33,744 nt of DNA from Tidjanibacter sp. (lineage in GTDB: Bacteria; Bacteroidota; Bacteroidia; Bacteroidales; Rikenellaceae), in the NCBI GenBank assembly GCA_017521965.1, contig JAFXAY010000005.1, forward strand, positions 1 through 33,744, written 5' to 3'. The notes beneath the pieces are model-generated. The model made no database searches, had not been told where the DNA came from, and saw only the letters and a list, made by a program, of their open reading frames with translations. Below, piece after piece: positions 1 through 33,744 of the stretch; the first letter of the stretch is position 1; each line of letters opens with the position of its first letter. Position numbers and translations under genes: made by a program.

Positions 1-39
1 AATTATTGGCCAAAATTTCTGAAAAAATGTTTAAAAACA

Positions 40-70
40 TTTGGATTTAAAGAATTTGTGACTACTTTTG
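40..70 (+). promoter_or_regulatory. Bacteroidetes-type promoter of the SPFH operon
   Basis: TTTG at 40-43 and TACTTTTG at 63-70 match the Bacteroidetes -33 (TTTG) and -7 (TAnnTTTG) consensus with 19 bases between them. Transcription would start near 76-78, leaving an AT-rich leader of about 68 bases before the ATG at 145. Both boxes are perfect matches; start-site placement is inferred. Confidence 0.7.
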
Positions 71-144
71 TGATATCAAAATAATATCATTTTAGAAAAC
101 GGAAAACAAACAACAATTATTAACCTATTTTAATACTAAGAATT

Positions 145-1080
145 ATGGAAAATAAGGAGTTTACTTTCAAAGGTTTTGTAATGAACGGCTTTTTGGCGCT
201 CTTACTTTTGTTGGCTATGTATGGCTGGATTGTCTTCTCTGGCGTTAATGGTGTTGCTCTCTGGTCTATTCCTATTGTGGCTGTGGTGTCGCTCGTATGG
301 TTGGGCGGTTATATGATGCTCGAACCCAACGAGGCACGCGCTATGCTCTTCTTCGGTAAGTACTGCGGTACTTTCTACAAAAACGGTTTCTGGTGGGTAA
401 ACCCCTTCCTCACCGCTAAGAAGGTGTCGCTCCGCGCTCGCAACCTCAATGCTGAGCCTATCAAGGTGAACGACAAGGCAGGTAACCCCATTATGATTGG
501 TCTGGTGCTTGTATGGCGTGTTAAGGATGTCTATAAGGCCCTCTTCGAGATCGACTCGCAGACTATGGCATCGAGCAAGAGCAGCGCAGGTGTCGTATCG
601 GCAAGTGTGGCTCGTATGAACGCCTTCGAGACCTTTGTATCGGTGCAGAGCGATGCTGCACTCCGTCAGGTGGCAGGTGGCTTCAACTACGACAACAACG
701 ATAGCAACGATGCAGAGGCTATCACTCTCCGTTCGGGTGCCGATGAGATTAATGAGTTGCTGGTTGCTAAGCTCAACGAGCGTCTGTCGATTGCAGGTAT
801 CGAGGTGACTGAGGCACGTATCAACTACTTGGCATACGCTCCCGAGATTGCAGCAGTGATGTTGCGTCGTCAGCAGGCCGATGCTATTATCTCGGCTCGT
901 GAGAAGATTGTGGAGGGTGCTGTTTCGATGGTAAGTATGGCTCTGGACAAACTCTCGGCAGAGGAGATTGTGGAGCTTGACGAGGAGAAGAAGGCTGCAA
1001 TGGTTAGCAACCTGCTGGTTGTTCTCTGCGCTGACGAGTCGGCACAACCTGTTGTGAATACCGGTACTTTGAACCATTAA
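145..1080 (+). CDS. SPFH/band 7 domain membrane protein
   Basis: The 311-residue protein has two N-terminal hydrophobic helices (about 12-32 and 38-58), followed by an SPFH (stomatin/prohibitin/flotillin) fold from about 60 to 250. The typical pattern is visible: LEPNEARAMLFFGKY, then GFWWVNPF, then the late segment EVTEARINYLAYAPEIAAVMLRRQQADA, which resembles the end of band 7 domains with their helical tail. SPFH proteins form membrane-bound oligomers and organise membrane microdomains or regulate proteases. The gene leads an operon with two PH-domain membrane proteins and a ribbon-helix-helix protein; the next start is 13 bases after its stop. The family assignment is firm, but substrate and partners are unknown. 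The long antisense reading frame across it is a codon-bias shadow. Confidence 0.88.
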   Translation: MENKEFTFKGFVMNGFLALLLLLAMYGWIVFSGVNGVALWSIPIVAVVSLVWLGGYMMLEPNEARAMLFFGKYCGTFYKNGFWWVNPFLTAKKVSLRARNLNAEPIKVNDKAGNPIMIGLVLVWRVKDVYKALFEIDSQTMASSKSSAGVVSASVARMNAFETFVSVQSDAALRQVAGGFNYDNNDSNDAEAITLRSGADEINELLVAKLNERLSIAGIEVTEARINYLAYAPEIAAVMLRRQQADAIISAREKIVEGAVSMVSMALDKLSAEEIVELDEEKKAAMVSNLLVVLCADESAQPVVNTGTLNH

Positions 1081-1092
1081 TAGTCCGCACCG

Positions 1093-1626
1093 ATGGCTAA
1101 CGGTAAGTTATATACTATGAGTCCTGGCAAGGCTGACCAACTTATGAGTTGGTCGGCCAGCCTGATTATGGTTGCGGTAGCAGCGTTCTGCTTTTTTATG
1201 GAGCCCGAGGAGTGGTTGGCGGCTGTATTGGTGGTAGTTGTGGCTATTGGCACAACCGGCTACACCTTTGCCAAGTCGCCTCAGCATATCATTGTTGATA
1301 ACGAGGGTGTAGGTATCCGTCAGCGTATAGGTGGCAAGTTCTTGCCTAAGAGCGAGATAAAGAGTGTGGAGTGGTACGACAAAGATGGTAAGACTCTGCG
1401 AATGGATAAAACTACTATCCGCGTTGCCGGCAATGGTGGTATGTTTGGCTATACCGGTCGTTGGCGCAATAAGGAGATAGGTCCTTTCACTATCTATGCA
1501 CGTCGTTTGACGGGTTTGGTGATTTTCGAGTTGACAGACGGTAAGAAGATAGTGGTTAGTTGCGACGAGCCACAAGCCCTGGTTGATGATGTAACATCAA
1601 GAATTGCTCCAACCAAGCAAATATAA
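1093..1626 (+). CDS. membrane-anchored PH-like domain protein (first of a tandem pair)
   Basis: This 177-residue protein has a hairpin of two membrane helices (about 19-36 and 41-59) and then a cytoplasmic beta-rich domain of about 100 residues. The domain resembles bacterial pleckstrin-homology-like (bPH) domains: it opens IIVDNEGVGIRQ, continues with IKSVEW and a glycine-rich GMFGYTGRW turn, and ends with a short helix (EPQALVDDV). The neighbouring gene at 1633 encodes a clear paralog. Position directly after the SPFH gene suggests that both proteins work at the same membrane, possibly in one complex. The PH-like call rests on layout and pattern, not on a search. No enzyme motif was seen. 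Confidence 0.72.
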   Translation: MANGKLYTMSPGKADQLMSWSASLIMVAVAAFCFFMEPEEWLAAVLVVVVAIGTTGYTFAKSPQHIIVDNEGVGIRQRIGGKFLPKSEIKSVEWYDKDGKTLRMDKTTIRVAGNGGMFGYTGRWRNKEIGPFTIYARRLTGLVIFELTDGKKIVVSCDEPQALVDDVTSRIAPTKQI

Positions 1627-1632
1627 ATAACT

Positions 1633-2148
1633 ATGGCACAAGCAAATATCTATAAATGTAAGCCCGCTGGTGAGGTGCGTGTGATGACCCCTGTTTTGAT
1701 TGGCAGTATGGTTATTGCAGTTATTGTTATCGTTCACGAATCTCCACGCCTGTTTGCAGCTATCTTGGTGGCAGTTTTGGTTGTGGTGGCTATTGTGGTG
1801 TCGTACCTCTATATGCCTCGTGCTGTGGTGGTCGACGACCAGGGAGTAGGGGTAAAGCAGGCTATTAGTGGCAATTTTATCCCTATGGAGAGTATTCGTT
1901 CTGTGCGCAGAGTGAGTAAAAGAGAGGTCTTTGGCAGTGGTCTGGATATCGGTGTGGGTGGTTTGTTCTCCTATACGGGTACTGTCAAGAATAATAAGAC
2001 TCTCGGCTCATTTAGCCTGTATGTTCGCAACACTGCTGAGATGGTCTTTATAGATTGCGGAGAGAGTGGGGTAGTGCTGAGTGCCGATAGTGCTGATGAA
2101 TTGATTGAAGATATTCTCGCTCGCAAGAGTGGAACAACTAAATTGTAG
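1633..2148 (+). CDS. membrane-anchored PH-like domain protein (second of a tandem pair)
   Basis: This 171-residue protein repeats the architecture of its upstream neighbour: two membrane helices (about 17-34 and 40-60), then a PH-like beta domain. Matching blocks include VVVDDQGVGVKQAISGNFIP against IIVDNEGVGIRQRIGGKFLP, and GGLFSYTG against GGMFGYTG, so the pair arose by tandem duplication and has diverged considerably. It starts 6 bases after the previous stop and ends 2 bases before the ribbon-helix-helix gene, so translation is probably coupled. Function is unknown; a scaffold or sensor role at the membrane with the SPFH protein is an inference. Confidence 0.72.
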   Translation: MAQANIYKCKPAGEVRVMTPVLIGSMVIAVIVIVHESPRLFAAILVAVLVVVAIVVSYLYMPRAVVVDDQGVGVKQAISGNFIPMESIRSVRRVSKREVFGSGLDIGVGGLFSYTGTVKNNKTLGSFSLYVRNTAEMVFIDCGESGVVLSADSADELIEDILARKSGTTKL

Positions 2149-2150
2149 TT

Positions 2151-2348
2151 ATGGCAAAAGAGGAAAAGAGTAAGAGTTTTGTGCTGCGAGTAGATGCCGA
2201 GACGATGGGAGCCCTCGAAAAGTGGGCTGCCGATGAGTTTCGTAGCATCAACGGGCAGTTACAATGGATTATAAACGAGGCCCTGCGTAAAAGTGGGCGA
2301 CTGAAAAAGAGTAAAACCCCTAATACTTCAAAAAATGACACTGAGTAA
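2151..2348 (+). CDS. Arc-type ribbon-helix-helix protein
   Basis: This is a 65-residue basic protein. The segment KSFVLRVDAETMGALEKW (from residue 8) has the form of the DNA-contacting beta strand and first helix of Arc/MetJ-type ribbon-helix-helix proteins; ADEFRSINGQLQWIINEAL forms the turn and second helix, including the S-x-N-x-x-x-x-x-I pattern typical of Arc. The C-terminal tail is rich in lysine and polar residues. RHH proteins dimerise and insert a beta sheet into the major groove. It lies two bases after the second PH gene and its last 14 bases overlap the next gene, so it is an integral part of this membrane operon and may autoregulate it; that role is inferred. Confidence 0.82.
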   Translation: MAKEEKSKSFVLRVDAETMGALEKWAADEFRSINGQLQWIINEALRKSGRLKKSKTPNTSKNDTE

Positions 2349-2760
2349 CATTAAAATGTATCTGTTCGGATTCACTATCATTGCGTGGATTTTTGCGCGT
2401 ATAGCCTCTGCGCTAGATTGGATGCCGGTATTTACCAACACACTCATTTGGGTTGTAATTGCCAGTTGGTTGATTATGGTAATTGTTAACCTGATCTTTA
2501 TGCGTCCACGCAAACGCTATCAGTGGTTGATGGTATTTGGATTTGGTGCAGGTGGCGGTATGACCATTGCAACACTGATGATATGGAGCAAAGCATCTGC
2601 TTGGGAGCCTACATTAACTTGGCTCTCGGTGACAGCAGGTGTATCATTGCTACTCGGGTTTTGGATGCGCACGCTCTTTCGCAGGGAGTGCAGAGAGATT
2701 ATTGCTGCAAACTATAAACGCTCTCAACAGCGCCGACGAGAGAAGGCTCTAAGTCGATAG
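2335..2760 (+). CDS. hypothetical four-helix membrane protein
   Basis: This 141-residue protein has four predicted membrane helices (about 5-26, 31-56, 64-84 and 93-111) and a strongly basic C-terminus (RRECREIIAANYKRSQQRRREKALSR without its last residues being hydrophobic). The ATG at 2335 lies inside the end of the ribbon-helix-helix gene, giving a 14-base overlap in another frame, which suggests translational coupling. It is the last gene before the terminator at 2766. I do not recognise the family. The positive-inside rule would place the basic tail in the cytoplasm. A membrane partner for the SPFH/PH proteins is a reasonable but untested guess. Confidence 0.7.
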   Translation: MTLSNIKMYLFGFTIIAWIFARIASALDWMPVFTNTLIWVVIASWLIMVIVNLIFMRPRKRYQWLMVFGFGAGGGMTIATLMIWSKASAWEPTLTWLSVTAGVSLLLGFWMRTLFRRECREIIAANYKRSQQRRREKALSR

Positions 2761-2765
2761 ACAAC

Positions 2766-2808
2766 AATAGTAAAGGGCTGTTAGAACATCTAACAGCCCT
2801 TTACTATT
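2766..2808. terminator. bidirectional terminator between convergent genes
   Basis: A perfect 20-bp inverted repeat (2766-2785 with 2789-2808) has a three-base loop and lies between the end of the plus-strand SPFH operon and the end of the minus-strand trio. Its right arm overlaps the stop codon of the minus-strand gene. The A/T-rich outer ends supply U-rich tails in both directions. Confidence 0.8.
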
Positions 2809-3142
2809 ACTCACTTACAACCTCCTCCTCAATCTCAACGGTTGGGGGAGTGTAGGTTTCGGGTGGGGTATTACGAGCTTTATTCAGACGGTCGCGAAAG
2901 CCATTGATGAAGGTGCTCACCAGACTTGCTCCGCTAAACATACTCTCAACGCTCTTGCGCAATCCGTCAAATCGCTCGGCAGTGCGCTCCACTTGGTAGT
3001 CGATGGTGAAGATGCGACTCACCTCCTCGTAGTCCTCGCGCAGGCGACGCTCACGCACCAGCAATTCGCGCTCGGTGCTCACAATCTTGCGACGCAACTC
3101 GTCAAGAGTCTTTATCGCACGGTACTCATCATTTCGTCGCAT
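2807..3142 (-). CDS. hypothetical coiled protein (third gene of YtxH/holin operon)
   Basis: With the ATG at 3142 (MRRNDEYRAIKTLDELRR) the protein has 111 residues. A longer reading frame up to 3217 would overlap the upstream gene by about 90 bases and add an implausible N-terminus, so the inner start is preferred; it leaves a 14-base overlap with the holin-like gene. Residues 12-45 are charged and heptad-like, suggesting a coiled coil, and the tail is proline/threonine then glutamate rich (TPPTVEIEEEVVSE). No membrane segment or enzyme motif is seen. Position after YtxH and holin-like genes suggests an envelope-associated role. The family was not recognised beyond this frequent Bacteroidales gene order. 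Confidence 0.65.
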   Translation of the reverse strand: MRRNDEYRAIKTLDELRRKIVSTERELLVRERRLREDYEEVSRIFTIDYQVERTAERFDGLRKSVESMFSGASLVSTFINGFRDRLNKARNTPPETYTPPTVEIEEEVVSE

Positions 3143-3500
3143 TGGTATCGCTATTTTGGTCTGTTGGAAAAAACATATTGCTAAACATAGCCACCATCGA
3201 GTTGCCAAACATAGCATCGCGGCGCAGATAGATGAGTACTGCCACCAGGCAGAGCAGAGTTCCCATAATCACCAATGCCCAAATCACTGAGCCAATCAAC
3301 TGAGCAAGCAGCAGGGTTAGTGCAACGGTAAACATAATCAATCCGAGAGCCACCAGCAGTATCATCAGCACAAAGCCAATACCCTTGCTGAATAGCGTTG
3401 AGAGGCTCTCGACCATTTGGAGTTTGAAGGAGTCGATACGCAAATCGACATACTCCTTAGCATCGTCAACCAGACGACCTACTTTGGTCTGTTTCTCCAT
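3129..3500 (-). CDS. phage holin family (holin superfamily III-like) membrane protein
   Basis: This 123-residue protein starts with an amphipathic helix (KVGRLVDDAKEYVDLRIDSFKLQ), has two adjacent membrane helices (about 40-65 and 70-92), and ends with a polar tail. This is the layout of the putative phage holin family Phage_holin_3_6, which despite its name is widespread in bacterial chromosomes. It sits 24 bases after the YtxH gene on the same strand and overlaps the following small gene. There are no other phage genes nearby, so this is a resident membrane protein rather than evidence of a prophage. Its function is unknown. Confidence 0.75.
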   Translation of the reverse strand: MEKQTKVGRLVDDAKEYVDLRIDSFKLQMVESLSTLFSKGIGFVLMILLVALGLIMFTVALTLLLAQLIGSVIWALVIMGTLLCLVAVLIYLRRDAMFGNSMVAMFSNMFFPTDQNSDTNATK

Positions 3501-3524
3501 TATTATTCGTTTTTTACTTGTTTG

Positions 3525-3827
3525 CTATGCTTGCTCTTCGGCAGGTGCTGCGGGTGCAGGCTCTCCTGCAATGCCGGTGCGTGCCTCCTCAATGCGGCGT
3601 TTTACATCCTCTACTGCTCCACGTGCGGCATCTTTGATAATGCCTGCATCGCGACGCAAACCCTCTTTTGCCTCACCGTAGCGACGACGTGCCGAGTTAT
3701 AACCCTCGTCGGCCATATCCTTGATTTGACCACGAGTCTCCTCACCCGACTGCGGAGCCATCAGCAGTGCAGCAATGCCACCTACCAACACTCCGCCAAG
3801 AAATGCTAAAACATTACTTCCTTTCAT
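3525..3827 (-). CDS. YtxH domain-containing protein
   Basis: This 100-residue protein opens with a single hydrophobic, glycine-rich helix (VLAFLGGVLVGGIAALLMAPQSGEETR), the signature of YtxH-like (gas-vesicle-like, PF12732) proteins in which the PQSGEETR turn follows the membrane helix. The rest is a long charged amphipathic helix and an alanine/proline tail (GEPAPAAPAEEQA). YtxH proteins are associated with envelope stress in several bacteria. It is the first gene of a minus-strand trio with the holin-like protein and a coiled protein. No convincing -7 box was found in the 56 bases upstream. Confidence 0.82.
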   Translation of the reverse strand: MKGSNVLAFLGGVLVGGIAALLMAPQSGEETRGQIKDMADEGYNSARRRYGEAKEGLRRDAGIIKDAARGAVEDVKRRIEEARTGIAGEPAPAAPAEEQA

Positions 3828-3883
3828 ATTGTTTATGATTTAATTGTTTCTACATCTAACTGCAAAAGCAGTTCCAAACTCAG

Positions 3884-4579
3884 CTATTTGTCATATTTTT
3901 CTCTCAACAGCTCCACCACTTTTGGCACTCCCGTAGCGGCACGCTCCTTGATATGGCTAACCAGATTGCGAATACCCGAATGCTCAACATCGGCCGGGTC
4001 AACCAGATAAACAGGCGTATGTGGTTGAGCATAGCGCACCAACGAGGCAGCAGGATAGACCGCAAGTGAGGTACCCACCACAACCATCACATCGGCAGTA
4101 GAGGCTATCTGTGCGGCCCTCTCAAACTCAGGGACTGCCTCACCAAAGAAGACCACAAAGGGGCGCAGGTAGGAGCCATCGGGGGCCCTGTCATCGAGCC
4201 TTTGTTCCCAGCCCTCAATAGGGTAGATAGCGTCGGGATTGGCGCTGCTACGCAACTTGCGCAACTCACCGTGCAGGTGTGTCACTCGGCTGCTGCCTGC
4301 CCTCTCGTGCAGGTCGTCGATATTCTGAGTTACCACCTCCACATCGAAGTAGTTCTCCAACTCGGCAATTGCTCTATGGGCGGCATTTGGCTCTTTGCTG
4401 AGCAACTCGCGGCGACGGATATTGTAGAACTCCACCACCATAGCACGGTTGCGCACAAGTGCCTCGGGGGTGCACACATCCTCAATGCGATAGTTGGCCC
4501 AAAGTCCGTCACTGTCGCGGAAAGTGGAGATGCCGCTATCGGCACTCACACCTGCTCCTGTAAATACTACAATCTTCAT
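3884..4579 (-). CDS. cobB: NAD-dependent protein deacylase (sirtuin, CobB-like)
   Basis: This 231-residue protein is a short Sir2 domain. NAD-binding motifs are clear: GAGVSADSGISTFR (residues 8-21), TQNIDDLH (84-91) and GTSLAVYPA near 190. The general base His is H103 in HLHGEL. Y52 and R55 in FYNIRR match the YxxR pair of class III sirtuins (CobB, SIRT5), which in those enzymes binds succinyl or malonyl groups. The zinc-ribbon cysteines are absent: the only cysteine is C36, and the segment after HLHGEL reads RKLRSSANPD. The enzyme would remove acyl groups from lysines using NAD in the cytoplasm. The next upstream gene ends two bases before its start, so the two are likely cotranscribed. Confidence 0.88.
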   Translation of the reverse strand: MKIVVFTGAGVSADSGISTFRDSDGLWANYRIEDVCTPEALVRNRAMVVEFYNIRRRELLSKEPNAAHRAIAELENYFDVEVVTQNIDDLHERAGSSRVTHLHGELRKLRSSANPDAIYPIEGWEQRLDDRAPDGSYLRPFVVFFGEAVPEFERAAQIASTADVMVVVGTSLAVYPAASLVRYAQPHTPVYLVDPADVEHSGIRNLVSHIKERAATGVPKVVELLREKYDK

Positions 4580-4581
4580 CT

Positions 4582-5187
4582 CTATAACAATCCTGCTTCG
4601 TAAAGTATAATAATCTGCTCTATGAGCGCGTCTTCGCCGTTGGGGTCGTAGCCATCTTTTAGGTTGGCTTTGAAGAGTCGGGCAATGGTGTTCCAGAACT
4701 TGGCGGAGAACTTACTGCGGTAGTCTTCAAGCAACTGATAGGCAGTGCGATTGACCTCGCGGTCGATAAGTTTGATGAGTACCTTGCCCTGCGAGCGGGT
4801 CATACGCTCCAATACGGGAGTGTAACGCTTGATTAGTTCCTTTTCCAAGTCGTCGGTTATCTGCTCACGCTCCTTCTCGTCGGTAGTCAGTGCAAGTTGA
4901 GCGGTGAGGCTCTCGAAGTAGAACTTGGCATCTTTGGCGTAGGGATAGACCTTCTTGACGTTGTTGACCAACTTCTGGTATTGGCGCATATCCTTAGGTT
5001 TGGTGAAGACAGGAACGGTGACAATTGTCACCTCGGCCACCGTGTCGCCTGCAATAATATCGTAGCCCGTAATCCTGCCGCCACGCAGATTTTCGCGAAT
5101 TACCTGCAACTGCTGAGCCGATAGTGAGGCTTGTTTGTCGGGCAGGACAAACAACAATAACATCAGTATCGGGAGCAGACGTTTCAC
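4582..5187 (-). CDS. DUF4294 family secreted protein
   Basis: This 201-residue protein has an N-terminal signal peptide (MKRLLPILMLLLFVLPDKQA followed by SLSAQ). The mature part contains VNNVKKVYPYAKDAKFYFESL and later KVLIKLIDREVNRTAYQLLEDYRSKFSAKFWN, the pattern of the Bacteroidota DUF4294 family. The protein is therefore probably periplasmic, or anchored by its signal helix. No catalytic residues are known for the family. It is directly upstream of the sirtuin gene (two bases apart). The start at 5187 faces the plus-strand thioesterase gene; the -33 element of that promoter lies over the first codon. Confidence 0.8.
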   Translation of the reverse strand: MKRLLPILMLLLFVLPDKQASLSAQQLQVIRENLRGGRITGYDIIAGDTVAEVTIVTVPVFTKPKDMRQYQKLVNNVKKVYPYAKDAKFYFESLTAQLALTTDEKEREQITDDLEKELIKRYTPVLERMTRSQGKVLIKLIDREVNRTAYQLLEDYRSKFSAKFWNTIARLFKANLKDGYDPNGEDALIEQIIILYEAGLL

Positions 5188-5212
5188 GGTTTCTCAATAA
5201 TTTGTATCTTTG
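5182..5212 (+). promoter_or_regulatory. Bacteroidetes-type promoter of the thioesterase gene
   Basis: TATCTTTG at 5205-5212 is a perfect -7 box, and TTTC at 5182-5185 is a three-of-four -33 box at 19-base spacing. A start near 5219 gives a leader of about 33 bases before the ATG at 5252 and rules out the TTG at 5210 as a start codon. Confidence 0.65.
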
Positions 5213-5251
5213 TATCGATGTAAATATAACGATAATTTTAATAATATAAGT

Positions 5252-5623
5252 ATGAATATCGGAAAAACTTACACTTCGCAAATCGTTGTTACCGCCGACA
5301 AATGTGCCTCGGCACTCGGCTCGGGCGATTTGGAGGTACTTGCAACACCCGCTATGGTGGCACTGATGGAGAATGCTGCAATGCTCTGCGTGGCGTCGGA
5401 CCTCGACGAGGGGAGTACCACCGTCGGCTCGGCCATCACAACTTCGCACCTACGTCCTTCGCCTATTGGTGCAACCGTCGAGGCTACCGCTACGCTCACC
5501 GCAGTAGAGGGCCGAAAGCTGTCGTTCAAGGTTGTGGCAACCGACGAGAAAGGGGTAATCGGCGAGGGCGAACATACACGTTTTGTGGTTGACCGCGTAA
5601 AATTTATGGCAAAACTGCAATAA
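5252..5623 (+). CDS. FlK-like hotdog-fold acyl-CoA thioesterase
   Basis: Starting at the ATG at 5252 gives 123 residues; the longer frame from the TTG at 5210 would begin inside the promoter. The sequence SGDLEVLATPAMVALMENAAM followed by SAITTSHLRPSPIG is characteristic of the fluoroacetyl-CoA thioesterase-like branch of hotdog proteins. T32, E40 and H66 are spaced 8 and 26 residues apart, exactly as the Thr42/Glu50/His76 triad of FlK, so the catalytic set is complete. The protein likely hydrolyses a short acyl-CoA in the cytoplasm; which one cannot be read from the sequence, and natural fluoroacetate resistance is not implied. It is about 100 bases upstream of the phosphofructokinase gene. 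Confidence 0.83.
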   Translation: MNIGKTYTSQIVVTADKCASALGSGDLEVLATPAMVALMENAAMLCVASDLDEGSTTVGSAITTSHLRPSPIGATVEATATLTAVEGRKLSFKVVATDEKGVIGEGEHTRFVVDRVKFMAKLQ

Positions 5624-5638
5624 TCTGCAAAAAAGTTG

Positions 5639-5646
5639 TAAATTTG
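5639..5646 (+). promoter_or_regulatory. putative -7 box upstream of the phosphofructokinase gene
   Basis: TAAATTTG matches the Bacteroidetes -7 consensus perfectly and lies 16 bases after the thioesterase stop. No -33 box is visible at 19-22 bases upstream, so strength is uncertain. A start near 5653 would place a small hairpin (5654-5659 with 5666-5671) at the 5' end of the transcript. Confidence 0.45.
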
Positions 5647-5724
5647 TCAGACTTTTGCCTAAAAGGGCAAAGCTCAAACCAAGCATAACAGATTATTACA
5701 TAATCATAAACTACACAAATAATT

Positions 5725-6957
5725 ATGAAACAAGCAATTGCAATTTTGACAGGTGGCGGTCCTGCTCCCGGTATGAACACCGTAGTAGGTAGCGTTGCCA
5801 AAACTTTCCTTACCAAAGGTTATCGCGTAATTGGTCTGCACGAGGGTTATACCGGTCTGTTCAAGGCTGAGGCTCGTATGGAGGATATCGACTATCCTCT
5901 GGCTGACGATATCTTCAACCGTGGTGGTTCCTATTTGCAGATGAGCCGTTTCAAACCCACCGACAAAGATTTCGAGGAGAACTTCAACCTCAAATTCTTC
6001 ACCGACAACAACATCAAGTTGCTCGTGACCGTAGGTGGCGATGATACCGCTTCGACTGCTAACCGTATCGCTAAGTTCTTGGAGGCTAAGAAGTATCCTA
6101 TCGCCAATATCCACGTTCCCAAGACTATCGACAACGACCTTCCTCTCCCCGGTGAGACTCCTACCTTCGGTTACGAGTCGGCAAAAGAGGGTGGTGCTGT
6201 TATCGGTCGCGCAGTATATTGCGACGCTCGCACCAGCGGTAACTGGTTCGTTTTGGCTGCAATGGGTCGCTCGGCTGGTCACTTGGCATTCGGTATCGGT
6301 ATGGCTTGCCACTACCCGATGATCGTTATCCCCGAGATGTTCAACAAGACCACCATCACCGTTGACAAAATTGTAAACCTGGTTATCAGCTCGATTATCA
6401 AGCGTAAACTGATGGGTATGGACTACGGTGCTGCTATCGTATCGGAGGGCGTATTCCACGAGCTCAGCGACGAGGAGATCAAGAAGACCGGTGTACACTT
6501 CACCTACGACGATCACGGTCACCCCGAGCTTGGTAAGGTTTCGAAGGCTCACGTATTCAACGATATTTTGGAGCGTCGCCTGAAAGAGATTGGTTTGAAG
6601 GTTAAATCGCGTCCCGTAGAGATTGGCTACGAGGTACGTTGCCAGACCCCCGTTGCTTATGACTTGGAGTACTGCTCGAACCTCGGTATGGGCGTTTACA
6701 AGTTGTATAGCGAGGGTAAGACCGGCTGTATGGTCTATATCGACCACGACGGTAAGGTTGGCCAGCTCTACCTGAAAGAGTTGCAGGATACTACCACCGG
6801 TAAGATTCCTCCCCGTTTGGTTGACGTTAACTCGGACAAGGTTCAGATGGTTGTCAACAACATCCTCTGCTACATCACTCCCGAGGACTACGAGGCTGCA
6901 AAGGCTTACGTTGCTAATCCCGAGGCTTACGACTTCCGCAAGATCTTGGCTTGGTAG
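5725..6957 (+). CDS. pfp: pyrophosphate-dependent 6-phosphofructokinase
   Basis: This 410-residue protein phosphorylates fructose 6-phosphate at C1 in glycolysis. The N-terminal LTGGGPAPGMN motif, GGDDT (104-108), PKTIDND (132-138, with catalytic base D136) and MGR (180-182) are all present. The second Asp in GGDD and the Lys in PKTIDND are the residues that distinguish pyrophosphate-dependent enzymes from ATP enzymes (which have Gly at both sites), so PPi is the predicted phosphoryl donor and the reaction would be reversible. Length fits the group of about 400-residue PPi enzymes. The codon choice is strongly biased, as expected of an abundant protein. A long palindrome and a strong terminator follow. 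The large antisense frame is a shadow. Confidence 0.9.
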   Translation: MKQAIAILTGGGPAPGMNTVVGSVAKTFLTKGYRVIGLHEGYTGLFKAEARMEDIDYPLADDIFNRGGSYLQMSRFKPTDKDFEENFNLKFFTDNNIKLLVTVGGDDTASTANRIAKFLEAKKYPIANIHVPKTIDNDLPLPGETPTFGYESAKEGGAVIGRAVYCDARTSGNWFVLAAMGRSAGHLAFGIGMACHYPMIVIPEMFNKTTITVDKIVNLVISSIIKRKLMGMDYGAAIVSEGVFHELSDEEIKKTGVHFTYDDHGHPELGKVSKAHVFNDILERRLKEIGLKVKSRPVEIGYEVRCQTPVAYDLEYCSNLGMGVYKLYSEGKTGCMVYIDHDGKVGQLYLKELQDTTTGKIPPRLVDVNSDKVQMVVNNILCYITPEDYEAAKAYVANPEAYDFRKILAW

Positions 6958-6967
6958 TGAAGCCGCC

Positions 6968-7069
6968 TAACAAGGTGATTTCTACGTTACGCTCGCCCTC
7001 AAAATCCTCACATACGCCAAGTATGCTGCGGTTTTTCGGGCATCGCAAGCCTTGAAATCCCACTTGTTA
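6968..7069. repeat. long imperfect palindrome (REP- or RNA-like element)
   Basis: This transcribed stretch between the phosphofructokinase stop and its terminator folds on itself over about 100 bases. Outer arms TAACAAGGTGATTTC (6968-6982) and GAAATCCCACTTGTTA (7054-7069) pair with small bulges. Inner segments GCCCTCAAAATCC (6995-7007) and GGTTTTTCGGGC (7030-7041) pair, and the tip is ATAC-GCCAA-GTAT (7012-7024). No reading frame explains it. It could be an interspersed palindromic repeat or a structured 3' untranslated region. Confidence 0.6.
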
Positions 7070-7088
7070 TGCAACTTCATAATAAATA

Positions 7089-7122
7089 GGGGCTGTTCCT
7101 TTCGGGGCAGCTCCTTTTTTTT
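7089..7122 (+). terminator. intrinsic terminator after phosphofructokinase
   Basis: An 11-bp stem (7089-7099 with 7104-7114, including G-T pairs) with a TTTC loop is followed by eight T residues (7115-7122). This is a textbook rho-independent terminator for the plus-strand gene. Confidence 0.85.
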
Positions 7123-7130
7123 ATATAAAA

Positions 7131-7167
7131 TAAGAGAGTGTTACAAAACAAATGCAACACTCTCTTA
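7131..7167 (-). terminator. terminator of the acidic-tail protein gene
   Basis: A perfect 12-bp inverted repeat (7131-7142 with 7156-7167) with a 13-base loop lies just downstream of the minus-strand gene ending at 7195. In the minus direction the stem is followed by a T-rich run; in the plus direction it is followed by AATTTTT, so it may also back up the preceding terminator. Confidence 0.65.
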
Positions 7168-7194
7168 ATTTTTCGGGGAAAGAGGTTTGAGATA

Positions 7195-7503
7195 CTACAT
7201 ATCATCCTCTTCGTCGTCGGTGGGGAGTTCGTCGGCTCCCTTAATTTCATCGTCGTCGTAGTAATCTTTCTCCTCCTCTTCTTCGATTTGGCCATCGATT
7301 TTGACGTCGATTTTCACTAAATAACTTATTTCGTCGGTCTCAAAGGGGACTGCATAGAAGAAGTCACCCGAAGGTTTATCGATGCGAATCATGTGGTCGG
7401 TATAACCATAGGGGTAAAGCTTCTTCACCTCCTCCTGCAACTCGGCAGGGAGGTTCTGGTAACTAACTACCAAACGTTTCTTGTTAATGTTCGTTTTAGC
7501 CAT
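7195..7503 (-). CDS. small protein with highly acidic C-terminal tail
   Basis: The ATG at 7503 (MAKTNINKKRLVVSYQNLP) gives 102 residues; an upstream in-frame start would add 11 poorly conserved-looking residues and span a palindrome. The N-terminal 65 residues form a compact-looking domain with LPAELQEEVKKLYPYGYTDHMIRID, then FFYAVPFETDEISYLVKIDVKID. The last third is almost entirely Asp/Glu (EEEEEKDYYDDDEIKG and further acidic residues). Similar small acidic-tailed proteins are common in Bacteroidales, but I know of no established function. The acidic tail could mediate binding to a basic protein or act as a nucleic-acid mimic; this is speculation. Confidence 0.72.
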   Translation of the reverse strand: MAKTNINKKRLVVSYQNLPAELQEEVKKLYPYGYTDHMIRIDKPSGDFFYAVPFETDEISYLVKIDVKIDGQIEEEEEKDYYDDDEIKGADELPTDDEEDDM

Positions 7504-7509
7504 ATTGGT

Positions 7510-7523
7510 CACAAAATTTTGTG
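7510..7523. promoter_or_regulatory. perfect 14-bp palindrome upstream of the acidic-tail gene
   Basis: CACAAAATTTTGTG is a perfect palindrome ending six bases upstream of the minus-strand ATG at 7503. Its place in the leader fits an operator, but an AT-rich palindrome of this size can also arise by chance. Confidence 0.35.
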
Positions 7524-7559
7524 CAAGTATAAGCAAAAAATAGATATCAAAACTTTTAA

Positions 7560-9773
<2,214 letters not shown>

Positions 9774-9802
9774 TCGATTAGAATAATTAACACTATATAG
9801 TT

Positions 9803-10699
9803 ATGACAACTACTATAAATCAGAAACTGACAGGTTTGGGTGTGGCGATTGTTACTCCTTTCTGCGCAGATGGTACGGTCGATTACTCCGCGCTCCGTCG
9901 CTTGATACGTTTTGTGAGTGAAGGTGGTGTGGACTACCTTGTGGTGATGGGCACCACAGGCGAAACACCGACGCTCACCCCAGAGGAGAAGCGTGAGGTG
10001 CTCAGAGTGGCCAAAGAGGAGAATGCTGGCCGACTGCCATTGGTGGTGGGTATCGGTGGCAACAATACAGCTGCTGTGGTAAAGGCCATCGCTGAGTGTG
10101 ATACTGAGGGCGTTGATGCTATTCTGAGTGTCGTTCCCTACTACAATCGTCCCGCTCAGCGTGGTATTTACGAACACTATGCAGCCATTGCACGCTCTAC
10201 ACAATTGCCGATAATCCTCTACAATGTCCCTTCGCGCACAGGTACAAATATGCTTCCCGAAACCACTCTTGCGCTGGCTCGCGACTTCGACAACATTGTG
10301 GCGGTAAAGGAGGCTTCGGGCAATATCGAACAAATCACTCAACTGATTTCGGAGCGACCGAAAGGGTTTAACATCATCTCTGGTGACGACTCATTGGCTA
10401 TTCCGGTTATAGAGGCTGGCGGCGAGGGTGTTATCTCGGTGGCTGCAAATGCCTTTCCAGAGCACTTCTCGAAGATGCTCAAAGCCTCGTTCGATGGTAA
10501 TAAGGAACTTTCATACTCAATGTGGGAGCAGACACGCAGTGCGGTGAAGATGCTCTTTGCCGAGGGTAATCCTCCCGGAGTGAAGGCTGCTTTGGCTGTC
10601 AAAGGTATCGTAGAAAACAACCTGCGATTGCCTCTTGTGCCTGTGACAAATGCACTCTATCGCGAGATTGCCGAGGAAATTAAAGAGAAAGGGTTATAA
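9803..10699 (+). CDS. dapA: 4-hydroxy-tetrahydrodipicolinate synthase
   Basis: This 298-residue TIM-barrel enzyme condenses pyruvate with aspartate semialdehyde, the first committed step to diaminopimelate and lysine. The Schiff-base lysine is K169 in VAVKEASG; the GTTGE motif is at 50-54, Y140 and R145 are in YNVPSRTG, and PYYNRP follows at 112-117. All expected active-site residues are present and the length is normal. It lies 29 bases after ligA. dapB, acting on its product, is in a separate operon at 25972. The enzyme is cytoplasmic; lysine feedback inhibition is common in the family but cannot be judged here. Confidence 0.95.
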   Translation: MTTTINQKLTGLGVAIVTPFCADGTVDYSALRRLIRFVSEGGVDYLVVMGTTGETPTLTPEEKREVLRVAKEENAGRLPLVVGIGGNNTAAVVKAIAECDTEGVDAILSVVPYYNRPAQRGIYEHYAAIARSTQLPIILYNVPSRTGTNMLPETTLALARDFDNIVAVKEASGNIEQITQLISERPKGFNIISGDDSLAIPVIEAGGEGVISVAANAFPEHFSKMLKASFDGNKELSYSMWEQTRSAVKMLFAEGNPPGVKAALAVKGIVENNLRLPLVPVTNALYREIAEEIKEKGL

Positions 10700-10771
10700 T
10701 TTACTTTCGAAGAGAACACAACTAAATTGTATCGCCACACGTTAGTAGTGTAGAACAATTATACACCGACT

Positions 10772-11491
10772 ATGAAGAAGTTTTTTTTAACTCTGCTACT
10801 TTTCTTGCCGATTGTCTGCTCGGCACAGCTCAGAGTGCCCGACGAGGAGGATATCACCGCCAAAGTATTTGATAAGAATTCGCCTTATCATCTGCCCGAC
10901 CTGTTGCAACGCTACTATCGCAACGACACCACTCTGACTGCCGACGACTACTTCTACCTATATTATGGTTATGCATACGCTCCGACTTACAAGCCGATGA
11001 AGGCTATCGACGCCAACGACAAGATTTTGGCAGTATTCTCGGGTGGTCAAGAGCCCGATGCTGAGGGTATGGAGCGACTTATCGACTACGCTATGGAGGC
11101 ACTCGATGATGACCCATTTAGCCCGCAAAATCTGAACTATCTGGTCTATGCCTATGGTGCGCTGGGCGATACGATTAACGAGCGTATCTACTACGACAAG
11201 ATGCAGGCAATACTCTCTGTAATAGATAATTCGGGTACGGGTAAGAACGTAAATTCGCCCAAACACATACTCTGGTTTTCGCACGCTACCGACCTGCTTA
11301 CAAGTAAGGGCGCAGAGATTACCGACCGTCAGGTGGTGCGCCGCGATGTGGAGTATGTCTATCTGAAAGAGCGCGACGAGGATAAGCAGCGAGGCTACTA
11401 CTTCAACTTCGGTCGTATCTATCGCGATGCACCCGAGCAGTCGCCCGAAAGAAAACGAAATTGGGAGTTCAACAACTTCAAAATGAAGTAA
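10772..11491 (+). CDS. DUF4919 family secreted protein
   Basis: This 239-residue protein has a signal peptide (MKKFFLTLLLFLPIVCSAQ, likely cleaved after SAQ or held at C16). The mature part is helical with TPR-like features: YFYLYYGYAYAP, then DDDPFSPQNLNYLVYAYGALGD, and a C-terminal region with KHILWFSHATDLL and GYYFNFGRIY. These match the Bacteroidota DUF4919 family. The likely location is the periplasm or outer envelope. It is followed after 25 bases by a clostripain-like lipoprotein gene, so both may be made together. No molecular function is known. Confidence 0.75.
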   Translation: MKKFFLTLLLFLPIVCSAQLRVPDEEDITAKVFDKNSPYHLPDLLQRYYRNDTTLTADDYFYLYYGYAYAPTYKPMKAIDANDKILAVFSGGQEPDAEGMERLIDYAMEALDDDPFSPQNLNYLVYAYGALGDTINERIYYDKMQAILSVIDNSGTGKNVNSPKHILWFSHATDLLTSKGAEITDRQVVRRDVEYVYLKERDEDKQRGYYFNFGRIYRDAPEQSPERKRNWEFNNFKMK

Positions 11492-11516
11492 CCTCCCACA
11501 ACACCCCTAAATCGAT

Positions 11517-12818
11517 ATGAAAAGAGTCTATTATATTTTTCTGCTACTACTGTCGCTGTCAATAACCTGTTGCAATACTTTCGAGTTATTCGATGATGAC
11601 AATATAGGCGAAACTGAGCAGAGTGCCGAGGTGGACCACACAATGATATTCTATGTGATGGGCGACAATAATATCAGTAGCTCATTGGCAGAAAACGTAA
11701 AACAGATTGCTCAGAGCGTTGATGGCGACTTTGCCGAGAACGGACAAATTGTTATCTACTACGATAGACGTGACAGTACTACACTCCTGCGACTTCGCGC
11801 CAACAACATCAAAGAGGGTAAGTGGCGAGAGCGTTTCGAGGTGCTTAAACGCTACGAGAAGCAGAATTGTGCCTCGGAGGAGGTATTGCGCACGGTGATG
11901 AACGATGTTCAGGCTCTTGCTCCGAGCAAAAGTTATGGCATTGTCTTCTCGGGTCACGGGGGAGGGTGGTTTCCCAATCACGTTTCGAGCGGTACGACCA
12001 ATGACGAACAGAAGGTGGCAGCTCAGAGCATAGAGCACCCCATATCGATTGACCCCAACCACACACCACTAACTCGTTGGTATGGCTATGACAACAATTC
12101 ATCGGTAGCCGAGAATTTTATGACCACCGAGATTATGGTTAGCGGGTTGTCGGTGATAGACCTGAACTATATCATCTTCGACGCCTGCTATATGTCCTCG
12201 ATAGAGTTGCTCTACGCACTGCGCAACTCAGCCGACTATATTGTCGCCTCGCCTGCCGAGATTATGGCCTACGGTTTCCCTTACAGCGAGATAATACCGA
12301 TGATTTTTGAGGACGGCGGCTCGTTGATTGATATCTCGGAGCAGTTTGTAGATTACTACCAGCATCGTTATGAACGTACATTTAAGTGTGGGGCTATTGC
12401 GGTGATTGATTGTAGCGAGTTGGATAACTTGGCTCTGAGTGTCAAGGCTATATATGATGCAGGAGTGGCCGATTTCGATATCAAAAAGGTGCAACCATTG
12501 GAGAGCCTCTACACCGACCACGCCTACTTCGATATGATGAGTTATATCTCACTTGCCGCTCCTTCGCCCGAACTCTTCAACGGTTTTGTAGAGGCATTTG
12601 AAAAGGCAGTGGTTTACAGTAACCATACGACAAGCATCTATGCCGAACTTGGTAGTTACCCGAAAGGGACAGGACGAGCGGGTTATGTAAGTTCGGTTTC
12701 GCCCGATGGTGTGTTGTCGCTCTGTGGATTGAACTGCTACATACCTCGCGAACATCTCCCCGTTACTAAGAGTTATTGGGAGCAGACTGAGTGGGGGAAG
12801 AGAGTATTATCCAAGTAA
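11517..12818 (+). CDS. clostripain-family (C11) cysteine peptidase, putative lipoprotein
   Basis: This 433-residue protein starts with a hydrophobic signal ending in a cysteine pair (C18-C19), compatible with a Bacteroidota lipoprotein although the lipobox SITC is atypical. The peptidase fold is recognisable: MIFYVMGDNN (43-52), the catalytic His H147 in FSGHGGGW and the catalytic Cys C224 in IIFDACYMSS. C11 enzymes cleave after basic residues and some are virulence or gut-colonisation factors. C-terminal signature VSPDGVLSLCGLNCYIP fits the same family in gut Bacteroidales. It is the last gene of its operon; the terminator at 12819 follows immediately. Its target is unknown. Confidence 0.85.
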   Translation: MKRVYYIFLLLLSLSITCCNTFELFDDDNIGETEQSAEVDHTMIFYVMGDNNISSSLAENVKQIAQSVDGDFAENGQIVIYYDRRDSTTLLRLRANNIKEGKWRERFEVLKRYEKQNCASEEVLRTVMNDVQALAPSKSYGIVFSGHGGGWFPNHVSSGTTNDEQKVAAQSIEHPISIDPNHTPLTRWYGYDNNSSVAENFMTTEIMVSGLSVIDLNYIIFDACYMSSIELLYALRNSADYIVASPAEIMAYGFPYSEIIPMIFEDGGSLIDISEQFVDYYQHRYERTFKCGAIAVIDCSELDNLALSVKAIYDAGVADFDIKKVQPLESLYTDHAYFDMMSYISLAAPSPELFNGFVEAFEKAVVYSNHTTSIYAELGSYPKGTGRAGYVSSVSPDGVLSLCGLNCYIPREHLPVTKSYWEQTEWGKRVLSK

Positions 12819-12859
12819 AATAAATAGAGCCACACTTGTTTAGTGTGGCTCTATTTATG
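12819..12859. terminator. bidirectional terminator between clostripain and DUF1015 genes
   Basis: A perfect 17-bp stem (12820-12836 with 12842-12858) closes a five-base loop. It sits two bases after the plus-strand stop and 14 bases before the minus-strand stop, with A/T-rich outer ends giving U-rich tails in both directions. Confidence 0.8.
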
Positions 12860-12872
12860 ATGTTAAGGTCTA

Positions 12873-14108
12873 TTAGAATTCGTGAATCACAACTCCCGAG
12901 CGCAACTTAGGCTCAAACCAAGTGGTCTTGGGAGGCATAATGTTGCCTGTGTCGGCAATATCGATTAGTTGCTTCATCGATACTGGATAGAGGGCAAAAG
13001 CAACCTTCATCTCGCCACTATCGACTCTACGCGATAGCTCACCAAGGCCACGGATACCACCCACAAAATCAATACGCTTGTCAGTGCGCAGGTCCTTGAT
13101 ACCAAGTATCTTATCTAATACCAAGTTCGACAAAACGGTTACGTCGAGCACACCAATAGGATCGCTATCGTCGAAGCGTCCCTCGCGAGCAGTGAGCGAG
13201 TACCACTCACCTGCAAGGTACATCGAGAAATTGTGCAGCGCATTGGGTTTATAAATCTCCTTGCCCATCTTCTCTACCACAAAGTCCTCGCCAAGTGCAG
13301 CCACAAACTCCTCCTCCGAGAGGCCATTGAGGTCTTTAACAACTCGGTTGTAGTCTATGATGCGCAGTTGGTCGTCGGGGAAGATAACAGCCAGGAAGTA
13401 GCAATACTCCTCCTCGCCCGTATGGTTAGGATTGGCCGCCTTGCGCTCTGCACCAACACGAGCAGCAGCAGCGGTACGGTGGTGACCATCGGCAACATAG
13501 AGTGCAGGAATCTGCTCAAAGATGGCTGTGATGGCGGCTATATCCTCTTTCGACTCAACTTTCCAAAGGGTGTGTCCCATACCGTCCTCGGCCACAAAGT
13601 CGTATTCGGGCTCTGCCGATACTATGCGCTCGACGAGTTTATCCATCTGCTCAATAGCCGGATAGGCAAAGAATACAGGCTCGATGTTGGCACTCTGGTT
13701 ACGCACGTGAATCATACGGTCCTCCTCCTTATCGGGGCGGGTGAGTTCGTGCTTTTTGATGCGACCAGCCAGATAGTCCTCAAAGTGGCAGCAAGCTACC
13801 AAACCATATTGGCGGCGACCCTCCATAGTCTGAGCATAGATGTAGTATATCTCCTCAGGGTCCTTCACCAACCAACCACGCTCTTTCCAGAGTTTGTAGT
13901 TCTCCACTGCCTTATTATAGACCTCCTCGGAGTGTTCGTCGGCAATAGGGTCGAAGTCGATTTCGGGTTTGATGATGTGGAGCAGAGAGCGCTCAGTCGC
14001 CTCGGCCTTAGCCTCGACAGAGTTCAATACATCGTAGGGACGCGATGCCACCTCGGCAGCATACTGCTTCGGAGGACGAACACCGCAGAAGGGTTTAATC
14101 TTCACCAT
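12873..14108 (-). CDS. DUF1015 family protein of the serine operon
   Basis: This 411-residue protein belongs to DUF1015 (PF06245): the N-terminus has RPYDVLN (residues 23-29), the middle KKHELTRPDKEEDR (118-131), and the hallmark ADGHHR is at 206-211 inside a ParB/sulfiredoxin-like region. It is the third gene of a serC-serA-DUF1015 operon; its ATG is 11 bases after the serA stop. Conserved histidines and acidic residues suggest an enzyme with a nucleotide or phosphoryl substrate, but I know no proven reaction. Its placement argues for a step in serine metabolism. No serB (phosphoserine phosphatase) is present in this window. Confidence 0.85.
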   Translation of the reverse strand: MVKIKPFCGVRPPKQYAAEVASRPYDVLNSVEAKAEATERSLLHIIKPEIDFDPIADEHSEEVYNKAVENYKLWKERGWLVKDPEEIYYIYAQTMEGRRQYGLVACCHFEDYLAGRIKKHELTRPDKEEDRMIHVRNQSANIEPVFFAYPAIEQMDKLVERIVSAEPEYDFVAEDGMGHTLWKVESKEDIAAITAIFEQIPALYVADGHHRTAAAARVGAERKAANPNHTGEEEYCYFLAVIFPDDQLRIIDYNRVVKDLNGLSEEEFVAALGEDFVVEKMGKEIYKPNALHNFSMYLAGEWYSLTAREGRFDDSDPIGVLDVTVLSNLVLDKILGIKDLRTDKRIDFVGGIRGLGELSRRVDSGEMKVAFALYPVSMKQLIDIADTGNIMPPKTTWFEPKLRSGVVIHEF

Positions 14109-14119
14109 AACTATCTCTT

Positions 14120-15049
14120 CTAAAACTTGTTAACTTGGAAACGGGTACAACCATCGTTCAGGTAGCCCACAATCTGTCGTGCAGCAGCAAGTGCGGCATT
14201 TATATTCGCCTCTTTGGTCTCGGCGCCCATCTTCTTGGGGGTGGCAAAAACACGATTACCAAACTGCTCAGCAAGTTGTGTCTGGCAGTCTGCGGCAATA
14301 TCGGTTGCATATTTGAGGTCTGTGCGCTCGGCCAAAACCTTAGCCAAACCCTCCTCGTCGATAACCTCCTTGCGGGCGGTATTGACAATGGTAGCACCTA
14401 CGGGCATCTTACTGAGCAACTCGTAGCCAATCGAGCGACGAGTGGCATCGGTGGCGGGGATATGTACCGACACATAGTCGCACGAGGAGTAGAGCTCTTC
14501 AATGGTCTGTACAGCCTCTACGCCATCGGCCTCAAATACCGCAGGGTCGGTGATGAAGGGGTCGAAAGCCTTGACCTTCATACCCATAGCCTTACCGTAG
14601 CGACCCACCAAACGACCTACATTACCGTAGGCGTGGATACCCAGACGCTTACCACTAATCTCGCTGCCTGTGCCGGGTTTGTAGCAGTTGCGAGCCATCA
14701 TAATCATCAGGCCGATAGCCAATTCTGCCACAGCATTGGAGTTCTGACCGGGGGTGTTCATCACTACGATACCTCGCTCCGAGCAAGCCGCCAAATCGAC
14801 ATTGTCGTAGCCGGCACCCGCACGGACTACAATTTTCAGATTCTTAGCCGCAGCCACCACCTCGCTGGTCACCTTGTCGCTACGCACAATCAGTGCATGG
14901 GCGTCGGCAACTGCTTCGAGCAGTTGGCTCTTATCGGTATATTTTTCGAGCAGCACAAGGCTCATACCTGCACCCTCGACAATCTCTCTGATGCCACTCA
15001 CAGCCACTGCTGCAAAGGGTTTCTCCGTGGCAACTAAAACCGTTTTCAT
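14120..15049 (-). CDS. serA: D-3-phosphoglycerate dehydrogenase, short lysine-type
   Basis: The ATG at 15049 (MKTVLVATEKPF) gives 309 residues; the longer frame to 15160 runs into serC and is rejected. The enzyme oxidises 3-phosphoglycerate to 3-phosphohydroxypyruvate with NAD. VVRAGAGYDNVD (74-85) and the NAD-binding AYGNVG (140-145) are clear, and R226 in NTARKEV is the substrate Arg. The usual catalytic His of TPHIGAST is replaced by lysine: the segment reads TPKKMGAET (270-278). The usual acidic EP motif is also missing (DIAADC). There is no C-terminal ACT domain, so serine feedback through ACT is not expected. Similar lysine-type enzymes are known from Entamoeba (type IIIK). Confidence 0.88.
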   Translation of the reverse strand: MKTVLVATEKPFAAVAVSGIREIVEGAGMSLVLLEKYTDKSQLLEAVADAHALIVRSDKVTSEVVAAAKNLKIVVRAGAGYDNVDLAACSERGIVVMNTPGQNSNAVAELAIGLMIMMARNCYKPGTGSEISGKRLGIHAYGNVGRLVGRYGKAMGMKVKAFDPFITDPAVFEADGVEAVQTIEELYSSCDYVSVHIPATDATRRSIGYELLSKMPVGATIVNTARKEVIDEEGLAKVLAERTDLKYATDIAADCQTQLAEQFGNRVFATPKKMGAETKEANINAALAAARQIVGYLNDGCTRFQVNKF

Positions 15050-15065
15050 AAAGCTCACAAAATGT

Positions 15066-16136
15066 TTATGCGTGCATCTTCTCAAACTCCTGCATAGTCT
15101 GCACCAAATACTCAACTGCCTCGATAGGCTGTGCGTTGTAGCAACTTGCACGGAAACCACCTACCAGACGGTGACCCTTGATGCCTACAATACCACGCTC
15201 GGTGGCAAATTTGAGGAAATCGGGGGCAAGTGCCTCATACTCAGAATTCATCACAAAGCAGATATTCATATTGGAACGGTCCTCCTTATCGACAGTGGGA
15301 CGGAAGAGTTTGTTGCGCTCAATCTCCGAGTAGAGCATATCGGCCTTGTGGCAGTTGCGCTCGTAGATAGCCTGCAAACCACCCTCAGCCTTCATCCAAC
15401 GCAGTGTTTCGAGCAAAACGTAGATGGGGAATACGGGAGGTGTGTTGAGCATTGAGTTATTCTCAACGTGGAGTGCAGCATTCATCATTGTAGGCAGAGG
15501 GCGAACAATTTTCTCCAACATATCGTCGCGCACAATCACAAAGGTAACACCCGCAGGTGCCAAGTTCTTCTGCGCACCACCATAGATAATTGCATATTTC
15601 GACACATCAATCGGGCAGGAGAGAATATCGGAACTCATATCGCAGATATGGGGGATAGGGGAGTCGATATCCTGCTTGTACTCAGTACCGTAGATGGTAT
15701 TGTTGTGGCAAGTGTAGAGATAGTCGCAATCGGTCGGTATCTCAAAACCCTTGGGGATATAGCAGAAGTTACGGTCCTCGCTTGTGGCAATTACCTCCAC
15801 CTCGCCATAATACTTAGCCTCCTTGATAGCCTTCTTAGTCCAGACACCTGTATTGATGTAGGCAGCCTTTTTGCCCAAGAAGTTGGCGGGCATATGGAAG
15901 AACTGGGTGCTTGCACCACCACCTACAAAATATATACTGTAACCATCGGGGATATTGAGCAACTCTTTGAAAAGAGCCTTTGCCTCTGCAATCACTGCCT
16001 CGAACTCGGGAGTTCGGTGCGAAATTGAGAGAATCGACAGGCCACTACCGTTGAAATCAATTATGGCCTCTGCCGCTCTCTGCAAAACCACGTCGGGAAG
16101 AATTGAGGGTCCTGCGTTGAAATTGTACTTTTTCAT
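15066..16136 (-). CDS. serC: phosphoserine aminotransferase
   Basis: This 356-residue class V aminotransferase converts 3-phosphohydroxypyruvate and glutamate to phosphoserine and 2-oxoglutarate. The N-terminus [10 protein letters not shown] is typical of SerC. The PLP lysine is K190 in [12 protein letters not shown], and the C-terminal [15 protein letters not shown] segment provides phosphate-binding residues. It is the first gene of the operon; serA starts 16 bases downstream of its stop. PLP-binding GGGAST (72-77) is intact. The cytoplasmic enzyme may also act in pyridoxal phosphate synthesis, as in other bacteria. Confidence 0.95.
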
Positions 16137-16171
16137 AAGCTATATACTATATAGTGTTATCGATAGAAAAA

Positions 16172-16179
16172 CAAATTTA
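16172..16179 (-). promoter_or_regulatory. -7 box of the serC-serA operon
   Basis: On the minus strand this reads TAAATTTG, a perfect -7 box, with a TTG-containing -33 region about 22 bases further upstream. The transcript would start near 16165, about 28 bases before the serC ATG. Confidence 0.55.
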
Positions 16180-16222
16180 CAACTATTTTGTGAGATAGCA
16201 ACAATTTTACAACCAAATTTAA

Positions 16223-16230
16223 TACCTTTG
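16223..16230 (+). promoter_or_regulatory. -7 box of the yicC operon
   Basis: TACCTTTG is a perfect match to the Bacteroidetes -7 box, and would give a start near 16237 and a leader of about 22 bases. No clear -33 box is seen at the normal distance. Confidence 0.5.
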
Positions 16231-16258
16231 TGGTCGCAGAGAATAAAATTCTACAATT

Positions 16259-17140
16259 ATGATAAAATCTATGACCGGCTTCGGTAAAGCCGAAGTATGT
16301 ACAGAGAATATCAAGATTACTGTCGAGACCCGCTCGCTCAATGGCAAGCAGCTCGACCTGTCGGTGAAGATGCCTTCACGCTATCGTCCCTTTGAGTATG
16401 ATATCCGCTCACGCGTAAACAAGGTATTGCAGCGTGGTAAGGTGGATATGTTTATCTCCTATGAGCTTATAGGTGAGCAGAATAGCGTTAATATCAATGA
16501 GCCACTCTTCAACGCCTATGCACAGCGCTTTATGGCACTGACTGCCGGTAGTGGCCTCGGTTCCAGCAGCGAAGTCTATGGCGCGATTGTAACGAGCATT
16601 ATGCGTATGCCCGATGTGATTAGTCAGGACCAAGATGCGGTGGGCGAAGAGGAGCAGAAAGCCCTCTTAGAGGCTGTCGATAAGGCACTTGCAGCGCACG
16701 ATGCGTTCCGTACTCAGGAGGGTGCAGTGCTGATTGCCGACCTACTTGGCAGAGTCGATAAGATTCAGGGCTACAAGCAGCAGGTTATCCCATTGGAGAA
16801 GGCACGCACGGTGACTATCAAGCAGCGTATCGTTGACCACCTCGAACAAGTAGGCGTGCAGTACGATGCCAACCGTTTGGAGCAGGAGATGATATTCTAC
16901 ATCGAGAAGCTCGATATCACCGAGGAGAAGGTGCGTCTTGACAAACACTGCGACTACTTCCGTGAGGTGGCTGCCGAAGAGGAGAACGTGGGTCGTAAAT
17001 TGGGCTTTGTGGCTCAGGAGATGGGCCGCGAAATCAACACCCTCGGCTCGAAGGCCAACGACTCCGAAATCCAGATTTTGGTAGTCAAGATGAAGGACGA
17101 ATTAGAGAAGATAAAAGAGCAGGTGCTCAACATTTTATAA
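16259..17140 (+). CDS. yicC: YicC family endoribonuclease
   Basis: This 293-residue protein shows the diagnostic N-terminus MIKSMTGFGKAEV, TVETRSLNGKQLDLSVKMP and, at the C-terminus, EEENVGRKLGFVAQEMGREI with NTLGSKANDSEI (DUF1732). YicC proteins are endoribonucleases; in E. coli the enzyme promotes decay of small RNAs. The gene is followed by gmk after 42 bases, a gene order shared by many bacteria. A metal-dependent active site is expected in the acidic/His C-terminal part, but I did not map it. Confidence 0.93.
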   Translation: MIKSMTGFGKAEVCTENIKITVETRSLNGKQLDLSVKMPSRYRPFEYDIRSRVNKVLQRGKVDMFISYELIGEQNSVNINEPLFNAYAQRFMALTAGSGLGSSSEVYGAIVTSIMRMPDVISQDQDAVGEEEQKALLEAVDKALAAHDAFRTQEGAVLIADLLGRVDKIQGYKQQVIPLEKARTVTIKQRIVDHLEQVGVQYDANRLEQEMIFYIEKLDITEEKVRLDKHCDYFREVAAEEENVGRKLGFVAQEMGREINTLGSKANDSEIQILVVKMKDELEKIKEQVLNIL

Positions 17141-17182
17141 TTATTAATCTAACGCTTTTGTTTAGATAAAGTATTAGTTGAG

Positions 17183-17755
17183 ATGAACGATAATAAGTTG
17201 ATTATATTTTCTGCTCCTTCGGGCTCCGGAAAGACCACTATTGTACACCAATTGATGGAGCGTTTTCCGTGGTTGGAGTTCTCCGTTTCGGCCACTTCGC
17301 GTGCTCCGCGTGGAGTAGAGCAGCACGGTAAAGATTACTACTTTCTCTCTGCCGAGGAGTTCGAGGCAGCCATTGCCGAGGATAAGTTTGTGGAGTGGGA
17401 AGAGGTCTATGCCGGAACAAAATATGGCACTCTGCGCAGTGAGTTGGAGCGCATTTGGTCGAAGGGCAACACTATCCTCTTCGATGTCGATGTCAAGGGT
17501 GGTCTGCGCCTGAAATCAATCTTTGGCGACCGCGCACTTGCACTCTTTATTATGCCTCCCTCGATTGAGGAGTTGCGTCGTCGTTTGGAGGGCAGAGCGA
17601 CCGACTCGCCAGAGGTTATCGATAAGCGTATTGCTAAGGCAGAGAGCGAGATAGGCCACGCCGAGCAATTTGATATGATAATCGTAAACGATGTTTTGGC
17701 CGATGCAGTTGCCGAAACCGAAAAAGCAGTTCTCGACTTCACTTCACACAAATAG
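17183..17755 (+). CDS. gmk: guanylate kinase
   Basis: This 190-residue enzyme phosphorylates GMP to GDP with ATP. The P-loop is APSGSGKTT (11-19); SATSRAPRGVEQHGKDYYFLS carries the GMP-binding Arg and Tyr positions, followed by FVEWEEVYAGTKYGT and LFDVDVKGG, all typical of Gmk. Length is normal. It lies between yicC and nadD; nadD begins three bases after its stop, so the three are one transcript. Confidence 0.96.
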   Translation: MNDNKLIIFSAPSGSGKTTIVHQLMERFPWLEFSVSATSRAPRGVEQHGKDYYFLSAEEFEAAIAEDKFVEWEEVYAGTKYGTLRSELERIWSKGNTILFDVDVKGGLRLKSIFGDRALALFIMPPSIEELRRRLEGRATDSPEVIDKRIAKAESEIGHAEQFDMIIVNDVLADAVAETEKAVLDFTSHK

Positions 17756-17758
17756 ATA

Positions 17759-18514
17759 ATGGCTCGTCGTATCACACTCTATTTTGGCTCGTTTAACCCT
17801 ATTCATCGCGGCCATTTGGCTGTTGCAGAGAGGGTTATCGATAATGGTTTGTGCGACGAGTTGTGGTTTATTGTCTCTCCGCACAATCCTCACAAGGTCA
17901 GCACCGACCTTGCCGAAGAGAGTCAGCGACTACTGATGGCACGTCTGGCGGTTGCCGAGAGCCACCACCCGCAACGCTTAAAGGTGAGCGATGTGGAGTT
18001 CTCACTTCCTCGCCCATCATACACAATCGACACTCTCGACCACCTCAGCAAAGAGTATCCCGAAACAGAGTTTTCGATATTGATGGGTGGCGACAATGCC
18101 GCAAAGATTGAGAGTTGGAAAGATTGGCAGCGACTCACGAATAGCTATAAGATAATTGTTTATCCTCGTCGAGGTGATGTGGTTGATGAGCGTTTTGAAC
18201 TGCTCACCGATGCCCCTTTGCTCGACCTCTCTTCTACTCAAATCCGCGAGGCAGTTGCCGACCATAAGCCGATAGAGGAGTTTGTAACTCCCTCGGTGGC
18301 CTCCTACATCGAGGCTCACCCTGAGCTGTGGAGTAGGGCGGAGGTACTCAGAGCACGTGGCAAGCGTAGATTTGCGGAGAGTAATTTTGGCGGTGCTATC
18401 AACGATTTTTCGGCAGTTTGTCGTCTGACAGGAGGTGACGAAGAGGCTGAACAGATGGTAGATATGTGTCGCGAGATATTGGAATTTCGATATAAGGACA
18501 TCTACAATCCTTGA
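17759..18514 (+). CDS. nadD: nicotinate-nucleotide adenylyltransferase with C-terminal TPR-like extension
   Basis: The catalytic domain (about 1-191) carries GSFNPIHRGHL (10-20), the HxGH nucleotidyltransferase motif, and SSTQIR (158-163), and makes deamido-NAD from nicotinate mononucleotide and ATP. NadD enzymes usually end near the YIEAHPELW segment. Here about 60 further residues follow, with ARGKRRFAESNFGGAINDF and a terminal FRYKDIYNP motif that resembles small Bacteroidota tetratricopeptide proteins. The extension is in frame with no sign of frameshift. The start is three bases after gmk. The ddl promoter overlaps the end of this gene. Confidence 0.92.
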   Translation: MARRITLYFGSFNPIHRGHLAVAERVIDNGLCDELWFIVSPHNPHKVSTDLAEESQRLLMARLAVAESHHPQRLKVSDVEFSLPRPSYTIDTLDHLSKEYPETEFSILMGGDNAAKIESWKDWQRLTNSYKIIVYPRRGDVVDERFELLTDAPLLDLSSTQIREAVADHKPIEEFVTPSVASYIEAHPELWSRAEVLRARGKRRFAESNFGGAINDFSAVCRLTGGDEEAEQMVDMCREILEFRYKDIYNP

Positions 18515-18541
18515 TTAAGTGGCAAAAAGAGGCTACATTTG
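18510..18541 (+). promoter_or_regulatory. promoter of ddl overlapping the end of nadD
   Basis: TACATTTG (18534-18541) is a perfect -7 box and CTTG (18510-18513) a three-of-four -33 box at 20-base spacing. The start would be near 18548, 13 bases before the ATG at 18561, so ddl may be expressed independently of yicC-gmk-nadD. This supports 18561 over the GTG at 18519 as the start codon. Confidence 0.6.
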
Positions 18542-18560
18542 CAGGGTAGCATTAGAAGAT

Positions 18561-19544
18561 ATGAACAAGAGATTAAACATTGCCTTTTTGGCAGGTGGCG
18601 ACTCCTCCGAGAGAGAGGTGGCACTCGGCAGTGCAGCACAGACCATCAAGGCTTTCAAGGAGGATAAATACTCCGTCTATATGATTGATGTTCACTGCGG
18701 TAAGTGGACTTATAAGGATAACGACGGTAGGGAGTGGTACGTTGACCAGAACGACTGCACACTGACCATTGATGGCGAAAAAATCACTTTCGACTACGCC
18801 TATATAATGATACACGGTACCCCGGGTGAGGATGGTAAATTGCAGGCTCTGCTCCAAATGCAGGGCATTCCCTTCTCGACGGGTGATATGGCTTCGTCGG
18901 TCATCACCTTCGACAAGACCACCTGCAAGCTCGCTGCTTCGCGTACAGGTGTTGCTCTTGCCAAGGAGATACTGCTCGGCAAGAACGACAAGTGGTCGGC
19001 CGATGAGATTGTAGAGCAGCTTGGTTTGCCTATCTTTGTTAAGCCCAACGCCAGCGGTAGTAGCTGCGGAGTGACCAAAGTCAGCGCCAAAGAGGAGATT
19101 GCTAAGGCTATCCGCAAAGCCTTTACTGAGAGTAGCGAGGTACTTATCGAGGAGATGATTTCGGGTCGTGAGGTGGCTTGTGGAGTGCTGATTACCAAGG
19201 AGAAAGAGTATCTGTTGCCCGTTACGGAAGTAGTGTCGAAGAACGACTATTTCGACTACGAGGCCAAATATACCCCCGGTATGGCAGCCGAGATTACCCC
19301 TGCCGAATTGCCCGACGAGATTGTGGAGAAACTCCACCACTACACCCGCGCTATCTATCGTGCTTGTCGCTGTCGTGGCTTGGCTCGTGTCGATTTCATC
19401 GTAACGCCTGAGGGTGTACCCTATATGATTGAGATAAACACCGTGCCCGGTATGAGTAGTGGCAGCATTGTCCCCAAGCAGTTGCGTGCAGCAGGGCTCG
19501 AACTGAGCGATATTATTGACGAGATTATTGAAGATACACTATGA
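18561..19544 (+). CDS. ddl: D-alanine--D-alanine ligase
   Basis: From the ATG at 18561 (MNKRLNIAFLAGGDSSEREV) the protein has 327 residues, the usual Ddl length; the GTG at 18519 would add 14 untypical residues inside the promoter. ATP-grasp features are complete: HGTPGEDGKLQALLQ, FVKPNASGSSCGVTKV, LIEEMISGREVACGV, and the metal-binding end RVDFIVTPEGVPYMIEINTVPGMSSGS. It joins two D-alanines for the peptidoglycan stem. The stop overlaps the next gene by four bases (ATGA), implying coupling. Confidence 0.96.
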   Translation: MNKRLNIAFLAGGDSSEREVALGSAAQTIKAFKEDKYSVYMIDVHCGKWTYKDNDGREWYVDQNDCTLTIDGEKITFDYAYIMIHGTPGEDGKLQALLQMQGIPFSTGDMASSVITFDKTTCKLAASRTGVALAKEILLGKNDKWSADEIVEQLGLPIFVKPNASGSSCGVTKVSAKEEIAKAIRKAFTESSEVLIEEMISGREVACGVLITKEKEYLLPVTEVVSKNDYFDYEAKYTPGMAAEITPAELPDEIVEKLHHYTRAIYRACRCRGLARVDFIVTPEGVPYMIEINTVPGMSSGSIVPKQLRAAGLELSDIIDEIIEDTL

Positions 19545-20125
19545 CAATTCTCGAAATTGACGATAAGATAATCTCCACCGAGATACTTACCGAGTGCTTT
19601 GCGTGCGACCTCTCTGTATGCCGAGGCGACTGCTGCGTGGAGGGCAATGCAGGTGCTCCGCTGGATATTGAGGAGATTGACACGTTGGAGGAGGAGTGGG
19701 ACAACTACTCACCCTATATGACCGAGGCAGGTCGCCGAGTGATTGAGAAAGAGGGCTTTATGGTGGTAGATAGCGATGGCGACTACACCACACCTCTGAT
19801 TGGCGATGCCGATTGTGCTTACGCCTTTCGCGAGAACGGTGTGACCTACTGCGCTATTGAGAGAGCGTGGTTCGAGGGTAAGACCTCGTTCCGTAAGCCT
19901 ATCTCCTGCCACCTCTATCCGATTCGTGTAAAGAAGTTTAGCAATGGCACAATCGGAATGGAGTATCACCGTTGGGATATATGCAACTGTGCCAGAGAGT
20001 GCGGAAAGAAAATGGGAGCGAAAATCTATCAGGCTCTGCGTGAGCCGATTATCCGTGCCTATGGTGAGAATTTTTATAACGAACTTGACAAAGCAGCCAA
20101 ATTTATTGAGGGAAATGAGGAGTAG
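19541..20125 (+). CDS. DUF3109 family cysteine-rich protein
   Basis: This 194-residue protein has eleven cysteines in a pattern typical of DUF3109 (PF11307), related to YkgJ-type proteins: C19-x2-C22-x4-C27-x3-C31-C32 (CFACDLSVCRGDCCVEG), then DADCAYAF, TYCAIE, ISCHLYPIRV and WDICNCARECGKK. The cysteines probably bind a metal or iron-sulfur cluster. The start overlaps the ddl stop by four bases, and its end overlaps the M23 peptidase start by 11 bases, so all three are likely translated together. Function is unknown. Confidence 0.85.
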   Translation: MTILEIDDKIISTEILTECFACDLSVCRGDCCVEGNAGAPLDIEEIDTLEEEWDNYSPYMTEAGRRVIEKEGFMVVDSDGDYTTPLIGDADCAYAFRENGVTYCAIERAWFEGKTSFRKPISCHLYPIRVKKFSNGTIGMEYHRWDICNCARECGKKMGAKIYQALREPIIRAYGENFYNELDKAAKFIEGNEE

Positions 20126-21134
20126 TTTGCTGAGAGTGATGATTGTGGTGTCGATGGTTATGCTGTCGGCTACCTCACTGCGTGCGCAGCGTTTGGAGGA
20201 CCTGCCACGAATTGCTATGGATACGCTCTCGACGGGCAACTCTAACGCACAGGTGATAATCTACACCAACAATACGTGGGAGTTCTACTTCCCCGGGCTC
20301 GACTCGCTGATAGCCAAAAACGTCTATAACTCAAATTGGGTTACCGATCAGGTATTTGCCTATAAGGGCACTTCGGTCAACGACCTGCCCGCCTCGATGG
20401 AGCTCTCGCTGTTTAGTCGTGTGGGTGACTATAAGTGTCCCGTAGTGGGTCGTGTCACCTCGAAATATGGTATCCGTCGCGGTCGTAACCACAATGGTAT
20501 TGACATTCCTTTGAAGTTGCGTGAGCCTATCTATGCTGCTTTCCCGGGTCGTGTGCGCTACTCGCGCTACAATGGTGGCGGCTATGGTAATTTGGTCATT
20601 GTACGCCACGACAACGGTTTGGAGACTTGGTATGGTCACCTCTCTAAGAGCAATGTAGAGGTGGGCGACTATGTGGTGGCCGGTAGTGTGATTGGTTTTG
20701 CGGGTAGCACAGGTCGCAGTACCGGTGTGCACCTCCACTTTGAGATTCGTTATCAGGACCTTACCTTCGACCCTGAGCGTATATTTGACTTCGAAACGGG
20801 CGATATTCGCTACCAGAATTTTGTGCTCGACAAATCATTTTTCAACATACGCTCCAATGCATCGGAACTCCTCGAAGATGGCGAAGAGGATATTGCACTG
20901 CTCGCTACCGAGGACGGAGAGGAGATAACCTCGGAGGATATTCTGGCAAATATCGAGAAGATTCAGGAGGCCGAGGCGAAGAAGTTGGAGCCTGTCTATT
21001 ACACCATCAAGAGTGGCGACACACTCTCGCGCATTGCAAGTCGCAATGGCACGACCGTGAGCGAACTCTGCCGATTGAACGGTATCAGCCGCAACTCTAT
21101 TATCCGAGCCGGACGACAACTGCGTATCAAGTAG
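20115..21134 (+). CDS. M23 peptidase with C-terminal LysM domain
   Basis: The ATG at 20115 (MRSSLLRVMIVVSMVMLSATSLRAQ) opens a signal peptide and gives 339 residues; the upstream in-frame region is inside the DUF3109 gene in another frame. The M23 (LytM/lysostaphin-like) domain spans about 105-222, with zinc ligands H126 and D130 (HNGID), H175 (YGHLS) and H208 in HLHFE. An acidic linker (250-290) precedes a LysM repeat (296-339, YYTIKSGDTLSRIASRNG). The protein is exported and likely cuts or regulates peptidoglycan; all zinc residues are present, so it may be active. It follows ddl in the same transcript. Confidence 0.92.
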   Translation: MRSSLLRVMIVVSMVMLSATSLRAQRLEDLPRIAMDTLSTGNSNAQVIIYTNNTWEFYFPGLDSLIAKNVYNSNWVTDQVFAYKGTSVNDLPASMELSLFSRVGDYKCPVVGRVTSKYGIRRGRNHNGIDIPLKLREPIYAAFPGRVRYSRYNGGGYGNLVIVRHDNGLETWYGHLSKSNVEVGDYVVAGSVIGFAGSTGRSTGVHLHFEIRYQDLTFDPERIFDFETGDIRYQNFVLDKSFFNIRSNASELLEDGEEDIALLATEDGEEITSEDILANIEKIQEAEAKKLEPVYYTIKSGDTLSRIASRNGTTVSELCRLNGISRNSIIRAGRQLRIK

Positions 21135-21155
21135 AGTAGGGCAGATGAAAATAAT

Positions 21156-21183
21156 AACGCCGCAAGAGAGGTCTTGCGGCGTT
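21156..21183. terminator. bidirectional terminator between M23 and YggS genes
   Basis: A GC-rich perfect 12-bp stem (21156-21167 with 21172-21183) with a four-base loop is followed by TTGTTATTATT on the plus strand and is flanked by A/T-rich sequence on the other side. It lies between two convergent genes. Confidence 0.85.
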
Positions 21184-21191
21184 TGTTATTA

Positions 21192-21851
21192 TTAATAGTC
21201 TCGCTCTCCAAAAATCAGTGAGCCTATTCGGACCATCGTTGAGCCACACTCAATAGCCAGCGGATAGTCGGAGGTCATACCCATCGAGAGGGTGTCGAAG
21301 TGTTTGCCAAACTGAGGGCGGAACTCGTCGAAGAGGCTCTTCAACTGGTTGAACTCGGAGCGGATAACCTCCTCGTCGTCAGTATTTGATGCAATAGTCA
21401 TAAGGCCTCTGATTCTGACGTAAGGGAGCGAGGTGATGTCCTCTGTGGCAATAATCTCTCTGAGTTCCTCCTCGGCAAAACCGCTCTTGCTCTCCTCGGT
21501 GGCGAGGTGTACCTCCAACAGCACATCAATCGTGCGACCACACTTCATCGCCTCGCGGTTGATACTATCGAGCAGGCGGAGCGAATTAACCGAGTGTATC
21601 ATCTCCACAAAGGGGGCAATATACTTCACCTTGTTGGTCTGCAAGTGGCCAATCATATGCCAGCGACAATCGGCGGGGAGTTGCTCACGCTTGGCGCACA
21701 TCTCCTGCGGGCGGCTCTCTCCAAAAATTCTCGCGCCTGCCTCGTAGGCCTCGCGGAGCGATTCTATGGGTTGCATCTTCGACACAGCCACCAGCGTAAC
21801 CCCTTCGGGGAGGGTGGAACGAAGTTCGGATATCTGACTCTGAATACTCAT
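21192..21851 (-). CDS. YggS family pyridoxal phosphate homeostasis protein
   Basis: This 219-residue protein is a single TIM-barrel PLP-binding protein of the YggS/PROSC family. The PLP lysine is K25 in VAVSKMQP; IFGESRPQE, WHMIGHLQTNKVK, SGF, and the C-terminal LSMGMTSDYPLAIECGSTMVRIGSLIFG are all diagnostic. The family buffers free pyridoxal phosphate rather than catalysing a known reaction. It stands alone between a convergent terminator and a divergent promoter region shared with the C69 peptidase gene. Confidence 0.94.
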   Translation of the reverse strand: MSIQSQISELRSTLPEGVTLVAVSKMQPIESLREAYEAGARIFGESRPQEMCAKREQLPADCRWHMIGHLQTNKVKYIAPFVEMIHSVNSLRLLDSINREAMKCGRTIDVLLEVHLATEESKSGFAEEELREIIATEDITSLPYVRIRGLMTIASNTDDEEVIRSEFNQLKSLFDEFRPQFGKHFDTLSMGMTSDYPLAIECGSTMVRIGSLIFGERDY

Positions 21852-21869
21852 TTTTCGATCTTGTTACTG

Positions 21870-21877
21870 CAAATTTA
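21870..21877 (-). promoter_or_regulatory. -7 box of the YggS gene
   Basis: The minus strand reads TAAATTTG here, a perfect -7 box, 18 bases upstream of the ATG at 21851. No strong -33 box is seen. Confidence 0.5.
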
Positions 21878-21888
21878 CACAAATTTTG

Positions 21889-21896
21889 TATATTTG
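21889..21896 (+). promoter_or_regulatory. -7 box of the C69 peptidase gene
   Basis: TATATTTG matches the -7 consensus perfectly, 49 bases upstream of the ATG at 21946, and is divergent from the YggS -7 box. The -33 element is not obvious. Confidence 0.5.
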
Positions 21897-21945
21897 TTCT
21901 CTCCGCATAGGCAATAATTGTCAAACAAAACATAACAATCAGTAA

Positions 21946-23607
21946 ATGAAGAAATTATTAACTGTTTTCGTAGTGCTGGCCCTGATGGCTTCGCAGAAGG
22001 CCGATGCCTGCACCAACTTTATCATCACCAAGGGTGCATCGACCGATGGCTCGGTGATGGTGACCTACGCTGCCGACTCGCACCAGCTCTATGGCGCACT
22101 CTACAAGTACAACCCGCCCAAGAAGGTAAAGGCAGGTCAGATGATGCCCGTATATGAGTGGGACACAGGTCGTTTTCTGACCAATATCCCGCAGGTGGCT
22201 AAGACCTACTCGACAGTGGGCAATATGAACGAGCACCAGGTAATCATCGCCGAGACTACCTACGGTGGTCGCGAGGAATTGGTTGACGAGACCGGCTTGA
22301 TGGACTATGGCTCGCTCATCTACATCACTCTGCAACGAGCAACAACCGCACGCGAGGCTATCGACATTATGATTGAGCTTGCCAACACTCACGGTTACGC
22401 ATCGAGTGGCGAGAGTTTCTCGGTAGCCGACGAGAACGAGGCTTGGATTTTCGAGATTATCGGTAAGGGTACTAAGATGGTCAATGGAGTGAACGTCAAC
22501 AAGGGTATCGTATGGGTGGCACGTCGTATTCCCGACGGTTACATCTCGGCTCACGCCAATCAGGCACGCATCTCGACCTTCCCGCTCAACGACCCCGAGA
22601 ACTGTATCTACTCCGAGGATGTAATCTCCTTTGCACGCGAGATGGGCTACTTCAATGGTAAAGACGAGGAGTTCAGCTTCTGCAACGCCTACGCTCCGCT
22701 CGATTTCGGTGGTGCTCGTGGTTGCGAGGCTCGTGTGTGGTCCTTCTTCAACACCTTTGCAAGCGGTATGGACAAATATCTGGACTACGCTATGGGTTAC
22801 AACCTCAATAACCCTATGCCTCTGTGGATTAAGCCCGACCAGAAGATTTCGCCCAAGCAGGTCTTCGACGCTATGCGCGACCACTACGAGGGTACTCCTA
22901 TGGATATGACGACCGACATCGGCGCAGGTGGCAGCAAGCTGCCTTACCGTTGGCGTCCTATGGAGTTCGAGGTTGATGGCGTATCGTATGTAAATGAGCG
23001 TGCAACAGCCACTCAGCAGACCGGTTTCTGGTTTACCGCTCAGGCTCGTAACTATCTGCCCGACGCTGTGGGTGGTATTCTCTGGTTTGGTGTTGACGAT
23101 GCTGGTACTTCGTGCCTCACTCCTATCTATTGTAGTGTGACCGACGTGCCCGAGTGTTTCCGCGAGGGTAATGGCCATATGACCCAGTATTCGCCCACTG
23201 CGGCATTCTGGATCTTCAACCGTGTGGCTCAGTTTGCATACCTACGCTATGACTATATCGGTGCTGAGGTGCAGAGAGTTGCCGATGAGTGGGAGAACGC
23301 CAAGCTGAAAGAGGTTCTCACCATCGACGCTCAGGCCAAGAATCTCCCCTTGAAGAAGCAGAAAGAGTTGCTCACCGACTACTCGATAAATACCGCGCAG
23401 AGTATGTTCAACCGTTGGGTTGAACTTGACCAATACCTGATGGTGAAGTATATCGACGGTAACATCAAGGTAGAGGACGAAAATGGTTTCGTGGACAACG
23501 GTTCGGGTAGGGATATTCCCGCATCGCCCGACCAACCCGGCTATTCGGAAAAGTGGAAACGCGCAGTGGCTGCCGACAATGGCGATGTGCTGCGAGTAGT
23601 AGAGTAA
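21946..23607 (+). CDS. C69 family dipeptidase (PepD-like), exported
   Basis: This 553-residue protein has a signal peptide (MKKLLTVFVVLALMASQKADA) and then CTNFIITKGASTDGS. C22 is the expected N-terminal nucleophile of this Ntn-hydrolase family, so signal cleavage after ADA would directly create the active enzyme. Family features follow: VTYAADSHQLYGALY, GNMNEHQVIIAETTYGGREEL, GLMDYGSLIYITLQRATTAREAI, and FSVADENEAWIFEIIGKG. C69 enzymes cleave dipeptides; the gene is typical of asaccharolytic or peptide-using gut Bacteroidales. Length fits the family. lpdA starts 20 bases after its stop. Confidence 0.93.
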   Translation: MKKLLTVFVVLALMASQKADACTNFIITKGASTDGSVMVTYAADSHQLYGALYKYNPPKKVKAGQMMPVYEWDTGRFLTNIPQVAKTYSTVGNMNEHQVIIAETTYGGREELVDETGLMDYGSLIYITLQRATTAREAIDIMIELANTHGYASSGESFSVADENEAWIFEIIGKGTKMVNGVNVNKGIVWVARRIPDGYISAHANQARISTFPLNDPENCIYSEDVISFAREMGYFNGKDEEFSFCNAYAPLDFGGARGCEARVWSFFNTFASGMDKYLDYAMGYNLNNPMPLWIKPDQKISPKQVFDAMRDHYEGTPMDMTTDIGAGGSKLPYRWRPMEFEVDGVSYVNERATATQQTGFWFTAQARNYLPDAVGGILWFGVDDAGTSCLTPIYCSVTDVPECFREGNGHMTQYSPTAAFWIFNRVAQFAYLRYDYIGAEVQRVADEWENAKLKEVLTIDAQAKNLPLKKQKELLTDYSINTAQSMFNRWVELDQYLMVKYIDGNIKVEDENGFVDNGSGRDIPASPDQPGYSEKWKRAVAADNGDVLRVVE

Positions 23608-23627
23608 CCAACTTGCGACTAACCACT

Positions 23628-25025
23628 ATGAACTACGATATTATTGTTATAGGTAGCGGCCCGGGTGGATATGTGGCTGCTATCAAGGCTGCCAAGATGG
23701 GTAAAAAGACCGCTCTGGTGGAGCGTGCCGAGCTGGGTGGCGTATGCCTTAATTGGGGTTGTATTCCCACCAAGGCGATGCTCAAAAGTGCACAGGTCTA
23801 TGGCTACGTGCGCTCGGCTGCCAGTTACGGAGTAGAAATTTCGGGCGAGGTGACACCCTCGTTGGAGAAGATTGTGGCTCGTAGTCGCAATGTGGCGGCC
23901 ACGATGAGCAAGGGTGTGCAGTTCCTGCTCGGCAAGAGTGGGGTAGATGTGATAGCAGGTCACGGTAGGCTCACCGCTGAGCGTGGCACTGTGGAGGTAC
24001 TCTCGGCCGAGGGTGAGGTGGTGCAGAGGCTCACTGCCGACCATATCATCTTGGCGACAGGTTCACGTCCCAGAGAGTTGGCCTCGCTGCCTGTCGATGG
24101 CAAGTATATCATCAACTCCCGTCAGGCACTGACGCTCGACAAGTTGCCTCAGTCGATGGTGGTTGTAGGCTCGGGTGCTATCGGTTGTGAGTTTGCCTAT
24201 CTTTATGCTGCTCTGGGTGTTAAGGTGACCGTAGTGGAGTTTATGCCCAAGATGTTGCCCCTCTCCGACGACGAGGTTAGCAAGACCCTCGAACGCTCAT
24301 TCCGTAAGATGAGAGCCACCGTGCTGACCTCCACATCGGTAAAGAGTGTAAGGATTGAGGATGAGAAGTGCTTGGTGGAGATTGAGGGCAAGAAGGGCAC
24401 GGAGGTAATCACTGCCGATGTTGTTCTCTCGGCTGTCGGCATCAAGTCCAATATCGAAAATCTAGGCTTGGAGGCGGCAGGTGTAGAGGTTGAGCGCGAT
24501 AAGGTGAAAGTCGATGAGCAGTTCCGCACCTCGGCCGACGGGGTATATGCCATTGGCGATCTGGTGGCTTCGCCCGCATTGGCTCACGTTGCCACTGCCG
24601 AGGCTCTGGCTTGCGTAGAGGCTATCTGCACAGGTGAGGCGCGCAAGGTGAACTATCAGACTATCCCGTCGTGCGTATATACCGTTCCTGAGGTGGCTAT
24701 GGTAGGTATGACCGAGGAGCAGGCTGTTGCTGAGGGTCGTGAGGTGCGAATTGGTCGCTTCCCCTACACAGCATCGGGCAAGGCCACTGCCGCAGGCGAC
24801 AGAGATGGCTTTGTGAAACTTATCTTCGATGCCGAGAGCGACAAACTGCTTGGTGCTCACCTGATTGGTGGCAATGTGACGGAGATGTTGGGTGAGGTGA
24901 CTATCGCCAAAGAGTGGGGTATCACCCGCGAGCAGATTGCCCACACAATCCACCCACACCCCACAATGAACGAGGCTATATTAGAGGCAGCCGAAGCAGC
25001 CACAGGTGAGTCTGTTCACGTTTAG
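23628..25025 (+). CDS. lpdA: dihydrolipoyl dehydrogenase (E3)
   Basis: The ATG at 23628 (MNYDIIVIGSGPGG) gives 465 residues; the longer frame overlaps the C69 gene and is rejected. FAD-binding GSGPGG (9-14), the redox pair C40/C45 in GGVCLNWGCIPTK, the NAD-binding VVGSGAIGCEFAYLY, and the C-terminal catalytic HTIHPHPTMNEAI are present. The enzyme reoxidises dihydrolipoamide in 2-oxoacid dehydrogenase complexes or the glycine cleavage system. The partner genes are not in this window, so the complex it serves cannot be decided. Confidence 0.94.
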   Translation: MNYDIIVIGSGPGGYVAAIKAAKMGKKTALVERAELGGVCLNWGCIPTKAMLKSAQVYGYVRSAASYGVEISGEVTPSLEKIVARSRNVAATMSKGVQFLLGKSGVDVIAGHGRLTAERGTVEVLSAEGEVVQRLTADHIILATGSRPRELASLPVDGKYIINSRQALTLDKLPQSMVVVGSGAIGCEFAYLYAALGVKVTVVEFMPKMLPLSDDEVSKTLERSFRKMRATVLTSTSVKSVRIEDEKCLVEIEGKKGTEVITADVVLSAVGIKSNIENLGLEAAGVEVERDKVKVDEQFRTSADGVYAIGDLVASPALAHVATAEALACVEAICTGEARKVNYQTIPSCVYTVPEVAMVGMTEEQAVAEGREVRIGRFPYTASGKATAAGDRDGFVKLIFDAESDKLLGAHLIGGNVTEMLGEVTIAKEWGITREQIAHTIHPHPTMNEAILEAAEAATGESVHV

Positions 25026-25046
25026 AGTCAGTATCATCATTAAATA

Positions 25047-25083
25047 TAAGGGGTTGTCCAACGTTTTGATGGACAACCCCTTA
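25047..25083. terminator. bidirectional terminator between lpdA and truA
   Basis: A perfect 14-bp stem (25047-25060 with 25070-25083) with a nine-base loop lies between the two convergent genes. A moderately T-rich run follows on the plus strand. Confidence 0.75.
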
Positions 25084-25096
25084 GTTCTTATAGTTC

Positions 25097-25849
25097 TTAT
25101 AAGTATATATTTTCGGAGTATTTTACATTACTGAGGAATAGTCCCTCGGCAGGGGCTGAGCCACTTGATAGGGAGAGGTCGCGGGCAATGATGAGCTGCT
25201 CGAACTCCTCGGGTGAAATCTTGCCACGACCTACATCGACCATAGTGCCCACCAATGCACGAATCATATTGCGCAGGAAACGGTTGGAACGAATTACGAA
25301 TTCAAAGCCCTGCTCGGTGGCTCTCCATTGGGCATAGCTAACGTGGCAAATGTTGGTCGAGTTGTTGGAGTTGAGTTTGGCAAAGGTGGTGAAATCGGTG
25401 TGGCGCAGCAGTGCCTCGGCCGCTTTGTTCATAGCCTCGACAGAGAGGGGAGTGGAGTAGCGATAGTACCAAGCATTACCTAAGGTGAAAGGGTCTTTCA
25501 CTGTGGTAATCAGGTAGGTATATTCGCGCTCTGTGGCATCGAAACGGGCGTGAGCATCGTCGCGCACTCGGCGCACTCGGCTGACAGCAATATCGAACGG
25601 AAGTACCGAATTGAGGTGGTAGATAAATTTCTCTTGGTCGTCAATCTCAGTGGAGCAATCGAAGTGAGCTACATAGTAGCGAGCGTGAACACCTGTGTCG
25701 GTACGTCCAGCACCAACCACCTCGACACTCTCGCGGAGCATCTTCGACAGAGCCTCCTGCAAGGTCTGCTGCACCGACGGAGCGTTGGGCTGAATCTGCC
25801 AACCATTGTAGACTGTGCCACGATAGGACAACTCTATGAAATATCTCAT
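25097..25849 (-). CDS. truA: tRNA pseudouridine synthase A
   Basis: The ATG at 25849 is used; the GTG at 25852 just before it would add one residue. The 250-residue enzyme converts U38-U40 of tRNA anticodon stems to pseudouridine. RYFIELSYRGTVYNGWQIQPNAPSVQ opens the protein, and the catalytic Asp lies in GAGRTDTGVHA (about residue 51). FLRNMIRALVGTMVDVGRGK near the C-terminus is also typical. Single gene, with its own -7 box at 25875. Confidence 0.95.
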   Translation of the reverse strand: MRYFIELSYRGTVYNGWQIQPNAPSVQQTLQEALSKMLRESVEVVGAGRTDTGVHARYYVAHFDCSTEIDDQEKFIYHLNSVLPFDIAVSRVRRVRDDAHARFDATEREYTYLITTVKDPFTLGNAWYYRYSTPLSVEAMNKAAEALLRHTDFTTFAKLNSNNSTNICHVSYAQWRATEQGFEFVIRSNRFLRNMIRALVGTMVDVGRGKISPEEFEQLIIARDLSLSSGSAPAEGLFLSNVKYSENIYL

Positions 25850-25874
25850 CACTAAAATTCGTTATTACTCAGTG

Positions 25875-25901
25875 CAAAGATAACTATTCGGCGCAAGATG
25901 T
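25875..25901 (-). promoter_or_regulatory. promoter of truA
   Basis: The minus strand reads TATCTTTG at 25882-25875, a perfect -7 box, with a T-run -33 region about 19 bases upstream. The transcript would start about 20 bases before the truA ATG. Confidence 0.55.
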
Positions 25902-25918
25902 AAAAAAATGGGACTACT

Positions 25919-25951
25919 TTTTCCGCAACAACTCAAAAATCACTATCTTTG
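25919..25951 (+). promoter_or_regulatory. promoter of the dapB operon
   Basis: TATCTTTG at 25944-25951 is a perfect -7 box, with TTTT at 25919-25922 as a three-of-four -33 box at 21-base spacing. The start near 25958 lies about 14 bases before the dapB ATG at 25972. Confidence 0.6.
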
Positions 25952-25971
25952 CCCAAATATGCCTAACGAAT

Positions 25972-26664
25972 ATGAAAGCAGCAATTATAGGATATGGAAA
26001 GATGGGTCACGAGATTGAGGCAGTACTCGCCGAGCGTGGCCACGAAGTTGTAAAGATAATAGATATGGACAATGCAGCCGAGATTTCGGCTGAGGGTCTG
26101 GCCGGAGTCGATGTGGCGATAGAGTTCACCACTCCCGACACTGCATTCTCGAATATCTGCGGTGCGCTCCGTGCAGGTGTACCGGTGGTGAGTGGCACAA
26201 CGGGTTGGACCGACAAGATGGAGGAGGCCAAGGAGTTGTGCAGAGCAACTGATGGAACATTTTTCTACTCGTCGAATTACAGCCTCGGAGTCAATATACT
26301 CTTCAAAATCAACAAGATACTTGGTGCTATGATGAAGCCTCACTCGGACTACACGGTACGCATCGAGGAGACCCACCACATACAGAAGAAAGACGCACCG
26401 AGCGGCACAGCCAAGACCCTGGCCGACGACCTGAAAGAGGTGCTCTACGATGGTGACAACCAAAAAGAGATACACATCGACTCCTTCCGCGAGAGTGTTG
26501 TGCCCGGTGTGCACGATGTAATCTGGGAGTCGGCAGACGACACACTCACTCTCCACCACAGCCTCCACTCGCGCCGAGCATTGGCTGTTGGTGCGGTAAT
26601 TGCTGCCGAGTATGCAGCTACCCACAAGGGTGTGCTTACAATGGATAACCTGCTGAATTTGTAA
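25972..26664 (+). CDS. dapB: 4-hydroxy-tetrahydrodipicolinate reductase
   Basis: This 230-residue protein is shorter than the E. coli enzyme (273 residues), as is usual in Bacteroidales. The nucleotide-binding motif is GYGKMG (7-12), and EETHHIQKKDAPSGTA carries the catalytic H135 and K139; the SGTTGW loop (74-79) is present. It reduces the DapA product in lysine and diaminopimelate synthesis. It is the first gene of a long plus-strand operon; lepB begins 18 bases after its stop. Confidence 0.95.
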   Translation: MKAAIIGYGKMGHEIEAVLAERGHEVVKIIDMDNAAEISAEGLAGVDVAIEFTTPDTAFSNICGALRAGVPVVSGTTGWTDKMEEAKELCRATDGTFFYSSNYSLGVNILFKINKILGAMMKPHSDYTVRIEETHHIQKKDAPSGTAKTLADDLKEVLYDGDNQKEIHIDSFRESVVPGVHDVIWESADDTLTLHHSLHSRRALAVGAVIAAEYAATHKGVLTMDNLLNL

Positions 26665-26682
26665 TAGTTAGCAAAACGAGAT

Positions 26683-28047
26683 ATGAAACTTCTGAAAAAC
26701 CGTTGGTTTAAGTTTTCGGTCGTTGCCATCATCTACACCCTTTGGTTTGTGGTGTGGAGTCGCAACTTATGGATGTTGTTGGGTCTGCCCATCATCTTCG
26801 ACCTCTACATCACCAAACTGCTCAATCGCCTCTTCTGGGAGCCCTACAAAAAGCAGAAGGATAAGAGCAAAGGCTTCCGCGAGTTGATGGGGTGGGTGGA
26901 GGCTATCATCTTTGCGGTGGTGGTCGCTACGGTCATCAATACCTACATCTTCCAGATGTACAAAATCCCCACTCCCTCGATGGAGAAGAGTCTGCTGGTG
27001 GGTGACTATCTCTGTGTGAGCAAGATAGCCTATGGCCCTCGTATGGCCAATACGCCGCTTTCGTTCCCTCTGGTGCACAATACGATGCCTTTCTCGCCCG
27101 CAGGCAAAAAGTCCTTCTCCGAGGCTATCAGTCGCCCCTACAAGCGTCTGGCAGGTCTGGGTGGAGTGGAGCGAGGCGATATTGTGGTCTTCAACTTCCC
27201 CGCAGGCGATACGGTGATGCTCGAAAATCAGGCTGCCACCTACTACGACTATCTGCGTGACTATCAGCAGATGTATGGCGTAGAGCAGGGACGACAGAAA
27301 CTCGCTCAGCACTACACAATCATCTCGCGCCCTGTCGATAAGCGCGAACACTACGTTAAGCGTGCGGTAGGTATGCCTGGTGACTCGTTGGAGATTCGTC
27401 ACTCGCAGCTCTACATCAACGGTCGTATGGCAGAGCCTATCGAGGGTCGTCAGTATCTCTATTTTGTGACTATAAATGGTACTCCCATCAGTAATCAGGC
27501 ATTCGAGAAGATGGGCCTGTCGAAAGATGATATACTCTTCGACAGAGAGAACCAGCGCTATCAGTTACCACTGACTGACAAGAACTTACGCACAGTACAA
27601 GGTATGAGCAATGTGGTGTCGGTGGAGAAGTACGAATCGACTCAGCCTATGCATTACATCTTCCCCAACGAGGGCAACTTCGGTTGGACTGAGGACAACT
27701 TCGGTCCGCTCTGGATACCTCGCAAGGGCGCAACCGTGGCACTTACCCCCGAAAATCTCCCGCTCTATCGCCGAATTATCGACGTATATGAGGGCAATGA
27801 CCTCGAAGAGCGTAATGGTCAAATCTACATAAATGGTAGAGCTGCAATAAGTTACACCTTTAAGATGGACTACTACTTTATGATGGGTGACAATCGCCAC
27901 AACTCGGCCGATTCGCGCTTCTGGGGCTTTGTTCCCGAGGACCACATTGTAGGTCGTCCCTCGTTTGTATGGCTCTCGGTGGACAAGGACAAGAAGTTCC
28001 CGAAGAATATCCGTTGGGACCATATGTTCCGCTCACTCAAAGAGTAA
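26683..28047 (+). CDS. lepB: signal peptidase I
   Basis: This 454-residue protein has N-terminal membrane helices (about 10-25, 28-45 and 72-90), then the catalytic Ser S99 in KIPTPSMEKSLLVGDYL and the catalytic Lys K226 in YVKRAVGMPGD. Box E appears near the C-terminus as FMMGDNRHNSADSRFWGFVP. It cleaves signal peptides on the outer face of the inner membrane. It is longer than E. coli LepB (324), with a large insertion between boxes D and E (about 240-400), as is common in Bacteroidota. Many exported proteins in this window would be its substrates. Confidence 0.94.
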   Translation: MKLLKNRWFKFSVVAIIYTLWFVVWSRNLWMLLGLPIIFDLYITKLLNRLFWEPYKKQKDKSKGFRELMGWVEAIIFAVVVATVINTYIFQMYKIPTPSMEKSLLVGDYLCVSKIAYGPRMANTPLSFPLVHNTMPFSPAGKKSFSEAISRPYKRLAGLGGVERGDIVVFNFPAGDTVMLENQAATYYDYLRDYQQMYGVEQGRQKLAQHYTIISRPVDKREHYVKRAVGMPGDSLEIRHSQLYINGRMAEPIEGRQYLYFVTINGTPISNQAFEKMGLSKDDILFDRENQRYQLPLTDKNLRTVQGMSNVVSVEKYESTQPMHYIFPNEGNFGWTEDNFGPLWIPRKGATVALTPENLPLYRRIIDVYEGNDLEERNGQIYINGRAAISYTFKMDYYFMMGDNRHNSADSRFWGFVPEDHIVGRPSFVWLSVDKDKKFPKNIRWDHMFRSLKE

Positions 28048-28065
28048 TCTGTAAAGACACAACGC

Positions 28066-28686
28066 GTGGATAATCAGAAAGATACATACCTAACCATCGC
28101 TGCACCTGTCGAGACAATCTACAAGGAGAAGAGCAGCAAGTTCCTCACTTACGCTTGGCACGTGACTGATGCTGAGCAGGTTAGGGAGTTGCTCGACGGA
28201 CTGCGTAAGCGCTACTACGACGCTACCCACCACTGCTACGCCTACCGCATAGGCTACCGTGGTGAGCAGTTCCGCGCCAACGACGACGGTGAGCCATCGG
28301 GCACAGCAGGCAAACCCATATTGGGGCAGTTGCTGTCGCGCGATGTTACTGATTGTCTGGTGGTTGTGGTGCGCTACTTTGGTGGCACCAAATTGGGTGT
28401 GTCGGGACTTATCGACGCCTACAAGACCTCCACAGCAATGGTACTCGACGAGGCCGAGATTGTGGAACGCACCATCGACCGCGAGATAACCATCACCTTC
28501 CCTTACGCCTCGATTGGCGAGGTGATGAAGATTATCAAGGAGGAGAAGCCCAAGGTGAGGGAGCAGATTTTCGACAACACCTGCCGCATAGAGTTATCGG
28601 TACGATTGAGCCGCGAGGCATCGCTGCTGGGCAAGGTGAAAGATGTCTCGGGAGTGAGTATCATTATCAACAACCCTGACGAGTAG
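28066..28686 (+). CDS. IMPACT/YigZ family protein
   Basis: This 206-residue protein starts at a GTG (28066), 18 bases after lepB; no better in-frame ATG is close. The UPF0029 domain carries DDGEPSGTAGKPIL (73-86) and VVVRYFGGTKLG (100-111), followed by a C-terminal DUF1949 ferredoxin-like domain (about 140-200). This is the bacterial YigZ form of IMPACT, whose molecular role is unclear. uvrA begins only three bases after its stop, so they are probably coupled. Confidence 0.92.
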   Translation: MDNQKDTYLTIAAPVETIYKEKSSKFLTYAWHVTDAEQVRELLDGLRKRYYDATHHCYAYRIGYRGEQFRANDDGEPSGTAGKPILGQLLSRDVTDCLVVVVRYFGGTKLGVSGLIDAYKTSTAMVLDEAEIVERTIDREITITFPYASIGEVMKIIKEEKPKVREQIFDNTCRIELSVRLSREASLLGKVKDVSGVSIIINNPDE

Positions 28687-28689
28687 CGC

Positions 28690-31503
28690 GTGGCGATGAA
28701 AGAGAAGAAAGAGTATATCCGCATCAAGGGAGCGAGGGTACACAATCTGAAAAACATATCGCTCGACATACCGCACAACTCCTTGGTAGTCATCACCGGA
28801 CTCTCCGGGTCGGGTAAATCGACTCTGGCGTTCGACACCATCTTTGCTGAGGGTCAGCGACGTTATGTGGAGAGCCTGAGTGCCTATGCACGTCAGTTCT
28901 TGGGTCGTATCGACAAGCCCGATGTTGATGATATCAGCGGTATTGCTCCCGCTATTGCTATCGAGCAGAAGGTCACTTCGCGCAATGCTCGCTCCACGGT
29001 TGGTACCTCGACAGAGATTTACGACTACCTCAAACTACTCTTCTCGCGCATTGGCCGCACCTACTCGCCCATATCGGGCAGGGAGGTGAAGTGCTACCGC
29101 ACCGAGGAGATATGCAGCGAGATTGACCGCCTCGGCTATGGGGCGAAGGTGATGATTGGCGCACCGGTAGTTGTGGGTAGTGGTCAATCGCTTATTGAGC
29201 GACTAACGCTGATGCTCAAAGATGGTGTGCAACGTATCTATATAGGTGGACTCACCAACTTCATAGAGGATGTAATCCCCTTTGCCGACACTCTCTCGGC
29301 GGAGGATATGACCGCCATCATAGACCGCTTAGTGGTTGACGACCAGAGCGATACACAGAGTCGTATGCGTAGCTCAGTGGAGCGTGCCATAGGCGAGGGC
29401 GATGGTACTTGCAGGATAGTGGTGATGGGCGACGGAGGCGACAAGGTTGTCGAGTACTCCACCCGTTTCGAGATGGACGGTATGGAGTTCACACCTCCCA
29501 CCGAGCACCTCTTCTCCTTCAATAACCCGATTGGTGCCTGCCCCGAGTGTGAGGGCTACGGTAGGGTAGTGGGTATTGACGAGGATTTGGTTGTGCCCGA
29601 CAAGTGCAAGAGTATCTACGAGGGGGCCATTGCCTGTTGGCGTGGCGAAACGATGAGCTGGTGGAAAGAGCAACTCATCAACTCCTCACACCGTTTCGGA
29701 TTTCCTATCCACACCCCATATCACGACCTCTCGCAAGCACTAAAGCGACTGCTATGGACTGGTAATGAGTATTTTGACGGATTGGACACCTTCTTCAAAC
29801 ATCTGGAAAAGGAGCGTTACAAGATACAATACAGAGTGCTGCTTTCGCGCTTTACGGGCAAGACCATCTGCCCCAAGTGTGGCGGTGCACGACTGCGACC
29901 CGAGGCGTTGTGTGTGAAGGTCGGCGGGAAGAACATTGCCGAGCTTGTCACAATGCCTGTCGATGAGCTGATAGCCTTTTTCGATGGTGTGACCCTCGAC
30001 CGCTACGACTCCGAAGCATCGCGCAGAATACTTGCCGAGGTGCGCAGCAGGCTCAAATATCTGGCCGATGTGGGGCTTGGCTACCTCACTCTGGACCGTC
30101 TGTCGGCCACCTTGTCGGGTGGTGAGAGTCAGCGCATTAACCTCGCAACATCGCTCGGAAGTACACTCACGGGCTCACTCTACATACTCGACGAGCCGAG
30201 CATCGGTCTACATCCACGCGACACCCACCGACTGATTAAGGTGCTCCGAGAGTTGCGCGATTTGGGCAACACGGTGATTGTCGTGGAGCACGAGGAGGAG
30301 GTGATTAGGGCTGCCGACTACATTGTCGATGTTGGTCCTAAGGCGGGTAACTTCGGCGGTGAGATTGTCTTTGCGGGTGCTCCCGAGGCGTTGCTCACTA
30401 CCGAGGGTAGCCTCACTGCCGACTATCTCTGCTCGCGTCGCACAATTGCGCCACCCAAGAGTCCGAGAGGGTGGAGCAGCTATGTGGAGGTGCGTGGAGC
30501 CAGAGAGAACAACCTCAGAGGTATCAACGTGCGCTTCCCGTTGGGCGTAATGACCTGTGTGACAGGTGTTAGCGGCTCGGGTAAGTCGTCGTTGGTAAAC
30601 TCGATACTCTATCCTGCACTGAAACGTACAATAGACGAAACGGGGCTCAAACCCGGTGACTATGAGTCGCTTGGGGGCGATGTGTCGCTCGTTAAGCGTG
30701 TGGAGATGATAGACCAAAACCCGATTGGCAAATCGCTGCGTTCCAATCCCGCGACCTACACCAAGGCCTACAACGAGATTCGCAAACTCTTTGCCTCGCA
30801 GCCCTACGCACAGCACAACGGACTCACTCAGGGTCACTTCTCGTTCAACTCGGCTGGTGGCCGATGCGAAGAGTGTGCAGGTGAGGGAGTTATCAAGGTG
30901 GAGATGCAGTTTATGGCCGATGTGGTACTCACCTGTGAGCACTGCGGCGGCAAACGATTTAAGGAGGAGGTATTGGAGGTGCGCTACCGTGGGAAGAACA
31001 TCTACGAAGTGTTGGAGATGACGGTTGACGAGGCTGTCGAGTTCTTCGCTCAGGATGGTGCGCTGGTCAATCGCAACATTGTCGAGATACTCTCCACTCT
31101 CCAACGCATCGGATTGGGTTATATCAAGTTAGGGCAATCCACCTCTACTCTTTCGGGAGGTGAGATACAACGCATAAAACTCGCATCGTTTCTGCTCAAA
31201 GAGGGGCGTGCGGAGAGCACAATGTTCATCTTCGACGAGCCGACAACGGGTCTGCATATGCACGATATTGAGAAGTTGCTCCGCGCTTTCGATGCACTTA
31301 TCGAGAAGGGACACACGATTGTCGTGGTGGAGCACAACCTCGATGTTATCAAGTGTGCCGATTGGCTCATCGACCTCGGCCCGGAGGCGGGCGATGGTGG
31401 TGGCGAGTTGGTCTATGAGGGAACACCGATGGGCGCAACCGAGTGTGAGCAGAGTTATACAGGTAAATTCCTGAAAGATAGATTGAAAGCGGGAAAGAAG
31501 TAG
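28690..31503 (+). CDS. uvrA: UvrABC excinuclease subunit A
   Basis: This 937-residue protein (GTG start at 28690; ATG at 28696 is an alternative) is the damage-sensing ATPase of nucleotide excision repair. ATPase site 1: Walker A GLSGSGKS (37-44), signature LSGGESQR (475-482). Site 2: Walker A GVSGSGKS (626-633), signature LSGGEIQR (821-828). The second zinc finger is complete (C726-x2-C729 and C749-x2-C752). The first zinc module keeps only CPEC (284-287); the partner CxxC pair expected about 24 residues earlier is absent. SLSAYARQFLGR is conserved. It follows the YigZ gene by three bases; uvrB and uvrC are not in the window. Confidence 0.96.
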   Translation: MAMKEKKEYIRIKGARVHNLKNISLDIPHNSLVVITGLSGSGKSTLAFDTIFAEGQRRYVESLSAYARQFLGRIDKPDVDDISGIAPAIAIEQKVTSRNARSTVGTSTEIYDYLKLLFSRIGRTYSPISGREVKCYRTEEICSEIDRLGYGAKVMIGAPVVVGSGQSLIERLTLMLKDGVQRIYIGGLTNFIEDVIPFADTLSAEDMTAIIDRLVVDDQSDTQSRMRSSVERAIGEGDGTCRIVVMGDGGDKVVEYSTRFEMDGMEFTPPTEHLFSFNNPIGACPECEGYGRVVGIDEDLVVPDKCKSIYEGAIACWRGETMSWWKEQLINSSHRFGFPIHTPYHDLSQALKRLLWTGNEYFDGLDTFFKHLEKERYKIQYRVLLSRFTGKTICPKCGGARLRPEALCVKVGGKNIAELVTMPVDELIAFFDGVTLDRYDSEASRRILAEVRSRLKYLADVGLGYLTLDRLSATLSGGESQRINLATSLGSTLTGSLYILDEPSIGLHPRDTHRLIKVLRELRDLGNTVIVVEHEEEVIRAADYIVDVGPKAGNFGGEIVFAGAPEALLTTEGSLTADYLCSRRTIAPPKSPRGWSSYVEVRGARENNLRGINVRFPLGVMTCVTGVSGSGKSSLVNSILYPALKRTIDETGLKPGDYESLGGDVSLVKRVEMIDQNPIGKSLRSNPATYTKAYNEIRKLFASQPYAQHNGLTQGHFSFNSAGGRCEECAGEGVIKVEMQFMADVVLTCEHCGGKRFKEEVLEVRYRGKNIYEVLEMTVDEAVEFFAQDGALVNRNIVEILSTLQRIGLGYIKLGQSTSTLSGGEIQRIKLASFLLKEGRAESTMFIFDEPTTGLHMHDIEKLLRAFDALIEKGHTIVVVEHNLDVIKCADWLIDLGPEAGDGGGELVYEGTPMGATECEQSYTGKFLKDRLKAGKK

Positions 31504-31511
31504 CAAGAAAT

Positions 31512-32732
31512 ATGTCGGGAGAATTTTTCACATACACCCTGCCAAATGGCGTGCGCTGCATACTCAAACGCACCTCTTCGCCTGTTGTCCACTGCGCAAT
31601 GACAATCAACACCGGCACTCGCGACGAGCTACGAGGAGAGTTCGGCATTGCCCATATGGTGGAGCACAATATATTTAAAGGTACGACCCACCGCAGAGCA
31701 CACCACATCAATTGCCGATTGGAGAATTTGGGTGGCGAACTCAATGCCTATACCGCTAAGGAAGAGACGGTTATCTATGCCACCAGCCTCAAACGCGACT
31801 TTGCAAAGGCTGTTGAACTGTTGGTCGATGTCATCTTCCACTCCACCTTCCCCGAGCACGAAGTGGAGATGGAGAAAGAGGTGATTTTCGACGAGATAAA
31901 CCTCTACAAAGATACCCCTGCCGAGCGCATATTCGACGATTGGGAGGACCTACTATTCGAGGGCTCCGAGCTGGGACACAACATATTAGGCAGCAAGGCC
32001 ACACTGCGCCGACTGCACAGCAGCCACCTAACAGAGTTTGTGCGCCGCACCTACAACACCGACCAGATGGTATTCTCGGTGACGGGCAACATCGGCGAGG
32101 CTCAGTTTGTGCGCACCATAGACCGCTACTTAGCTGCCGAGCCTGCCAACCTGCGTGGTTTTGTGCGCTCCGCACCTGCTCCCATCGAGCAGTTCCACAC
32201 CACTCGCCAGCGTGGCACCCATCAGGCCCACTGCATCATCGGTGGACGAGGCTACGACCTCCACTCTGAGCGTCGTCTGCCCCTTGTGCTGCTCACCAAC
32301 ATTGTGGGTGGTCCATCGGCTAACTCGCTGCTAAACGTGCTCTTACGCGAGAAAAATGCCCTCTCCTATGCTGTCGAAGCGGCCTACACGCCGATGAGCG
32401 ACTGCGGCAACTTCACTATCTATTTCAGCTCCGACAAGGAGCGCACCGAGCGCTGCCACGAGTTGGTGATGAGGCAACTCACCGACCTCTGCGAAAAACC
32501 CCTCTCGCCTCGTAGGTTGCAGACCGCCAAGCGTCAATTCTTGGGGCAGTTCACCGTATCGGGCGAAAATGCCGAGGGCTATATGCTCGGCGTGGGCAAG
32601 AGCTACCTGTCGTTTGGCACTGTGGATAGCCAGCAGGAGATTTTCGACAGGGTTAACTCACTTAGTGCTATGGAGTTAGTAGATGTAGCTACCGACACAT
32701 TCAAAAACCTTTCGACACTGATTTACCGATAA
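31512..32732 (+). CDS. M16 family zinc metallopeptidase
   Basis: This 406-residue protein has the inverted zinc motif HxxEH at H48-E51-H52 (HMVEHNIFKGT) and the distal ligand, probably E128, in EVIFDEINLYKD. N-terminal FFTYTLPNGVRCILKRT and C-terminal SLLNVLLREKNALSYAVEA (the R/Y substrate-binding segment) are typical of processing-peptidase-like M16B proteins. No signal peptide is visible, so it is probably cytoplasmic. It is a complete active single-chain subunit that may form a homodimer. It starts eight bases after uvrA. Confidence 0.93.
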   Translation: MSGEFFTYTLPNGVRCILKRTSSPVVHCAMTINTGTRDELRGEFGIAHMVEHNIFKGTTHRRAHHINCRLENLGGELNAYTAKEETVIYATSLKRDFAKAVELLVDVIFHSTFPEHEVEMEKEVIFDEINLYKDTPAERIFDDWEDLLFEGSELGHNILGSKATLRRLHSSHLTEFVRRTYNTDQMVFSVTGNIGEAQFVRTIDRYLAAEPANLRGFVRSAPAPIEQFHTTRQRGTHQAHCIIGGRGYDLHSERRLPLVLLTNIVGGPSANSLLNVLLREKNALSYAVEAAYTPMSDCGNFTIYFSSDKERTERCHELVMRQLTDLCEKPLSPRRLQTAKRQFLGQFTVSGENAEGYMLGVGKSYLSFGTVDSQQEIFDRVNSLSAMELVDVATDTFKNLSTLIYR

Positions 32733-32736
32733 CGAT

Positions 32737-33384
32737 ATGACCGAACTCGAACGATATATCAACTCCCACTCCTCGCCCGAGGCTGAACTCTTGGCCGAGT
32801 TGGAGCGCGAAACAAACCTCCGTATCACCCAGCCACAGATGCTCTCAGGCCATATTCAGGGGCGTTTCTTAAAGCTCCTTGTGCAGATGCTGCGCCCGCA
32901 GCGCATACTCGAAATTGGGACCTATACGGGCTACTCGGCACTCTGTATGGCCGAGGGGCTGAACGATGGGGGAGTGGTCGATACCATCGAGATTGAGGAG
33001 GAGATAGAGGAGTTTGCGGCCTCGTTCTTCGAGCGCTCGCCCTATGGGGACAAAATCCACCAACATATTGGCTCGGCTATTGATGTAATCCCCACATTGC
33101 AAGGTACTTACGACCTTATATTTATCGATGGCGACAAACGCCAATACCCCGACTACTACCGCCTGCTGATGGGCGACGAGGGGGCTGAGCCTAAGGTGCA
33201 TAGTGGCTCTTACCTGCTGGCTGACAATATATTGTGGTATGGCAAGGTGGTCGAGGAGGTACATAGCGGCGACCGCCACACCCAAGGCATACTCTCTTTC
33301 AACGATATGGTCGCCCACGACCCGCGCGTGGAAAATGTGATTATCCCCCTGCGCGACGGACTAAACCTAATCAGAGTAAAGTAG
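32737..33384 (+). CDS. class I SAM-dependent O-methyltransferase (COMT-like)
   Basis: This 215-residue protein belongs to Methyltransf_3. SAM-binding motif I is EIGTYTGYSAL (59-69), followed by the DTIEIEEE acidic loop. D131 (FIDGDK), D163 and N164 (LADNIL) match the metal-binding triad of catechol O-methyltransferase-type enzymes, so a metal-dependent O-methylation of a catechol-like or other hydroxyl substrate is expected. It starts four bases after the M16 stop and is the last gene in the window. The substrate is unknown. Confidence 0.92.
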   Translation: MTELERYINSHSSPEAELLAELERETNLRITQPQMLSGHIQGRFLKLLVQMLRPQRILEIGTYTGYSALCMAEGLNDGGVVDTIEIEEEIEEFAASFFERSPYGDKIHQHIGSAIDVIPTLQGTYDLIFIDGDKRQYPDYYRLLMGDEGAEPKVHSGSYLLADNILWYGKVVEEVHSGDRHTQGILSFNDMVAHDPRVENVIIPLRDGLNLIRVK

Positions 33385-33390
33385 CGCATC

Positions 33391-33409
33391 GTTCAGCGTT
33401 CAGCGTTCA
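33391..33409. repeat. 7-bp tandem repeat GTTCAGC
   Basis: Two full copies of GTTCAGC and a partial third (GTTCA) occur seven bases after the methyltransferase stop codon. Confidence 0.7.
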
Positions 33410-33426
33410 AAATAAGTTAGAGAGTG

Positions 33427-33462
33427 TTAGGGAGATTAGGGAATTTAGGGAGCTTAGAGAAT
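33427..33462. repeat. 9-bp degenerate tandem array, TTAGGGAGA-type
   Basis: Four units of nine bases: TTAGGGAGA, TTAGGGAAT, TTAGGGAGC and TTAGAGAAT. A related partial unit (TATGGGA) follows and forms the left arm of a hairpin. Confidence 0.75.
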
Positions 33463-33490
33463 TATGGGATATTTTTTTCTCCCATAATTC
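33459..33490. repeat. hairpin between the two 9-bp arrays
   Basis: A perfect 11-bp inverted repeat (33459-33469 with 33480-33490) closes a loop that contains seven T residues. No T-run follows the stem, so it does not look like a normal intrinsic terminator. Confidence 0.7.
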
Positions 33491-33491
33491 C

Positions 33492-33534
33492 CATCACTCC
33501 TATTACTCCTATTACTCCTATTACTCCTATTACA
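33492..33534. repeat. 9-bp tandem array, TATTACTCC
   Basis: Three exact TATTACTCC units (33501-33527), preceded by a variant CATCACTCC and followed by a partial TATTAC. Its reverse complement resembles the array at 33427, so the two arrays form a loose inverted repeat around the hairpin. Confidence 0.85.
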
Positions 33535-33537
33535 TTA

Positions 33538-33589
33538 GGCTTATTGGGCCTATAATCATAAGCCCAATAGGCCCGATAGGCCCAATAGG
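33538..33589. repeat. palindromic 9-bp array CCCAATAGG
   Basis: Three 9-bp units CCCAATAGG, CCCGATAGG and CCCAATAGG (33563-33589) are preceded by inverted copies. ATTGGGCCTAT (33543-33553) pairs with ATAGGCCCAAT (33576-33586), and GGCTTAT (33538-33544) can instead pair with ATAAGCC (33558-33564), so two alternative folds exist. Confidence 0.8.
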
Positions 33590-33616
33590 TTTTATCAAGT
33601 ATTCCCTTTTATCACC

Positions 33617-33665
33617 AACGGTCGTGCCCGCTACTTACGAAACCCACAAACGGTTGTGCCCGCTA
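33617..33665. repeat. 17-bp direct repeat AACGGTYGTGCCCGCTA
   Basis: Two copies at 33617-33633 and 33649-33665 differ at one base (C or T) and are spaced 32 bases start to start. Confidence 0.75.
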
Positions 33666-33694
33666 TTATGCCCGAGGCTTTTAGCCGAGGGAGC

Positions 33695-33720
33695 AAGTCC
33701 CCCTCTAAGGAGGGGGATTT
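33695..33720. repeat. C/G-rich hairpin
   Basis: AAGTCCCCCTC (33695-33705) pairs with GAGGGGGATTT (33710-33720) around a TAAG loop, with one G-T pair. It is followed by AGGGGGTTGG, giving competing G-rich partners. It looks like an intergenic palindromic repeat. Confidence 0.65.
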
Positions 33721-33744
33721 AGGGGGTTGGTAAACGCTTATGGA

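Follow-up and report, generated by a model that had tools for sequence, protein, structure and literature searches.

Integron attC sites are positioned behind genes, and their R boxes follow the consensus RYYYAAC and GTTRRRY. They are described as being used in the form of their bottom strand and recognised by structure (PMC2727003). REP units are described as 20–40 bp long with a GTAG or CGTC tag (PMC3733652), and a REP lying within 15 nt of a stop codon is reported to stall ribosomes in E. coli (PMC12306157). Among candidate structured RNAs of Bacteroidetes, HMP2_4205, HMP2_1032 and HMP2_4078 are presented as palindromes of 106–132 bp, seen on both strands and mostly or wholly in Bacteroidetes (PMC8040213). 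A literature search that included motif strings did not find a description of the family reported here; the HMP2 palindromes (PMC8040213), compared by their published description alone, could be relatives.

Here we analyse a palindrome directly behind a phosphofructokinase (PFK) gene. The family to which it belongs is multi-copy, patchily distributed and turning over between sister genomes, and its copies lie in sense orientation directly behind TAA or TAG stop codons.

A nested palindrome behind a phosphofructokinase gene

The stretch of DNA analysed (the window) comprises 33,744 bases of an assembly of 98 contigs totalling 1.77 Mb. A sequence-only reading of the window had described a nested palindrome at 6968–7069, between the stop codon of a phosphofructokinase gene and its terminator. 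The gene assignment agrees with a Pfam match of the upstream open reading frame (ORF), and the palindrome indeed lies between a TAG stop at 6955–6957 and a terminator hairpin at about 7089–7122. Its ends, however, had been drawn too narrowly: the natural limits are 6958–7080, about 10 bases further on each side, which makes the element 123 bases long. Two models were used to delimit and count copies, a covariance model built from 12 copies (R1) and a model built from 56 sequences (R2). The parts of the locus are as follows.

5725–6957, + strand: ORF of the PFK gene (6-phosphofructokinase-type; Pfam PF00365, 155.5 bits), with the element directly 3' of it
6958–7080, + strand: entire palindromic element, one copy of the family (R1, 118.9 bits at G000:C11:6958-7080)
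6958–6982, + strand: outer 5' arm, made up of stems 1–3, variable in sequence and pairing with 7055–7079
6983–6994, + strand: conserved core block 1, TACGTTACGCTC (family consensus TGCGTTACGCTC)
6995–7004, + strand: 5' inner arm, variable and compensated (helix 2 of the covariation analysis)
7006–7031, + strand: apical hairpin CCTCA-CATAC-loop-GTATG-CTGCGG, with conserved flanks and a covarying stem
7032–7041, + strand: 3' inner arm (from the covariation analysis)
7043–7054, + strand: conserved core block 2, TCGCAAGCCTTG, part of no collection search pattern
7055–7079, + strand: outer 3' arm (from the covariation analysis)
About 7089–7122, + strand: native intrinsic terminator (hairpin and T run, read from the sequence), outside the element

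Model R2 matches this copy at 6951–7075 with 129.2 bits and finds no other in the 33,744 bases, as the sequence-only reading had also noted. Compared with dinucleotide shuffles, the element reaches a z score of -5.2 for the fold of its + strand and of -6.1 for that of its - strand, and none of 200 shuffles folded as well. Identity with an intrinsic terminator was rejected, there being no T run after 7080 and a separate terminator at about 7089–7122. Identity with an Rfam RNA family was also rejected, as the window contains no match at the gathering score (a search extended to E values of up to 5 gave weak matches, all below that score); the elements in nine related loci gave no Rfam match either. 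A second hairpin (7127–7171, AAAATAAGAGAGTGTTACA / TGCAACACTCTCTTAATTT) follows the PFK terminator and probably belongs to a convergent gene ending at 7195.

Copies, turnover and position at stop codons

Searched genome-wide, the element is far from unique, with about 70 copies in the host genome (70 places by R2). BLAST of the element against this genome marks 43 places. The top five have 93–100% identity and four of them, the window among these, are full-length or nearly so; many of the further places match the apical hairpin only. The exact apical motif occurs 31 times in the host genome, compared to 0 for a reversed control. Full copies fall into several subfamilies, which differ in their arms and share a common layout.

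Across genomes the distribution is very patchy. Of 81 genomes in the family, 19 have R1 matches, as do 4 of 10 genomes in the genus, the host's own included in both cases. In the phylum search, 27 of 247 genomes, again including its own, match with an E value no higher than 1e-5, and most of these belong to one other family; in the 81-genome and 247-genome searches, in which at most 44 and 14 candidates per genome were scored, respectively, the count for each genome stands for at least that many copies. R2 finds no copies in two other genomes of the genus. Elsewhere, it marks places in one metagenome-assembled genome (MAG) each of Alistipes (91 places), Fermentibacteria (62), Melainabacteria (54), Thermoanaerobaculia (50) and Pseudobacteriovorax (22), as well as 7 places in Cryomorpha ignava; by the models, then, MAGs from Acidobacteriota, Fermentibacteria, Melainabacteria and Bdellovibrio-like bacteria also carry the multi-copy repeat. 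A strict apical pattern, run across the order, found 3 of 119 genomes and was multi-copy in the host's own genome only; it was judged too narrow on this result, and the models were used instead. A pattern scan of named genomes yielded 114 stretches, with Rikenellaceae predominating, and viral contigs scanned with a skeleton pattern gave no match.

Several features of individual copies were seen along the way. A contig labelled Clostridia bacterium (RGIG5302) bears an element nearly identical to Tidjanibacter copies (L246) and is probably misbinned, and several copies were found at contig ends. Copies may also stand head to tail (14 neighbours within 40 nt, for example L140 and L127). Some full elements (L107, L108, L012, L013, L028) are immediately preceded by a partial duplicate of the 5' arm (AAAAAGCCATCTGG), which looks as if insertion had been repeated or had started twice. 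Tracts of AATTCAAAATTCAAAATTC, probably a separate simple repeat of 3' regions, follow many elements of the host genome (L011, L027, L112, L114).

The sites themselves differ between close relatives. At the PFK site, 4 of 19 same-genus genomes contain the element, with differing interiors, and the site is empty in both sister species with 94% PFK identity. We compared 17 element sites of the host genome, of which 16 could be matched in at least one sister. One sister (G206) has 14 of the sites, 5 filled and 9 empty; the other (G198) has 15, of which 6 are filled, 4 are empty, 4 retain a relic consisting of the 5' arm only and 1 is unreadable. The two sisters disagree with each other at sites L002 and L114. 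Because sister species differ in which sites are filled, empty or relics, we conclude that the element turns over.

At filled sites the element starts at the same stop codon, yet its interior is often that of another subfamily (L031, L016). Three of the 16 compared sites (L021, L043, L117) have an ORF that is 1–3 codons shorter in the host genome than in the sisters, which suggests that insertion can replace the final codons of a gene. In one case (L371, G198:C68) a 5' arm relic is followed by an abrupt switch to unrelated DNA, possibly an assembly chimera.

Position relative to genes was assessed on 151 copies, the de-duplicated R1 matches of at least 100 nt. For 94 of them, a same-strand stop codon of an ORF of at least 80 codons lies within 10 nt of the 5' end or overlaps it, against 4 of 151 on the far (3') side. 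These 94 stops comprise 75 TAA, 19 TAG and no TGA, compared to 93 TAA, 62 TAG and 44 TGA for the element-free ORFs of the same loci. The nominal binomial p of this bias, about 1e-10, is too small because the 94 copies share ancestry, and in family B a leading A run helps to create TAA. No gene family recurs beside the elements across genomes, and the host genes are unrelated. A terminator-like hairpin lies within 100 nt downstream of 40 of 143 copies, compared to 6 of 135 control stretches. In another Bacteroidota family, two copies (L397, L390) directly follow what reads like the 3' end of a tRNA (GGTTCGAATCCCTCCCTCTCCGCCA).

Conserved core, covarying arms and the folded strand

What the family conserves is structure rather than sequence, that is a fixed core within self-complementary arms that change freely. 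Covariation was analysed on an alignment (A4) of the window copy and 55 of 64 non-redundant sequences, with a structure drawn by hand. The non-redundant set derives from stretches L188–L266, excluding L203 and L264 (and also L187) as chance matches or other repeats; the further pattern-scan stretches L267–L300 lie outside it. Standard pairs fill 84.7% of cells, compared to 64.5 ± 0.6 after shuffling, and 32 of 35 pairs are altered on both sides, so that the compensatory changes for which the sequence-only reading had proposed to look are plentiful. Cells changed on both sides number 395, against 126 ± 12 in shuffled alignments and at most 107 in slid controls. Because the rows of A4 are related, the shuffle values are not probabilities; the slid controls retain this relatedness but favour a structure that was derived from those same rows. 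The apical stem illustrates the covariation directly, with the variants CATAC/GTATG, TTTAC/GTAAA and TGTAC/GTACA.

The stems between the conserved blocks thus vary in sequence, and the blocks themselves have to be read with the searches in mind. Since GCGTTACGCTC, CCTCA and CTGCGG formed part of the scan pattern, their conservation stems partly from selection of the sequences. The block CGCAAGCCTTG was outside this pattern, and 51 of 56 rows have it with no more than one mismatch. Copies from other phyla also carry CGCAAGCCTTG, which no search pattern included.

The two strands of the element do not fold equally well. Folding energy is lower for the strand opposite the mRNA in 197 of 201 copies when RNA parameters are used and in 199 of 201 with DNA parameters, the mean difference being 9.4 and 5.8 kcal/mol, respectively. 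The antisense strand is also the better one in 43 of 46 representatives with dissimilar outer arms, and terminator hairpins at the same loci, used as control, have no strand bias (18 versus 14). A.C mismatches outnumber G.T mismatches in the arms by 310 to 78 in 145 copies and by 117 to 34 when only the outer arms are counted, but by only 47 to 24 in the outer arms of the 46 dissimilar representatives; a few conserved mismatches inherited by descent may account for part of the strand bias. The bottom strand is accordingly favoured as the selected form. From the better fold of the strand complementary to the mRNA, we infer that the working form is the bottom strand as single-stranded DNA, although antisense RNA could still be the folded molecule in place of DNA.

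Mobility and relation to known systems

A link to a transposase comes from another Bacteroidota family. In each of four genomes of that family, all single contigs, the ends GGGCACCTCTAAAAA are found 6 to 11 times if up to one mismatch is allowed, and palindromes in these genomes consist of the family core between such ends. Pairs of GGGCACCTCTAAAAA about 1.28 kb apart enclose an IS5-family transposase (NF033581, 275.6 bits for a cut-off of 140). Because the ends of the palindrome equal the terminal repeats of the IS5-family element, the palindrome is a MITE in that Bacteroidota family, and its mobiliser there is probably the IS5-family transposase. One insertion sequence of about 1.28 kb has ends that match the palindromes (L406, G269:C1:816396-817685), and two further IS5-family copies with matching ends, each split between two frames, lie in a single genome (L423 and L428, both G323).

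The family of the window looks different. The IS5-type end GGGCACCTCTA does not occur in the window's genome, and outer arms vary among copies within one genome. Over its outer 16 nt, a copy matches its own opposite arm at 0.82, compared to 0.53 for the arm of a random copy (shifts were allowed in this comparison; the two arm ends are offset by about one base). Terminal repeats of a DDE transposon would not be expected to vary in this way, and fixed terminal repeats do not appear to be what the copies have in common. Target-site duplications had no clear excess in five genomes. Copies of the Thermoanaerobaculia MAG have CTAG at both ends and a long terminal repeat.

Other candidate enzymes were sought by profile. 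Y1 transposase (Y1_Tnp) is absent from the host and from all 12 element-carrying Bacteroidales genomes tested; one element-free genome has one, and 4 of 5 non-Bacteroidales genomes have Y1 genes. No integron integrase exceeds the cut-off in the 12 element-carrying Bacteroidales (best score in the host 78.7 bits, against 265). The only one to do so, at 442.8 bits, is in the Thermoanaerobaculia MAG (G212), and the Fermentibacteria MAG has a truncated integrase; no elements were found beside either locus. The full-length integrase (L351, G212:C248:416-1360) is followed by a gene reading like methionine synthase, with no cassette array in the stretch, in a genome that holds about 50 elements.

On balance, we favour the view that the family consists of mobile palindromes of about 120 bp, dispersed and non-autonomous, with bottom-strand DNA as the probable folded form, which land at TAA or TAG stops. 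The sequence-only reading had left the choice between a mobile repeat and a structured RNA. Had further copies and compensatory changes been lacking, that reading would have fallen, but both are abundant. Patchy distribution, presence and absence between sisters, relics and the IS5-type ends in another family argue for the mobile half of this alternative, as does the number of copies; the half that invokes a sense RNA is weakened by the better fold of the opposite strand in 197 of 201 copies. We hypothesize that the bottom strand would fold as single-stranded DNA, that a recombinase or transposase acting in trans would recognise it in this form and that insertion would use the TA of the stop codon, which would leave the gene and the downstream terminator intact. 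The copy behind the PFK gene is most likely close to neutral; by analogy with REPs, an effect on translation termination is possible.

A function in the message would account for part of the same evidence. If the element were a cis-acting 3' UTR RNA, the sense hairpin at the stop would tune termination or mRNA stability and would spread because it is useful. Stop adjacency in sense orientation (94 of 151) and the strong fold of the sense strand (z -5.2) fit such a role, the element is probably transcribed since the native terminator is still downstream, and stop-proximal E. coli REPs, within 15 nt, are described as stalling ribosomes (PMC12306157). We nevertheless regard it as unlikely, because in 197 of 201 copies the fold of the sense strand is the poorer of the two and A.C is favoured among stem mismatches, presence in sister species is patchy and the host genes are unrelated. 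That the element is simply the transcription terminator of its gene is very improbable: the end of family B does consist of an A-tract, a stem and a T-tract, but the PFK copy lacks a T run and is followed by a separate terminator, and another terminator-like hairpin follows 40 of 143 copies.

The remaining alternatives concern the manner of movement. Were the element an ordinary MITE derived from a DDE insertion sequence, its outer arms would be terminal repeats and its inner palindrome filler, and it would move by cut and paste into a short TA-containing target. The GGGCACCTCTAAAAA ends that bound an IS5-family transposase in four genomes of another Bacteroidota family, and the CTAG and long terminal repeat bounding the Thermoanaerobaculia MAG copies, speak for this rather unlikely reading; against it, arms in the window's family differ within a genome yet stay self-complementary (0.82 for the own arm, 0.53 for a random one), target-site duplications lack a clear excess, and conservation of the core across phyla would be unexpected of filler. 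Stray or degenerate attC sites would share the imperfect bottom-strand hairpin, the variable arms and the sense position behind genes, and the element-rich Thermoanaerobaculia MAG does have an integrase (442.8 bits), as has, in truncated form, the Fermentibacteria MAG. Yet the two R boxes occur together in 1 of 145 copies and in none of 56 sequences, the 12 Bacteroidales carriers have no integrase, and the copies sit behind unrelated genes with none beside either integrase; we hold this origin to be highly improbable, and attC membership was rejected by the R-box and integrase tests. A REP element moved by a RAYT (Y1 transposase) would likewise be dispersed, palindromic and stop-proximal, and Y1 genes exist in 4 of 5 non-Bacteroidales genomes; given that Y1_Tnp is missing from the 12 element-carrying Bacteroidales and present in an element-free genome, and that the unit is 120 nt instead of 20–40, it has almost no claim, and REP/RAYT membership was rejected for the host lineage as far as the assemblies, which are incomplete, reach.

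If the mobile-palindrome reading is right, several phyla would share a mobile DNA family that is recognised by shape, not by end sequence, and that marks the 3' ends of genes. It would offer a natural test bed for the origin of gene-plus-hairpin units such as integron cassettes, and in many gut metagenomes would bear on how 3' UTRs are annotated, how terminators and small RNAs are predicted and how contigs are assembled. A more speculative version, to which we give a low probability, takes the elements as attC-like bottom-strand hairpins of several phyla, dispersed and integrase-independent, that colonise TAA and TAG stops in sense orientation. Were this true, they would form a standing stock of gene-plus-hairpin units, a possible source of integron-style cassettes, and the core could use different vehicles by lineage (IS5-type ends or free arms).

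Among the known systems, REP/BIME elements of the RAYT system are alike in being dispersed, intergenic, palindromic and, as described, often near stop codons (PMC12306157), whereas the present family has a unit of about 120 nt with nested stems and a core shared across phyla, in a host lineage without Y1 transposase; compared by size, it does not fit the 20–40 bp unit of a REP. IS5-family MITEs are alike in one other Bacteroidota family, where the ends equal IS5-family terminal repeats, while the family of the window has unfixed ends and a conserved structured core inside. Integron attC sites are alike in the folded bottom strand, which is here a matter of folding energies alone, and in their unpaired conserved blocks, variable covarying arms and sense position behind genes; the family differs in having no R boxes, no integrase in the host lineage and a dispersed instead of arrayed placement. 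Defining features of both REP (Y1 transposase, unit size) and attC (R boxes, integrase) were tested and are absent from the family in its host lineage. Taken together, these comparisons suggest a family that behaves like a MITE or REP, as a set of dispersed palindromes, and that appears to resemble attC in its strand bias and in conserving structure over sequence.
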